Positions 1 to 64,000 of a stretch of DNA of 64,000 nucleotides are shown here, piece after piece (the stretch's first letter is position 1; every line of letters starts with the position of its first letter). Under the pieces are notes generated by a model. That model was given only the letters and a program-made list of their open reading frames with translations. It was not told where the DNA came from and made no database searches. The DNA is from Glycomyces tenuis DSM 44171 (GTDB taxonomy: Bacteria; Actinomycetota; Actinomycetes; Mycobacteriales; Micromonosporaceae): positions 143,073-207,072 of the forward strand of contig NZ_ATYW01000002.1 in assembly GCF_000427885.1 (NCBI RefSeq), given 5' to 3'. Made by a program: the position numbers and the translations under genes.

Positions 1-666
1 GAGCTCACCAAACCGGTCCTCGCCGAAGGCGGGGCGGCCGCCGACGGGACCCGCCGTGTCCTCGGGCACGTCTTCGACCAGCTGCTGCGCCTGCTGCACC
101 CGGTGATCCCGTTCATCACCGAAGAGCTGTGGCTGGAGCTGACCGGCGGCGAAGAGCGGGGCGAATCGCTCACCGTCGCAGCCTGGCCGAGACCCGCCGG
201 AGGCGACGACGAGGCCGAGCGCCTCGTGGCCGCCCTCCAGCACCTCGTGGTCGAGGTCCGCCGCTTCCGCGACGGCCAGGGCGTCAAGCCCAGCCAGGCC
301 GTGGCCGCGAGCCTGACCGGCCTGGACGCGGCCGGACTGGCCGACCAGGAGCCGCTCATCCGGTCGCTGGTCCGCCTCGACGCGCCCGCCGAGGGCTTCG
401 AGCCGACCGCCGAGCTCGCCGTCTCCGACCAGGTCTCGGTCGCGCTCGACACCTCCGGCGCGATCGACGTCGCCGCCGAGCGGGCCCGCCTCACCAAGGC
501 CCTCAAGGCCGCCGAGAAGGAACTCGACGGGACGACCGGGAAGCTCGGCAACGAGGCGTTCCTCGCGAAGGCGCCCGACGCCGTGGTCGACAAGATCCGC
601 GCCCGCAAGGCCACCGCCGAGGCCGACATCGCGCGCGTCACCGCGCAGCTCGAGCGGCTCGCGTGA
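1..666 (+). CDS. valS: Valyl-tRNA synthetase, C-terminal part (5' end outside window)
   Basis: This is the last ~221 codons of ValRS, the cytoplasmic class Ia synthetase that charges tRNA-Val. The frame is open from base 1 with no start, so the gene is cut by the window edge. The visible part holds the end of the anticodon-binding helical domain (the HPVIPFITEELW motif near window residue 34) and then the C-terminal coiled-coil arm, rich in Ala, Lys and Glu and ending in the TAQLERLA heptads. The catalytic Rossmann fold with HIGH and KMSKS lies upstream and is not seen. folC follows after 61 nt on the same strand, the usual actinobacterial valS-folC order. Confidence 0.96.
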   Translation, partial: ELTKPVLAEGGAAADGTRRVLGHVFDQLLRLLHPVIPFITEELWLELTGGEERGESLTVAAWPRPAGGDDEAERLVAALQHLVVEVRRFRDGQGVKPSQAVAASLTGLDAAGLADQEPLIRSLVRLDAPAEGFEPTAELAVSDQVSVALDTSGAIDVAAERARLTKALKAAEKELDGTTGKLGNEAFLAKAPDAVVDKIRARKATAEADIARVTAQLERLA

Positions 667-727
667 CAGCAGACAGTGCGGGCGGACGCCGCGCGGCGCC
701 CGCCCCACACCATAGGGGGACAACACG

Positions 728-2065
728 TTGAACGCCGAACTGGCGCAGGTCGAGGCCGCGCTCGAAGCCCGCGGCTTCTCCCGCTGGGACTTCACGCTCG
801 ACCGCATCAAGGCACTGCTCGACCTCATGGGCGACCCGCAGCGCGCCTTCAGGTCCGTGCACATCACCGGCACCAACGGCAAGACCTCGACCACCCGGAT
901 GATCGAGCGGCTGATCCGCGGGCACGACCTGCGCACCGGCATGTTCACCTCGCCGCACCTGAACGACGTCACCGAGCGGATCTGCATCGACGGCGAACCC
1001 ATCGCCCCCGACCGGCTCGCCGCCGTCTACTACGAGGTCGCGCCGCTGGCCGAGCTCGTCGACGGCCGCTCCGAGGAGTCCCTGACCTATTTCGAGATGA
1101 CCGTCGCGCTCGCCATGGGGGCGTTCGCCGACACGCCGATCGACGTCGGCGTCGTCGAGGTCGGCCTCGGCGGCGAGACCGACTCGACGAACATCCTCGG
1201 CGCCGAGGTCGCCGTCATCAGCCCCATCGCGATCGACCACACCAAATGGCTCGGGAACACCATCGCCGAGATCGCGACCATGAAGGCCGGGATCGTCCAC
1301 GAAGGATCGACGCTCGTGACCTCGACGCAGGAGCGCTCGGCCATGGAGCCGCTGCTGCGCCGCGCCAAAGCGGTCGGCGCGAACCTCGTCGCCGAAGGCC
1401 GCGGCTTCGCGGTGACCGCCCGCGAGGTCGCCGTCGGCGGCCAGCTGATCACCGTCGAGACCAGGGCCGCCCGCTACGAGGACCTCTTCCTGCCCCTCCA
1501 CGGCGAATACCAGGCCCACAACGCCGCGCTCGCGCTCGCCGCCGTCGAGGTCCTCCTCGGCGCGGGCGAACCGAAGGCCCTCGACGCGGGGATCGTCGGC
1601 GAGGCATTCGCCGACTTCACCTCGCCCGGGCGGCTCGAAGTCGTGCGCACCGCCCCGACCGTCGTCCTCGACGCCGCCCACAACCCGGCCGGCATGGAGG
1701 CTATGGTGAAGGCCGTCGAGGAGTCGTTCAACTTCCGCAAACTCGTCGCCGTCGTCGGCATGCTCACCGACAAGGAGACCGACCACATGCTCGAACTCCT
1801 CGAACCGGCCGTCGACGAGATCGTCGTCACCAGGTCGAGCTCCGACCGGGCCATGCCGGCGGCGACGCTCGCGAAGCTCGCCGCGGAGGTCTTCGGCGAG
1901 GAGCGCGTCGTCGTCGCGCCCCACGTGGCCGACGCGATCGCGCGCGGCATCGAACTGGCCGAAGAGGCCGAGGACGTCTACGAGAGCGGCGGCGGCGTCC
2001 TCATCACCGGCTCGGTGTTCACCGTCGCCGACGCCAGGCGACTGCTGGTGGGCCGCCGTGGCTGA
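728..2065 (+). CDS. folC: Bifunctional dihydrofolate synthase / folylpolyglutamate synthase
   Basis: FolC adds glutamate to dihydropteroate and then extends the poly-gamma-glutamate tail of folates in the cytoplasm, using ATP. The 445-aa product has the Mur-ligase-type P-loop GTNGKTS at residues 48-54, the VGLGGETDSTN loop, the DH...LG...IA...KAGI motif, and the C-terminal LDAAHNP motif of the glutamate-ligase domain. Length is normal for the family. The start is TTG at 728, chosen because GGGGGA lies 9 nt upstream and the protein aligns from there. The stop overlaps the next gene by 8 nt, so the two are translationally coupled. The loop reads ETDSTN where many FolC have RLDATN; this is a mild variation only. 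Confidence 0.95.
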   Translation: MNAELAQVEAALEARGFSRWDFTLDRIKALLDLMGDPQRAFRSVHITGTNGKTSTTRMIERLIRGHDLRTGMFTSPHLNDVTERICIDGEPIAPDRLAAVYYEVAPLAELVDGRSEESLTYFEMTVALAMGAFADTPIDVGVVEVGLGGETDSTNILGAEVAVISPIAIDHTKWLGNTIAEIATMKAGIVHEGSTLVTSTQERSAMEPLLRRAKAVGANLVAEGRGFAVTAREVAVGGQLITVETRAARYEDLFLPLHGEYQAHNAALALAAVEVLLGAGEPKALDAGIVGEAFADFTSPGRLEVVRTAPTVVLDAAHNPAGMEAMVKAVEESFNFRKLVAVVGMLTDKETDHMLELLEPAVDEIVVTRSSSDRAMPAATLAKLAAEVFGEERVVVAPHVADAIARGIELAEEAEDVYESGGGVLITGSVFTVADARRLLVGRRG

Positions 2066-2411
2066 GCAGAGCGGACTGAAAGACCCGCAGCGGGCCGCGC
2101 GCGGCCTCGCCGCGATGGCGCTCGCCTTCGAGGCGCTGGCGCTGCTGCTCGCGATCGTCCCGATGTGGATCCTCCTCGACGACGCGACCGTCGCGACCAC
2201 GGCGATCCTCGTCCTGACCGCCGCCTGCGTCGTGCTGGCCGGGATGGCCGGGCGCCCGTGGGTGTGGCCCGCCGGGGCCGTCGTCCAGGCCGCCCTGATC
2301 GCCTGCTGGGCGATCCACTGGGCGCTCGGCGTGGCGGGCCTCGTGTTCGCCTCCGTGTGGCTCTACTGCTGGTACGTCAAGACGCAGCTCGGGAAGCCCC
2401 CGAAGCGATGA
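2058..2411 (+). CDS. Small membrane protein, DUF4233-like
   Basis: A 117-aa protein of unknown function with four hydrophobic segments (about residues 18-40, 45-62, 67-85 and 88-105) and a short basic tail. This hairpin-rich small membrane protein is regularly found directly after folC in actinobacteria, where it is called DUF4233; the assignment rests on position, length and hydrophobicity. The GTG start overlaps the folC stop by 8 nt, and its own TGA overlaps the next ATG (ATGA), so it sits inside a coupled operon. The context suggests a housekeeping role, but no activity can be read from the sequence. Confidence 0.8.
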   Translation: MAEQSGLKDPQRAARGLAAMALAFEALALLLAIVPMWILLDDATVATTAILVLTAACVVLAGMAGRPWVWPAGAVVQAALIACWAIHWALGVAGLVFASVWLYCWYVKTQLGKPPKR

Positions 2412-2929
2412 GCGTCCGACTGCGGACCGAACGGCTGGTCCTGCGGCCCTTCACCGAGGCCGACGCCGAACCGTGCGCCGAGATCAACGCCGACCCCGAG
2501 GTCATGCGCTACATCGGCGACGGGCGGCCCCGCACGGCCGCCCAGACCCGCGAGGGCGTCGCGAAGGCCGTGCGCCGCTGGGAGGAGCACGGCTGGGGCA
2601 CGCTCGCCGTCACCGTCGCCTCGACCGGCGAGTTCGTCGGCCTCGCCGCGCTGGCCGTGCCCGAGTTCCTGCCGGAGATCCTGCCCGCCGTCGAGGTGGG
2701 CTGGCGCATCGGACGCCGCCACTGGGGGCGGGGCTACGCGCCCGAGGCGGCCCGCGAGGCGATCCGCTTCGCGTTCGAGGACCACGGCATGGACCGGCTC
2801 GTCTCGTGCATCCACCGCGACAACGCCGCCTCGGTCCGCGTCGCCGAGAAGCTCGGCATGACCCTCGAACGCGAGACGACGGTGCCCGGCCTCGAGGTGC
2901 CCTGCCTCGTCTACGAACTGCGGCCCTGA
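2408..2929 (+). CDS. GNAT-family N-acetyltransferase (RimJ/RimL type)
   Basis: A 173-aa acetyl-CoA-dependent N-acetyltransferase. It opens with the RTERLVLRPFTEADAE signature of the RimJ/RimL branch. The acetyl-CoA pyrophosphate loop is visible as RRHWGRGYA near residues 103-111, followed by the AREAIRFAF helix and the H..N.AS..V.EKLGM motif near residue 137. RimJ/RimL enzymes acetylate protein N-termini, but this branch also includes many small-molecule acetyltransferases, so the substrate is unknown. The ATG overlaps the stop of the preceding gene by 4 nt, making it the last gene of the folC run. Confidence 0.88.
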   Translation: MSVRLRTERLVLRPFTEADAEPCAEINADPEVMRYIGDGRPRTAAQTREGVAKAVRRWEEHGWGTLAVTVASTGEFVGLAALAVPEFLPEILPAVEVGWRIGRRHWGRGYAPEAAREAIRFAFEDHGMDRLVSCIHRDNAASVRVAEKLGMTLERETTVPGLEVPCLVYELRP

Positions 2930-3140
2930 ACCGGCCCGCGGCTCCCCGACGAGTCCGAGACCGGCCTGTCGGCCGAGGAGCGGACCGACCTCCAGTACGC
3001 GCCGCGGCGCGGTCTCGCGATCGTGAACGCGAAGCCGTGACCCGTGCGGAGCGCCCGCGAGCGAGGACCGTCACCGACTCCCGGCGTCTTTCCCTGTCGG
3101 GTAAGCGACAAACTTCGTTCCGTGAGACCTCTTGTGCGGC

Positions 3141-3166
3141 TTGTGATATTGGCGGACTGGTGTAAT
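3141..3166 (+). promoter_or_regulatory. Possible promoter of the 3211-7030 cassette
   Basis: The 281-nt gap before the cassette is AT-richer near its end. TTGTGA (3141-3146) and TGTAAT (3161-3166) resemble -35 and -10 boxes, but the 14-nt spacer is short, so the call is weak. Nothing else was recognised in 2930-3210. Confidence 0.3.
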
Positions 3167-3210
3167 AGTGAACGAGTCCGAACAGACCAGAACGCATCGG
3201 TGGTGGCCCT

Positions 3211-5088
3211 GTGAAGATGCAGCCTCGGCAGCAACTGCTCGACATCTGGCGTGCCCAGGTGGCCTACTGCCTGCGGCCGGTGACCGAAGAGGACGGCCGC
3301 CACCACAAGTACTGGCACTGGGGCGGCCGCAACGAATCCGACGCCGTCGGCGACGCCCAGCAGCTGCTCTGCCTGCTCTACCCCGCCCAGGAGCTGCCCG
3401 AACTCAACTACGCCGACCCCGACGCCACCAGCGACGCCGTCCTCGACGCGCTCGGCGGCCTCGGCGACGCCGTCGAGATCCCCAGCCTGGTCATGCGGAT
3501 CATCAAGGACTACATGGTCAAGCACTCCGACGAGGAGGGCGTCCCCAACTACTCCGGCGGCTCCAACATGCACCGCCTCGACCGCTCCCGCGAGGCCAGC
3601 GCCGCCCAGCGCGACGTCGACGTCACCGAAGGCTTCGCGCTCGCCATCCCCCTGTGCCTGTCGGCCCTGTCCTTCCTCATGGACTTCTCCGCCACAGTGG
3701 ACAGGATCGGGCGGCTCGACCTCATCAAGGAACGCGACGACACCGAGGCGATGGTCCGCCGCCGCCTCGTCGGCGCGCTCACCGGCCTGCTCCGCTCCTT
3801 CGCCGTCTCCGCCTTCGACGCCGACGACGACGCCGGCCGCCGGCTCATCGAGCTCATCAACGTCGACGGCCAGCCCGTCAAGCGCATCATCCGCCGCTTC
3901 CGCGAGCAGACCAGCGGCATCATCGCCACCCTCAAGGACATCACCGTCGGCTCCGGCGGCACCGCCGGCGTCGAGGCCCCCACCAAGCTGTTCGAGATCG
4001 GCTGGTCCTGGTCCATCGTCGAGAAGGCCCCCGAGATCGACATCGTCGCCGACCGCGCCGCCCAGCGCCCCGGCCGCGCCCAGGACGCCCCCTACCTCTA
4101 CTTCACCGTCGTCGCGATCGAGGCGATCACCACCCTGTTCTCGCCGCGCGTCCTGCGCCGCAACCTGCTCTCCGACGAAGAGCAGCAACTCGTCCAGTCC
4201 CTCCAGCTGCGCCTGGACATCACCCGCCGCTACTGGGCCACCATCGCCTCCTTCGGCGGCGGCTCCAAATGGCCGCTCGAGGACGTCCCCTGGCGTACCA
4301 CCGACGGCCTCGAATACGACTACTACAGCCTCCTCGTCTGCGCCGTCGCCTCCGAACGCTTCGGCGCCTCCCGCGGCGGCGACGACGATCTCGTCCGCCT
4401 CGGGGAGGTCCTCGTCGAACTGGCCAACCGCGGGCGCATCACCCGCCGCGCCCTCACCGGCGACCGCTCCCTCCAGATGCACTTCCCCGGCGTCCCCTCC
4501 GAGCTGACCGGCATCGAGAAGCTCGACGGCCCGCCCATGGTGTGGCACATGGTCGACTACGCGCCCCTGCTGCTCAAGCGCCTCATCCACGCCGCGAGCC
4601 TGCTCAACACCATCGACGCCCGCGCCGAACTGCTCGACGTGGCCGACCAGGTCTGGTCCCACCTGGAGCGCAGGCGCATCCGCAGCGGCCCGGCCGCCAA
4701 GCTCTGGGACCAGCCCGGCCAGGTCTACGAGGAGATCGAGGCCACCTTCACCGATCCGTCCTGGCACTTCACCATCCGCATCGTCGAGTCGATGGTCCTC
4801 GCCGCCCGCTTCGCCGGCTCCGAACCGGCCCGCTCCCGCGAACTGGAGTCCCTCGCCGAGCAGCTCCTGGTCGAAGCCGAGCACGTCTACGACCAAGAGC
4901 TCCTGCGCGGCTCGGGCACCGCCGGCCCCTCGCTCGCCCAGGAGATCCAGGCGGTCGGCACCACCATCCGCCACGCCAAGGACATCGTCGACGAGCGGCC
5001 CGGCACCGCCTTCGCGCTCGGCATCCGCGCCCTGATCGACCTCGACCGGCTCATCGCGGCCGGCCGCGACGCCGAGACGGGGGAGTGA
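3211..5088 (+). CDS. Cassette protein 1: 625-aa helical protein, SCO2524-family-like
   Basis: A large, mostly helical soluble protein with no signal peptide, no clear transmembrane helix and no motif I recognise as catalytic. Landmarks are a Trp/His-rich N-terminus (KYWHWGGRN near residue 32), a moderately hydrophobic stretch near residues 145-165 and a conserved-looking MVWHMVDYAPLLL block near residue 451. Size and gene order match the family named SCO2524 in Streptomyces coelicolor; that match is from memory. It is the first gene of the cassette. Its stop is 3 nt before the P-loop gene, which implies cotranscription and a shared function. I know of no established role. Alternative: a scaffold or adaptor for the neighbouring P-loop protein. 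Confidence 0.75.
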   Translation: MKMQPRQQLLDIWRAQVAYCLRPVTEEDGRHHKYWHWGGRNESDAVGDAQQLLCLLYPAQELPELNYADPDATSDAVLDALGGLGDAVEIPSLVMRIIKDYMVKHSDEEGVPNYSGGSNMHRLDRSREASAAQRDVDVTEGFALAIPLCLSALSFLMDFSATVDRIGRLDLIKERDDTEAMVRRRLVGALTGLLRSFAVSAFDADDDAGRRLIELINVDGQPVKRIIRRFREQTSGIIATLKDITVGSGGTAGVEAPTKLFEIGWSWSIVEKAPEIDIVADRAAQRPGRAQDAPYLYFTVVAIEAITTLFSPRVLRRNLLSDEEQQLVQSLQLRLDITRRYWATIASFGGGSKWPLEDVPWRTTDGLEYDYYSLLVCAVASERFGASRGGDDDLVRLGEVLVELANRGRITRRALTGDRSLQMHFPGVPSELTGIEKLDGPPMVWHMVDYAPLLLKRLIHAASLLNTIDARAELLDVADQVWSHLERRRIRSGPAAKLWDQPGQVYEEIEATFTDPSWHFTIRIVESMVLAARFAGSEPARSRELESLAEQLLVEAEHVYDQELLRGSGTAGPSLAQEIQAVGTTIRHAKDIVDERPGTAFALGIRALIDLDRLIAAGRDAETGE

Positions 5089-5091
5089 CCG

Positions 5092-6021
5092 ATGCTCCTG
5101 TTCGCCACCTCCGACAAAGGAGGCACCGGCCGCTCGGTCACCTCCAGCAACCTGGCCTACCGACGCGCCATCCAAGGCGGCAACGTGTGCTATGTGGACT
5201 TCGACTTCGGTTCCCCCACGGCCGGAGCGATCTTCAGCATCGACGAGCTCAAGCACGGCACCGTCGGCGCCGGCGTCCACGACTACCTCCAAGGCCACGC
5301 CTCCGAGCCCGAACGGCACTCGGTGTGGGACGAGACCGACCGCGAAGAGCTGCGCGTCCGCCCCGACGGCGCTGGCGAGCTCGTGCTCTACCCCGGCGAC
5401 TCCGACGGCGGCGAGTTCCCCGGCGACAACCACACCATCGACCGCTGCGTCGACCTGTTCCTGCGGCTCGAATCCGAGTTCGACCTCGTCATCGTCGACC
5501 TCAGCGCCGGACGCTCCCACGCCACCGAGATCGTCATGGCCGCCACCTCCAAAGCCGAGCTCGCCACCGTCCCGTGGCGCTGGATCGTCTTCCACCGCTG
5601 GACCAAGCAGCATGTGCTCGCCGCGCACAGCCTCGTCCACGGCGAACGCGGCCTGCTCGACACCGGCGCCTCCTGGCGCCACCACCACGCCCGCCTGATG
5701 TCGTCGATCCGCTTCGTGCGCACCGCCGTGGTCAACCCCGACGGCTCCGAACTCGCCGGCCTCAAACCCACCCAGGTCCGCTGGCTGCGCCGCATCGACG
5801 CCGATCTGCACCAGATGGCCGCCACCCTGCGCGTCGGCCGCATGAACCTGCTCGGCTCGGTCCCCCTCGACCCGGTCCTCCAGTGGCGCGAGCAGATCAT
5901 CACCGACGCCGACACCGCCACCCTCGACATCGCCAACCAGCGCACCGTGGACGCGTTCAACGAACTCGCCAAGCGCTCCAGCGAGGAGTCGTTCATCCCC
6001 GTGTTCGATCCGGCCACGTGA
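5092..6021 (+). CDS. Cassette protein 2: ParA/MinD-like variant P-loop protein, SCO2523-family-like
   Basis: A 309-aa protein with the layout of the ParA/MinD/Mrp ATPases. It has an N-terminal beta strand leading into DKGGTGRSVTSSN (residues 8-20), a VDFDFGSPTAG segment (35-45) like the Asp loop after strand 2, and LVIVDLSAGRS (132-142) in the Walker B position. The deviant-Walker signature lysine K9 is kept, but the P-loop lysine is replaced by Arg14. Nucleotide hydrolysis may therefore be altered or lost. The family I recall for this is 'SCO2523 family variant P-loop protein'. It starts 3 nt after the previous stop and 10 nt before the next gene. A partition or positioning role is inference only. 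Confidence 0.8.
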   Translation: MLLFATSDKGGTGRSVTSSNLAYRRAIQGGNVCYVDFDFGSPTAGAIFSIDELKHGTVGAGVHDYLQGHASEPERHSVWDETDREELRVRPDGAGELVLYPGDSDGGEFPGDNHTIDRCVDLFLRLESEFDLVIVDLSAGRSHATEIVMAATSKAELATVPWRWIVFHRWTKQHVLAAHSLVHGERGLLDTGASWRHHHARLMSSIRFVRTAVVNPDGSELAGLKPTQVRWLRRIDADLHQMAATLRVGRMNLLGSVPLDPVLQWREQIITDADTATLDIANQRTVDAFNELAKRSSEESFIPVFDPAT

Positions 6022-6031
6022 GGAGCCCGCG

Positions 6032-7030
6032 ATGAGCTACAGCGAGACCAGCGCCAAGCAGCACACCGAGGGCTTCGGCATGTCCCACCTCTCGATCGAG
6101 GTCGGCCACCTTTACGCCGACGACCTCGCCGCCCGCCCCGACGCGCTCCGCTCCGAGATGGCCTCGGCCGCCGCCTGGGTCCACGGCACCACCGAGGCGC
6201 TCCAGAAGCGCCTGGGCGGGCGCCGCCCCCGCGTCTCCACCTGCTACCTCGTCGACGACTACTTCCACGCCGACCTGCCCTCCCCCGAGAAGCTCATCAC
6301 CACGCTCTCGGAGGCCGCCGACGAGGCGGGCCTGCGCATCGACTACCTCGCCCGCGAATCGGGCTGCGCCCGCATGGACGGCCTCGACCTCGCCGCGCTC
6401 GTCGCCGGCCGGATCGTGTTCGAGCCGCCCCCCGGCGCCGACGGCGCCCGCCCGCCCGTGTCGCGCTCGGGCTGGCTGTGCAACGGCGTCCCCACCCCGC
6501 AGCGCCCCCGCGTGGCCATGAGCGAACCGGACACGTGGCGCCCGCCGAGCCAGAACTCGGCCAGGGAGCACTCGATCTTCCTCGACGTCGAGCTGTGGAA
6601 CGACACCGACCACGGCCGGCGCTGGTCGTGCCCGATGCTCGCGGCCGTGTGGCAGCTGATCCGCCTCGGCGTCCTCCGCAACCAGGGCAAGCGAATCGGA
6701 GTGCCGGTCCCCGCCGAGCAGGTCGTCCCCGCCGAACGCGGCCACGACCCGGCCCGGCCCGCCGAGGGCCGCTTCCCCGAGGAGTGGGCCGCGATGCCGC
6801 CGATCCTCCAGCTCAACCCGAAGGCCTCCCCCTTCCCCGCCTACCGGACCGTGTCGGTCCTCTCCGGAGACTTCCTGGAAGTCGAGCACGCCGTGCGCGT
6901 CATCTGCTCGTGCGTCCGCCCCGACCCGGGCGCGTTCGAGGCGATCACCAAGGCCGCCGCGCGTGAACGCGTCGAACTGCCGCCCGAACTGGTGGACCGG
7001 CTCAGCTACATCTTCCAGGGGCCGTTCTAG
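6032..7030 (+). CDS. Cassette protein 3: 332-aa protein, SCO2522-family-like
   Basis: A soluble 332-aa protein without recognised domains. The first ~130 residues look best conserved in style: SHLSIEVGHLYADDL near residue 17 and RVSTCYLVDDYFH near residue 70, where a beta strand ending in two Asp could form an acidic site. The C-terminal half contains a Trp-rich patch (HGRRWSCPMLAAVWQL near residue 194). It matches the size and position of the SCO2522 family, from memory. It starts 10 nt after the P-loop gene (GAGGAG upstream) and ends head-on against the next gene, the stop codons overlapping. An enzyme role is possible but not shown. Confidence 0.72.
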   Translation: MSYSETSAKQHTEGFGMSHLSIEVGHLYADDLAARPDALRSEMASAAAWVHGTTEALQKRLGGRRPRVSTCYLVDDYFHADLPSPEKLITTLSEAADEAGLRIDYLARESGCARMDGLDLAALVAGRIVFEPPPGADGARPPVSRSGWLCNGVPTPQRPRVAMSEPDTWRPPSQNSAREHSIFLDVELWNDTDHGRRWSCPMLAAVWQLIRLGVLRNQGKRIGVPVPAEQVVPAERGHDPARPAEGRFPEEWAAMPPILQLNPKASPFPAYRTVSVLSGDFLEVEHAVRVICSCVRPDPGAFEAITKAAARERVELPPELVDRLSYIFQGPF

Positions 7031-8043
7031 AGCCGGTCGTCGCCGCGCTGGAGCAGCTGCGGGTTCTGCTCGATGATCGTCAGGACCTTGTCGGCCAGGT
7101 CGGCCGAACCGTAGTCGATCTGCGCCCGCACCCGCCCCGACATGGTGTTCCACTGCCGCGTCAGCCCCGGCCGCCGCTCCAGCGTGTCCCACATGAACTG
7201 GAGGTCCCGCGTGGTCCTGGCCCCCGGCGACCACAGGTGCATCAGGTGGTCGACGACGGGCCGGAGCATCCGCAGCGTGTGGCGCCTGTCCTCGCCGATC
7301 TTCGCGAGCGCGATCCGCGCCGTCACGGCCGTCAGCAGCCAGTCGTGCACGGCCAGGTCCTCCGCGGCCGAGGCGATCCGCTCGGGCTCGACGGCGCCGG
7401 CGACGATGCTCAGCCGCCGCCGGTCGGTCCCGACCAGACGGAACGCCACCGCCGCCTTCGCACCCGGGTCGGCGATGGCCGCCCAGCGCAGCCGTGTCGA
7501 CCCGGTCTTGATCGGCGGCCGCTGGTCGAGCCCGGGCCGCGAGAGGACGTCGCGGATCGAGTGCCTGGCGATCGCGGCGGTGTCGAGCAGCCCGGCGCGG
7601 TGCTTCCGCGCGTCGGCGTGGAGGAAGCCCTCGGCCAGCCGCCCGGCCTCCAGGTTCCCGATCGGGTGGACGGTGCCGGGCCGGGCCAGATAGTACGACC
7701 AGGGCATCCGCCGGGGCCGGTCCTGCGGCGCCACCGCCGTCCACGCCGAGCCCTGGAGCAGGTGCCCGCCGGTGAGGACCGCCCGCGAGCACACCGTCCC
7801 GACCGCTCTGACCGAGCCGTTGTCGCCGTCGGCGTCCGAATGCCTGTTGCCGGGCTTGGGCCCCAACGGGAGACGGCAGTCGATGCCGTGCAGCAGCGTC
7901 GGCGAGGCGGTGTGCGGCACGGGCCTGGTCCACTGGGTGACGCTCTCGCCGACGGCCAGCGCGAGCGCCGCCCGCGCCTCCTCGGGAGTGAGCGGACGCG
8001 AGTGGGGCAGCAGCGCGGTGTGGATCTCGCCGACGATGAGCAT
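7027..8043 (-). CDS. Cassette protein 4: 338-aa protein, SCO2521-family-like
   Basis: A 338-aa protein transcribed toward the other three cassette genes. Its TAG stop overlaps theirs. The N-terminus reads LIVGEIHTALLPHS with strand-like hydrophobicity, and a proline-rich segment and an HGIDCRLPL motif follow. No known fold was recognised. The ATG at 8043 is chosen because GGAGTG precedes it by 4 nt and the text upstream does not read like protein. Size and neighbourhood fit the SCO2521 family from memory. Its start lies 46 nt after the stop of the VOC protein on the same strand, so these two may be cotranscribed while cassette proteins 1-3 come from the opposite strand. Confidence 0.72.
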   Translation of the reverse strand: MLIVGEIHTALLPHSRPLTPEEARAALALAVGESVTQWTRPVPHTASPTLLHGIDCRLPLGPKPGNRHSDADGDNGSVRAVGTVCSRAVLTGGHLLQGSAWTAVAPQDRPRRMPWSYYLARPGTVHPIGNLEAGRLAEGFLHADARKHRAGLLDTAAIARHSIRDVLSRPGLDQRPPIKTGSTRLRWAAIADPGAKAAVAFRLVGTDRRRLSIVAGAVEPERIASAAEDLAVHDWLLTAVTARIALAKIGEDRRHTLRMLRPVVDHLMHLWSPGARTTRDLQFMWDTLERRPGLTRQWNTMSGRVRAQIDYGSADLADKVLTIIEQNPQLLQRGDDRL

Positions 8044-8089
8044 GGTCACTCCGGTCAAGGATGGCGGCGGGAGACGAGTGGGCGCACCA

Positions 8090-9448
8090 TCAACGCTCCC
8101 GGTGTTCGGTGATGGCCAGGCCGTGGCCGTCGGGGTCTCTGAACGAGGCGGCGCGCAGCTCGTAGTTCTGCCCCAGCAGCGCGGTGCGCGGCAGGTGCAG
8201 GAACTCGACACCGGCGTCGTTCATCTGCGCGAACGTGGCGTCGAGGTCGCCGACCTCGAAGGTCAGGTGCATGATGCCGGTCTCGCCGGGCGGCGCGTCG
8301 GGCCGCTCCCACAGCAGGATCTTCCCGAACCCGGCCTCCAGGACGGCCGCCTCGTCGGTGCGGTCGACGATGTGCAGCCCCAGGGCGTCGGTGTAGAACT
8401 CGACCGACCGCTGCAGGTCGGCGACGACGAGGGTGGCGGCGACGTCGGTGACGTCCGTCTCGTCCAGGCCCTGGTCGGAGAGCAGCAGTTCGCTGATGTT
8501 GTCGGGGAGCGTGTGCTTCTCGGGGGAGGTGCGCTGCCGCGGCGGCATCGCGGTCTCGGCCTTCGGCGCGGGCGGCTCGCTCACCGCCGTGGCGGTCGCC
8601 GCCGGAGGACTCGGCGCCGGCTCGGGCTCCGGTTCGCTCGGGGCCGGAGTCGCCGTCGGTTCGGGTGCGGGGGCCTGCGGTTCCGAGACGGCCGCCTGCG
8701 GCTCGGGAGCGGGCGGCGGCTCGGGCGCCCGGGCGGGATCAGGGGCCGGCCGAGGCTCCTCGAACAGATCGTTCAACGCCTCCATCGTGGACGAACCGGG
8801 GTCCTCGGCGGGCTTCGGCTTCGGCGGGTCGTCCTCGACGATGAGGTCCTCCAGCCGGTGCTCGCCGATGAGCGGCGGTGCCGGGACCGGGCGCGGGAAG
8901 CGCCGCGCCGAATGCTCGACGGTGATGAACGCGATGCAGCCCGCCAGGCACAGGAACGCCAGCACGCCGACGCCGATGCTCTGCGCCCCGAGGGCCATGG
9001 ACGCGAAGAAGGCGGAGAGGATCAGTAAAGTGATCGCACCGACCGCGTGCGAGGTGCGCCAGCGCATCCGCCGGTCGCCGTTGAGGACCGTCCCGATCGC
9101 CTCGCCGCCCGCGGAGTGGTGCTGCGTCGAGTGGAGCCGGTTCATCGCCGCCTGGTTGATCGCCCACCACCGGGCTTCGCGTTCGCGGCGTTGCTGGTCG
9201 AGCATGACGCGCTGCTGGCGGAGCTGCTCGGCGTTCGCGGGCCTGCCGACCGGCTGCCTGCCCCGCGCGGCGCCCTTCGGCGGCGGCGCGACCTTCCGCG
9301 CCGTCCCGGCCCGCGATTTGGCGCCGCCCTTCGCCCCGCCCTTGGCGCCGCTTTTCGCACCGCCTTTGGCGCCGCCTCTCGACGCACCCCTACCGCCGCC
9401 TTTCGACGCGGCTTTGGGAGCGGGGCGGGGCGGTTGTCTCGCAGGCAT
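8090..9448 (-). CDS. Membrane-anchored protein with C-terminal VOC (glyoxalase/bleomycin-resistance) domain
   Basis: A 452-aa multidomain protein. Residues 1-75 are a Lys/Ala/Gly-rich basic tail with KGGA repeats. Two adjacent transmembrane helices follow (about 135-154 and 157-177), then a Pro/Glu/Ala-rich linker (185-320). From residue ~333 a vicinal-oxygen-chelate domain begins with VTDVAATLVVADLQRSVEFY and ends with FRDPDGHGLAITEHRE. Both termini are probably cytoplasmic. VOC domains bind metals or sequester drugs; the His/Glu pattern here is partial, so activity is uncertain. The ATG at 9448 has GAGGTG 8 nt upstream. The architecture (VOC on a repeat-rich membrane stalk) is unusual. It lies directly upstream of cassette protein 4. 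Confidence 0.8.
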   Translation of the reverse strand: MPARQPPRPAPKAASKGGGRGASRGGAKGGAKSGAKGGAKGGAKSRAGTARKVAPPPKGAARGRQPVGRPANAEQLRQQRVMLDQQRREREARWWAINQAAMNRLHSTQHHSAGGEAIGTVLNGDRRMRWRTSHAVGAITLLILSAFFASMALGAQSIGVGVLAFLCLAGCIAFITVEHSARRFPRPVPAPPLIGEHRLEDLIVEDDPPKPKPAEDPGSSTMEALNDLFEEPRPAPDPARAPEPPPAPEPQAAVSEPQAPAPEPTATPAPSEPEPEPAPSPPAATATAVSEPPAPKAETAMPPRQRTSPEKHTLPDNISELLLSDQGLDETDVTDVAATLVVADLQRSVEFYTDALGLHIVDRTDEAAVLEAGFGKILLWERPDAPPGETGIMHLTFEVGDLDATFAQMNDAGVEFLHLPRTALLGQNYELRAASFRDPDGHGLAITEHRER

Positions 9449-9637
9449 CGCCGACACCTCATCCACGACTGGGAAACCGGGTTTCACCGTGAATGCTACG
9501 TGCCCGAGGCGAAGCGCACAACATCGCTTAGGATGACCCCCACGGCGCCACCGGCGCGCCCGCGCCCGCGCACCTGCGGCGACGCCTCCGGCGCCGTGTA
9601 TTCCGACCGCAATCCGACAGAACCCGAAGGAGCGACC

Positions 9638-10045
9638 GTGGCCGAACAGCGCACGCTCGTGTTGATCAAACCCGACGCCGTCGAGCGCGGACTCATCGGC
9701 GAGGTCCTCGCCCGGCTGGAGCGCAAAGGGCTCCGCGTCGAGCGGATGGAGCTGCGCACCATGGACACCGAGCTGTCCGACGCGCACTACGCCGAGCACG
9801 TCGGCCGCCCCTACTACGAAGAGCTCAAGGGCTTCATGACCTCCGGGCCGCTGGTCGCCCTCATCGCCGCCGGCGACGAGGCGATCCCGGTGGTCCGCGC
9901 GCTCGCGGGCGCCACCGACGGCCGCAAGGCCGAGGCGGGGACGATCCGCGGCGACTTCTCGCTGTCCCACCAGCGCAACCTCATTCACGCCTCGGACTCC
10001 GAGGACTCGGCCAAGCGCGAGATCGACCTCTGGTTCGGCGCCTGA
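9638..10045 (+). CDS. ndk: Nucleoside diphosphate kinase
   Basis: Ndk exchanges the gamma phosphate between nucleoside tri- and diphosphates through a phosphohistidine, balancing cytoplasmic (d)NTP pools. The 135-aa product has the nucleotide-binding start LVLIKPDAVERGLIGE, the GP.V.LIA.G..A segment and the catalytic histidine in NLIHASDS near residue 116 (usually HGSDS). Length is normal. The GTG start at 9638 is supported by GAAGGAG 5 nt upstream. The gap to the divergent VOC gene (9449-9637) should hold its promoter; TAGGAT at 9529-9534 is a possible -10 box without a convincing -35. Confidence 0.95.
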   Translation: MAEQRTLVLIKPDAVERGLIGEVLARLERKGLRVERMELRTMDTELSDAHYAEHVGRPYYEELKGFMTSGPLVALIAAGDEAIPVVRALAGATDGRKAEAGTIRGDFSLSHQRNLIHASDSEDSAKREIDLWFGA

Positions 10046-10081
10046 CCGCGGCCGGTGCGGCGGCGCCGGTATCGTGAGGCG

Positions 10082-10423
10082 ATGGCCGAGCAGACCACGC
10101 CCGAGGACTTCTTCCGCACCGACATCCGCACCGGCCGCGTCACGCGCGCCGAGGTCTTCGCGAAGGCCCGCAAGCCCGCCTACAAGCTGTGGATCGACTT
10201 CGGGGAGCTGGGCGTCAAGCGGTCCAGCGCCCAGATCACCGCCCGCTACGGCGCGGAGGAGCTGGTGGGCCGCACCGTCGTCGCCGTCGTCAACTTCCCG
10301 CCCCGCCAGATCGCCGACTTCATGTCCGAGGTGCTCGTCCTCGGCGTCCCCGTCCCGGGCACCGACGAGGTCGTGCTCCTCGAACCCGAGGCCGAGGTCC
10401 CGGTCGGCGCGCGGATCTCCTGA
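10082..10423 (+). CDS. CsaA-like tRNA-binding-domain protein
   Basis: A 113-aa stand-alone OB-fold tRNA-binding domain, like CsaA (secretion chaperone-like) and the C-terminus of MetRS. The motif FFRTDIRTGRV near residue 10, LWIDFGELGVKRSSAQIT and the end VPGTDEVVLLEPE...VPVGARI are typical. These proteins bind structured RNA or unfolded polypeptide as dimers; the exact role in actinobacteria is unclear. The start is ATG 10082 with GTGAGG just upstream. It follows ndk by 36 nt and may share its transcript. Confidence 0.88.
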   Translation: MAEQTTPEDFFRTDIRTGRVTRAEVFAKARKPAYKLWIDFGELGVKRSSAQITARYGAEELVGRTVVAVVNFPPRQIADFMSEVLVLGVPVPGTDEVVLLEPEAEVPVGARIS

Positions 10424-10878
10424 CTCACAGGACAGGCTCTGATACCGCCGCGGCACTCGGCGTTACCAGGTGTGAGGCTGGTTCGTTCCATGTTCATGGA
10501 GAAGGTGAAGCTGGTTCGCTGAGTGCGGAGTTCGAGGCTCTGACGGGCCGGAGCGGTCCGCGGTTCGCGCGCTCGGAACCGGGTGCGTGATTGCACCGAA
10601 CCCCCGACCACTCCGGTCCGTCTGCACACTTGAAACCAGTTCGGTTCAGCTGGGGCGGCGGTGGCGTGGTCGGGCAGGGAGGTCCGCCGGACGCAGTTGG
10701 CGTTCGAGCGGCCGCGGCCGTATCGTGGAAGCCATGTGTTCTCGCGGTCTGCTCCCCCCGCCCGCCGTCTAAGGCGGGCCTCGAATCCTTGCCGACGCAC
10801 CGGGCCGGGCCCGGTGCGCGTTGGTGTTGCGCCCGCAGACGAAGGCCGTCGTCCGCTTCGCTCTTCAGGGAACGCAAC
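10424..10878. other. Intergenic region holding repeat copy A and two stem-loops
   Basis: This 455-nt stretch has no gene I can support. It contains the left copy of an inverted repeat (10455-10590) and, closer to the EamA gene, two stem-loops: GCCCGCC/GGCGGGC (10760-10766 with 10773-10779) and CGCACCGGG/CCCGGTGCG (10796-10804 with 10810-10818). These could be leader structures of the transporter mRNA or a terminator. No U-run follows either. Confidence 0.6.
10455..10590 (+). repeat. Imperfect inverted repeat, copy A (left of EamA gene)
   Basis: This ~135-bp block matches the reverse complement of 12039-12174 at roughly three bases in four. It shares GGCGTTACC, GGCTGGTTCGTTC, GAGTGCGG, GTTCGAGG and TCTGACGGGCCGGA in the same order. 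Copies A and B bracket the EamA transporter gene. Read from the strand that places it rightmost, each copy could encode a similar peptide tail (REP.T.PARQ..E.RT ... GNA), suggesting both come from one ancestral sequence. Confidence 0.75.
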
Positions 10879-11841
10879 TTGCAGACCACCATCGAAACCA
10901 CGGCGCGTCCGCGCGCCGATCAGCGGGCCGCCGCACGTCGCGGCCTGCTCTTCCTCACCATCACCGGCCTCTCCTGGGGCACCACCGGCGCGGTCTCCGA
11001 CCTCGTCTACAGCTCCAGCGACATGGGGCCCATCGCTCTGTCGTTCTGGCGCCATCTCGGGGGCATGGTCCTGCTCCTGGCCGTCATCGGCGTGCTGCGC
11101 GGGCGGAACGGAGGAGTCGCCCGGGCCCACCGGGGCGGGCGCTCCCGCGCAGTGGCCCTGTGCGGTCTCGGAGTCGCCATGGCGGTTTTCCAGACCGCCT
11201 ATTTCATCGCCGTCGATCTCACCGGTGTCGCGGTGGCCACCATCGTCACGCTCGGCTCTGGTCCGATCCTGACCGCGATCGGCGGTCGGATCTTCCTGAA
11301 AGAGCGGATCAGCCTGAGCGGGGTCACGGCCGTCGCGGGAGCCCTGATGGGCCTGGCCGTCCTGGTCGGGGGCAACGGCGAGGGCGTCGTCGAACCCGCC
11401 GGGGTCGCGATCTCGATCCTGTCTGCGGCCGGCTACGCCGCATTCACGCTGATCGGCCGCAGGCTCGGGGAGCGGGGCGAGGGCCCGTTCATGCTGACAG
11501 TGTGGGCCTTCGGCATCGGCGCGGCAGCGCTCGTGCTACCGGCGGCCCTCGAAGGGCTCGTTCCACCTGTAGGCCAGCTCGCGCACACCGCGGCGCTGGT
11601 CGGGTACCTCGCGGTGTTCACCACTGCGCTCGCCTATCCGTTCTACTTCGCGGGGGCGGCCCGTGTGCGGGCGACTACCTCGTCGGTGATGATGCTGCTG
11701 GAGCCGGCGACGGCTGCAGCGCTCGCGGTGACGTTCCTGGGGGAGCCACTGACCGTGGCGACGGCTGCCGGAGCGCTGATCATGCTGGGGTCGATGGCGG
11801 CTTTGGCAGTAGCCGAGTCGCGCGTCCAACGGGAGGCCTGA
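10879..11841 (+). CDS. EamA/DMT-family transporter
   Basis: A ~320-aa inner-membrane protein with ten predicted transmembrane helices in two repeated five-helix EamA halves, as in drug/metabolite exporters such as RhaT or YdcZ relatives. Typical features are GLSWGTTGAVSDLVY near the start, FQTAYFIAVDLTGVAVATIVTLGSGPI (read in two pieces) in the first half, and the second-half E-P motif LLEPATAAALA...FLGEP. Substrate is unknown; amino acids or metabolites are common for the family. The TTG at 10879 with AGGG 8 nt upstream gives a family-typical length; an earlier ATG at 10591 would add an unlikely Arg-rich tail. The gene is flanked by inverted repeats, which hints at transfer. Confidence 0.85.
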   Translation: MQTTIETTARPRADQRAAARRGLLFLTITGLSWGTTGAVSDLVYSSSDMGPIALSFWRHLGGMVLLLAVIGVLRGRNGGVARAHRGGRSRAVALCGLGVAMAVFQTAYFIAVDLTGVAVATIVTLGSGPILTAIGGRIFLKERISLSGVTAVAGALMGLAVLVGGNGEGVVEPAGVAISILSAAGYAAFTLIGRRLGERGEGPFMLTVWAFGIGAAALVLPAALEGLVPPVGQLAHTAALVGYLAVFTTALAYPFYFAGAARVRATTSSVMMLLEPATAAALAVTFLGEPLTVATAAGALIMLGSMAALAVAESRVQREA

Positions 11842-12183
11842 CCGGCGCCGTGGGCTGGACGGCGCTGCTTGAGCACGGCTGACGCCCTGCGTGATGACGC
11901 TCGTCGCGATACAGGCGTCGGAATCGGCGGGGCTGCGCATCCCGAGCCGTGCTCAAGTCGGCGTCTTCGATCGACCGAATCCGCCGGAGTTCCGATCGCA
12001 TGCGCGAGCTGCGCCCGACAACGATCCCGCGACGTGGTCGCGCACCCGGCCCCGTGGTCCCGACCTCGCGAACCTGGGACCGATCCGGCCCGTCAGATCC
12101 TCGAACCCCGCACTCCAGTGAGCTCTTCCATGACCAGAGAACGAACCAGCCCCACCACCGGTAACGCCAAGCGCTGAGCAGCG
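11842..12183. other. Intergenic region holding repeat copy B
   Basis: No gene is supported in this 342-nt stretch. Its right half is repeat copy B (12039-12174), and a short palindrome AGCGCT...AGCGCT follows near 12170-12185. The left part reads open on several frames but is Arg/Pro-rich, as expected of non-coding high-GC DNA. Confidence 0.55.
12039..12174 (-). repeat. Imperfect inverted repeat, copy B (right of EamA gene)
   Basis: Reverse-complement partner of 10455-10590 (see copy A). The best-conserved core, about 39 bp around TCTGACGGGCCGGA, differs at only a few positions. A gap of about 9 nt near 12125 separates the matching blocks. It ends about 10 nt before the stop of the next gene. 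Confidence 0.75.
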
Positions 12184-13011
12184 CTAAGGCAGATACGTGT
12201 TGTGCTGGAACGTCGTCCGCATGAGCGCGTCGACTGCCCCGGCGTAGTTCGCCGTGCCCGATTCGGGCACCGCCGCCACCCCCAGGAAGATCCCGTCCTC
12301 GCCGGGGTCGACCAGGAGCAGCGCGACGTCCTCGTACGTGTCGGGCGAGGAGTCGAGCGTGTCCCACGTGACGCGCGTCTCCAGCAGCACGGCCGGGTGG
12401 GAGTCGACGCGGGTCTCGGTCAGGACCGGCTCGGACCGCTCCAGTCCCGTCGTGCCGCTGTAGGGATAGTCGAACACCCACGTGTCGACGATCTCGACGG
12501 CGGTCTGGCGCAGGTTCTCCGGGTCGGCCACGAGCCCGAACTCCCCGAGCCGCCCCACCATGAGGTACGAGATCCACGTCGCCGTGTGCTGGATCTCCAT
12601 CGCGTGGGCGTCCTCGGCGAGGAGCTCGTCGGCGCCCGGCCCGGCGTACTCGACCCACGGCTGCCCCGGCGCGGGCGTGAGCGCCCCGAGCGAGGCCACC
12701 CCGAGGTAGCCCTCGGGGATCTCCATCGCCTGCGGGCTGGGGCTCGTGCCCTGCTCGGGCCCGCAGCCGACGCATTCCTCGCCGCCCGGTCCCTCCGGTG
12801 AGCCGCCGTCGCCGCCGAGGACGGCGACCAGCCCGGTGACGGCCAGGGCCAGGACCGCGACGACGGCGATGACGATCAGCCCGGCCCGTCCGCCGCCGCC
12901 CGGGGCGGCCTCGGCGGGCGCCTCCGGTTCGGGCGCGACGGTCTGCGGCGCATGCCACTCCCACTGCCGGTCGCGCCCGGTGTCGGGCGGCGGGTCGGAG
13001 GGGGCGCTCAT
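12184..13011 (-). CDS. Membrane-anchored extracytoplasmic protein of unknown function
   Basis: A 275-aa protein with a short acidic/proline cytoplasmic head, one transmembrane helix (about residues 44-66, LIVIAVVAVLALAVTGLVAV), a Gly/Ser/Pro linker containing a C-x-x-C pair, and a ~180-residue outer domain. The outer domain is rich in Glu, Trp and Tyr and has no recognised fold. The topology is that of a type II single-pass protein, common for actinobacterial proteins of unknown role. The ATG at 13011 is clear. It lies 42 nt after the dehydrogenase gene on the same strand, so cotranscription is likely. Confidence 0.8.
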   Translation of the reverse strand: MSAPSDPPPDTGRDRQWEWHAPQTVAPEPEAPAEAAPGGGGRAGLIVIAVVAVLALAVTGLVAVLGGDGGSPEGPGGEECVGCGPEQGTSPSPQAMEIPEGYLGVASLGALTPAPGQPWVEYAGPGADELLAEDAHAMEIQHTATWISYLMVGRLGEFGLVADPENLRQTAVEIVDTWVFDYPYSGTTGLERSEPVLTETRVDSHPAVLLETRVTWDTLDSSPDTYEDVALLLVDPGEDGIFLGVAAVPESGTANYAGAVDALMRTTFQHNTYLP

Positions 13012-13053
13012 GTCCTCGATGGTAGCGGCGGCGTGCCCGCGCGTGCCCGACCG

Positions 13054-13959
13054 CTAATAGCCGTGTTCGACGACGTTCGCGAGCGGCTCACCGGCCGCCA
13101 GACGGCGGATCTGCTCGCCGACGGGCGGGTAGCACCGCTCCAGGAGGCCCTCGACCGCGCCGCCGGCGTGCGGGGTGATGAGCGCGCCCTCCAGGCCCCA
13201 CAGCGGATGGTCGGCGGGCAGCGGCTCGGGCTCGGTGACGTCGAGCGCGCAGCGCAGCCGCCCGGCGGCGACCTCGGCGGTGAGGGCGCCGGTGTCGACG
13301 ATCTTGCCGCGGGCGGCGTTGACCAGCAGCGCCCCGTCCTTCATGCGGGAGAGGAAGTCGGCGTCCACCAGGCCCTCGGTCTCGGGCGTGAGCGGCACGA
13401 TGACGACCACGACGTCGGCCGCCGGGAGCAGCTCGGGCAGGTCGGCGACGGTGCCGACGCCGGGCCGGGCGGTGCGGGCGATCCTGGTGATGTCCATGCC
13501 GCAGGCCTCGAGGCGGCGCGCGACGGCCTCGCCGATCGAGCCGGCGCCGACGATGAGCGCCGTCCCGCCCCACAGCGTCCCGCTCGTCCGGGGCGCCCAT
13601 TCGTGTTCGCTCTGCTTGCGCGCGAAGAAGTCCAGGTGGCGCACCGACGCCAGGGCCGCGGCGGCGGCCCATTCGGCGGTGGACTCGGTGTGGGCGCCGC
13701 GGTTGTCGCACAGCGCCACGCCGTCCGGCACGTGCGGCACCCACACTTCGGCGCCGGCGCTGAGCAGCTGCACGACCCGCAGCGCGGGCATGGAACCGAC
13801 CATGTCGACCGGGTCGTTCCGGAGTGACGGCGGCACCCAGAACTCGACGTCGGCCGGGTCGGACGGGGGCTCGCCGCCGTCGAAGACCTCGACGGTCACG
13901 GTCTCGGGCAGCTCGCCGAGCAGCGGCCGGGCCTCGGCGTGGGGAATCCAGACTTTCAC
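13054..13959 (-). CDS. D-2-hydroxyacid dehydrogenase family protein
   Basis: A 301-aa NAD(P)-dependent oxidoreductase that should interconvert 2-hydroxyacids and 2-oxoacids. It has the Rossmann motif GAGSIG (residues 138-143), NAARGKIVD carrying the catalytic Arg, DVTEPEPLPADHPLW with the catalytic Glu, and ITPHAGG with the catalytic His. The N-terminal substrate domain is somewhat diverged. Substrate is not predictable. The GTG at 13959 is preferred because the protein begins there with the first beta strand (VKVWIPHAEA); upstream codons are unlike the family. Confidence 0.9.
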   Translation of the reverse strand: MKVWIPHAEARPLLGELPETVTVEVFDGGEPPSDPADVEFWVPPSLRNDPVDMVGSMPALRVVQLLSAGAEVWVPHVPDGVALCDNRGAHTESTAEWAAAAALASVRHLDFFARKQSEHEWAPRTSGTLWGGTALIVGAGSIGEAVARRLEACGMDITRIARTARPGVGTVADLPELLPAADVVVVIVPLTPETEGLVDADFLSRMKDGALLVNAARGKIVDTGALTAEVAAGRLRCALDVTEPEPLPADHPLWGLEGALITPHAGGAVEGLLERCYPPVGEQIRRLAAGEPLANVVEHGY

Positions 13960-14032
13960 GCGGCCATCGTAAGGACGGCCCGGCGCGGGCCGGTGCACGG
14001 CCCGCGCCGCGGTGACCGGGACGGCCCCGGCC

Positions 14033-14611
14033 TCAGGCCGGTTTCACCCGGTACCTGAGCACCGCGAACTGGCCCACGGCCTTGGCCTCGAGCAGCTCGA
14101 GCCGGTCGGAGAGGATCCGCCGCGGCAGGAGCGGCGCGCCGCCGCCGAGGAACACCGGCGCCGGACTGATCTCGATCTCGTCGAGGAGTCCGGCGTCGAA
14201 GAACTGCCCGACGAGCTCGCCGCCGCCGACGATCCAGCGGTGCTTCTCTCCGGCGACTGCCGCCATCTCGGCGTGGACGGCCGCGACGTCACCGGAGACG
14301 AAGCGGATGTCGGCGCCGGGCACGGCCGGCAGCTCGCGGTGCGTGAACACCCACGCGGGCTGCTCGTACTCCCACTTGTCCGGGTGCTCCAGCAGATGCT
14401 CGTGGTCGAGGATCCACTGGTAGGTGGTGGCGCCCATGCAGATCGCACCGACGCCGGCCAGGAACTGGGCGAAGCCGCCCAGCGGCCCCTCCTCGGCGGC
14501 CGGGTCCTCGGGGTGGCCGCCTTCGACGCCGAAGAGCCATTCGAGTGAGTTGTCGGCGTCGGCGATGAATCCGTCGACGCTCGTCGCGGTGTTGTAGATC
14601 GTTTTGGCCAT
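14033..14611 (-). CDS. Dihydrofolate reductase-family protein (RibD C-terminal domain type)
   Basis: A ~192-aa NADPH-dependent reductase-like protein with the DHFR/RibD fold: an opening strand followed by NTATSVDGFIAD, the ICMGATTYQWIL segment, and IVGGGELVGQFFDAGLLDEI carrying the GGG nucleotide-binding turn, which continues into ISPAPVFLGGG. Members of this family include real reductases and many of unknown substrate; it is not the housekeeping folA type. ATG 14611 has GAGGG directly before it, which is too close to be ideal; TTG 14623 four codons earlier is an alternative start. Confidence 0.87.
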   Translation of the reverse strand: MAKTIYNTATSVDGFIADADNSLEWLFGVEGGHPEDPAAEEGPLGGFAQFLAGVGAICMGATTYQWILDHEHLLEHPDKWEYEQPAWVFTHRELPAVPGADIRFVSGDVAAVHAEMAAVAGEKHRWIVGGGELVGQFFDAGLLDEIEISPAPVFLGGGAPLLPRRILSDRLELLEAKAVGQFAVLRYRVKPA

Positions 14612-14670
14612 CCCTCGAGCCAACCACAGGGCACCGACAACCGCGACCGGACGGCGCGGGCGGTCGCCTC

Positions 14671-14766
14671 GATGCCCCGCACGCCGAGGTCTTCAGACAG
14701 TTCGCCGCCGCGAAGGACCGCGGCGACTGGGCCGAATGGGCCCAGACCGCCCCGCCCGGCGAGTGA
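14671..14766 (+). pseudogene. Possible 3' remnant of a lost gene
   Basis: The last ~31 codons before a TGA at 14764-14766 read DAPHAEVFRQF...WAEWAQTAPPGE, with Trp, Phe and charged residues more typical of real protein than the surrounding frames. No start or upstream body remains. It could be a decayed gene end or chance. Confidence 0.2.
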
Positions 14767-14826
14767 CCGCTTCGGAATCCGTTCCGCCGAACTTCCTGTC
14801 GCCACTGCTGAAGGTGGCTATACGTG

Positions 14827-14832
14827 TACAAT
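14827..14832 (+). promoter_or_regulatory. -10 box of a leaderless promoter for the VapB-like gene
   Basis: TACAAT sits 6 nt before ATG 14839, so transcription should begin at the start codon. No Shine-Dalgarno sequence precedes that ATG. A -35 match is weak. Confidence 0.5.
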
Positions 14833-14838
14833 ATGTTT

Positions 14839-15066
14839 ATGCGTCAGACAGCTGTTTACCTGCGGAAAGACCAGCACGCCGCCTTGAAGCAGATGGCGGC
14901 TCGGCTCGGCCGCAGCGAGGCGGACCTGCTCCGTGAAGGCGTGGACCTGGTCCTCGCTCAACACGGGCCGCCGCTCGGCTCCTGCGAGATGCCGAGCGCC
15001 AGTGCCGGACGGCGGCTCGCCGACCGCACCGATGAACTCCTGGACGGCTTCGGAACCGACCGTTGA
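14839..15066 (+). CDS. VapB-like antitoxin (ribbon-helix-helix)
   Basis: A 75-aa protein. Its first ~35 residues (RQTAVYLRKDQHAALKQMAA) form a beta strand plus two helices typical of ribbon-helix-helix antitoxins, and the tail would wrap the toxin. It should neutralise the downstream PIN nuclease and repress the operon. Starts at GTG 14824 and ATG 14833 are also in frame, but ATG 14839 fits both the family start and a leaderless -10 box. Its TGA overlaps the toxin's TTG start by 4 nt, the coupling typical of toxin-antitoxin pairs. Confidence 0.82.
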   Translation: MRQTAVYLRKDQHAALKQMAARLGRSEADLLREGVDLVLAQHGPPLGSCEMPSASAGRRLADRTDELLDGFGTDR

Positions 15067-15503
15067 TCCTCATCGCCGACACTTCAGGCCTACTGGCGAC
15101 GGTCAACACCGACGAACCCGAATACGAACCGTGCCGCAAGGCGATCGCGCAATGCAGCCATCTAGTGGTCTCCCCGCTCGTTCTCGCCGAACTCGACTAC
15201 CTGGTGGCGGGCCATCTCGGTGAGGACACGGCGATGGCGGTGGCAGACCACATCGCGGCAAAGGCAGGCGAAGGCGCCTATTCGGTCCCGACGATCGACC
15301 ACGATCTCATCGCCGCGACACGGCCGATGCGAGCGCAATACCGCTCGTTCGCAATCGGACTGACCGATGCCGTCAACGTCGTTCTGGCCGCCCGCTACTC
15401 GACGACGGACGTCTTGACCCTCGACCGACGCCATTTCCGTTCGATCGCACCGATCTCCGGACCCGAGCGGGCGTTCCGGCTCCTCCCCGACGATCTCGAA
15501 TAG
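15063..15503 (+). CDS. vapC: VapC-like PIN-domain toxin
   Basis: A 146-aa PIN-domain ribonuclease, the toxin of a type II toxin-antitoxin pair; VapC toxins cleave tRNA or rRNA using magnesium held by acidic residues. Visible acidic sites are Asp6 in LIADTSG, Glu in LAELDYLV near residue 42, Asp in GLTDAVNVVLA near residue 101, and Asp in LTLDRRHF near residue 119. All four expected positions are present, so it is probably active. TTG start, overlapping the antitoxin stop (TTGA). Confidence 0.88.
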   Translation: MILIADTSGLLATVNTDEPEYEPCRKAIAQCSHLVVSPLVLAELDYLVAGHLGEDTAMAVADHIAAKAGEGAYSVPTIDHDLIAATRPMRAQYRSFAIGLTDAVNVVLAARYSTTDVLTLDRRHFRSIAPISGPERAFRLLPDDLE

Positions 15504-15521
15504 CGCACTGACGCCTCCGCC

Positions 15522-16220
15522 TCAGCGGGCCGACTCGTCGATCAGCCGCCAGTGCTGCTTCTTGTCCTCATCGCGCACGACGACGCCGAGCTTCGCCAAC
15601 TCCGCGCGCAGCTCGGCCGCGTCGTCGCCCTTGCCGTCCCGGACCGCGCCCTGACGGGCCTTGAGCACCGGATTCGCGCCCGCCGGGAGCCCCTCGGCGT
15701 CCGGCACCCACAGCCGGTAGGCGTCCTTGAACGGGTCGCCCTCCGACCAGCGGTAGCCGTGCCGCTCCACCGCCGCCCGCAGTTCCCTGCGGTCCAGGTC
15801 GAACTCGACCGAGACCAGCTCCTCGCCGCGATGTCCGAGCACCACCATCCGCTTGTCCTCGACGAACACCGACGCGACCGCGGCCGCCTCGGCGCGCTGC
15901 TCGTCGTCGCCCCGCTTGGTCTCGATGCCGCGGCGGTCGACGGTCACGGTGAGCAGCGCGCTCACGATGAGCAGTGCGATCACCAGGCCGGCCACGACGC
16001 CGACGCCGACGGCCACGGCGATCCTGGGCACCGTCGACAAGTCCGTCAGCCACTCCACCGGTCCTTGGAGCGGCGCGACCGGCAGACCGACATACCACTC
16101 GGCCACGAGCGTCAGCACCCAGCCGAGCACGCCGCCCACCAGCGGAAGGCCCACCCAGAGCGCCGGAGTCAACCAGCCCGGTTCGCTGACGACGGTCCGG
16201 TCATCGGTCGAGCCGCCCAC
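15522..16220 (-). CDS. YqeB-like two-helix membrane protein
   Basis: A 232-aa membrane protein with two long hydrophobic segments (about residues 17-42 and 62-92) and a hydrophilic C-terminal half of ~135 residues (DRRGIETKRGDDEQ onward, then a WRLIDESAR end). It resembles proteins annotated YqeB in Bacillus and actinomycetes; function is unknown and the family name is from memory. Start GTG 16220 is preferred, with AAAGGA upstream. It converges with the VapC gene, their ends 18 nt apart. Confidence 0.7.
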   Translation of the reverse strand: MGGSTDDRTVVSEPGWLTPALWVGLPLVGGVLGWVLTLVAEWYVGLPVAPLQGPVEWLTDLSTVPRIAVAVGVGVVAGLVIALLIVSALLTVTVDRRGIETKRGDDEQRAEAAAVASVFVEDKRMVVLGHRGEELVSVEFDLDRRELRAAVERHGYRWSEGDPFKDAYRLWVPDAEGLPAGANPVLKARQGAVRDGKGDDAAELRAELAKLGVVVRDEDKKQHWRLIDESAR

Positions 16221-16295
16221 AGGAGTCCTTTCGTCGACACCGCCACAAGACCGGGCCACTGTAACCGTCGGCGTCCAGCGGCCCGGCGCGAACCA

Positions 16296-18425
16296 CTACC
16301 GCGCGGTCAGACGCAGGACGTTCCCGATGATCCGGTGCCCGTGCGCCCCGGCCGCGGTCAGGATCGACTCCGGATGGAACTGCACGCCGAACCAGCGCCT
16401 GCCCGGCGCCTCGATCGACATCACCACCTCGCCGATCGCCGACGTCGGCGTGAAATCGCCCTTCACCTGGTCGGCCGTGGCGTACAGCGAGTGGTACCTG
16501 GCCGCGGTCACCTCGTCCGGCAGCCCCGCGAACAGCCCGCCCCCGCCGACCTTCACCGCCCCCGGCTTCCCGTGGCTCGGCTCCGGCAGCAGCGACAGCG
16601 AGCCTCCCGCGTGCTCGACCATCGCCTGCAGCCCCAGGCAGACCCCGAACACCGGCACCTCGCGCCGCTCCAGCTCGTCGAGCAGCGCGGCCGTCCCGAA
16701 GTCCTCCGGGCGGCCCGGCCCCGGTGACAGCACCACCAGATCCGGCGCGAGCTCGTCCAACGCCTCACCGGCGTCGAAACCGAACCGCAGCGTCGTCACC
16801 TCGCAGCCGTGCTGCCGGAAATAATCCCCGAGCGTGTTCACGAAGGAGTCCTCGTGATCGACCAGCAGCACCCGCCGCCCGGCCCCCGCCGGACCGCCCG
16901 CCACCTCGATCGGCGTCGGCACCGGCGCCGCCGCCCCCACACCGCCCGCGGCCGTCTCCAGCAGCGCCCGCGCCTTCAGGTGCGTCTCGGCCTCCTCGGC
17001 GTCCGGATCCGAGTCGTACAGCAGCGTCGCGCCCGCCCGCACGCACGCCACCCCGTCGCGGATCTGCGCCGTCCGCAGCGTCAGCCCCGTGTTCATCGAA
17101 CCGTCGAAGCCGACGAAGCCGACCGCGCCGCCGTACCAGCGCCGCGGCGTCGTCTCCTGCTCCTCGATGAACCGCATCGCCCACGTCTTCGGCGCGCCGG
17201 TCACCGTCACCGACCACATGTGCGTCAAGAACGCGTCCAGCGCGTCCATGTCCTCCCGCAGCCGCCCCTCCACGTGGTCCACCGTGTGGATCAGCCGCGA
17301 GTACATCTCGATCTGCCGCCGCCCCAGCACCTTCACCGAGCCCGGCACGCACACGCGCGCCTTGTCGTTGCGGTCCACGTCGGTGCACATCGTCAGCTCC
17401 GACTCCTCCTTCGGCGAACCGATCAGCTCCGCGATCTGCGAGGCGTCGTGCAGCGGGTCGTCACCGCGCGCGATCGTCCCCGAGATCGGGCACGTCTCCA
17501 CCCGGTCCCCCTGCACCCGCACGAACATCTCCGGCGAGGCCCCCACCAGGTACTCGCCCTCACCGAGATTGAAGATGAACTCGTACGGCGCCGGGTTCGC
17601 CGCCCGCAGCCGCTCATAGAACGCCGTCGGCGAATCGCACGCCGTGTACATCTCGTGCCCGGGGACCACCTCGAACAGGTTCCCCGCCTTGAACTCGCGC
17701 TTCGCGCGGCGCACCGTGTCCGCGTACACGCCCGGCACCGGCCCCGCCGGGACCTCCCCGGCCGCCACATACGCCCGCTTCTCGGTCTCCCGGCCCAGCT
17801 CGTCGGTCGCCCGCCCCCCGAAATCGAACTCGTACCGCCACACCTGCGCCGTCTCCCGCTTGCGGTCGACGACGTACACCTCGTCGGCCAGATGCAGCAC
17901 CAGGTCCCGCTGGTCGGCCGCCCGGTCCTTCGCGAGCGCCACCGGCTCGAACTGGTAGGCCAGGTCGTAGCCGAAGGCCCCCCACAGCCCCAGGTACGGG
18001 TCGTCGCACGCCAGCGCCTCGAGCAGCACCCGCAGCGCCGTGAACGCCGTCGGCTGCTTCGACCGCCGCTCCTCCGGCACCCGTCCCGCGGGCTCGGGCA
18101 CCTCGACGCGCACCCCGTCGACACCGCCGGATACGGCCCCCACACCCGCGTCGCGCAGCGCCGGCCCCAGCGCCTCGACCAGCACCGTGCCGCGCTCGTT
18201 GAGCGCGCGCACCTCCACCGAGCGGCCCCGCGCCACCACTTCCACCGGCGGGTCGACATAGGCGAGGTGGAACCGCGAATACCGGCCCGGGTACTCCATC
18301 CCCGAGGACAGGACCCCGCCGCGGCGGGTCTCGACCCGCTTCACGACCTCGGTCAGATCCCCGTCGGACAGATCCTCCACGGACCGCCGGATCGTCACCC
18401 CGCAGGGCGTCTCAAAGGTGTTCAT
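16296..18425 (-). CDS. trpEG: Anthranilate synthase, fused TrpE-TrpG
   Basis: A 709-aa fusion of both anthranilate synthase subunits; it converts chorismate and glutamine to anthranilate, the first committed step of tryptophan synthesis. The N-terminal ~500 residues are TrpE: SSGMEYPGRYSR near residue 42 is the likely Trp feedback site, and THMWSVTVTGAPKTW and the E-x-x-T-x-C-D block are catalytic. A short linker leads to the glutamine amidotransferase from ~residue 530 with catalytic Cys in FGVCLGLQAMVEHAGG and the His-Glu pair in FHPES. Phenazine-type PhzE is also fused, but the leader with tandem Trp codons upstream argues for tryptophan biosynthesis. The ATG at 18425 lies downstream of the attenuator hairpin. 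Confidence 0.93.
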   Translation of the reverse strand: MNTFETPCGVTIRRSVEDLSDGDLTEVVKRVETRRGGVLSSGMEYPGRYSRFHLAYVDPPVEVVARGRSVEVRALNERGTVLVEALGPALRDAGVGAVSGGVDGVRVEVPEPAGRVPEERRSKQPTAFTALRVLLEALACDDPYLGLWGAFGYDLAYQFEPVALAKDRAADQRDLVLHLADEVYVVDRKRETAQVWRYEFDFGGRATDELGRETEKRAYVAAGEVPAGPVPGVYADTVRRAKREFKAGNLFEVVPGHEMYTACDSPTAFYERLRAANPAPYEFIFNLGEGEYLVGASPEMFVRVQGDRVETCPISGTIARGDDPLHDASQIAELIGSPKEESELTMCTDVDRNDKARVCVPGSVKVLGRRQIEMYSRLIHTVDHVEGRLREDMDALDAFLTHMWSVTVTGAPKTWAMRFIEEQETTPRRWYGGAVGFVGFDGSMNTGLTLRTAQIRDGVACVRAGATLLYDSDPDAEEAETHLKARALLETAAGGVGAAAPVPTPIEVAGGPAGAGRRVLLVDHEDSFVNTLGDYFRQHGCEVTTLRFGFDAGEALDELAPDLVVLSPGPGRPEDFGTAALLDELERREVPVFGVCLGLQAMVEHAGGSLSLLPEPSHGKPGAVKVGGGGLFAGLPDEVTAARYHSLYATADQVKGDFTPTSAIGEVVMSIEAPGRRWFGVQFHPESILTAAGAHGHRIIGNVLRLTAR

Positions 18426-18476
18426 TCGGCCTCGATCTCGATTCGGGCCCCGCGGCGGCCGACCCCGGATACGACG

Positions 18477-18503
18477 AAGCGACCGCCATCGAGGCGGTCG
18501 CTT
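18477..18503 (-). terminator. Attenuator hairpin of the trp leader
   Basis: An 11-bp perfect stem, AAGCGACCGCC with GGCGGTCGCTT, and a 5-nt loop lie between the leader peptide and trpEG. It would act as the terminator arm in ribosome-mediated attenuation. No U-run follows on the trp strand, so it may instead act by blocking translation or with Rho. Confidence 0.65.
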
Positions 18504-18534
18504 GCTTACTGCACGCAGGAGCATCGACGCCGCC

Positions 18535-18573
18535 TCAGCGACGCCACCACCAGCTACGCGCGTGATTGTTCAC
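18535..18573 (-). CDS. trpL: trp leader peptide with three tandem Trp codons
   Basis: A 12-codon open frame, MNNHARSWWWRR and stop, begins with GTG at 18573 and lies about 110 nt upstream of trpEG. Three consecutive TGG codons are the classic sensor for tryptophan attenuation: a ribosome stalled there when charged tRNA-Trp is scarce would change folding of the downstream RNA. A -10 box (TAAGAT) sits 7 nt before the GTG, so the leader mRNA probably starts at or next to the first codon. Too short for ordinary gene finding. Confidence 0.85.
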   Translation of the reverse strand: MNNHARSWWWRR

Positions 18574-18580
18574 GTGGCCG

Positions 18581-18610
18581 ATCTTACATGCCCGCGGGCC
18601 CGAACGAAAA
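18581..18610 (-). promoter_or_regulatory. Promoter of trpL-trpEG
   Basis: On the minus strand, TTTTCG (18610-18605) and TAAGAT (18586-18581) are 18 nt apart. The -10 box is strong and the -35 box weak. The predicted start coincides with the leader-peptide GTG. Confidence 0.5.
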
Positions 18611-18638
18611 CCGGTGCGAGCCCCGTCCCGCAGGGCGT

Positions 18639-18644
18639 TACACT
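18639..18644 (+). promoter_or_regulatory. Likely -10 box for ileS
   Basis: TACACT, a good actinobacterial -10 sequence, places the RNA start near 18651, just ahead of the T-box stem I. The -35 is not clear. Confidence 0.45.
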
Positions 18645-18649
18645 TGGAC

Positions 18650-18887
18650 GCAAAGCATCGACCCGGCCATCACCGGCGAGCTTCCGGAAGAACAGGCCAC
18701 ACCACGGCGGAGCATGCGAAGCCGCGAATCGGTGAAGCCCCACTAGACCCGGACGGACGCGGCCCGTCACCGCCGCCGAATCGAGCGGGCGCGCCGAGCG
18801 GCGCGCCAAGCGAGGTGGTACCGCGGGCCCCCGGGCCCGTCCTCGCACACCAGACGACCACCAGGTGTGACGAGGAGACACCGAGCC
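18650..18887 (+). promoter_or_regulatory. Translational T-box riboswitch upstream of ileS
   Basis: The leader has a short stem I with an ATC specifier (18669-18671) in the GGCCATCACCGG context, matching isoleucine, and the canonical T-box AGGTGGTACCGCGG at 18813-18826. GCGAGG (18810-18815) can pair with CCTCGC (18841-18846) as the antisequestrator. Alternatively TCCTCGCACACC (18840-18851) pairs with GGTGTG-A-CGAGGA (18864-18876), burying the Shine-Dalgarno GAGGAG. Uncharged tRNA-Ile would free the ribosome site. There is no terminator, as usual for actinobacterial ileS T-boxes. Confidence 0.92.
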
Positions 18888-21800
18888 ATGGCCTATCCAC
18901 TCGACGACCCCCGACGGGGCGTGCCGGCGAGCCCGAACCTGCCCGAGGTCGAACGCCGCGTCCTCGACTTCTGGACCAAGGACGACACCTTCGCCGCCTC
19001 CATCGAAGCGCGCGAGGCCGGCGAGAACGGCGCGAACGAGTTCGTCTTCTACGACGGCCCGCCCTTCGCCAACGGCCTGCCCCACTACGGGCACCTCCTC
19101 ACCGGCTACGTCAAGGACATCGTCCCGCGCTACCAGACCATGCGCGGGCACCGCGTCGAACGCCGCTTCGGCTGGGACACCCACGGCATGCCCGCCGAGG
19201 TCACCACCGAACGCGAACTCGGCCTCAAATCCAAGGCCGAGATCGAAGCGTACGGCGTCGACCGCTTCAACGCCGCCGCCAGGGCCTCGGTCCTCCAGTT
19301 CACCGACGAATGGGTCGACTACGTCACCCGCCAGGCCCGCTGGGTCGACTTCGAGAACGACTACAAGACCCTCGACCTGCCCTACATGGAAAGCGTCATG
19401 TGGGCCTTCAAGACCCTCTACGACAAGGGCCTGATCTACGAGGGCTACCGCGTCCTGTGGTACTGCTGGCGCTGCGAGACGCCGCTGGCCGCCACCGAGA
19501 CCAAAATGGACGACACCTACCGCGACCGGCAGGACCCCGCCGTCACCGTCGGCCTCGAGATCACCGGCGACACCCCCCTCGCCGGCGCGAAGCTCCTGGT
19601 GTGGACCACCACGCCCTGGACGCTGCCGTCGAACCTCGCCGCCGCCGTCCACCCCGACGTCGACTACGTCGTCGTCGAGACCGAAGGCCACCGCTACCTC
19701 CTCGCCGAGGCGCGCGTCGCCGCCTACGCCCGCGAACTCGGCGACGAACCGCGAGTGGTCGCCCGCCACAAGGGCACCGAACTCCTCGGCCTCGCCTACC
19801 GGCCGCCGTTCGACTTCTTCGTCGGCCGCGAAGGCGCCCACCGCGTCCTCGCCGCCGACTACGTCACCACCGACGACGGCACCGGCGTCGTCCACATCGC
19901 GCCCGCCTTCGGTGAAGAGGACAAGGTCGTCACCGACGCCGCCGGCATCGAACCGGTCGTGCCCGTCGACGACTCCGGCCGCTTCACCGAAGACGTCCCG
20001 CCCTACGCCGGCATGCACGTCTTCGACGCCAACAAGGCGATCATCAAGGACCTCAAGGCCACCCAGCGGCTCCTGCGCCACGACACCTACAACCACAACT
20101 ACCCGCACTGCTGGCGCTGCGGATCGCCGCTGATCCAACGCGCCCTCTCGGCGTGGTTCGTCGCCGTGACCCGCTTCCGCGACCGCATGGTCGAACTCAA
20201 CCAGGAGATCGACTGGACCCCCTCGCACATCAAGGACGGCCAGTTCGGCAAGTGGCTCGCAGGCGCCCGCGACTGGAACATCAGCCGCAACCGCTTCTGG
20301 GGCTCCCCGATCCCGGTGTGGACCAGCGACGACCCCGCCTACCCGCGCGTCGACGTCTACGGCTCTCTCGAAGAGCTCGAACGCGACTTCGGCGTCGAGG
20401 TCACCGACCTGCACCGGCCCGGCATCGACGAACTCACCCGGCCCAACCCCGACGACCCGACCGGGAAATCGGTCATGCGCCGCGTCCCCGAAGTCCTCGA
20501 CTGCTGGTTCGAGTCCGGGTCCATGCCGTTCGCGCAGGTCCACTACCCGTTCGAGAACGCCGACTGGTTCGAGCACCACTACCCAGGCGACTTCATCGTC
20601 GAGTACACCGCGCAGACCCGCGGCTGGTTCTACCTGCTCCACGTCCTCGCCACCGCCCTGTTCGACCGGCCCGCGTTCCGCACCGCCCTGGTGCACGGGA
20701 CGCTGCTCGGCGCCGACGGACAGAAGATGTCGAAGTCGCTCAAGAACTACCCCGACGTGCGCGTCTCGTTCGAGGAGTACGGGTCCGACGCGATGCGCTG
20801 GTTCCTCGTCGCCTCACCGGTCCTGCGCGGCGGCGACATGCCCGTCACCGAAGCGGGCTTCAGGGACGCCGTCCGCCAGATCGTCCTGCCGCTGTGGAAC
20901 GTGTGGTACTTCTACACGCTCTACGCCGGCGCCGCCGGCTACGAGGCCGCCCCGGCCGAGGCCCGCGCCGCCGCGCTCGCCAGCGAGCACCAGCTCGACC
21001 GGTACCTGCTGGCCAAGACCAGGGAACTGGTCGAGACCGTCACCGCGGCGATGGACGCCTACGACCTGGTCGGCGCGACCTCCGCGTTCCGCGCCTACCT
21101 GGAGTCGCTGACGAACTGGTACGTGCGCCGCTCCCGCGACCGGTTCTGGGAAGGCGACGAGGCCGGATTCGCCACGCTCGCGACGGCGCTCAAGACCGCC
21201 TGCGAAGCGGCCGCGCCGCTGCTGCCGATGATCACCGAGGACATCTGGCGGGGCCTGACCGGCGGCCGCTCGGTGCACCTCGCCGACTGGCCCGACGCCG
21301 CGGACCTGCCCGCCGACCACGACCTGGTCGAGGCGATGGACACCGTCCGCGACATCGCCTCGGTCGGCCTGTTCATGCGCAAAGCCCGCAAACTGCGGGT
21401 GCGCCTGCCGCTGGCGAAGGTCACCGTCGCCACCGGCCACGCCGAACGCCTCGAACCGTTCGCCGAACTGCTCAAGGACGAGCTGAACGTCAAGACCGTC
21501 GAATTCGACTCGAACATCGATGCCTACTCCAAGGCCGACCTCAAGCTCGTGCCGCGCGTCCTGGGCCCCAGGCTCGGCAAGGACGTGCAGCGGGTCATCA
21601 AGGCCGTCAAGGCCGGCGACTGGACCGTCGAAGACGGCACGGTCACCGCCGGCGGCGTGGTCCTGGAGGACGGCGAGTACGAGCTGACGACGATCGCGGT
21701 CGACGCCGACCACACCGAGGCCCTGCCGCGCGGCACCGGAGTGCTGGTGCTCGACACCGAGGTCACCCCGGAACTGGCCGCCGAAGGGCTCGCCCGCGAC

Positions 21801-22034
21801 GTGGTCCGGGTCGTGCAGCAGGCCCGCAAGGACGCCGACCTCGACGTCACCGACCGCGTCGCGGCCGTGGTCGACGCCGCGGGCGACGTGCGCGCTGCCG
21901 TCGAAGCCCACGCGGACTTCGTGAAAGGCGAGACGCTCGCGCTGGAGCTGTCCTTCGCGGACCTCCCGCCGGAGGCCACCGGCGGCGAAGCCGGCGAAGG
22001 CCGAACGGTGCGGGCCGCCGTCCGCAAACTGTAG
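18888..22034 (+). CDS. ileS: Isoleucyl-tRNA synthetase, eukaryote-like type
   Basis: A 1048-aa class Ia synthetase charging tRNA-Ile, with an editing domain for mischarged valine. The HIGH motif is HYGH (66-69) within [16 protein letters not shown], and KMSKS is at 613-617 followed by LKNYPD. These variants and the length mark the type 2, eukaryote-like IleRS common in actinobacteria, known in other bacteria to resist mupirocin. The editing region includes the [11 protein letters not shown] motif. ATG 18888 is chosen because the GAGGAG controlled by the T-box is 9 nt upstream; an in-frame GTG at 18867 lies inside the sequestering hairpin. A strong terminator follows. Confidence 0.97.
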
Positions 22035-22040
22035 AACCGA

Positions 22041-22080
22041 CGCGGAGGGCCCGGCGGCACGAGCCGCCGGGCCCTCCGCG
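22041..22080 (+). terminator. Terminator after ileS
   Basis: An 18-bp perfect stem with a 4-nt loop (ACGA) begins 6 nt after the ileS stop. It has no U-run, as is common in high-GC actinobacteria. Confidence 0.75.
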
Positions 22081-22197
22081 TCCTCACCTCATGGCGAAGC
22101 CGCCGGTTCCGCCCTGCTCCGCGTTCCCCCGCGCGGGGGAGCCGATTCACCTGCCGGGGCCAGGCGCGGCGCCGCCGCTCCGAGCAGACTCGGAGCC

Positions 22198-23193
22198 ATG
22201 AGCACGATGACAGCCCCCACGACGCCCGAGCGGACCGCGCCGAGCCGCACCTACCCTGCCCTCGCGTGGGCCACGACCGCCCTCCTGGCGTGGGCCGCCG
22301 CCTACGGCGCACTGCGCGCGTACTGGGCCCTCGGCAACGCTCCCGAGTTCGCCCCGCTGCCGCAGGACCTGGTGCTCTTCCCCGGCTGGGGCGCGGTCGG
22401 CCTGTGCGCCGCGGCGGCCCTGGCGGCCCTCGGGCTTCGCCTGACCGAGCGCTCCCGCACGGCACTGGCCGCCGCCTGGGCCACGGTCGCGGCGATGGTG
22501 GCCGCCAGCCCGCTGTTCTTCCTCGACGTGATCGGCGGGGTCCTCGCCGGCCTCGGCCTTCCGTTCAGCCCGCCCTCGGTCCTCGGACGCGGCGGCATGG
22601 TGGCCGGAGCGGCGCTGCTGGCGGTCGCGGCCCTGGCCTACCGGCGCCGCATGCGCGGCGCCTGCGCCCGGTGCGGGCAACGCGAGCGCCACGCACGCCC
22701 CGACAAGGCCCCGACCTGGGCCTTCGTGGCCGCCTACGCGGCGGTCGCGGGCTGCCTCATCCGCCTCGCCGCCCAATACGGCTTCGCCGGCTTCGAGGCG
22801 ACCCCCCTCGACGCGGGCGCCGCGGCCATCGTGTTCGAGATCGGCTTCGTCCTGGCCGGGACGCTCCTGCCGCTGGCGCTCGTCCACCGCTGGGGCCTGA
22901 TCTGGCCGCGCTGGGTCCTCGGCCTGGCCGGGCGACGCGTCCCCCGCTGGCTCGTGCTGGGCCCGGCGATGTTCATCTCCGGAGGCATGATCGCCTACTT
23001 CGGTTTCCAGCAGGTGCAGTTGATCGCGAACCTGTTCACCGGCACGGTGATCGACGCCGAAGGCACACCCTACGGCCAGGCGTTCATGTGGACCGCGATC
23101 CCCGCCTACACCGTCTGGGGCCTGGGCCTGGGCGCCGCCACGGCGGCCCGCCTGCGCCAGACCCGCCCGACGTGCAGACGCTGCGGCGCCTGA
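22198..23193 (+). CDS. Multi-pass membrane protein of unknown function
   Basis: A 331-aa integral membrane protein with seven or eight hydrophobic segments. Between segments three and four is a basic cytoplasmic loop with C-A-R-C followed by GQRERHARPDKAP, and the protein ends in C-R-R-C-G-A. These two CxxC pairs could bind a metal or form disulfides. No transporter motif is recognised. The ATG at 22198 has a weak GGAG nearby. It is probably monocistronic: strong hairpins precede and follow it. Confidence 0.75.
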   Translation: MSTMTAPTTPERTAPSRTYPALAWATTALLAWAAAYGALRAYWALGNAPEFAPLPQDLVLFPGWGAVGLCAAAALAALGLRLTERSRTALAAAWATVAAMVAASPLFFLDVIGGVLAGLGLPFSPPSVLGRGGMVAGAALLAVAALAYRRRMRGACARCGQRERHARPDKAPTWAFVAAYAAVAGCLIRLAAQYGFAGFEATPLDAGAAAIVFEIGFVLAGTLLPLALVHRWGLIWPRWVLGLAGRRVPRWLVLGPAMFISGGMIAYFGFQQVQLIANLFTGTVIDAEGTPYGQAFMWTAIPAYTVWGLGLGAATAARLRQTRPTCRRCGA

Positions 23194-23202
23194 GTGCGAA
23201 GT

Positions 23203-23234
23203 GAAGGGGGCCCGGCGAGCGCCGGGCCCCCTTC
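23203..23234. terminator. Terminator between convergent genes
   Basis: A 14-bp stem GAAGGGGGCCCGGC with GCCGGGCCCCCTTC and loop GAGC lies between the ends of the membrane-protein gene and the Doc toxin gene. It can serve both. Confidence 0.75.
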
Positions 23235-23245
23235 GCGGGTTCGCT

Positions 23246-23632
23246 CTATTTGAGCGGAGTGGTCCACTGCGCAAGCCCCTTGGCGATCTCGGGAACCTCG
23301 TGGTCACCTCGGGCCACGGCCCGTACGAAGTCGTCGCCTTCTTCCGGTGAAGGAACCTTCAAGTGGAGGCCGTTCATGCCGAACATCAGCTTGGCCGCCA
23401 AGTACGCGAGACGCTTGTTGCCGTCCACCATCGCGTGGTTCCGCGCGAGCGAATGCATCAGCGCGGCGGCCTTCTCGTGCAATTCCGGATACGCCTCCAC
23501 ACCGAACACCGCGGCCTGCGGCCTGGCGAGAGCCGATTCGAGCAGGCCCCAGTCGCGTACCGGAGGTCGTCTGCTTCCCGTGATCGCGATGGCGATCTTG
23601 ATCAGGTCATCGAGATCGAGATAGTAGATCAC
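23246..23632 (-). CDS. doc: Doc-family (Fic fold) toxin
   Basis: A 128-aa death-on-curing toxin. Doc proteins phosphorylate EF-Tu and halt translation. The Fic core motif reads HAMVDGNKRLAYLA (residues ~65-78), with the His, Asp, Gly, Asn, Lys and Arg positions present, and the protein starts with the typical YYLDLDDLIKIA segment. Length is usual for Doc. The start is GTG 23632, overlapping the antitoxin stop by 4 nt (GTGA), so production is coupled. Probably active. Confidence 0.88.
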   Translation of the reverse strand: MIYYLDLDDLIKIAIAITGSRRPPVRDWGLLESALARPQAAVFGVEAYPELHEKAAALMHSLARNHAMVDGNKRLAYLAAKLMFGMNGLHLKVPSPEEGDDFVRAVARGDHEVPEIAKGLAQWTTPLK

Positions 23633-23826
23633 TCGGCGAGCCGATCCAGCAGCTCGCCGTCTTCTTCCAGGCTGCGTGCGAGCAGGTCGTCGAACCGTCG
23701 CTCACGTTCGGTCAGGAAGCTGTGGATGGCTTCCACCACGAGGTCGTGCTTGGAGCGGTGCTCCTTGGCGGCCCGCTCGGTGAGCAGGCGGTCGTCTTCT
23801 TCTGAGAGTCGCAGTGTCATGGCCAT
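23629..23826 (-). CDS. Ribbon-helix-helix antitoxin of the Doc pair
   Basis: A 65-aa protein with a short strand (MTLRLSEED) followed by two helices (DRLLTERAA; HDLVVEAIHSFL), the ribbon-helix-helix fold, and an acidic tail for toxin binding. It should repress its own promoter and neutralise Doc. The first ATG (23826) is exactly 6 nt after a TAGCAT box, so the mRNA is probably leaderless. A second in-frame ATG is at 23820. It is an RHH partner instead of the Phd type found in phage P1. Confidence 0.83.
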   Translation of the reverse strand: MAMTLRLSEEDDRLLTERAAKEHRSKHDLVVEAIHSFLTERERRFDDLLARSLEEDGELLDRLAE

Positions 23827-23832
23827 AGGGGA

Positions 23833-23862
23833 ATGCTACCGCGTGCTATTGAGTGGTAGCAA
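23833..23862 (-). promoter_or_regulatory. Promoter and operator of the RHH-Doc operon
   Basis: On the minus strand TTGCTA (23862-23857) and TAGCAT (23838-23833) are 18 nt apart, with ATG 6 nt later. An inverted repeat TGCTACC (23834-23840) / GGTAGCA (23855-23861) overlaps both boxes, as expected of an antitoxin operator. Confidence 0.65.
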
Positions 23863-23906
23863 AATATTCTGCCTGTTCGCGGGCGTGTCGTCCCAAAGCG
23901 AACGCG

Positions 23907-23940
23907 CGAGGGCCCGGCGGCCCAGGCCGCCGGGCCCTCG
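23907..23940 (-). terminator. Terminator after lipoprotein gene
   Basis: A 16-nt perfect palindromic arm pair separated by CA, 17 nt beyond the lipoprotein stop; the effective loop is probably 4-6 nt. Confidence 0.65.
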
Positions 23941-23957
23941 TCAGATCGGTCCTCCGG

Positions 23958-24449
23958 CTACAGGAACTCGCCGCAGAGCCTCCACTCGTCGTCTTCCTTG
24001 ACCAGTTCCATGGTGGTGGTCTCGGTGGACTCCTCGCCGGTCTCGAAGTCCGGGCCGGTCACCTCGGCCTCGACGGTGGCGGTGTCGCCCTCCTCGCTGG
24101 TCTCGAGGATCTCGACCTCGAAGGAGACGTCGCCGAACTCGGGCATCGACCCGACCATCGCGTCGAGTTCCTCGTCGGTCATCGTCTTCATCTCGTCGGC
24201 GGTCGTCCGGATGTCCGCGACGTCCTCGGCGCAGAAGTAGTCCTCGCTGACATCGGCGAGCTCGTCGAAGTCGCCTTCGGAGAGGGCCGTCAGGAAGTCC
24301 TCGGCGCCGTTGTCGTAGAAGTTCTCCACTGCCGCGTCGGGCGAGTCCGCGTTGCCGCCGCAGGCCGCGAGGACCAGCGCGGTGGCGAAGGCGCCGCCGA
24401 CCACGGCCGCGGCTCGGCGGGCAGAGCCGAGCTTGCTGTGAGTGCTCAT
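23958..24449 (-). CDS. Lipoprotein, paralogue of the 24688-25266 product
   Basis: A 163-aa secreted lipoprotein: signal peptide with lipobox LVLAAC (Cys near residue 30), then a mature acidic domain beginning with VENFYDNGAEDFLTAL. The fold may be of the NTF2/DUF4878 kind seen in many actinobacterial lipoproteins; this is inference. Two further cysteines (DYFCAED and WRLCGEF) are kept in the paralogue and could form a disulfide. ATG 24449 is preferred over TTG 24458. Confidence 0.82.
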   Translation of the reverse strand: MSTHSKLGSARRAAAVVGGAFATALVLAACGGNADSPDAAVENFYDNGAEDFLTALSEGDFDELADVSEDYFCAEDVADIRTTADEMKTMTDEELDAMVGSMPEFGDVSFEVEILETSEEGDTATVEAEVTGPDFETGEESTETTTMELVKEDDEWRLCGEFL

Positions 24450-24687
24450 GGGTTCCAATCAGGGCTGAGAAGAATACGGGCGGGCCTCTCGAGCAGAAGC
24501 GGCCGGCGGTCGTCCTCGGCCGACTTCAGGGCCCGCCGTGACAGTAACACCGGCGGACCAACCGCCTGTCCGCTCGGGACGGTCGTTCCGTCACTGGTCG
24601 CGGCCCCTGCCGGGAGACGTCGGCGACGCGGCGGAGTCCGGACGCGATGGCCCCGGGGCCGTCGCGTGCCTCAGCCGTCGCGCTCGG

Positions 24688-25266
24688 TCAGAAGAACGCC
24701 CCGCACAGCTGCCACTGGCCTTCTTCCTTGGCCATGTCGAAATCGGTGGTCTCGGTGCTGACCTCGCCGGTGAGCGGGTTGGGGCTGGTCAGTTCGACTT
24801 CGACCGTGCCCGTGTCGCCCTCTTCGGTGGAGCCGAGGATCTCGTACTCCACGGTGAACTCGTCGGATTCGAGTTCGCCCAGCTCTCCCATGGCCGCGGC
24901 CCGCTCCTCCTCGGTCATCGCGGCCAGCGAATCGCCCATGGCGCGGATCTCCGCCACGGATTCGGAGCACCAGTACGGGTCCGCCGCGTCGGCCGCCGCG
25001 TTGAAGTCCTGGTCGACCAGGATCGCGACGATGAGGTCTTCGATGCCGTTGTCGAGGAAGGCGGCCGCGGCGCCTTCGATGGTGGCCAGGTCTTCGGCGG
25101 GCGCGGCGTCGGCCGCGGCCGTGGTCTCGGCGGCGGTCTCCTCGGCGCCGCTGTCGCCGCCGCCGTCGTCGGAGCCCGCTCCGCAGGCGGTCAGGGAGAG
25201 GAGCGCGGCGAGGGCGCCGCCGGCCAGCGTCGCGGTGCGCAGCCGCGGCTTGGTCTGGGTGTCCAT
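24688..25266 (-). CDS. Lipoprotein, paralogue of the 23958-24449 product
   Basis: A 192-aa lipoprotein with lipobox LSLTAC (Cys near residue 28), an Asp/Gly/Ala/Thr-rich linker and an outer domain matching the neighbouring lipoprotein across its length (FLDNG.ED, YWC..SVAEIR, EGQWQLCGAFF). The two genes are a tandem duplication. The 238-nt gap to the paralogue holds no recognised signal. Function is unknown. Confidence 0.83.
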   Translation of the reverse strand: MDTQTKPRLRTATLAGGALAALLSLTACGAGSDDGGGDSGAEETAAETTAAADAAPAEDLATIEGAAAAFLDNGIEDLIVAILVDQDFNAAADAADPYWCSESVAEIRAMGDSLAAMTEEERAAAMGELGELESDEFTVEYEILGSTEEGDTGTVEVELTSPNPLTGEVSTETTDFDMAKEEGQWQLCGAFF

Positions 25267-25369
25267 GGTGTCCTATCGATCAGGGTGGTGGATCGGGCCC
25301 GATGCCGCGGCGGGGACCGCGGGGCCCGCCGCGACACTAGCATTCGCGGACCGGCCCGCCGAGTGCCGC

Positions 25370-28300
25370 TCAGTCCGGCTCGGGCCACCAGGTGCGTTCG
25401 GCGCCGACGTAGTGGAACGCGACCCGGACCCGTGACTCGGGGACGCCTCGCAGCCTCGCCCACGCCTTGCGGTACACGCGCAGTTGCAGCACCGCGTGCT
25501 CGGCCTCCTCGCCTTCGGGGGGCCGACCGGTCTTCCAGTCGACGATGTCGTAGCCGCCGTCGTCGCGGGCGAACACCGCGTCGATCCGGCCGCGCACCAC
25601 CATGCCCTCGTACTCGACCACGAACGGCACCTCCTGCGCGACGATGGCGCGCCCGGCCCACTCGGACCGCTCGAAGGCGGCCTTGAGCTCCTCCAGTTCC
25701 CCGTCGCCGACCGCCTCGTCGGCGGCCCCGGGCAGCTCGGCCGGGTCGAACAGGCCCCCGCCGCCGAAGAACTCCTCGACCCACATGTGGAACTCGGTGC
25801 CGCGCTGCGTCGCCTGCTTCGGCGGTCGCGGCATCGGGCGCCGCCGCTCGGCCGCGAACGCCGCCTCGTCGGCGCGCATCGCCATCAGCTGGGAGGTCGA
25901 CAGGCGCCTGGGCCGCGGCAGCCGGACCACGCCGGATTCGCGTTCGTCCCGCTCGGCCAGGAGCAGCTCGGCCTCCTCGGCCCAGCGCCGCGCCGCCGGG
26001 GCGTCGCTCAGCTCGCCCGCCGCCGCGACGAGCCCGGCCGCCTCGGCGAACGCCTCTTGGCGGGAGCCCAGCGGCGCGGCCCGCGGCCACTGGGCGGTGC
26101 GGCCCTGCTCCTCGAGCGGGTTGGACGGCCCCGCCTCCGCCCAGACCGCGAGCTCCGCTCCGGCGGCGCGCGCCTCCTCGAGGTACGGGGCGGGCTTCCT
26201 GGGACGGCTGGAGTCGGCGTCCCAGCAGTAGCCCCCGGCCAGGAGCAGGCTCTTCGCCCGTGTCAGGGCCACATAGGCCAGTCGGCGCTCCTCGTCGAGC
26301 CGCGCCTCCTTGTCGTCGGCCTTGAACGCCGTCAGCGCCTTCTTCACCTCGGCGGGGGTGCGGGCCTCGTCCAGGTACAGCACGGGCAGGTTCGCGGCGT
26401 CGCCTCGCAGCGGGTACGGCAGCCGGGACGGGTCGGTCACCCACGTCGAGGCCGCGCCGCCGCTGGGCAGGATGCCCTCGCACAGCCCCGGCACGGCCAC
26501 GGTGTCCCACTCCAGGCCCTTCGCGGCGTGCACCGTCATCAGCTGCACCACGCCGCCGGTCGCCTTCGCGCCCTCGATGACCAGGCCGCGTTCGCGTTCG
26601 GCCGCGGACTCCAGGTAGGACAGGAAACCGGGCACGCTCGCGCCGCTCGTGTCGTTCTCGTACGACGCGGCGATGTCGGTGAACTCGTCGAGGTTCGCCA
26701 GGTCCCCGTGGTGCAGCATGACCTCGACGTCCAGGCCGGTGTGCGCGATGACGTCGCCGACGACGTCCGGCAGGCTCTGGCCGAGGCGGCTCCTGACCCA
26801 CGTGAGCTCCTCGTGGATCTGCGCGAACCGCAGCAGCCCCAGCGCCGAGTAGTGCTCGGCGTCGCCGGGGTCGGCCAGGGCGTCGGCGAGCGTCGCCTCG
26901 GCCTCGACGCCCGCGTCGGGTTCGAAGCCGCGCGCCTCGGGGGCCATGTCCTTGGCGCGGCGCCACAGCGCGCCGATGTCCCTGGGGCCGATGCGCCACC
27001 GGGTGCCGGTCAGCAGCCGCATGAGCGCCGGCCCGTTCAGCGGGTCGGCGGCGGCCCGCAGGATCGCCACGACTTCGGCGACCTCCGGGTAGTAGAGCAG
27101 CCCGAGCGAGCCGACGACCTGCACCGGCAGCCCGGCGGCGGTCAGAGCCCGGTGCAGGGAGGGGATCTGGCGCCGCTTGCGCACCAGCACCGCGGCGGTC
27201 CCCTCCCCTTCGGGGTCCCACACCTCGACCAGGCGCTCGGCGATCCAGGCCGACTCGTCGTCCATGGTGGCGTGCATCGCGGCCTCGACGCGGCCGTCGC
27301 CGTCGACGCCGGCGGTCAGCGGCGGCACGGTGCCGGCCCGCAGCGGCGCCGAGACCGCGTTCGCGACTTCGAGGATGGCGGCCCGGTTGCGCCACGACCG
27401 GGTGAGGTACACGGTGGACGCGGCCTCGCCCGCCGGGCCGGGGAAGTCGGAGGGGAAGCGTTGCAGCGTGCCCGCCGAGGCGCCCCGCCAGGAGTAGATC
27501 GACTGGTTCGGGTCGCCGACGGCCGTCACCGGGTGGCCGCCGCCGAACAGGTCCCGCAGCAGCGTCACCTGCGAGTGGGAGGTGTCCTGGTATTCGTCGA
27601 GCAGGACGGCCCGCCACCGTTCGCGTTCGGTGCGGACGATCTCGGGCGAGGCGGCGACGAGGCGGGCCGCGAGCGAGAGCTGGTCGGCGAAGTCCATGAC
27701 GCCCAGTTCGCGTTTGCGCTGCTCCCACGTCTCGACCAGCGGCAGCAGCTGCTGGTGTTTGCGCAGCAGGGCGACGAACGAGCGGTAGTCCTCGTTGTCC
27801 TTGGCGGCCTGCCGCTCGGCGAGTTCGTCGGCCAGGCCGCGGCCGAAGTCGCGCAGGTCCTCGCCGTCGCGCAGGTGCTCGGACAGCTCCCCGGCGAGGC
27901 GCAGGACGAGCTCGGTGACCTTGTCGATGCCGACGTCGAACTCGGTCATCTCCCCGTCCCAGGCGGTCACGACGTCCCGGGCGAGCTGCCAGCGGCCGGT
28001 CTCGGTGACCACGCGCGTGCTCGGTTCGACGCCGATGCGGATGCCGTGCTCGGCGACGAGGTTCGCGGCGTAGGCGTTGTAGGTGGACACGGTCGGCTCG
28101 CCGTACAGCCGGGACAGCTCGGGCAGGCCCTCGGCGAGCTTGCGGAGCTTCTCGCGGATCCGCGCGGCCAGTTCGGCGGCGGCCTTGCGGGTGAACGTCA
28201 GGCCGAGGATGTGCTCGGGCCGCACGACGCGGTTGGCGATGAGCCACACCACCCGGTCGGCCATGGTGGTGGTCTTGCCCGATCCGGCGCCGGCGACGAC

Positions 28301-28411
28301 GAGCAGCGGCGCGGCCCCGGCTTCGATGACGGCCCGCTGCTCCTCGGTGGGGGTGGGTTCGCCGAGCCGGTTGGCGAGGCCGATCGCGCTGTACGCCCCG
28401 GGTTCACTCAT
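25370..28411 (-). CDS. adnB: UvrD-like helicase-nuclease, AdnB
   Basis: A 1013-aa SF1A helicase with a C-terminal RecB-type nuclease; with AdnA it forms the dimeric motor-nuclease that resects DNA double-strand breaks in mycobacteria. Seen here: Walker A AGAGSGKTTTMADR near residue 38, Walker B LLDEYQDTSHSQ, DPNQSIYSWRGA, helicase motif V LMTVHAAKGLEWD, and nuclease motif DIVDWKTGR followed by Q-L-x-x-Y. All key residues are present, so this is the intact motor subunit. ATG 28411 overlaps the adnA stop by 8 nt, a tightly coupled pair. Confidence 0.92.
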   Translation of the reverse strand: MSEPGAYSAIGLANRLGEPTPTEEQRAVIEAGAAPLLVVAGAGSGKTTTMADRVVWLIANRVVRPEHILGLTFTRKAAAELAARIREKLRKLAEGLPELSRLYGEPTVSTYNAYAANLVAEHGIRIGVEPSTRVVTETGRWQLARDVVTAWDGEMTEFDVGIDKVTELVLRLAGELSEHLRDGEDLRDFGRGLADELAERQAAKDNEDYRSFVALLRKHQQLLPLVETWEQRKRELGVMDFADQLSLAARLVAASPEIVRTERERWRAVLLDEYQDTSHSQVTLLRDLFGGGHPVTAVGDPNQSIYSWRGASAGTLQRFPSDFPGPAGEAASTVYLTRSWRNRAAILEVANAVSAPLRAGTVPPLTAGVDGDGRVEAAMHATMDDESAWIAERLVEVWDPEGEGTAAVLVRKRRQIPSLHRALTAAGLPVQVVGSLGLLYYPEVAEVVAILRAAADPLNGPALMRLLTGTRWRIGPRDIGALWRRAKDMAPEARGFEPDAGVEAEATLADALADPGDAEHYSALGLLRFAQIHEELTWVRSRLGQSLPDVVGDVIAHTGLDVEVMLHHGDLANLDEFTDIAASYENDTSGASVPGFLSYLESAAERERGLVIEGAKATGGVVQLMTVHAAKGLEWDTVAVPGLCEGILPSGGAASTWVTDPSRLPYPLRGDAANLPVLYLDEARTPAEVKKALTAFKADDKEARLDEERRLAYVALTRAKSLLLAGGYCWDADSSRPRKPAPYLEEARAAGAELAVWAEAGPSNPLEEQGRTAQWPRAAPLGSRQEAFAEAAGLVAAAGELSDAPAARRWAEEAELLLAERDERESGVVRLPRPRRLSTSQLMAMRADEAAFAAERRRPMPRPPKQATQRGTEFHMWVEEFFGGGGLFDPAELPGAADEAVGDGELEELKAAFERSEWAGRAIVAQEVPFVVEYEGMVVRGRIDAVFARDDGGYDIVDWKTGRPPEGEEAEHAVLQLRVYRKAWARLRGVPESRVRVAFHYVGAERTWWPEPD

Positions 28412-31400
28412 CGGTGACCTGCCGTCCCTCGTCGGCGAGAGGGCAGCAGTTCTTGACCGAGCAGGTGGCGCACTTGCCCGAGTGCCTGGCCTCGAAGACG
28501 GGCGCGCCCATCTGGCGGGCGGTGTCGTCGACGAGCTCGCCCGCCCAGTCGGGGTTCGCCGCGTCGCCGAGGGGGCCCTGCGTGAGCGCCTTGGTCTTGG
28601 TCTTGTTCTCCACGGTCGGGTAGACCAGTTCGGCGCCGCCGGGTTCGGTCCCCTCCTCGAAGGCGCCGTGGGCGACGGCGAGCTGGTAGGCGCCCATCTG
28701 CGCGTGCCGTTCGGCGTCCCGCTGGCTGGGGGCGTGCCTGCCGGTCTTGAGGTCGACGACGTAGACGCGGCCGTCCTCGTCGCGTTCGAGCCGGTCGACC
28801 TGCCCGGACATGACGACTTCGACACCGGGCGGGCCGAGCTCGAGGCGGACGCGGAAGGAGCGTTCGGCGCCGAGCAGTTCGCGTTTGTTGGCCCGCAGCC
28901 AGCTCGCGAACCGCTCGACGGCGCCGGAGATGCGCCGCCGCTCCTGCTCGGCCTGCCAGGGCGCCTCGAAGGGGAGGCGGTCGAAGTGCTCGTCGACGAC
29001 GTGCCGCATGACCTCGGCCGGGTCGGCGTCGGGGGTCTCGGCGACGGCTTCGGCGGCGGCGTGCAGGAGCGTGCCCATGTGGCGGGGGAGGAGCTCGCCG
29101 GAGTCGGCGCCGTGGGATTCGAGGACCCATCTGAGACCGCACTGCTGGGTCTTCTCCACTTGCGAGGGTGAGATCTTGATGGTCTCGCCGGCGAGGGCGA
29201 GGGCGCGTTCGTCGGACAGTTCGGCGAGCCCCCACCACGCGGACGGGTTCGCGCCGGGCACGACGGCCGCGGCGAGCCGCTGGAGCTGCGCCGCGGCGGC
29301 GCTTCGGCCGGGATGCTCGGCGTCGACGACGATCTCGCGCAGGCTCGCGACCAGCGCCGCCAGGCTCAGCGGGCGCACGCCGCGCGGCGGGTGGCCCGGT
29401 TCGACGCCCAGTTCGGCGCAGAAGCGGCTGGGTTGGAGGTCGTCGGAGTCGACGGCGGTGACGAGCAGTCGGGTGCGGGCCCTGGTGCAGGCGACGTAGA
29501 ACAGGCGGCGGTCCTCGTCGAGCAGCTGCGCGACGGCGTCGACGTCGGAGCGGCCGTCGAGGAGGTCGACGAGGGCTTCGGCGCCCATGACCGAGCCGCG
29601 GGGGCGCAGGTTCGGCCACAGGCCCTCCTGGGCGCCGGCGACGACCACGAAGTCCCACTGCCCGCCGTGGGCGGCGTGGGCGGTGGCGAGGGTGACCGCG
29701 TCGCCGACGTCGGCGGTCGCGGAGCGGTAGGCGCCGGGCAGCTGCTGGTGGAGGACATGCTCGGCGAACACGTCGACCAGGGCGCCGGGCTGTTTGCGCT
29801 CGTAGTCGGCGGCGAGGTCGAACAGGGCGATGACGGCGTCGAGTTCGGCGTCGGCCCTTTGGGCGCGCCGGTCAGCGGACAGGGCGCGGCGGCGCAGCCG
29901 CTCGCCCATGCCGGAGGTCTCCCACACGGCCCAGAGGACGTCGCTGATGCCGCCGGGGCCGCGGGCCGCCTCGAACAGGGCCGAGAGCCGCCGCGCGGGC
30001 GCGGCCCACTCCTCGTCGGGGAGCGTGGCGATCTCGCCGGGGTCGGCGAGGGCCTCGACGAGGAGGTCGGCGGTGGGGGAGAAGTCGTCGGCGGCGATGG
30101 CGATGCGGCGCAGCTCCTGGCGCAGGCGCCGTTCGCTGAACGGGTCGGCGCCGCCGAACGCGGAGTGGAGGAGCCCGGCGGCGGTGGTCTCGTCGAGCCG
30201 GTCCCGGTGGCGTCCGATGAGGATGATGCGGAGCAGGTCCCGGACGGTGGAGTGGGCCGGCAGGGGCACGTCGTCGGAGGCCTGGCGGGTGGGGACGCCC
30301 GCGTGCTGCATGGCGCGGCGCAGCTGGGGGATGGCCGAGGCGGACTTGACGAGGACGGCCATGTCCGAGTAGGGGGTGCCCTCGAGCAGGTGGGCGCGGC
30401 GGAGCGTGTCGGCGATGTGGACGGCTTCGCGGGTGGGCGAGGGCAGGTGCACGACCGCGGCCGAACCGTCCGTTTCGGAGTCGGTGCCGCGGCGGCGGTC
30501 CCGGTCGGGGCCGCGCAGCCGCTTCGACAGGGTGACGGTGGCCGACAGGGGCGCCAGGGCGACGGTGTGCGTGTTCGCGAGCCGGATCGTCGGGGCGTCC
30601 TCGCCGGTGCGGGTGGCGAAGCGGTCGGGGAAGTCGCGGACGGTGTCGGCATCGCCGCCCCGGTAGGCGAAGACGGCTTCGTCGGGGCAGCCGGCGGCGA
30701 CCAGGCCGCCGCCGTCGCCGGCCAGGAGCTGGAGCAGTTCGACGTGGGCGGGCGTGGCGTCTTGGAGGTCGTCGACGAACACCCACGCGGGGCGCGGCGC
30801 CAGGTGCGGACGCGAGCGCAGCTCGGCCGAGGCGGCCCGGATGAGCTCGGCCGCGTCGTACAGGGAGCTGGCCATGGACTGGACGGCGAGGGTGGTGACG
30901 TAGCGGTCGTAGAACCGCGCCGCGGCTATCCATTCGGGACGGTCGTGTTCGCGGCCGAGCCGCGCCAGGTCGCCCTCGGTGACGCCGCGCTCACCGCAGC
31001 GCATGATGAGGTCCTGGAGCTGCTGGGTGAACGCGTAGGTGCGCAACGCTTCCGAGAATCCCTCGGGCCACGCGAAGTCCTCGGTGGCGAGCATGGAGCG
31101 GATGAGCGCGTCGGCTTCGGGGCCGGTCAGCAGGCGCGGCTCCTCGCGGCCGTCGGCCACGGCGGCGGCTCGCAGGATCGCGAACGCGAACGCGGCGAAG
31201 GTGAACACGCCGACCTCGGCGGCCGAGTGCGGGGCGGTGAGGGTGTTGATCCGCTCGCGCAGGTAGGCGGTGTCCTGTCGGCGCAGGCCCAGCATGAGGA
31301 TCGAGGCCGGGTCGGTGCCTGCTTCGACTTTCGCTGCGGCGCTTCGGATGAGCGCCTCGGTCTTGCCGGTGCCCGGCCCGCCGCGGACCAGCAGGGGCCC

Positions 31401-31505
31401 GTCGGTGTGAGCGACGACCGCCCGCTGCGCCTCGTCGAGCTCGGGCTCGGTCGGCGCAGCGGGCGGGTCGATCAGTTCGTATCGAAGGTAGGACACGGTC
31501 CCCAT
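28404..31505 (-). CDS. adnA: UvrD-like helicase-nuclease, AdnA
   Basis: A 1033-aa partner of AdnB. Walker A is RGGPGTGKTEAL near residue 42. The Walker B region reads VFVDDLQDATP in place of the usual DExQDT, consistent with AdnA being the weaker motor of the pair. The C-terminal nuclease has YVVDLKTGRHAPSQ and four cysteines (QQCGLRW, then KCATCSVKNCC) placed like the iron-sulfur cysteines of AdnA/AddB nucleases. ATG 31505 lacks a Shine-Dalgarno sequence; GTG 31496 with GGGGA upstream is an alternative start. Confidence 0.91.
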   Translation of the reverse strand: MGTVSYLRYELIDPPAAPTEPELDEAQRAVVAHTDGPLLVRGGPGTGKTEALIRSAAAKVEAGTDPASILMLGLRRQDTAYLRERINTLTAPHSAAEVGVFTFAAFAFAILRAAAVADGREEPRLLTGPEADALIRSMLATEDFAWPEGFSEALRTYAFTQQLQDLIMRCGERGVTEGDLARLGREHDRPEWIAAARFYDRYVTTLAVQSMASSLYDAAELIRAASAELRSRPHLAPRPAWVFVDDLQDATPAHVELLQLLAGDGGGLVAAGCPDEAVFAYRGGDADTVRDFPDRFATRTGEDAPTIRLANTHTVALAPLSATVTLSKRLRGPDRDRRRGTDSETDGSAAVVHLPSPTREAVHIADTLRRAHLLEGTPYSDMAVLVKSASAIPQLRRAMQHAGVPTRQASDDVPLPAHSTVRDLLRIILIGRHRDRLDETTAAGLLHSAFGGADPFSERRLRQELRRIAIAADDFSPTADLLVEALADPGEIATLPDEEWAAPARRLSALFEAARGPGGISDVLWAVWETSGMGERLRRRALSADRRAQRADAELDAVIALFDLAADYERKQPGALVDVFAEHVLHQQLPGAYRSATADVGDAVTLATAHAAHGGQWDFVVVAGAQEGLWPNLRPRGSVMGAEALVDLLDGRSDVDAVAQLLDEDRRLFYVACTRARTRLLVTAVDSDDLQPSRFCAELGVEPGHPPRGVRPLSLAALVASLREIVVDAEHPGRSAAAAQLQRLAAAVVPGANPSAWWGLAELSDERALALAGETIKISPSQVEKTQQCGLRWVLESHGADSGELLPRHMGTLLHAAAEAVAETPDADPAEVMRHVVDEHFDRLPFEAPWQAEQERRRISGAVERFASWLRANKRELLGAERSFRVRLELGPPGVEVVMSGQVDRLERDEDGRVYVVDLKTGRHAPSQRDAERHAQMGAYQLAVAHGAFEEGTEPGGAELVYPTVENKTKTKALTQGPLGDAANPDWAGELVDDTARQMGAPVFEARHSGKCATCSVKNCCPLADEGRQVTDE

Positions 31506-31616
31506 GGAATCACAGCGAACCATCGGGGTCCGACATCCCGGGTGTTCGAATGTGCCGCGGCCGAGGACGTCCCGGTTCGCGACGGTTCGAGCCCGGCGGC
31601 CCGCTCGGGGGTCGGG

Positions 31617-32078
31617 TCAGGCCTTGATCGAGGGGCTGTATGAATGCCACCTGAAGGTGCCGTCCTGCGAGGCCCACACGTGGATGCGGAACCGTGTTCC
31701 CTCGGCGACGTTGCGTTCGCAGACGGTCGTGCCGCCGGCGGAGTTGCTGGTGTTGGTGTCGTCGAAGCAGACGCCGCCGTGGTCCACCCAGTAGTAGTAG
31801 CCGGCCGGGTGGTACTTCTGCACCTGGAGCTGGCCGCGGGTGCCCCAGCCGTCGGGGCGGAAGTCCTCGAGGACGATGTTCTCGCCGTTGCTCCGGATTT
31901 CACCGAGGCCGCCGTTGAAGCCGTCGGGTTTCGTCCACCAGGCCCAGGCGTAGTTCGGCTCGGCCTGGACGCTCGGTTCGGCCTGGGCCGCGCTGGGGAG
32001 GAATCCCACCAGCATCAGCACCGAGGCCGCGATTGCGACGAGCCCACGGATCGCGTTTGCGCGCATGCGTTCTGACAT
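31617..32078 (-). CDS. Small secreted protein of unknown function
   Basis: A 153-aa protein with a clear Sec signal peptide (basic start, hydrophobic GLVAIAASVLMLVGFL, cleavage after AAQA near residue 31) and a ~120-residue mature part. The mature part is rich in Trp, Tyr, Gly and Asn and has two cysteines (GVCFDD and TTVCERN) that could form one disulfide. Composition suggests a small beta-sandwich or carbohydrate-binding-like domain; no family recognised. ATG 32078 has AGGAGAC upstream. Confidence 0.78.
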   Translation of the reverse strand: MSERMRANAIRGLVAIAASVLMLVGFLPSAAQAEPSVQAEPNYAWAWWTKPDGFNGGLGEIRSNGENIVLEDFRPDGWGTRGQLQVQKYHPAGYYYWVDHGGVCFDDTNTSNSAGGTTVCERNVAEGTRFRIHVWASQDGTFRWHSYSPSIKA

Positions 32079-32444
32079 TGCGTCTCCTGATTTCGGATGG
32101 TCGCAGCTTGTGACTGCGCTTGCGGGTGTTGGGGATCCACTATCAGTAGACAACAGACATGGGCATATGTGAACTTATTGTGGGAGGGCTCTCACCGCCT
32201 TGCGGTGAAGCTCGGAAGCACGGCTTCTCCACGGGGAACCGGCGGTTCGGATCGGTCCACATGACAAGGTGGAGACCCCCGTCGACAGCGCCGTCGAGGG
32301 CTTCGCCATTGAAGCGGGATCCACGACCGGCGACTCCACCGAGCTCGGCGCGGCCGGGGCCGATGCCCACCGAAGGCGGCGGCCGCGATGCCGTCGCCGC
32401 TCACGGCGGGGCGGGCCCGAAGGCCCGCCCCGCCGTGAACCTGT
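32079..32444. other. Intergenic region with hairpin and possible transposase remnant
   Basis: No intact gene in these 366 nt. TCACCGC-CTT-GCGGTGA (about 32191-32207) forms a small hairpin. On the plus strand, 32260-32400 reads DKVETPVDSAVEGFAIEAG-like text without a start, resembling the tail of an IS605-type TnpB; this is a weak impression. The exporter terminator lies at 32401-32438. Confidence 0.35.
32401..32438 (-). terminator. Terminator of the ABC exporter operon
   Basis: A 17-bp perfect stem with CGAA loop starts 6 nt past the permease stop. Confidence 0.78.
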
Positions 32445-34094
32445 TTAGCTGAACTGGAGGTTCCGGCGCCGCACTCCCATGTAGCCGATCGCGGTGATCG
32501 CGGCGGCTATGACCGTCAGCACGACCAGCGGCAGCCAGTCCAGGTCTTCGACCGGATAGGACGGCACGTGCTCGTACGGCGAGACGCTCAGCATCGCGTC
32601 CGGGAACTCCAGGATGGGCCCGAAGTACCCGGCGATGAACACATACGCCCACGGCAGCCAGCGCAGCCACCCGGCCCGCGGCAGCCAGCCCAGGCAGGCG
32701 AACGCCAGCGCCACCATGATCCAGATCGCGGGCAGGTGGACCAGCCCGCCGATGAGCATCTCGTCGAAGTACGACCACTCGCCCATCGAGCCGACCCCGG
32801 TCAGCGCCAGGGAGACCGTGCCGACGACGGACGCGACGGTGGCCGTGACGAGCGCGATCGGCAGGTACGAGCCGGGCCAACCGGACCGGGGTACGGGCGC
32901 GGCGGCGAGCAGCTCGCCGCGCCCCCCGGTTTCCTCCTTCCGGGCCCGCCCGATCACGAGCAGCCCGAAGATGGTGGCGGTGAACGCGCTGATCAACGAG
33001 ATGGTCACCACGAAGCCCTCGGTGATGGACGCGCCTTCCTGCTCGAAGATCTGGCGCTGCGTCTCCGAGAGCGTCTCGAACATGTCGTCGGCGCCGCCGA
33101 CGATCGAGCCGTACGCGGCGCCGAGCAGGACCATGGTGATGATCCCGGCCCACAGCAGGCCCCGGCTGAGCCGGAAGCTCAGTGAGCCGATCGAGCGCAG
33201 CCCGGCCCTGGCGGTCGCGGGCCCCGGGCGGGCGGCCATCAGCCCCTGCCCGAAGTCCCGGCGGGCGACCAGCGCGAACGCCAGCCAGATCAGGACCGCC
33301 GAGACGACCGCGGCGACGACGATCGGGACCCAGTTCTGCTCGGGCGTGAAGGCCAGGGTCTCCTGGGCCCAGCCGAAGGGGGAGAGCCAGACCGCGGCGT
33401 TCTCCTGCGCGTTGCCGACCATGCTCATGAGGACCCCGAAGGCGAGCGCGCCGAAGGCGAGCGCGTTCGAGGTCGAGCTGTAGCCGGCGATCTGGGCGGT
33501 CACCGCGGTGATCGCGGCGAAGGTGACGGCGACGGCGGTGTGCAGCAGGCCGTAGAGCATCGCGCCGGTGAAGTCGGCGTCCTCCATGACCAGGGTGCTC
33601 AGCCCGATCAGCAGGCCGAGCGCCACGGCCGATATGGACGCCAGCAGCATCGCGGCGGCCAGGTCGGCGCGCCGCCCCACCGGCTGCGACCTGATCACCT
33701 CGAGCCGCGAGGTCTCCTCGTCGGCCCTGGTCAGGCGCGTGATGAGCAGGATGTACATGACGGCGACGACGAGGGTCGACCACAGGATCATCTGGTGGGC
33801 GAACATCGCCGCCCCGCTCTGGGCGTAGGCGTCGATGTACTCCGCGGGCCCGGTCATGGACCGCATCGCGGGAGTGTCCACCGTGGTGGCGAACTGGGCG
33901 CGTTCGTCGGGGGTCGCGTACATGTCGGGGAAGGCGGCGGCGATCGCCAGGGTCCCGCCGATCATGCCGGCGAACCAGCCGGTCAGGTAGACGCGGGTGC
34001 GCCGCGCCTGGAAGCGCAGGAGCTTCCCGGTGCCGGCGAGCGTGCCCAGGCTCCCTTCGCGGAGCGTCGAGCGCGCGGTGGTCGCAGTTGCCAT
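32445..34094 (-). CDS. ABC exporter permease (polyketide-antibiotic exporter type)
   Basis: A 549-aa membrane protein with about twelve transmembrane helices in two similar halves, as in the actinobacterial 'exporter of polyketide antibiotics' ABC-2 type permeases. The N-terminal half includes TRLTRADEETSRLEVIRSQPV and the matching ARKEETGGRGELLAAAPV appears in the second half, a duplicated cytoplasmic loop typical of this family. It pairs with the ATPase gene 2 nt upstream. Likely job: efflux of a lipophilic compound; substrate unknown. Confidence 0.88.
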   Translation of the reverse strand: MATATTARSTLREGSLGTLAGTGKLLRFQARRTRVYLTGWFAGMIGGTLAIAAAFPDMYATPDERAQFATTVDTPAMRSMTGPAEYIDAYAQSGAAMFAHQMILWSTLVVAVMYILLITRLTRADEETSRLEVIRSQPVGRRADLAAAMLLASISAVALGLLIGLSTLVMEDADFTGAMLYGLLHTAVAVTFAAITAVTAQIAGYSSTSNALAFGALAFGVLMSMVGNAQENAAVWLSPFGWAQETLAFTPEQNWVPIVVAAVVSAVLIWLAFALVARRDFGQGLMAARPGPATARAGLRSIGSLSFRLSRGLLWAGIITMVLLGAAYGSIVGGADDMFETLSETQRQIFEQEGASITEGFVVTISLISAFTATIFGLLVIGRARKEETGGRGELLAAAPVPRSGWPGSYLPIALVTATVASVVGTVSLALTGVGSMGEWSYFDEMLIGGLVHLPAIWIMVALAFACLGWLPRAGWLRWLPWAYVFIAGYFGPILEFPDAMLSVSPYEHVPSYPVEDLDWLPLVVLTVIAAAITAIGYMGVRRRNLQFS

Positions 34095-34096
34095 GG

Positions 34097-35017
34097 CTAG
34101 TCTCCGTTGCCGTTGTCGACGCCCTTGGCGGCCAGTTCGTCCCCGTAGTAGCGCAGGAACATCTGCTCCAGCGACGGCGGCTCGCAGGTGAGGCTGGCGA
34201 TTCCGGCGACGGCCAGCTGGGCGAGCACGTCGTCGAGGGCGGTGCCGTCGACGTGGAAGCGGACCTCCAGACCCTCGGTCCTGAGGTCGTGGACGCCTTC
34301 GTGGTCGCCCAGGCCCCTGACCGGGTTCTTGAGGACGGCGTGGATCTGGGAGCGGGTGAAGTGCCGCATCTCGGTGAGCGTCCCGGATTCGACGATGACG
34401 CCCTTGCGGATGATGCTGACCCGGTCGCACAGCTGCTCGACCTCGCTCATGACGTGGCTGGAGAGCAGCACGGTCTTGCCCTGGGCGGCGACCTCGCGGA
34501 CGCATTCGTTGAACACGGCCGCCATGAGCGGGTCGAGCCCGGAGGTGGGCTCGTCGAGCAGGAGCAGGTCGACGTCGGCGGCGAAGGCCGCGACGAGGGC
34601 GACCTTCTGGCGGTTGCCCTTGGAGTAGGAGCGGCCCTTCTTGCGGGGGTCGAGGTCGAAGCGCTCGAGCAGCTCGTCGCGTTTGCGCTTGTCGATGCCG
34701 CCTCGCAGACGCCCCAGGACGTCGATGGTCTCCCCGCCGGTCAGCCCGGGCCAGAGGGCGACGTCGCCGGGCACGTAGGCGAGGCGGCGGTGGAGTTCGG
34801 CGGCCTCGCTCCACGGGTCGGAGCCGAAGAGCCGGGCGGTGCCGCCGTCGGCCCTGAGCATCCCGAGCAGGACGCGGATGGTGGTGGACTTGCCCGCCCC
34901 GTTCGGGCCGAGGAAGCCGTGCGTCTGGCCCTCGGCGACCTCCAGGTCGAGTTCGTCGAGCGCGGTCACGTGACCGAAGCGCTTGACCAGGTTCTCGGTT
35001 CGGATGACAGCAGTCAT
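34097..35017 (-). CDS. ABC exporter ATP-binding protein
   Basis: A 306-aa DrrA-type ATPase that powers the adjacent permease. Walker A is GPNGAGKST (near residue 39), the signature is YSKGNRQKVAL, Walker B is LLLLDEPTSGLDP and the H-loop is LLSSHVMSE. The C-terminal ~80 residues form the extra domain usual in drug exporters. ATG 35017 is preferred: it lies 7 nt after a -10 box with no Shine-Dalgarno sequence, indicating a leaderless mRNA. The regulator gene diverges from the same 91-nt gap. Confidence 0.93.
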   Translation of the reverse strand: MTAVIRTENLVKRFGHVTALDELDLEVAEGQTHGFLGPNGAGKSTTIRVLLGMLRADGGTARLFGSDPWSEAAELHRRLAYVPGDVALWPGLTGGETIDVLGRLRGGIDKRKRDELLERFDLDPRKKGRSYSKGNRQKVALVAAFAADVDLLLLDEPTSGLDPLMAAVFNECVREVAAQGKTVLLSSHVMSEVEQLCDRVSIIRKGVIVESGTLTEMRHFTRSQIHAVLKNPVRGLGDHEGVHDLRTEGLEVRFHVDGTALDDVLAQLAVAGIASLTCEPPSLEQMFLRYYGDELAAKGVDNGNGD

Positions 35018-35024
35018 GACCAAG

Positions 35025-35054
35025 AACCTATCACAGTTTTCATAAATTTGTAAA
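35025..35054 (-). promoter_or_regulatory. Promoter of the ABC exporter operon
   Basis: On the minus strand TTTACA (35054-35049) and TAGGTT (35030-35025) are 18 nt apart, and ATG begins 7 nt after the -10 box. This AT-rich patch stands out in the window. Confidence 0.7.
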
Positions 35055-35057
35055 ATG

Positions 35058-35078
35058 TATGATCGACTGGCATACGAT
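35058..35078 (+). promoter_or_regulatory. Promoter region of the MarR-like regulator
   Basis: TATGAT (35058-35063) and TACGAT (35073-35078) are both plausible -10 boxes. GTATG...CATAC forms an inverted repeat (35057-35061 with 35071-35075) that could be the regulator's own operator and also sits close to the divergent exporter promoter. Confidence 0.45.
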
Positions 35079-35108
35079 CCATTGAAGGCCGCCGACGAGG
35101 GGGAACGG

Positions 35109-35621
35109 ATGACCTACACCGACGAAGAACGTGCCGCGTTGCTGGACTACGTCGAGCGGTTCTCGGAGATCCTCATCGCCAGCGGCATGCAGCGCATGTC
35201 CGCCCGGGTGTTCACCTACGTGCTCGCCGACGACGCGGTCACCTATACCGCCGCCGAGCTCGCCGAGGGCCTCGACGTCAGCCTCGCGGCCATCTCCGGC
35301 GCGGTCCGCGAGCTCACCACCGGGGGGCTGCTCATCAAGAGTCGGCGCCCCGGTACCCGCGCCGACGTCTACCGGCTCAACGACGAGGACATCTGGGGCA
35401 CGATCGTCCTCGATCGCGTACCGCTCATCGAGCGCTACCGGGCCATCGCCCTCGAAGGCATGGCGACCCTGCCGCCCGGACCCGGCCGCGACCGCGTGGA
35501 GCAGACCTCGGAGTTCATGGAGTTCTGGTTCGAGGAGGCCGCGACCATCCGGGACCGCTGGAAGGCCCGCCTCAGAGAGCGCACGGTCGCGCGGGAGCGC
35601 GGCGGCGGAAGCGAGACGTGA
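35109..35621 (+). CDS. MarR/GbsR-like transcriptional regulator
   Basis: A 170-aa winged-helix regulator. The helix-turn-helix region reads YTAAELAEGLDVSLAAISGAVREL near residues 44-67 (given here in outline), followed by the wing SRRPGTRADVYRL. The C-terminal half is helical and should dimerise. Divergent placement from the ABC exporter suggests it represses that operon and responds to the exported compound. ATG 35109 is chosen for its strong GAGGGGG ribosome site; ATG 35055 further up overlaps the promoter. Confidence 0.85.
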   Translation: MTYTDEERAALLDYVERFSEILIASGMQRMSARVFTYVLADDAVTYTAAELAEGLDVSLAAISGAVRELTTGGLLIKSRRPGTRADVYRLNDEDIWGTIVLDRVPLIERYRAIALEGMATLPPGPGRDRVEQTSEFMEFWFEEAATIRDRWKARLRERTVARERGGGSET

Positions 35622-35701
35622 TCGGCTCGTGCGGTATGCTGCGGTCCTGAGCGCCCGAATAATGGCGTTCACGCAAGAGACGCACCCTGGAGGAAGCCGA
35701 C

Positions 35702-35983
35702 GTGGCCGACGACACCAGCCGCTCCGACACGACCGCGGGCAAAGGTCGTCCCACGCCCAAGCGCGGCGAGGGCAGGTCCGAGCGCAACCCCTTCAAGAAA
35801 CTCGGCCGCTTCTTCCGCGAGGTCGTCGAGCAGCTCCGCAAGGTCGTCTACCCCACGCGCCGCCAGCTGGTCACCTACAGCATCGTCGTCCTGGTCTTCG
35901 TGAGCATCATGATGGCCTACATCGGCGGGCTCGACCTGCTCTTCGGCGACCTCGTCCGCCGCGCCTTCGGAGCCGACTCCTAA
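35702..35983 (+). CDS. secE: Preprotein translocase subunit SecE
   Basis: A 93-aa single-span membrane protein that clamps SecY in the protein-export channel. It has a basic, Ser/Thr/Gly-rich N-terminus, the amphipathic FFREVVEQLRKVVYPTRRQL helix near residue 38 and one transmembrane helix (about 57-79). The GTG start has GGAGGAAG 4-5 nt upstream. secE precedes nusG as in nearly all actinobacteria. TATGCT at 35635-35640 may be its -10 box. Confidence 0.95.
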   Translation: MADDTSRSDTTAGKGRPTPKRGEGRSERNPFKKLGRFFREVVEQLRKVVYPTRRQLVTYSIVVLVFVSIMMAYIGGLDLLFGDLVRRAFGADS

Positions 35984-36037
35984 GACACGCCGCACACGTG
36001 AGCTGCGACCGTTCCGAGGTGCCTGAGGTGTCTCGAC

Positions 36038-36066
36038 CGGACAACCGGTTACCCTAGTGGTATAAC
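36038..36066 (+). promoter_or_regulatory. Promoter of nusG
   Basis: CGGACA (36038-36043) and TATAAC (36061-36066) are 17 nt apart. A perfect 11-bp stem CACGCGCCGGC/GCCGGCGCGTG (36066-36090) starts at the -10 box. It may be the secE terminator, so nusG may have its own start just past it. Confidence 0.5.
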
Positions 36067-36207
36067 ACGCGCCGGCCCCGCCGGCGCGTGCCTGTTCCGG
36101 GCCCGCGGCCACGCCCGCGGAGCCGGAAACTCTGCGGATTCTCACCGCAGCCAAGAGAGAAATGTGGATCCCCGCCCGGCGGGGACGAGCCGGAATGTGA
36201 GCTAAGC

Positions 36208-36972
36208 GTGTCTGAGTTCGACGAAGCCTTCAAGAACGACGCCGAGGCGCGGGCCGCCGCGGCGAAGGGCGCGGGTGCCGACGAGGAGACCGACCTCGAG
36301 GCCGTCGAGACCATGACCGCCGAGGTCGAGGCCGCCGAAGCCGAGAACGAGGAGCCCGAGGTCGACCCGGCCGAGGCGCTGCGCGCCAAGCTGCGCTTCG
36401 CGCCCGGCGAGTGGTACGTGCTGCACTCCTACGCCGGCTTCGAGAACCGGGTCCGCTCGAACCTGGAGAACCGGATCCAGTCCTTCGACATGGAGGACTA
36501 CATCTACCAGATCGAGGTTCCCACCCACACCGAAGTCGAGATCAAGAACGGCAAGCGGTCCAAGGTGGAGGCGAAGGTCTTCCCCAGCTACGTGCTGGTC
36601 CGCATGGAGATGACGCCCGAGTCGTACTCGGTCGTGCGCAACACGCCCGGCGTGACCGGTTTCGTGGGCGTGGTCGACCGCACCGACCGGCCCAGCCCGC
36701 TGCCGCTCGACGAGGTCATCCAGTGGCTCCTGCCGCCCGAGCAGAAGCCCGCCGCCGAGTCCGCCGCCGAAGAGGCCGCCGCGGCCGAGCCCGAGATCAA
36801 GGTCGACTTCGCCGAAGGCGAGTCCGTGACCGTCGTCGACGGCGCCTTCGCCTCGATGCCCGCCACGATCGCCGAGATCAACGCCGAGCAGCAGAAGCTC
36901 AAGGTCCTCGTCTCCATCTTCGGACGCGAGACCCCCGTCGAGCTCAATTTCAACCAGGTCTCCAAGCTCTAG
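36208..36972 (+). CDS. nusG: Transcription termination/antitermination factor NusG
   Basis: A 254-aa protein binding RNA polymerase and coupling it to the ribosome and Rho. After an acidic Ala/Glu-rich extension of ~60 residues typical of actinobacteria comes the NGN domain ([16 protein letters not shown] near residue 68, then [12 protein letters not shown] and TPGVTGFVG). An acidic insert leads to the C-terminal KOW domain ([21 protein letters not shown]). The GTG start at 36208 fits the family; no strong Shine-Dalgarno sequence is seen. The 224-nt leader since secE holds several stem-loops. Confidence 0.95.
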
Positions 36973-37328
36973 GCGGGGCCGAGGGCCGTCTGAGGGAGAA
37001 TCCGAGCCGCGGCCCGCTCGTCGCAGGCACCGCTCGCTGCGGGCCTCCCTTTCGCGTCGGCTCCTCACGAGCCCTGTCGGATTTCCGCTCGGACGAGGCG
37101 GCGGCGCGGGGGACATGGCGCACAGCTCACACACCTCGCCTGAGGTGCGCGTCGCCGCGGCGAGTATCGTGGAGAAGTTGCGTGCCTGCGCCTTGAGCCG
37201 TTCCACGGCCCGCGGACGTCACCGCGAAGGCGGGCGCGCCATGTAGAGCACGGGGCGATCCGCCCCGTGAAAAGCCCAGACACGGCGAAGCTTGCGAGCC
37301 GTAAACCTGCACAGAAGAGAAGGACACG
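36973..37328. other. rplK leader/intergenic region
   Basis: No gene in 356 nt. A stem-loop CACGGGGCG-ATC-CGCCCCGTG (37249-37269) lies 60 nt before rplK and could be a terminator of nusG or a ribosomal-protein binding leader. A promoter should be here but no confident -35/-10 pair was found. Confidence 0.5.
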
Positions 37329-37757
37329 ATGGCTCCTAACAAGAAGGCCGTTGTGACGTTCAAGCTGGAACTCGCGGGTGGCCAGGCCACTCCGGCTCCG
37401 CCGGTGGGTCCCGCCCTCGGCCAGCACGGCGTCAACATCATGGAGTTCTGCAAGGCCTACAACGCGGCCACCGAGACGCAGCGCGGCGAGATCCTCCCCG
37501 CTGAGATCACGGTGTACGAGGACCGTTCGTTCACGTTCGTCCTCAAGACCCCGCCCGCGGCGAAGCTGCTGCTCAAGGCCGCCGGCGTCGCCAAGGGCTC
37601 CGGCGAGCCGCACCGCAACAAGGTCGGCAAGGTCACCGAGGCCCAGGTCCGCGAGATCGCGGAGAAGAAGCTCCCCGACCTCAACGCCAACGACCTCGAC
37701 GCCGCCGCGAAGATCGTCGCCGGCACCGCCCGCTCCATGGGCATCACCGTCGAGTAG
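37329..37757 (+). CDS. rplK: 50S ribosomal protein L11
   Basis: A 142-aa protein of the GTPase-associated centre of the large subunit, binding 23S rRNA helices 43-44. It has the [20 protein letters not shown] motif that contacts thiostrepton-family antibiotics and the C-terminal RNA-binding domain ending ARSMGITVE. Length is standard. The ATG has AGAAGGA upstream, and rplA follows 73 nt later. Confidence 0.98.
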
Positions 37758-37830
37758 CGGGCCAGCAGCACCAGCCAAGCCAGTGGAAGGGCGAGCGCTC
37801 GCCCCCACCACGACATCCGAAGGATGGAAC

Positions 37831-38529
37831 ATGAAGCGCAGTAAGAAATACACCGACCTCGCCAAGAAGGTCGACCGGACGCAGCTCTACGGGCCGCTGC
37901 AGGCGGCCGAGCTCGCCAAGGAGACCTCGCCGTCGAAGTTCGACGCGACCGTCGAGGTCGCCATGCGCCTCGGCGTCGACCCGCGGCAGGCCGACCAGCT
38001 CGTCCGCGGCACCGTCTCGCTCCCCAACGGCACCGGCAAGACCGTCCGGGTCATCGCCTTCGCCGAAGGCGACAAGGCCGAGGCCGCCCTCGAGGCCGGC
38101 GCCGACGAGGTCGGCTCCGACGAGCTCGTGAAGCGGATCTCCGAAGGCTGGCTCGAGTTCGACGCCGCCGTCGCCACGCCCGACCAGATGGCCAAGATCG
38201 GCCGGATCGCGCGGATTCTGGGCCCGCGCGGCCTGATGCCGAACCCGAAGACGGGCACGGTCACGCCGGACGTCGCCAAGGCCGTCACCGACATCAAGGG
38301 CGGCAAGATCGCCTTCCGCGTCGACAAGCACGCCAACCTGCACCTGGTCATCGGCAAGACGAGCTTCTCCGCCGAGCAGCTCGCCGAGAACTACGCCGCC
38401 GCCGTCGAAGAGGTGCAGCGCCTGAAGCCGTCCAGCTCCAAGGGCGTCTACATCAAGAAGATCACGCTGACCACCACGATGGGCCCGGGCATCCCGATCG
38501 ACCCGTCCGCGGTCAAGGCCGCCAAGTAA
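37831..38529 (+). CDS. rplA: 50S ribosomal protein L1
   Basis: A 232-aa two-domain protein of the L1 stalk, which moves deacylated tRNA out of the E site and in many bacteria represses its own operon. Recognisable segments are [15 protein letters not shown], the [15 protein letters not shown] loop near residue 131, and the end [13 protein letters not shown] follows AAGGATGG. A hairpin terminator lies 14 nt after the stop. Confidence 0.98.
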
Positions 38530-38543
38530 GCCGCGTGTGACGT

Positions 38544-38573
38544 AGCCCCGGTGCAGGCTCCTGCGCCGGGGCT
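38544..38573 (+). terminator. Terminator after rplA
   Basis: AGCCCCGG and CCGGGGCT with an inner GCAG/CTGC stem and GCTC loop form a 13-bp hairpin 14 nt beyond the stop. Confidence 0.7.
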
Positions 38574-38586
38574 TCCGCGTTTCCCC

Positions 38587-38595
38587 TGCTAAGCT
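38587..38595 (+). promoter_or_regulatory. Extended -10 promoter of rplJL
   Basis: TGCTAAGCT is an extended -10 element placing the RNA start near 38602, ahead of the L10 leader. The -35 would fall in the rplA terminator. Confidence 0.5.
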
Positions 38596-38601
38596 TGGTT
38601 C

Positions 38602-38756
38602 GTTTTCCACAACCCGAAGACCGTCGGTCACCGCCTCGAGCGGTTGTAAAACCACACCGGGACCAGCGCAGGGCGACTCGAAACGACCATGGTGTCGGTC
38701 GGCTTCCAAGCCGGCCTCCGGTCAAACGCCGAGGCGTCCGCAAGGACGCCTTTTTT
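38602..38756 (+). promoter_or_regulatory. Ribosomal protein L10 leader with attenuator
   Basis: The ~200-nt leader before rplJ ends with a classical intrinsic terminator: AGGCGTCC-GCAA-GGACGCCT (38732-38751) followed by six T (38751-38756). That is the only strong U-run terminator of this kind in the window, placed before a ribosomal gene. It fits the L10(L12)4-controlled leader known in Firmicutes and actinobacteria. Upstream stems near 38620-38720 would form the L10 binding site. Confidence 0.75.
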
Positions 38757-38803
38757 GTCGCCTCCGGACGGTTGAGGAATTGCAGCCGAGAAAGGAGGGA
38801 AAC

Positions 38804-39343
38804 ATGGCTGAACGACAGGAATACCCGGCGGACAAGCAAGCCGCCATCGCCGAGCTGACCGACAGCTTCTCGAAGTCGTCCGCCGCCGTGCTCACCGAGT
38901 ACCGCGGCCTGACCGTCGAGGAACTGAGGGAGCTCCGGCGTTCCCTCGGCGAGGGGGCGCGCTACCGCGTCGCCAAGAACACTCTCGCCAAGCGCGCCGC
39001 GAGCCAGGCCGGCGTCACCGGCCTGGACGACCTGTTCACCGGCCCCACCGCGATCACCTTCATCGAAGGCGACCCGGTGGAAGCGGCCAAGGGCCTGCGC
39101 AACTTCGCCAAGGACCACGAGGCCCTGGTGATCAAGGGCGGGTTCATGGAGGGCAAGTCCCTCACCGTCGAGGAGATCACCAAGCTCGCCGACCTCGAGT
39201 CGCGCGAAGTGCTCCTCGCGAAGCTGGCCGGCGCGCTCAAGGCCAACGCGCAGAAGACCGCCGCCGTCCTCAACGCGCCGCTCTCGCAAGTGGCTCGCCT
39301 CGGCGCGGCGTTGCAGGACAAGAAAGCGGCCAGTGGGGAGTGA
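38804..39343 (+). CDS. rplJ: 50S ribosomal protein L10
   Basis: A 179-aa base of the L7/L12 stalk; it binds 23S rRNA and carries L12 dimers on its C-terminal helix. The [25 protein letters not shown] segment (shown here split over residues 30-54) and [12 protein letters not shown] are characteristic. ATG 38804 follows AAAGGAGGG, a strong ribosome site; an earlier in-frame ATG-like start at 38780 would remove it. L10 probably represses its own operon via the leader. Confidence 0.97.
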
Positions 39344-39377
39344 CCCCGCCGGTCCGAGACTTTAGAAAGGAAACACC

Positions 39378-39764
39378 ATGGCTAAGCTGTCCACTGAAGA
39401 GCTGCTCGACGCTTTCAAGGAGATGACCCTCCTTGAGGTCTCCGAGTTCGTGAAGGCGTTCGAGGAAGAGTTCGACGTCACCGCCGCCGCCCCGGTCGCC
39501 GTCGCGGCCGGCGGTGCCCCGGCCGCCGGTGGCGAGGCCGCCGCCGCCGAGAAGGACACCTTCGACGTCGTCCTCGAGTCCGCCGGTGACTCGAAGATCA
39601 AGGTCATCAAGGAAGTCCGCGGCATCACCAGCCTCGGCCTGAAGGAAGCCAAGGAGCTCGTCGAAGGCGCTCCGAAGGCCGTCCTCGAAGGCGCGAACAA
39701 GGACGACGCGGAGAAGGCCAAGGAGGCCCTCGAGGGCGCCGGCGCCACCGTCTCCCTGAAGTAA
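39378..39764 (+). CDS. rplL: 50S ribosomal protein L7/L12
   Basis: A 128-aa stalk protein that recruits translational GTPases. The N-terminal dimerisation domain ([20 protein letters not shown]) is joined by an Ala/Gly-rich hinge (residues 37-57) to the C-terminal domain with the conserved [20 protein letters not shown]. Start ATG with AAAGGA upstream. A strong terminator follows. Confidence 0.98.
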
Positions 39765-39815
39765 ACGGCCGCTCGGCGAACCGAGCGAACACAGGGGCCT
39801 CCCAGCCCTGTACGG

Positions 39816-39854
39816 CCGGGGCCGCGCCATCGGAAGGTGGTGCGGCCCCGGTTT
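39816..39854 (+). terminator. Terminator after rplL
   Basis: A 14-bp stem (CCGGGGCCGC with GCGGCCCCGG, extended by GCCA/TGGT) with an 8-nt loop is followed by TTT. Confidence 0.8.
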
Positions 39855-41020
39855 CGCCGTCTCCGGGCCCCGATCCGCCGCCCCGTTTCGTTCGCCTGCG
39901 GAAAATTTCTCCTACGCCTGCAACGTTTCCCCGCCTCGGTCGCGTCTTTTCTGCAGTAGGCGTCCGCCGTGAGGAGTCCCGCACGCCGTCGGCGTGCGGA
40001 GACCGGAACCAACCGAATGGGGAACCGCCCGGGCCGCGCAGATGGGGCGCGGCCCGGGCTCTTCGCCGCCCCTGATCGGCCCCCTGAAGACGATGTGGTG
40101 AGAAAAGTGCTCCGAGCCCGCGTCACCTTCGCGGCGCGGCCTCGTTGTACTCGGTGAGGCGGCCGGTCATCGGCCGCCGGAGGTGCGGAGCGATCCGGTC
40201 CACGGCGCAGGCCGCGGCCGTCGACCGGCCCGATGCGCGGAAGACGCGGCGGCGCAAGGCAACAGGCGACGCAGCGGCGCCACGTCCCCGCACTCCGGGC
40301 ACAGCCCAGGCGCACTGCGCCCGCGAGCCGCTGCGCGGCTCGCGAGCGCCCCCGGGCCGCGTGAGCGCGGTCCGGGGGCCTCGACAGCGGCGGCGAGCCG
40401 CCGCGTCGGCGCACGGTTCCCGAGGCCGCGGCGCGCCGAGCCGCGGAGGGGACGGCTCGGCGCACCGCGGCACGCCCGCCCGGGACGGCCATGTTTGACC
40501 GCCGCCCGCGCGGGATACCCAGCGAGCGACCCAGCGCTCGGGGCCATCGCCGTTTCGAGGGCGACGGCAGGTCCTTCCGCCCGTCATCGCAGTGTCGACA
40601 AGCCATCGTCAGGCATCAACCCAGCGGGCGGGGCGGGACGCGCAGGAGGCCGACCCCATCGGCCCGGCGCGATCCCGGCGGCGCTGGGCCTTTTCACGCC
40701 CAGAGCCTGGTGACGGGCCCCAACGGGCGTTGTCCGGCCCGTCCGCCGCCGCGCTGGCCGGGCGCCCCGGCACGACACCGCGGGCCCGGCCGACACGCCG
40801 CGGCGGCCGGCCGCACGCTCAGGCCCGCGCCGGCCCCGGCGGCCGGTAGGCGCCCCGCCGCGGGAAGGCGTCCCCGCCCGCCCGCGGCCCTTGGGCGCCT
40901 AGCCGATCGGCGGTCCGAGCGCTGTCGGCGGCGGGAATCGCGGGCTGGAACGGGCGTCCCGTCCGGCCCCGCTCGGCCCCTCGTGCGAGGATCCGCACCG
41001 CGACGCATCAGACGGTTGAC

Positions 41021-41050
41021 TTGACGAAGTGTGACTTCATCCTGCAAACT
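41021..41050 (+). promoter_or_regulatory. Upstream promoter candidate for rpoBC
   Basis: TTGACG (41021-41026) and CAAACT (41045-41050) are 18 nt apart. An overlapping TTGACT lies at 41016-41021. It is weaker than the downstream promoter. Confidence 0.45.
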
Positions 41051-41237
41051 AGGGGCTCAAGCGCCACAACGTGGCGCGCGCTACGTCCACCGGCGTGTGA
41101 CGGCACACCTCCAGTGCGACGCGGCGCAGGCAGGCCCGGGCCGGACGGCGGCCCGGTGGGATCGACCCTGAGACGGGAGGAGCTTCGGCAGCCGACGAGA
41201 TCGTCGTCACCACTCACCCCGCTGACCCGGCGGGGAG

Positions 41238-41266
41238 TTGACAGTTGCCGAAGCTTACACTAAGCT
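41238..41266 (+). promoter_or_regulatory. Main promoter of rpoBC
   Basis: A perfect TTGACA (41238-41243), a 17-nt spacer and TAAGCT (41261-41266), in an AT-rich patch, give a start near 41273 and a ~200-nt leader. Confidence 0.85.
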
Positions 41267-41474
41267 ATTAATTTGCGCTGCCTCCTTCACGCCTTCTGAC
41301 GCGGTGAGGGGCGTGGACGGTGGGGATTCAAGGCTATCGACGCTCGAACATCCCGTGCTCCGCACGGACATGTTCCATTCGAAGCCTGCCTCCGGCTGTC
41401 CTCGCCGCTACCGCTCATGTCGTGACCCTGGCATGCGCCGGCCGTCGTAACTCAGGTCCTCGGAAGGACGAATC

Positions 41475-44906
<3,432 letters not shown>

Positions 44907-45013
44907 CGTCGAGCGAGGGCGGGCCGGCCGCGGTCAGTCAACCGGCCGCGGAACCGTCCGCCCTCCCCTACGTCTCATCCAATCCTTAAAGAAAAACCAA
45001 GGGGAAGAGTTCA

Positions 45014-48898
<3,885 letters not shown>

Positions 48899-48936
48899 GG
48901 AGCCGACCCGAAGAAGCCGATCCCGACGGCTGAACA

Positions 48937-48977
48937 AGATGAGGGGGCCGGGCGCTGCGCGCCCGGCCCCCTCATCT
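48937..48977 (+). terminator. Terminator after rpoC
   Basis: A 19-bp perfect stem (AGATGAGGGGGCCGGGCGC) with a TGC loop, 38 nt past the stop; one of the strongest hairpins in the window. Confidence 0.82.
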
Positions 48978-49012
48978 GCGTGTCGCAGCAACCGCACGGT
49001 GTCCGGCACATG

Positions 49013-49018
49013 TAGAAC
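49013..49018 (+). promoter_or_regulatory. -10 box of a leaderless promoter
   Basis: TAGAAC ends 6 nt before ATG 49025, which has no Shine-Dalgarno sequence. The -35 is unclear. Confidence 0.45.
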
Positions 49019-49024
49019 ACGACC

Positions 49025-49231
49025 ATGGCGACTATTCATATTCGCGATGTTCCAGAGGAAACCTGGGCCGAACTCGTTGCCGCCGCGCACGAACGCGGCG
49101 AATCCGTCCAAGCCCACCTGCTGGCCTTGCTGGAGGAAACAGCGGGGTGGAGGTGTGCGGAACAGCGGAAGCGCCTCGATTCGACGGGCGAAGAGCAATC
49201 AGAGCCAAGTAAGAATGCCGAGGCATTATGA
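49025..49231 (+). CDS. Orphan FitA/VapB-like antitoxin
   Basis: A 68-aa protein starting ATIHIRDVPEETWAELVAAA, the ribbon-helix-helix pattern of FitA/VapB antitoxins that normally precede a PIN toxin. No PIN gene follows: 45 nt later comes an unrelated AbrB-RelE pair. The C-terminal 27 residues are polar and may be the frayed toxin-binding tail. Its cognate toxin seems lost, or the antitoxin acts elsewhere. Confidence 0.78.
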   Translation: MATIHIRDVPEETWAELVAAAHERGESVQAHLLALLEETAGWRCAEQRKRLDSTGEEQSEPSKNAEAL

Positions 49232-49237
49232 ATCTAA

Positions 49238-49253
49238 TATACTTGGAAAGTAT
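49238..49253 (+). promoter_or_regulatory. Operator/-10 region of the AbrB-RelE pair
   Basis: A perfect inverted repeat ATACTT-GGA-AAGTAT (49239-49253) overlaps TATACT (49238-49243), a good -10 box. It probably binds the AbrB-type antitoxin. The patch is strikingly AT-rich for this genome. Confidence 0.55.
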
Positions 49254-49276
49254 GAAGATCCTGGGGAGGGTGTTCC

Positions 49277-49597
49277 ATGACTGAAGATCACGATGAGGAG
49301 CGGAAAGTGATCGCTTCCCCCACGGTTCGAATCCGCCAGAAGGGGCAGATCACGCTCCCGAAGGAGGTTCAAGAAGCGTTGTACGTCAAAGAAGGCGATC
49401 AGATCCAGTTCAACATTCACGAGGATGGCCGAGTGGCCATGGAGGGGTTGGCGGAGATCCCGGCCGACCAGCGGTGGTTCTGGACGCCGGAGTGGCAGGA
49501 AGGCGAACGGGAAGCCTCGGCGCAGATCGCCGCCGGTGGAGGCAAGGTTTTCCACGACATCGACGAGATGTTCGACTACCTGAACCGGGAGCGGTAG
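49277..49597 (+). CDS. AbrB/MazE/SpoVT-type antitoxin
   Basis: A 106-aa antitoxin. Residues ~14-50 form a swapped-hairpin DNA-binding domain (VRIRQKGQITLPKEVQEAL). The C-terminal part (WFWTPEWQEGEREAS, then FDYLNRER) is shared by partners of RelE-like toxins in actinobacteria. It should repress the operon through the palindrome upstream and block the toxin. ATG has GGGGAGGG upstream. The toxin starts 5 nt after its stop. Confidence 0.83.
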   Translation: MTEDHDEERKVIASPTVRIRQKGQITLPKEVQEALYVKEGDQIQFNIHEDGRVAMEGLAEIPADQRWFWTPEWQEGEREASAQIAAGGGKVFHDIDEMFDYLNRER

Positions 49598-49602
49598 CGC
49601 AA

Positions 49603-49899
49603 GTGGTTCCGACGTACGAGCCGCTTCCCAAGTTCGACCAAGACTGGGATCGGCTCAGTGACGAGCAGCGAGAACGATTCTTGAAAGCGATGCACGATTT
49701 CAAGAGCGACCTTGCGGAGGGGCGGCAGCCACGTCCAGGGCTCCGAGTGAAAGGCATCAAGGGTGCCCCGGGCATCTTCGAGCTGACCTGGGCGCCTGAC
49801 GGGCGTGCCACCTGGTCGTACGGTGGAGAACGATTCGAGGGTGAGCCGCACATCATCTGGCGGCGTATCGGCACGCACGACATCTTCAAGAATCCGTGA
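49603..49899 (+). CDS. RelE-like toxin
   Basis: A 98-aa protein with the RelE/ParE-superfamily fold. It has helices FDQDWDRLSDEQRERFLKAM, then beta strands LRVKGIKGAPGIFELTW, ATWSYGGE and HIIWRRIGTHDIFKNP. The basic and aromatic residues at the end match mRNA-cleaving relatives. GTG start at 49603; the pair is cotranscribed with the AbrB antitoxin. A strong bidirectional terminator follows at once. Confidence 0.82.
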   Translation: MVPTYEPLPKFDQDWDRLSDEQRERFLKAMHDFKSDLAEGRQPRPGLRVKGIKGAPGIFELTWAPDGRATWSYGGERFEGEPHIIWRRIGTHDIFKNP

Positions 49900-49904
49900 C
49901 CGAC

Positions 49905-49935
49905 AGTGGCGGTAGCGCTCGGCGCTACCGCCACT
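49905..49935. terminator. Bidirectional terminator
   Basis: A 14-bp stem AGTGGCGGTAGCGC/GCGCTACCGCCACT with TCG loop between the RelE-like gene and the convergent small gene. The stem overlaps the last codons of the latter. Confidence 0.72.
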
Positions 49936-50062
49936 CGGGTTCGTCTTCGAGGTCGTCCCCGATCGCGGTTTCCCAGGGCTCGGCGTCACCAGAGGCGTAC
50001 CACTCGTCCCAGGCGGCCTTGTGCTGCTCCTTGGGTTCTTCTTCGCTCGGGCGGTCGGTCAT
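49925..50062 (-). CDS. Small acidic protein of unknown function
   Basis: A 45-aa acidic protein with four Trp (AAWDEWYASGDAEPW and the EPEWR end). No family is known to me. Support is indirect: a promoter with TTGAAC (50098-50093), a 17-nt spacer and GAACAT (50075-50070) ends exactly 7 nt before the ATG, a leaderless arrangement repeated elsewhere in this window, and a terminator closes the gene. The start has no Shine-Dalgarno sequence. Confidence 0.55.
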   Translation of the reverse strand: MTDRPSEEEPKEQHKAAWDEWYASGDAEPWETAIGDDLEDEPEWR

Positions 50063-50069
50063 GGGGGAG

Positions 50070-50110
50070 ATGTTCCCGAGTCTTCGGGGAAAGTTCAACC
50101 GCAATAGGAT
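50070..50110. promoter_or_regulatory. Divergent overlapping leaderless promoters
   Basis: Minus strand: TTGAAC-N17-GAACAT with ATG 50062 seven nt later. Plus strand: TAGGAT (50105-50110) six nt before GTG 50117. The two share the 40-bp gap. Confidence 0.5.
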
Positions 50111-50116
50111 GGGCAC

Positions 50117-50488
50117 GTGATCGAGGCGCAGCAGACGGGCGGGGCGCGGCATCCCGATGATCCGGATCCGGTCGAGTCGACCAAGGTGGTGGGTGCGCTC
50201 ACGCTCGCGGTCCTCGGCGTGGTGTTCTCGCCCTTCGTCGGCGGCGTCATCCCCGCCTTCCTCGCGCTCGTGCTCGCGAAGCAGGCCGAAGGCGATATCC
50301 GCGCCTCCGAAGGCTTCCTCCTCGGCGCCGGCAGGCTCCCCAGGATCCGGCGCCTGGCCTGGACCGCCATCGGGATCGCCTGCGCGGTCGTGGTGGCGTT
50401 GCTGCTGGTCTGGGTCGTCGACATGGCCCGCTCAGTGGGGGAGCCGAGCTACGAGAGTGACGTCGCCGCCGTCGTCGCCGGAACGTGA
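50117..50488 (+). CDS. Small two-helix membrane protein
   Basis: A 123-aa protein with a hydrophilic head, one hydrophobic hairpin segment (about residues 24-53, VVGALTLAVLGVVFSPFVGGV), a short loop, and a second helix (about 82-103). The plan resembles DUF4190-like proteins, which is only a resemblance. GTG start six nt after a TAGGAT box, so it is likely leaderless. Function unknown. Confidence 0.7.
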   Translation: MIEAQQTGGARHPDDPDPVESTKVVGALTLAVLGVVFSPFVGGVIPAFLALVLAKQAEGDIRASEGFLLGAGRLPRIRRLAWTAIGIACAVVVALLLVWVVDMARSVGEPSYESDVAAVVAGT

Positions 50489-50656
50489 GGCGGGATACGC
50501 CCGGCAATGGGCGGCCCCCGCGTGCGAGGCGCGTTCCACGAGATAAGATAGGCCACGGTGTGTCTACCGCACCGACGCGAACACCGCGCCACTGCCCTTT
50601 CGCCCGGTCATCGTCCGTGACTCTGCACACGGATGCCCGCTGGGTCGAATACGGCT

Positions 50657-50685
50657 TTGACGCCGTTCGCTAGGCTAGGTAGGCT
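50657..50685 (+). promoter_or_regulatory. Promoter of the str operon (rpsL)
   Basis: TTGACG (50657-50662), a 17-nt spacer and TAGGCT (50680-50685); near-copies of TAGGCT also occur just upstream at 50671. Confidence 0.78.
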
Positions 50686-50965
50686 TTTCCCTTGCGCCTG
50701 GACACCGCTTTGAGCGGCATGGTGGCCCTGTCTACTCCGGCAGCTCGGTCCCCGTGAGAGCCAGGCCAGGTTGCGTGCCTGCAAGGCGGCGAGGCCCTCA
50801 TTAGGCCCAGTCTCCTGGCGTCATCGGCACGCACACCCTCGTACTGGGGGCTTCGTGAATATTGACTCCACATAGTCAGTCTCATTCGAGATCACGAACG
50901 CGTCTGAACCAGCTTGAGCGGCGCGAAGCGCGCTTCGCACCAGGCTGGCATGGGTCCGGAGAGAC

Positions 50966-50983
50966 GCGACACGCCCGAACGCG
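50966..50983 (+). promoter_or_regulatory. Leader motif shared with rpsJ, copy in rpsL leader
   Basis: GCGACACGCCCGA followed by one variable base and CGCG, 113 nt before the rpsL start. The same 18-nt pattern occurs at 55722-55739 before rpsJ. Confidence 0.55.
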
Positions 50984-51078
50984 GGGGACGGGATCCTGCT
51001 CCTCTGAGCAGGACTTCAGGTGACGCCGACAAGACAGGAATACGCAACCGGTCAACGTGTTGAGAGGGGTTCGGCTCA

Positions 51079-51450
51079 GTGCCAACCATCCAGCAGCTGG
51101 TCCGCAAAGGCCGCAAGGCCAGGACCAACAAGAACAAGACGCCCGCGCTGAAGGGCAGCCCGCAGGCCCGCGGCGTCTGCACGCGCGTGTACACCACCAC
51201 GCCCAAGAAGCCGAACTCGGCCATGCGCAAGGTCGCCCGCGTCCGGCTCATGAACGGCACCGAGGTCACCGCCTACATCCCGGGTGTGGGCCACAACCTC
51301 CAGGAGCACTCCATCGTGCTGGTCCGCGGCGGTCGTGTCCGCGACCTCCCCGGTGTCCGTTACAAGATCATCCGCGGCGCGCTCGACACCCAGGGTGTCC
51401 GCGACCGCAAGCAGGCCCGCAGCCGCTACGGTGCGAAGAAGGAGAAGTAG
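51079..51450 (+). CDS. rpsL: 30S ribosomal protein S12
   Basis: A 123-aa decoding-centre protein. [13 protein letters not shown] contains Lys43, and [12 protein letters not shown] contains residue 88, which is Arg where nearly all bacterial S12 have Lys. Substitutions there, including Arg, are classic streptomycin-resistance changes in Mycobacterium tuberculosis. The DNA codon is CGC. The rest is standard. GTG start with GAGGGG upstream, matching family length. Confidence 0.98.
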
Positions 51451-51452
51451 AC

Positions 51453-51923
51453 ATGCCACGTAAAGGCCCCGCGCCGCGTCGGCCCCTGACTGCCGATCCG
51501 GTCTACAACTCGGTGCTCGTCACCCAGCTGATCAACAAGGTCCTCAAGGACGGCAAGCGCCGCCTCGCCGAGCGCATCGTCTACGAGGCGCTGGAGAACT
51601 GCCGCCAGAAGGCCGACCAGGATCCCGTGGTCGTCCTCAAGCGCGCCTTGGACAACGTCAAGCCCACCCTCGAGGTCCGCTCCCGCCGCGTCGGCGGCGC
51701 GACCTACCAGGTGCCGGTCGACGTCCGTCCGCAGCGAGCCACCACCCTGGGCCTGCGCTGGCTGGTCGGCTTCGCGCGCGACCGCCGCGAGAAGACCATG
51801 GTCGAGCGGCTCACCAACGAGATCCTCGACGCCTCCAACGGCCTCGGCGCCGCGGTGAAGAAGCGCGAGGACACTCACAAGATGGCCGATTCCAACAAGG
51901 CATTCGCCCACTACCGCTGGTAG
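51453..51923 (+). CDS. rpsG: 30S ribosomal protein S7
   Basis: A 156-aa 16S rRNA-binding protein that nucleates assembly of the small-subunit head and contacts E-site tRNA. It starts [11 protein letters not shown] and contains [14 protein letters not shown] and the [18 protein letters not shown] end. Starts 2 nt after the rpsL stop. Confidence 0.98.
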
Positions 51924-51944
51924 TGACTCTCAGAGAAGGCAGTC

Positions 51945-54050
51945 GTGGCTAACAAAGCGAACGAGGCCCTGGCCAAGCTCCGCAACATCGGCATCATGGC
52001 GCACATCGACGCCGGCAAGACCACCACCACCGAGCGCATCCTGTACTACACGGGCGTGTCGCACAAGATCGGTGAGGTCCACGAAGGCGCCGCCACCATG
52101 GACTGGATGGAGCAGGAGCAGGAGCGGGGCATCACCATCACCTCCGCCGCCACCAAGTGCGAGTGGGACGACCACATCATCCAGATCATCGACACGCCCG
52201 GCCACGTCGACTTCACCGTCGAGGTCGAGCGGTCCCTGCGTGTCCTGGACTCGGCCATCGCGGTCTACGACGGCGTCGCCGGCGTGGAGCCGCAGACCGA
52301 GAACGTGTGGCGTCAGGCCGACAAGTACAGCGTCCCGCGCATGTGCTTCGTCAACAAGCTCGACCGCACCGGCGCGAACTTCTTCCGCTGCGTGGAGATG
52401 ATGGCCGACCGCCTCAACTCCAACACCGCGGTGATCCAGCTGCCGATCGGGGCCGAGGCCGACTTCATCGGCGTCGTCGACCTGGTCGAGATGAACGCCA
52501 AGGTGTGGCGCGGCGAGACCGGCCTCGGCGAGGAGTACGAGACCGAGGAGATCCCCGCGGACCTGGCCGAGCAGGCCGAGGAGTACCGCGAGAAGCTCCT
52601 GGAGACCCTCTCCGACGTCGACGACGACTTCGCCGAGAAGTACCTCGAGGGCGAGGAGATCAGCGCCGCCGAGATCAAGGCCGCGATCCGCAAGGGCACC
52701 ATCGCGAACCAGATCAACCCGGTGCTGTGCGGCACGGCCTTCAAGAACAAGGGCGTGCAGCCGCTGCTCGACGCGGTGGTCGACTACCTGCCTTCTCCGT
52801 TGGACATCGCGGCCATCCAGGGGACCCTCATCGACAACGAGACCCCGGCCGAGCGCCACGCGGACGTCGAAGAGCCCTTCAGCGCCCTGGCGTTCAAGAT
52901 CCAGACCGACAAGCACCTCGGACGTCTCACCTACGCCCGCATCTACTCGGGCACCATCGAGACCGGCACTCAGGTCATGAACTCGACCAAGAGCCGCAAG
53001 GAGCGCATCGGCAAGATCTACCAGATGCACGCCAACAAGCGCGAGGAGCGCAAGGACGCCCAGGCCGGCGACATCATCGCGATCCAGGGTCTGAAGCAGA
53101 CCACCACCGGTGACACGCTGACCGACTCGAACAACCAGGTGATCCTGGAGTCGATGATCTTCCCCGAGCCGGTCATCGACGTGGCCATCGAGCCCAAGTC
53201 GAAGGCCGACCAGGACAAGCTGGCCACCGCGATCCAGCGCCTCGCCGAGGAGGACCCGACCTTCCGGGTCCAGACCGACGAGGAGACCGGCCAGACCGTC
53301 ATCTCCGGCATGGGCGAGCTGCACCTCGACATCCTGGTCGACCGCATGAAGCGGGAGTTCAACGTCGAGGCCAACATCGGCAAGCCGCAGGTGGCCTACC
53401 GGGAGACCATCTCCCAGCGGGTCGAGAAGATCGAGTACCTGCACAAGAAGCAGACCGGTGGTTCCGGTCAGTTCGCGCGGGTCATCGTCAACATCGAGCC
53501 GCTCAAGATGGAGTCGAACGAGAGCGAGATCTTCGCCTTCGACGACCAGATCACCGGTGGCCGCATCCCGCGCGAGTACATCCCGTCGGTCAAGGCCGGC
53601 GCGGAGGACGCGCTGGGCGACGGCGTGCTGGCGGGCTACCCGCTGGTGGGCGTGAAGCTGGAGCTGACCGACGGTCAGTACCACGAGGTCGACTCCTCGG
53701 AGATGGCCTTCAAGATCGCAGGCAAGATGGTGCTGAAGGAGGCCGCGAAGCGGGCGAAGCCAGTACTGCTCGAGCCGATGATGTCCGTCGAGGTCATCTG
53801 CCCGGAGGAATCGATGGGCGATGTCATCGGCGACATCAACTCTCGGCGCGGCATGGTCCAGGAGATGGGCGAGCGGGGCAACGACCGCACGGTCAAGGCC
53901 CAGGTGCCGCTGTCGGAGATGTTCGGCTACGTCGGAGACCTCAGGTCGAAGACGGCCGGCCGCGCGAACTACTCAATGCAGTTCGACACCTACGCCGAAG
54001 TCCCGGCGAACGTCGCCAAGGAGATCATCGCCAAGGCGACAGGCGAGTAA
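51945..54050 (+). CDS. fusA: Elongation factor G
   Basis: A 701-aa translocase GTPase. G1 is AHIDAGKTT (19-27), G2 is [11 protein letters not shown]3 is DTPGHVDF and G4 is NKLD. Domain IV carries [13 protein letters not shown] near residue 543, and the C-terminal domain V ends with [18 protein letters not shown]. Standard length. GTG start with AGAAGG upstream; 21 nt after rpsG. Confidence 0.98.
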
Positions 54051-54170
54051 ACGGGCCCGGGAGGGCAAGCCTGTCCTCCCGCCCGTGAACCCACCTGTTG
54101 CCACGGGATCTTCGCGACGCAATGGGTCAGTTAAGTCAAACCAGATTTATTCAGTCCACAGGAGGACGAA

Positions 54171-55364
<1,194 letters not shown>

Positions 55365-55372
55365 GACCGCAC

Positions 55373-55407
55373 ACCGGGGCGATTCCCAACGGAGTCGCCC
55401 CGGTTTT
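55373..55407 (+). terminator. Intrinsic terminator after tuf
   Basis: ACCGGGGCGA pairs with TCGCCCCGGT across a 12-nt loop, followed by TTTT. Confidence 0.85.
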
Positions 55408-55490
55408 CTGCCGCCTCGGAGCTCCGGCCCCGGAGGCCGCGCAGCACAGCTCCATACGCGTAACCTGCCCCACTGCCACCCGGCCCCCGC

Positions 55491-55520
55491 TTGCTGGCGA
55501 AACATCGGATCCGGCATAAT
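55491..55520 (+). promoter_or_regulatory. Promoter of the S10 operon (rpsJ)
   Basis: TTGCTG (55491-55496) and CATAAT (55515-55520) are 18 nt apart in an AT-rich patch; start near 55527. Confidence 0.7.
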
Positions 55521-55721
55521 ATGCAGGTTGCGTTCGCATCAGCGCGCCTTCGCTCCAGGCGAAGACCGCGAACCGCCCATAGGTTCGTCGCTGGTGCTCA
55601 CGCCCGGCCCGCGGGCCCGAGTAGGCACCACCAGGCGCCGAGAGGGACCGTTCACGGCGGGCAGGCGGGCGAGCCAAGACGTCAAGACACGGAAAACCGT
55701 GTCCCCATGTGCCTGAAGCTC

Positions 55722-55739
55722 GCGACACGCCCGACCGCG
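55722..55739 (+). promoter_or_regulatory. Leader motif shared with rpsL, copy in rpsJ leader
   Basis: GCGACACGCCCGA, one variable base, then CGCG, 59 nt before rpsJ. Here the motif overlaps a hairpin GACCGC-GTGGA-GCGGTC. Confidence 0.55.
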
Positions 55740-55780
55740 TGGAGCGGTCTGAACAGCCAATTTACGTAAGGTAAGGAACC

Positions 55781-56089
55781 ATGGCGGGACAGAAGATCCG
55801 CATCAGGCTGAAAGCCTACGACCACGAGGTCGTGGACTCCTCGGCCCGCAAGATCGTGGAGACGGTCACCCGTACGGGGGCCGCCATCTCCGGGCCGGTG
55901 CCGCTGCCGACCGAGATCAACCGTTTCTGTGTGATCCGGTCGCCGCACAAGTACAAGGACTCGCGCGAGCACTTCGAGATGCGCACGCACAAGCGTCTCA
56001 TCGACATCCTCGACCCGACACCGAAGACGGTCGACTCGCTGATGCGCCTCGACCTGCCGGCCGGCGTCGACATCGAGATCAAGCTGTAG
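55781..56089 (+). CDS. rpsJ: 30S ribosomal protein S10 / NusE
   Basis: A 102-aa small-subunit head protein that also acts as NusE in transcription antitermination. Typical text: [32 protein letters not shown] and [17 protein letters not shown] start after GTAAGGAA. First gene of the S10 operon. Confidence 0.98.
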
Positions 56090-56097
56090 GGGCACCA

Positions 56098-56751
56098 ATG
56101 GACAGGCAGATCAAGGGAATCCTGGGCACCAAGCTCGGCATGACCCAGGTTTGGGACGAGAACGGCCGCGCCGTACCCGTCACCGTGGTGCAGGCCGGCC
56201 CGTGCGTCGTCTCCCAGATTCGCAAACCGGACGTCGACGGCTACTCGGCCGTGCAGCTGGGCTTCGGCGACGTCAAACTCAAGAACGTCACCAAGCCGAT
56301 TCAGGGCCACTTCGAGAAGGCCGGCGTCGCTCCGCGTCGCCACCTGGTCGAACTGCGCACCTCCGACGCCGCCGACTACGAGCTCGGCCAGACCGTCGAG
56401 GCCACGACCTTCGAGGCCGGCGAGCTGGTCGACGTCACCGGCACCACCAAGGGCAAGGGCTTCGCCGGCGTCATGAAGCGCCACGGCTTCGGCGGCCTCG
56501 GCGCCAGCCACGGTGCCCACAAGGTGCACCGCGCGCCCGGTTCGATCGGCGGCTGCGCCACGCCGGGCCGCGTCTTCAAGGGCATGCGCATGGCCGGCCG
56601 CATGGGCGGCAACCGCCACACGACGCAGAACCTGCGCATCCAGGCGGTCGACGCCGAGCGCGGGCTGCTGCTCATCGTCGGCGCCGTCCCCGGCCCCAAG
56701 AACGGCCTGGTGCTCGTCCGCAGCGCAGTGAAGCAGGTGGCTACCAAATGA
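56098..56751 (+). CDS. rplC: 50S ribosomal protein L3
   Basis: A 217-aa 23S rRNA-binding protein close to the peptidyl-transferase centre. [19 protein letters not shown] at the start and the [17 protein letters not shown] loop near residue 162 are diagnostic. Begins 8 nt after rpsJ and overlaps rplD by 4 nt. Confidence 0.98.
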
Positions 56752-57398
56752 GCCTTGAGATCAAAGTCAAAGACGCCGCTGGCAAGGAGACCGGGAAGAC
56801 CATCGAGCTCCCGGCGTCGATCTTCGACGTCGAGCCGAACATCCCGCTCATGCACCAGGTCGTGACCGCGCAGCTCGCCGCCGCGCGCAGCGGCACGGCG
56901 AGCACCAAGACCCGCGGCGAGGTCCGCGGCGGCGGCAAGAAGCCGTACCGCCAGAAGGGCACCGGCCGCGCCCGCCAGGGCTCGATCCGCGCGCCGCAGT
57001 TCGCCGGCGGCGGCGTCGTCCACGGCCCCAAGCCGCGGTCGTTCGCCGAGCGCACCCCCCGGAAGATGAAGGCCGCGGCCCTGGCCGGCGCCCTCACCGA
57101 CCGGGTGCGGGGCGGCAACCTGCACGTCGTCAGCTCCTTCATCGAGGCGGAGACGCCGAAGACGAAGGACGCCAAGGCCGCGATCGAGGCGACCACCGAG
57201 GCGAAGAAGATCCTGGTGGTGCTCGCCCGCGACGAGGAGACCGCGAAGCTCAGCCTTCGCAACCTCCCCGAGGTGCACCTCATCGACTGGGGCCAGGTCA
57301 ACACCTACGACGTGCTCAACAACGAGGACATCGTGTTCAGCGAGGCCGCCATCGAGGCGTTCATCGCTGACCGGACCGAGCAGGAGGTCGCGGCATGA
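56748..57398 (+). CDS. rplD: 50S ribosomal protein L4
   Basis: A 216-aa protein lining the peptide exit tunnel; in enterobacteria it also represses this operon. The tunnel loop [19 protein letters not shown] near residue 63 is intact, with the Lys associated with macrolide susceptibility present. ATGA overlaps couple it to both neighbours. Confidence 0.98.
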
Positions 57399-57709
57399 GC
57401 GAAGTGACCGTCGCCGACCCGCGCGACATCATCATCAAGCCGGTCATCTCGGAGAAGACCTACACCCTCCTCGGCGAGGGCAAGTACACCTTCGAGGTCG
57501 ACCCGCGCGCCAACAAGAGCCACATCAAGATCGCCATCAAGCAGATCTTCGGTGTGGACGTCAAGAGCGTGAACACCCTGAACCGCGACGGCAAGCGCAA
57601 GCGGACCCGTGACGGCTGGGGACAGCGCAAGAGCGTCAAGCACGCGATCGTCACCGTCGAGGGCGACCCCGGTCGCCTGGGTGAGATCTTCGGCGGACAG
57701 ATCTCGTAG
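57395..57709 (+). CDS. rplW: 50S ribosomal protein L23
   Basis: A 104-aa protein at the tunnel exit, docking site for trigger factor and [18 protein letters not shown] and [15 protein letters not shown] are standard. GGAGG precedes the ATG, which overlaps the rplD stop. Confidence 0.98.
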
Positions 57710-57721
57710 GAGCAAGAAGCA

Positions 57722-58564
57722 ATGGCCATTCGCAAGTACAAGCCGACGACCCCGGGTCGTCGCGGGTCCAGCGTCTCCGACTTCGCCGAGATCACCCGTT
57801 CGACGCCCGAGAAGTCGCTCGTCCGCCCGATCACCAAGACCGGCGGCCGCAACAACTCCGGCAAGATCTCGACCCGCCACCGCGGCGGCGGCCACAAGCG
57901 CCGTTACCGCGTGATCGACTTCCGCCGCCACGACAAGGACGGCGTGCCGGCGAAGGTCGCGGAGATCGAGTACGACCCGAACCGCACCGCGAACATCGCG
58001 CTGCTGCACTACGCCGACGGCGAGAAGCGCTACATCCTCGCGCCGAAAGGCGTCAAGCAGGGCGACCGGATCGAGAACGGCCCCGAGGCCGACATCAAGC
58101 CGGGCAACTCGCTCGAACTGCGGCACATCCCGGTCGGTACGACCGTGCACGCCGTGGAGCTCAAGCCCGGCGGCGGCGCGGCCCTCGGCCGCAGCGCCGG
58201 CGCCTCGATCCAGCTGCTCGCCCGCGAAGGCAAGTACGCGCACCTGCGCATGCCCTCCGGCGAGATCCGCCTGGTCCAGGTGACCTGCCGCGCCACCGTC
58301 GGCGAGGTCGGCAACGCCGAGCAGGGCAACATCAACTGGGGCAAGGCCGGCCGCATGCGCTGGAAGGGCTGGCGCCCGACCGTCCGCGGTGTCGTCATGA
58401 ACCCGGTCGACCACCCGCACGGCGGCGGCGAGGGCCGGACCTCCGGCGGCCGCCACCCGGTGAACCCGAAGGGCAAGCCGGAGGGCCGCACGCGGAAGAA
58501 GAACCACCCGAACGACAGGCTCATCGTCCGTCGTCGCAAGGCCAGCCGGAAGCGGGGTAAGTAA
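57722..58564 (+). CDS. rplB: 50S ribosomal protein L2
   Basis: A 280-aa protein essential for subunit joining. [18 protein letters not shown] near residue 57 and the conserved [20 protein letters not shown] near residue 226, with the key His, are present. ATG start at 57722, 12 nt after rplW. Confidence 0.98.
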
Positions 58565-58567
58565 GCC

Positions 58568-58849
58568 ATGGGTCGCAGCTTGAAGAAGGGCCCCTTCGTC
58601 GACGACCACCTCCAGAAGAAGGTGGACGCGGCGATCGAGTCCAAGTCCAAGAACGTCATCAAGACCTGGTCGCGTCGCTCCACGATCACGCCCGACTTCA
58701 TCGGGCTGACCTTCGGGGTCCACGACGGGCGGAAGCACGTTCCGGTGTACGTCACCGAGAACATGGTGGGGCACAAGCTCGGCGAGTTCGCGCCCACCCG
58801 CACGTTCCGCGGCCACGAGAAGGACGACCGCAAGAGCCGTCGCCGCTAG
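58568..58849 (+). CDS. rpsS: 30S ribosomal protein S19
   Basis: A 93-aa head protein paired with S13. [19 protein letters not shown] and [20 protein letters not shown] are diagnostic. Starts 3 nt after rplB. Confidence 0.98.
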
Positions 58850-58885
58850 GCCACGGGCTTCGAGAACGAACGAAGGAATAGAACG

Positions 58886-59371
58886 ATGGCAACACTGGAG
58901 CAGGAGGCTCCGAAGGCGCGCGCGGTGGCGCGGTACGTCCGCGTCGCTCCGCGCAAGGCGCGCCGCGTCGTCGACCTCGTGCGTGGCCTGCCCGTGGACG
59001 AGGCCCTGACGACCCTCGAGTTCGCGCCCTACAGCGCGGCCGAGGTCGTGTACAAGGTCGTCGCGTCGGCCTCGGCCAACGCGGAGAACAACCTGGGCCT
59101 GGACCCCGAGTCGCTCTTGATCTCCGAGATCAAGGTCGACGAGGGCCCGACGATGCGCCGCTACCGCCCCCGGGCCCACGGCCGCGCCTATCGGATCAAC
59201 AAGCGCACCAGCCACATCACCGTGGTGGTGGAGTCCGTTCAGGCCGCCCCGGTCGACGCGGGCTCGATCCGCCGGCCCAAGGCCGCCGCCCCCAAGGCGG
59301 AGCCGAAGGCCGACAAGCCGGCCGAGGCCGACGAGAAGTCCGAGTCCGCTGAAAAGGAGGAGACCGAGTAA
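58886..59371 (+). CDS. rplV: 50S ribosomal protein L22 with C-terminal extension
   Basis: A 161-aa protein of the exit tunnel. Residues 1-120 are standard L22 ([20 protein letters not shown] and [20 protein letters not shown]). A ~45-residue Ala/Lys/Glu-rich tail is added, as in other actinobacteria. Its last base is shared with the rpsC start (TAATG). Confidence 0.98.
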
Positions 59372-60207
59372 TGGGTCAGAAGATCCACCCGCACGGGTAC
59401 CGCCTCGGCATCAGCAGTGACTGGACGTCGCGCTGGTACGCCGACAAGGAATACGCCGACTACGTCGGCGAGGACGTGAAGATCCGCAAGCTCATGACCG
59501 AGGGTCTCGAGCGCGCCGGCATCAGCAAGGTCGACATCGAGCGCACCCGCGAGCGGGTCCGCGTCGACATCCACACCGCCCGCCCGGGCATCGTCATCGG
59601 CCGCAAGGGCGCCGAGGCGGACCGGCTGCGCGGACGCCTGGAGAAGCTGACCGGCAAGCAGGTCCAGCTGAACATCATCGAGGTCAAGAACCCCGACGTC
59701 GATGCTCAGCTCGTCGCCCAGGGCGTGGCCGAGCAGCTCGCCAGCCGCGTCAACTTCCGCCGCGCCATGCGCAAGGCCATCCAGTCGGCCATGCGCAACC
59801 CGACGGTCAAGGGCATCAAGGTGCAGTGCGCCGGCCGCCTCGGCGGCGCCGAGATGAGCCGCTCCGAGCAGTACCGCGAGGGCCAGGTCCCGCTGCACAC
59901 GCTCCGCGCGAACATCGACTACGGCCTGTTCGAGGCCCACACGACCTTCGGCCGCATCGGCGTGAAGGTGTGGATCTACAAGGGCGAGGCCACGCTCAAG
60001 GAGCAGGCCGAGCAGGTGCAGCGCCGACGCGACTCGGGCGGCGAGCGGGGCGGGCGTCCCGGTCGCGGCCGCGGTGGCCGCGGAAGCCGGGGCCGCACCG
60101 CGAACACGGGCACGCCGCAGGGCGCGCAGCCCGCGGGCGAGTCGGCCGCTCCGGCGACCGAGGTCGGCGCCGCCGGCTCCGCCGAGACGAAGAAGCAGGA
60201 GGGTTGA
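59371..60207 (+). CDS. rpsC: 30S ribosomal protein S3 with Gly/Arg-rich tail
   Basis: A 278-aa protein at the mRNA entry tunnel. The KH domain motif [20 protein letters not shown] is near residue 74. Beyond ~residue 215 comes an unusually long Arg/Gly-rich then Ala/Glu-rich tail. AAGGAGGAG gives a strong ribosome site. Confidence 0.98.
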
Positions 60208-60212
60208 GCGAC

Positions 60213-60638
60213 ATGCTCATGCCACGGAAACCGCCGCGCGGTTACCGCAAGCCCCACGCGCCCAAGCGCAAGGGCAAGGCGACTCGCGGCACTCGAGTGA
60301 CGTTCGGCGAGTACGGCATCCAGGCGCTGGAGCACAGCTACGTGACCAACCGCCAGATCGAGGCGGCCCGTATCGCGATGACCCGCCACATCAAGCGCGG
60401 CGGCAAGGTCTGGATCAACATCTTCCCGGACCGCGCCATCACGAAGAAGCCGGCCGAGACCCGTCAGGGCTCCGGCAAGGGCTCGCCCGAGTTCTGGGTG
60501 GCCAACGTCAAGCCCGGCCGGGTGATGTTCGAGCTGTCGTTCCCGACCGAGACCATCGCCCACGAGGCGCTGATGCGGGCGATCCACAAACTGCCCATGA
60601 AGTGCCGCATCGTGACGCGTGAAGGTGCAGGTGAGTAG
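60213..60638 (+). CDS. rplP: 50S ribosomal protein L16
   Basis: A 141-aa protein near the A-site tRNA elbow. It starts [15 protein letters not shown] and contains [20 protein letters not shown] and [17 protein letters not shown] 60213 after GGAGGG; ATG 60219 is a less likely alternative. Confidence 0.98.
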
Positions 60639-60640
60639 CG

Positions 60641-60874
60641 ATGGCGACTGGTATCGACGCCGGTGAGCTCCGCGAGCTCAGCGACAAGGAGCTCCAGGCG
60701 AAACTCCTGGACAAGAAGGAAGAGCTGTTCAACCTGCGAGTCCGGGGTGCCACCGGCCAGCTGGAGAACAACCACATGCTCGGCCTGGTCCGCAAGGAGA
60801 TCGCGCGGATCTACACCGTCATGAACGAGCGCCGGTTGGGCCTCAGCGCCACGCCGGAGGAGGTTGAAGAATGA
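60641..60874 (+). CDS. rpmC: 50S ribosomal protein L29
   Basis: A 77-aa helical-hairpin protein at the tunnel exit next to L23. [24 protein letters not shown] (split reading) and the [15 protein letters not shown] segment identify it. Starts 2 nt after rplP; overlaps rpsQ by 4 nt. Confidence 0.97.
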
Positions 60875-61143
60875 GCGAGGAGACTGTCGACACTCGCGGC
60901 CGGCGCAAGGTGCTCGAGGGCGTCATCGTCGGCGACAAGATGGACAAGACCGCCGTGGTCGAAGTCGAGGACCGCAAGAAGCACCCGCTGTACGGCAAGG
61001 TCCTGCGGTCCACCAAGAAGTACAAGGCCCACGACGAGAACAACCAGTGCGGCGTCGGCGACCGCGTCTCCATCATGGAGACCCGGCCGCTGTCGAAGAC
61101 GAAGCGCTGGCGCGTCGTGGAGATCCTTGAGAAGGCCAAGTAG
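60871..61143 (+). CDS. rpsQ: 30S ribosomal protein S17
   Basis: A 90-aa OB-fold 16S rRNA-binding protein. [19 protein letters not shown] and [20 protein letters not shown] are diagnostic. ATGA overlap with rpmC. Last gene of the S10 operon proper. Confidence 0.98.
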
Positions 61144-61155
61144 GGAGATCGGGAC

Positions 61156-61521
61156 GTGATTCAGCAAGAGTCGCGGCTGAAGGTCGCCGACAACACCGGT
61201 GCGCGGGAGATCCTGTGCATCCGGGTGCTGGGCGGCTCGGGCCGACGCTATGCCGGTATCGGCGACACGATCGTGGCCTCCGTCAAGGACGCCATCCCGG
61301 GCGCCGGTGTCAAGAAGGGCGATGTGGTCCAGGCCGTCATCGTGCGCACCGTCAAGGAGCGCCGCCGCCCGGACGGCTCGTACATCAAGTTCGACGAGAA
61401 CGCCGCCGTCCTCGTCAAGGACGGCGAACCGCGAGGGACCCGCATCTTCGGGCCGGTCGCCCGTGAACTGCGCGACAAGCAGTACATGAAGATCATCTCC
61501 CTCGCACCGGAGGTGTTGTAG
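61156..61521 (+). CDS. rplN: 50S ribosomal protein L14
   Basis: A 121-aa protein at the subunit interface. [20 protein letters not shown] and the [20 protein letters not shown]-like block are clear. GTG start with GGGAGA upstream; 12 nt after rpsQ with no terminator, so S10 and spc genes are probably one transcript. Confidence 0.98.
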
Positions 61522-61523
61522 CG

Positions 61524-61838
61524 ATGAAGGTGAAGAAAGGCGACCGGGTCCGCGTCATCGCGGGCAAGGACAAGGGAGCCGAGGGCCTGGTGCTGGAGGC
61601 GTACCCGAGCCGCGAGCGCGTGCTCGTCGAGGGCGTCAACCGGATCACCAAGCACACCAAGGCCGGCCAGACGGCGCGCGGTTCGCGCACCGGCGGGATC
61701 GTCACCCAGGAGGCGTCCATCCACGTCTCCAACGTGATGGTGCTCGACGCCGACAACCAGCCCACCCGCGTGGGCTACCGCAAGGACGACGACGGCCGCA
61801 AGGTGCGGATCTCCAAGCGGACGGGTAAGGACCTGTGA
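61524..61838 (+). CDS. rplX: 50S ribosomal protein L24
   Basis: A 104-aa assembly-initiator protein with a KOW motif at the start ([19 protein letters not shown]) and [25 protein letters not shown] before the ATG. Its TGA overlaps the rplE start. Confidence 0.98.
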
Positions 61839-62407
61839 TGACTGACGTTGCAGAGAAGATCGCTCCGCGCCTGAAGGAGACCTACAAGTCCGACATCAGG
61901 CCGAAGCTGACCGACGAGTTCAAGTACGTGAACCCGCACCAGGTGCCCGGTCTGACGAAGATCGTGGTGAACATGGGCGTGGGCGAGGCCGCTCGGGACT
62001 CCAAGCTCATCAACGGCGCGCTCGAGGACCTGGCGACGATCACCGGGCAGAAGCCCATCGTGCGTCGCGCCAAGAAGTCGATCGCGCAGTTCAAGCTGCG
62101 CGAGGGCCAGGCCATCGGCGCGAAGGTGACCCTTCGCGGCGACCGCATGTGGGAGTTCCTCGACCGGCTGCTGTCGATCGCGCTGCCCCGCATCCGCGAC
62201 TTCCGCGGCCTGTCGGACCAGCAGTTCGACGGGAACGGCAACTACACGTTCGGCCTGACCGAGCAGGCGGTGTTCCCCGAGATCGACCAGGACAAGATCG
62301 ACCGGGTGCGCGGCATGGACATCACGGTGGTGACCACCGCGAAGACCGACGACGAAGGCCGGGCGCTGCTGCGGCACCTGGGCTTCCCGTTCAAGGAGAA
62401 CGACTAA
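61838..62407 (+). CDS. rplE: 50S ribosomal protein L5
   Basis: A 189-aa 5S rRNA-binding protein of the central protuberance. [19 protein letters not shown] near residue 39, [20 protein letters not shown] and [17 protein letters not shown] are diagnostic. ATG 61838 overlaps the rplX stop (TGATG); GTG 61835 one codon earlier is possible. Confidence 0.98.
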
Positions 62408-62592
62408 TGGCGAAGAAAGCCCTCATCGCGAAGGCCAAGCGCAAGCCGAAGTTCGCCGTGCGCGCCTACAGCCGCTGCCAGAAGTGCGGCCGCCCGAAGG
62501 CCGTCTACCGCAAGTTCGGCCTGTGCCGCGTCTGCGTGCGCGACATGGCCCACGCGGGCGAACTCCCGGGCGTCCACAAGGCCTCCTGGTAA
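62407..62592 (+). CDS. rpsN: 30S ribosomal protein S14, zinc-binding (type Z)
   Basis: A 61-aa zinc-ribbon S14. Cysteines pair as C-Q-K-C near residue 24 and C-R-V-C near residue 40. The short zinc form is the housekeeping version in the spc operon; a zinc-free paralogue elsewhere in the genome is common but cannot be seen here. Shares one base with rplE (TAATG). Confidence 0.98.
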
Positions 62593-62661
62593 GGAACTCA
62601 GATCGCTACAGGCCCCCGGCCCACCGCGGGGGAACCGGAGTGAGAAAGGTAAACACAGCCA

Positions 62662-63069
62662 ATGACAATGACCGACCCGATCGCAGACATGCTGACGCGT
62701 CTGCGGAACGCCAACCAGGCTTACCACGACACCACGTCGATGCCGCACTCCAAGATGAAGGCCTCCATCGCCGAGGTCCTCAAGCAGGAGGGCTACATCG
62801 CCGACTGGCGCGTCGAGGAGCCCGAGGAGGGCAAAGTCGGCAAGAAGCTTGTCGTCGACCTGAAGTTCGGCGAGCACCGCGAGCGGTCCCTGGCGGGCCT
62901 GCGCCGCGTCTCGAAGCCGGGCCTGCGGGTCTACGCCAAGTCCACGGAGCTGCCGCGCGTGCTCGGCGGCCTGGGTGTGGCCATCGTGTCCACCTCCCAG
63001 GGCCTGCTGACCGACCGCCAGGCTCGCAAGCGCGGCGTGGGCGGCGAAGTCATCGCCTACATCTGGTAG
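62662..63069 (+). CDS. rpsH: 30S ribosomal protein S8
   Basis: A 135-aa 16S rRNA-binding protein and, in enterobacteria, the spc-operon repressor. [17 protein letters not shown] and [21 protein letters not shown] are diagnostic. ATG 62662 or, two codons later, 62668. The 69-nt gap after rpsN could hold a control element. Confidence 0.98.
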
Positions 63070-63087
63070 TCAAGGAGGGTATGAAGC

Positions 63088-63627
63088 ATGTCCCGCATTG
63101 GGAAGCAGCCGATCCAGGTGCCCTCCGGCGTCGACGTGAAGATCGACGGCGCGACGGTCACCGTGAAGGGCCCCAAGGGCCAGCTCGTCCGCGAGCTGCC
63201 CGAGCCCATCGGCATCGAGAAGAACGAGGACGGTTCGCTCCAGGTGACCCGCCCCAACGACGAGCGCAAGTCGCGGGCCCTGCACGGCCTGGCGCGCAGC
63301 CTCGTCAACAACATGGTCGTCGGCGTCTCCGAGGGGTACACGAAGTCCCTGGAGATCAACGGCACCGGTTACCGCGCGCAGGCCAAGGGCAAGGGTGTGG
63401 AGATGAGCCTCGGCTTCTCCCACACCATCCAGGTCGACGCGCCGGAGGGCATCTCGTTCAAGGTCGAGAAGCCGACCCTGCTGCACGTCGAGGGCATCGA
63501 CAAGCAGCTGGTCGGCCAGGTCGCCTCGAACATCCGCCGACTGCGTCCGCCGGAACCCTACAAGGGCAAGGGCGTGAAGTACGTCGACGAGCGCATCCGC
63601 CGCAAGGCCGGGAAGGCAGGTAAGTAA
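63088..63627 (+). CDS. rplF: 50S ribosomal protein L6
   Basis: A 179-aa two-domain protein near the sarcin-ricin loop. [20 protein letters not shown] at the start and [19 protein letters not shown] at the end are diagnostic. ATG 63088 follows AAGGAGGG by 8 nt; shares one base with rplR. Confidence 0.98.
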
Positions 63628-64000
63628 TGGCGAGCAAACTCGAGCGCCGTCGCCCGTCTGGGTCCGTCTCCCAGCGCCGGCGGATCGCGAAGAACCGGCG
63701 CCACTTCCGTGGCCGCAAGAAGATCACCGGCACGGCCGAGCAGCCGCGCCTGGCGGTGTTCCGCTCCTCGAAGCACATCGTGGCCCAGGTCATCGACGAC
63801 ACGAAGGGCCACACGCTGGCCGCCGCGTCGACGGTCGAGCCCGGCCTGCGCGCCTTCGAGGGTGACAAGACCGCGAAGGCCAAGGAGGTCGGCAAACTCG
63901 TCGCCGAGCGCGCGAAGGAGGCCGGCGTCGAGGCGGTCGTCTTCGACCGCGGCGGTCTGAAGTACCACGGCCGCATCGCGGCCCTGGCCGACGCCGCCCG
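63627..64000 (+). CDS. rplR: 50S ribosomal protein L18 (3' end outside window)
   Basis: First 124 codons of L18, a 5S rRNA-binding protein of the central protuberance. [37 protein letters not shown] and [20 protein letters not shown] are visible. Only the last few residues lie beyond the window. ATG at 63627 overlaps the rplF stop (TAATG). Confidence 0.96.

Follow-up and report, generated by a model that had tools for sequence, protein, structure and literature searches.

A four-gene actinomycete cassette around a KGGTGR P-loop protein in Glycomyces tenuis, and its possible place among exchangeable recognition modules

Bacterial conflict systems are among the closest described parallels. Kaur et al. 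(2020, PMC7159879) describe, in the accessible part of the text, actinobacterial AP-ATPases to which an inactive MinD/ParA-like domain has been added, and report that other conflict systems are enriched in multicellular bacteria; the string ‘sco25’ does not occur in that part of the text. A separate literature touches the same gene families through development, since SCO2525 is cited, in the accessible parts of PMC11472566 and PMC6344877, as needed for normal growth or as morphogenetic (original work by Gehring 2004), and sco2521–sco2526 have been described as an operon within a HupS-dependent cluster. For the genes beside SCO2525, no function was found in the searchable literature text, and the NCBIfam entries for the SCO2521–SCO2524 families are without an assigned function.

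The cassette and its four families

The window, a stretch of 64,000 nucleotides from Glycomyces tenuis DSM 44171, carries the following features at and around the cassette.

2408..2929, + strand, GNAT gene at the left edge of the site, kept in cassette-less genomes
3095..3110, + strand, operator-like near-palindrome TGTCGGGTAAGCGACA, 16 bp, about 100 nt upstream of the SCO2524 start
3163..3169, + strand, -10-like block TAATAGT, of which ATAGTG is kept in 18 of 18 aligned upstream regions
3211..5088, + strand, SCO2524-family gene, 625 aa, NF040567 (SCO2524_fam) 693.5 bits against a cut-off of 300, no Pfam domain
5092..6021, + strand, SCO2523-family variant P-loop gene, 309 aa, NF040564 (SCO2523_fam) 451.8 bits against a cut-off of 200
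6032..7030, + strand, SCO2522-family gene, 332 aa, NF040566 (SCO2522_fam) 397.7 bits against a cut-off of 200
7027..8043, - strand, SCO2521-family gene, convergent, 338 aa, NF040565 (SCO2521_fam) 306.1 bits against a cut-off of 150
8090..9205, - strand, glyoxalase-domain gene at the right edge of the site, kept in cassette-less genomes

The original prediction had named these four families, and the profile search agrees, with all four proteins above their curated NCBIfam cut-offs. The genes lie adjacent and in the order 2524-2523-2522-2521, and the ORF coordinates bear out the tight packing, with gaps of 3 and 10 nt, and the convergent fourth gene, whose 3′ end overlaps that of the SCO2522 gene by 4 nt. 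All four genes are co-oriented in 20 of the 21 cassette genomes of the class, whereas in the window SCO2521 lies on the opposite strand. A Pfam scan at E up to 1 gave no match for SCO2524, SCO2522 or SCO2521 and only sub-threshold CbiA/ParA-type matches for SCO2523, as had been expected of a set with a single ParA/MinD-like member. The ratio dN/dS lies between 0.06 and 0.47 in seven close pairs, and the core genes are therefore under purifying selection. Upstream, 13 of the 19 named Glycomyces loci have an exact match to the pattern TGTCGGGTANSCGACA at the near-palindrome position (with 2 mismatches or fewer allowed, chance in the window is 0.08). The -10-like block comes from the alignment of upstream regions; a sigma-70 scan gave no site.

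The four families occur in an identical set of 21 of the 197 genomes of the class, side by side in each, so the co-occurrence across genera that had been predicted holds, and it is well supported that the four genes are one unit. The hypergeometric value for this co-occurrence is about 1e-28, uncorrected for kinship. The pairwise distances of the core genes also correlate (r 0.85–0.95, 28 cassettes), and one locus, L056, has SCO2524 and SCO2523 only.

SCO2523 is the member with a recognisable fold. Its P-loop reads KGGTGR (K9-G-G-T-G-R14) in place of KGGxGK and is invariant in all 27 aligned sequences, which confirms the variant P-loop first noticed in the window; D36, D38 and D136, whose positions we take to be those of the switch and Walker B aspartates, are equally invariant (27/27). 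The protein aligns over the P-loop region with structures of Mrp/ApbC, MinD, FleN and Soj, at a distance (best E 2.3e-5), which places it near the P-loop ATPases of the MinD/ParA/Mrp superfamily (SIMIBI). It departs from canonical MinD/ParA ATPases in that the Walker A form KGGxGK[ST] is absent, arginine standing for the P-loop lysine in 27 of 27, and among the MinD/ParA models of NCBIfam and Pfam none reaches its own cut-off with it. The KGGVGR-motif variant AAA ATPase model (NF047398) matches at 46.2 bits, under its cut-off of 90.

Distant homologues of the other three were sought with profiles and, for 29 SCO2524 members (alignment A2) and 29 SCO2522 members, by member-by-member Pfam scans. 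SCO2524 found its best PDB profile match in 5mq9 (YacP; E 0.011, on a helical part of the protein), which is not credible, and DUF6829 was matched in only 6 of its 29 members, with a best E of 0.0031; in none of the member scans is a Pfam match common to most members. Each Pfam family matched at most one of the 29 SCO2522 members, profile searches of the PDB with SCO2522 and SCO2521 gave no match at E up to 10, and profile comparison of SCO2521 with SCO2522 and SCO2524 gave no resemblance.

Site, exchange and partner genes

In the window the cassette lies between folC and ndk, as had been noted, flanked by valS, folC, a gene for a small membrane protein, GNAT, the glyoxalase-domain gene and ndk. 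The further suggestion that it may be core to the lineage did not survive comparison. The cassette is missing from 2 of the 22 genomes of the genus, where the site is closed to 22 and 19 bp, and was not found in three other genomes of the family (G023, G024 and G234); a fourth, G022, has a broken copy located elsewhere. It is thus not core, given the clean absence from the site in two Glycomyces and its lack in relatives of the same family. By folC, the two empty-site strains are nested among carriers, and inheritance of the cassette within Glycomyces looks vertical. Outgroups of the same family have the order folC-DUF4233-glyoxalase-ndk with no cassette, and cassettes of other genera occupy other chromosomal sites; the folC–ndk position is a Glycomyces feature. 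The upstream GNAT gene and the downstream glyoxalase gene were rejected as cassette members, both being retained where the cassette is missing.

Elsewhere, the cassette comes and goes at fixed positions in the chromosome, and in some cases one complete version has been exchanged for another. In the genus that we take to be Streptomyces, a seven-gene block is present in six cassette-positive genomes and missing from the same place in nine cassette-negative ones. In two genera the cassette has diverged in place. In g84 the flanks are 95% identical against 40–55% for the core, with partner A (see below) in one genome and partner B in the other, which makes these alleles a natural pair for comparison; in g56 the flanks are 94% identical against 50–59% for the core, and the block is inverted. 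In g38 the core is conserved as well as or better than the flanks. Ten genes scanned from empty leuA–recO intervals look metabolic or transport-like, and a defence island there was rejected. Mobile-element carriage found no support: SCO2523 and SCO2522 gave no plasmid match, and SCO2524 no phage match.

The usual partners of the cassette are a methyltransferase, a GNAT protein and a membrane protein, either A (TM-DUF6879) or B (two-TM); A and B are unrelated to each other, and B has no convincing match in Pfam or PDB searches. By tblastn over 53 loci, some of which may be one genome under two names, partner A is present in 22, L100 and L102 among them, B in 8 and both together in none. In the A/B tree test, whose partner labels came from earlier gene calls (37 cassettes) since superseded by these counts, the root split has weak support (65/95), and there are long branches for L057, L118, L120, L113 and L059. 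The SCO2525 methyltransferase, which matches the NNMT/PNMT/TEMT family at 35.4 bits and adjoins SCO2524 in 12 of the 21 cassette genomes, was found in 18 of the 53 loci and the GNAT in 22, so neither belongs to the core. Glycomyces cassettes stand without these partners alongside: at the window’s own locus (L123 of the 53) none of the SCO2525 methyltransferase, GNAT partner and membrane partner was found, nor the extended SCO2520–SCO2526 block, and the SCO2525 query had no match in genome G000 or, by the same search, in Glycomyces. In Glycomyces luteolus (L051), an apparent STAND-TPR gene, with a product of 870 aa, fills the SCO2524 slot directly before SCO2523, a replacement seen in one genome and identified by eye and by a weak Apaf-1 match (E 0.11).

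A proposed recognition module and its rivals

What the genomes contain is one unit with a variant P-loop, alternative partners and clean presence or absence; two genera show it diverged in place, and in one genome another gene has taken the SCO2524 slot. In looks the cassette is closer to an exchangeable module for recognition or defence than to a housekeeping machine. We give somewhat less than an even chance to a reading in which SCO2523 is a nucleotide switch of MinD/ParA fold, within a polymorphic and membrane-linked module for conflict or recognition. Its support comes from the shared set of 21 genomes, the correlated core distances, the clean empty sites, the divergence in place, the mutually exclusive partners A and B, the STAND-TPR-like gene of L051 and the parallel published by Kaur et al. 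On this model, SCO2523 with its KGGTGR P-loop would be the nucleotide-binding switch at the centre of the unit, SCO2524 a sensor or scaffold, and SCO2522 and SCO2521 would complete a soluble complex; a nucleotide-dependent assembly might then engage membrane partner A or B. The whole would serve actinomycetes with large genomes, most of them mycelial, as a polymorphic module of recognition, conflict or abortive type that is retained, lost or exchanged as a block at fixed places in the chromosome; the Glycomyces form is a stripped one, without partner A or B beside the cassette. A bolder version, possible but doubtful, posits a system of conflict or self-recognition that is undescribed and restricted to actinomycetes: the KGGTGR MinD-like switch, with SCO2522/SCO2521, would couple an exchangeable sensor (SCO2524 or STAND-TPR) to an exchangeable membrane effector (TM-DUF6879 or the two-TM protein, possibly pore-forming), and alleles would be swapped whole at one site. 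Against the module reading stand the lack of any known effector domain recognised in the core, the PADLOC results, in which no defence model matched a core protein convincingly (weak, generic-looking matches to PDC-M28B at 4e-5 and 0.012 on the SCO2523 P-loop and to AbiEii at 0.036 on SCO2521), the missing plasmid and phage matches, the conservation in g38, the apparently vertical inheritance in Glycomyces, the metabolic-looking neighbours, the reported developmental role of SCO2525, the partial locus L056 and a STAND replacement confined to a single genome.

The chief rival, which we consider rather unlikely and which is close to the idea in the original prediction, is a developmental positioning or assembly machine, in which a MinD/ParA-like SCO2523 would place something in hyphae or spores with SCO2524, SCO2522 and SCO2521 as partners. 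The reported SCO2525 phenotype, the adjacency of SCO2525 to SCO2524 and the operon description speak for it, as does SsgA, which 20 of the 21 cassette genomes carry, compared with 126 of all 197 (Fisher p 0.0012); yet SsgA is a weak developmental proxy, because 106 positive genomes are without the cassette and it also occurs in genomes of 1.0–1.7 Mb. The phenotype, moreover, is that of SCO2525, missing from Glycomyces by our search, and clean losses within genera and in-place replacement argue against an indispensable positioning machine. A niche accessory without a conflict role, spread and lost by ordinary gene flow, is unlikely; it might, for example, sense or modify small molecules together with the methyltransferase and GNAT: it would fit the methyltransferase match of SCO2525, the nearby GNAT, the patchy presence and the metabolic look of variable neighbour genes, but both enzymes are found in a minority of loci, no biosynthetic enzyme is among the four core proteins, and it leaves the exclusive membrane partners and the STAND-like replacement unexplained. 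Least probable by far is a housekeeping helper in folate or nucleotide metabolism, to which the folC–ndk position in Glycomyces would point; cassettes at other sites in other genera and the cassette-free outgroup region count against it, and it was rejected on the two empty Glycomyces sites. Should the module reading be right, SCO2525’s neighbours would be a polymorphic NTPase module with a swappable sensor and membrane partner, and the SCO2525 phenotype may stem not from a developmental pathway but from disturbance of a system for recognition or of an immunity-like one.

Comparison with known systems

The window’s cassette is the same as that of the presumed Streptomyces, and differs from SCO2521–SCO2524 of other genomes in its inverted SCO2521 and in having no SCO2525 and neither A nor B alongside. 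From the VMAP/MoxR-vWA ternary systems it differs in that no MoxR or vWA gene was found in its flanks and no effector domain was recognised. The pairing of the STAND-TPR-like gene with SCO2523 in L051 resembles the fused AP-ATPase/MinD-like arrangement in the accessible part of Kaur et al. (PMC7159879), except that SCO2523 is a separate gene where the MinD/ParA-like domain of the AP-ATPases is fused. With the VMAP and ternary conflict systems, as far as they are described in the same part of that source, the cassette shares its strict gene order, congruent core components, multicellular hosts and, in Catenulispora, paralogous sets in one genome.

The cassette and its families

The cassette is a single unit that takes alternative partners and undergoes turnover. 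ORF calls bore out the four gene positions originally predicted, and in an NCBIfam search the products matched the SCO2524, SCO2523, SCO2522 and SCO2521 families, each far over its cut-off, in agreement with the family names given in that prediction. SCO2524, SCO2522 and SCO2521 had no Pfam match, and SCO2523 drew only ParA-type Pfam matches, all sub-threshold. The nearest named relatives are in Glycomyces, with SCO2523 identity of up to 93%, and dN/dS of the core genes was 0.06–0.47 in seven close pairs, one of which had its SCO2521 from a partial call.

Features of the cassette and its surroundings
Window 3095–3110, upstream of the cassette: operator-like near-palindrome TGTCGGGTANSCGACA, conserved in Glycomyces
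Window 3211–8043, between folC and ndk: SCO2524, SCO2523 and SCO2522 family genes, plus strand, and a convergent SCO2521 family gene
Partner A (TM-DUF6879 membrane protein), 22 of 53 loci: DUF6879 domain at the C-terminal end; N-terminal part with one or two hydrophobic stretches
Partner B (2TM protein), 8 of 53 loci: C-terminal part with one or two hydrophobic stretches, between which lies a GYGYxP motif

The prediction that the four genes recur together across genera as one unit holds: over-cut-off matches to all four families fell in the same 21 of 197 genomes of the class, at adjacent coordinates. The SCO2523 model alone gave weak below-cut-off matches in 28 further genomes, as would be expected of a ParA-like P-loop protein. 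The order 2524–2523–2522–2521 on a single strand is kept in 20 of the 21, the window alone having SCO2521 inverted; outside that set the inversion occurs in other Glycomyces, in the same-family genome G022 and at locus L057. All 21 genomes are at least 5.3 Mb in size. By tblastn, all four genes were present at 50 of 53 loci (which may include the same genome under two names); SCO2521 was not found at L039, where the stretch stops at a contig end, and L051, from Glycomyces luteolus, lacks SCO2524. At the Actinoplanes solisilvae locus (L056, 8140–10921) only SCO2524 and SCO2523 are seen, SCO2522 and SCO2521 being absent from the 20.9 kb stretch. Pairwise distances of the core proteins are correlated (r 0.85–0.95, 28 cassettes, uncorrected for kinship), and a passage of PMC11472566 terms sco2521–sco2526 an operon, HupS-dependent.

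All 27 aligned SCO2523 proteins keep K9-G-G-T-G-R14, D36, D38 and D136 unchanged. The fold of SCO2523, that of a putative ATPase, is assigned from Mrp/MinD-type structures and from an NF047398 match of 46.2 bits, below the cut-off of 90. A tryptophan lies within the last eight residues of 37 of 42 called proteins, the other five being from Glycomyces, and may mark a docking tail; the extreme end is frequently WEGL (e.g. L103:8818–9735). The near-palindrome TGTCGGGTANSCGACA stands upstream of the cassette at 13 of 19 named Glycomyces loci, followed downstream by a conserved ATAGTG block; a consensus promoter scan upstream of the cassette gave no site. Elsewhere in the window, at 55781–63998, gene calls give some eighteen small genes in a row, all on the plus strand.

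Alternative partners and a stand-in gene

Outside Glycomyces the core is usually accompanied by further genes, including a GNAT gene (22 of 53 loci) and a methyltransferase of the SCO2525 family (NF040568; NNMT/PNMT/TEMT type; 18 of 53). Partners A and B are never found together at the 53 loci, and 23 have neither, including all Glycomyces loci, L056, L117 and L122 (the G022 locus). In Catenulispora and its kin (L060, L061, L062, L064), two complete cassettes that differ from each other are adjacent; in the Catenulispora species, each of the two has genes of the partner B type. A passage in PMC11538686 or PMC6585502 gives leuA as SCO2528, and the gene order relative to it suggests that the GNAT corresponds to SCO2526 and partner A to SCO2520.

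In G. luteolus no trace of SCO2524 was detected by tblastn across the 20.9 kb stretch, and its usual place is taken by an 870-aa ORF (L051:7369–9981) that stops 19 bp upstream of SCO2523. In the product, GRAGVGKT was recognised by eye as a P-loop, along with a VIDD motif; a weak Apaf-1 match (E 0.11) covers that region, there are also TPR matches (best E 4e-4), and the product is apparently a STAND-TPR protein. At this locus the operator-like site stands upstream of an inserted GNAT, and the SCO2523 motif reads SGKGGTGRT, versus SDKGGTGRS in the others.

Apparent loss and replacement in place

The original suggestion that the cassette may be core to this lineage did not stand, SCO2523 being present in 20 of 22 same-genus genomes. 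The two exceptions, G015 and G020, lack SCO2523 and SCO2522, and at the folC site, where absence of SCO2524 and SCO2521 was assessed, there are no remnants of any of the four; folC, a small membrane protein, a GNAT and a glyoxalase-domain gene are kept, and the site is closed to 22 and 19 bp. In the folC tree both fall within an eight-row clade (99/97) that includes carriers, their grouping with the window being less certain (92/84), and loss is therefore the simpler reading. In G024, G234 and G022, outgroups from the same family, no cassette lies between folC and ndk. G022 carries one at another place (L122, 7169–11867), with SCO2524 split among three frames and SCO2523 between two, which may reflect decay or sequencing error; SCO2522 and SCO2521 appear intact.

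Between the congeneric G138 and G170 (genus g84), flanks have a median identity of 95% (nine genes) versus 40–55% for the core, one genome having partner A and the other B; in the cassette tree, g84 cassettes fall into separate well-supported groups, although L113 and L118 form long branches. In genus g56 (G200 versus G077) the flanks are 94% identical (five genes) and the core 50–59% (three genes measured), with the block inverted. In genus g40, presumably Streptomyces as judged by SCO gene order, flank medians are 83–91% (15 pairs), SCO2523 identity is 85–89% in three pairs and 59–71% in the remaining twelve, and partner A identity is 31–65%. All six cassette-positive g40 genomes hold GNAT, methyltransferase, 2524, 2523, 2522, 2521 and partner A in one block adjoining recO–uppS, and in five of the six pieces leuA flanks its opposite end. 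None of the seven genes was found beside recO in nine cassette-negative g40 genomes (leuA visible in eight of the nine pieces), three of which have a distant methyltransferase (30–34%) at another place. Counter to replacement stand the vertical-looking Glycomyces pairs and genus g38 (six pairs), where core conservation equals or exceeds that of the flanks with about one near-equal exception per gene.

Possible roles

Literature searches on the SCO2521–2526 genes, DUF6879 or KGGVGR yielded no mechanism for these genes. A developmental role is favoured by expression data and by the evidence on SCO2525, described in a passage of PMC11472566 as ‘necessary for normal growth’ and also treated in parts of PMC6344877 and PMC3017869, and we consider it unlikely. 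SsgA, a proxy for complex growth, is present in 20 of 21 cassette genomes versus 126 of 197 overall; it occurs in very small genomes too, and is therefore a weak indicator here. We tentatively prefer a conflict or recognition module, at slightly under an even chance, because it best ties together presence of the cassette as a whole or not at all, its replacement in place, mutually exclusive membrane partners and the STAND-like stand-in. According to passages of PMC7159879, some conflict systems are enriched in multicellular bacteria and include inactive MinD/ParA-like domains, with AP-ATPases among the proteins that bear such a domain.
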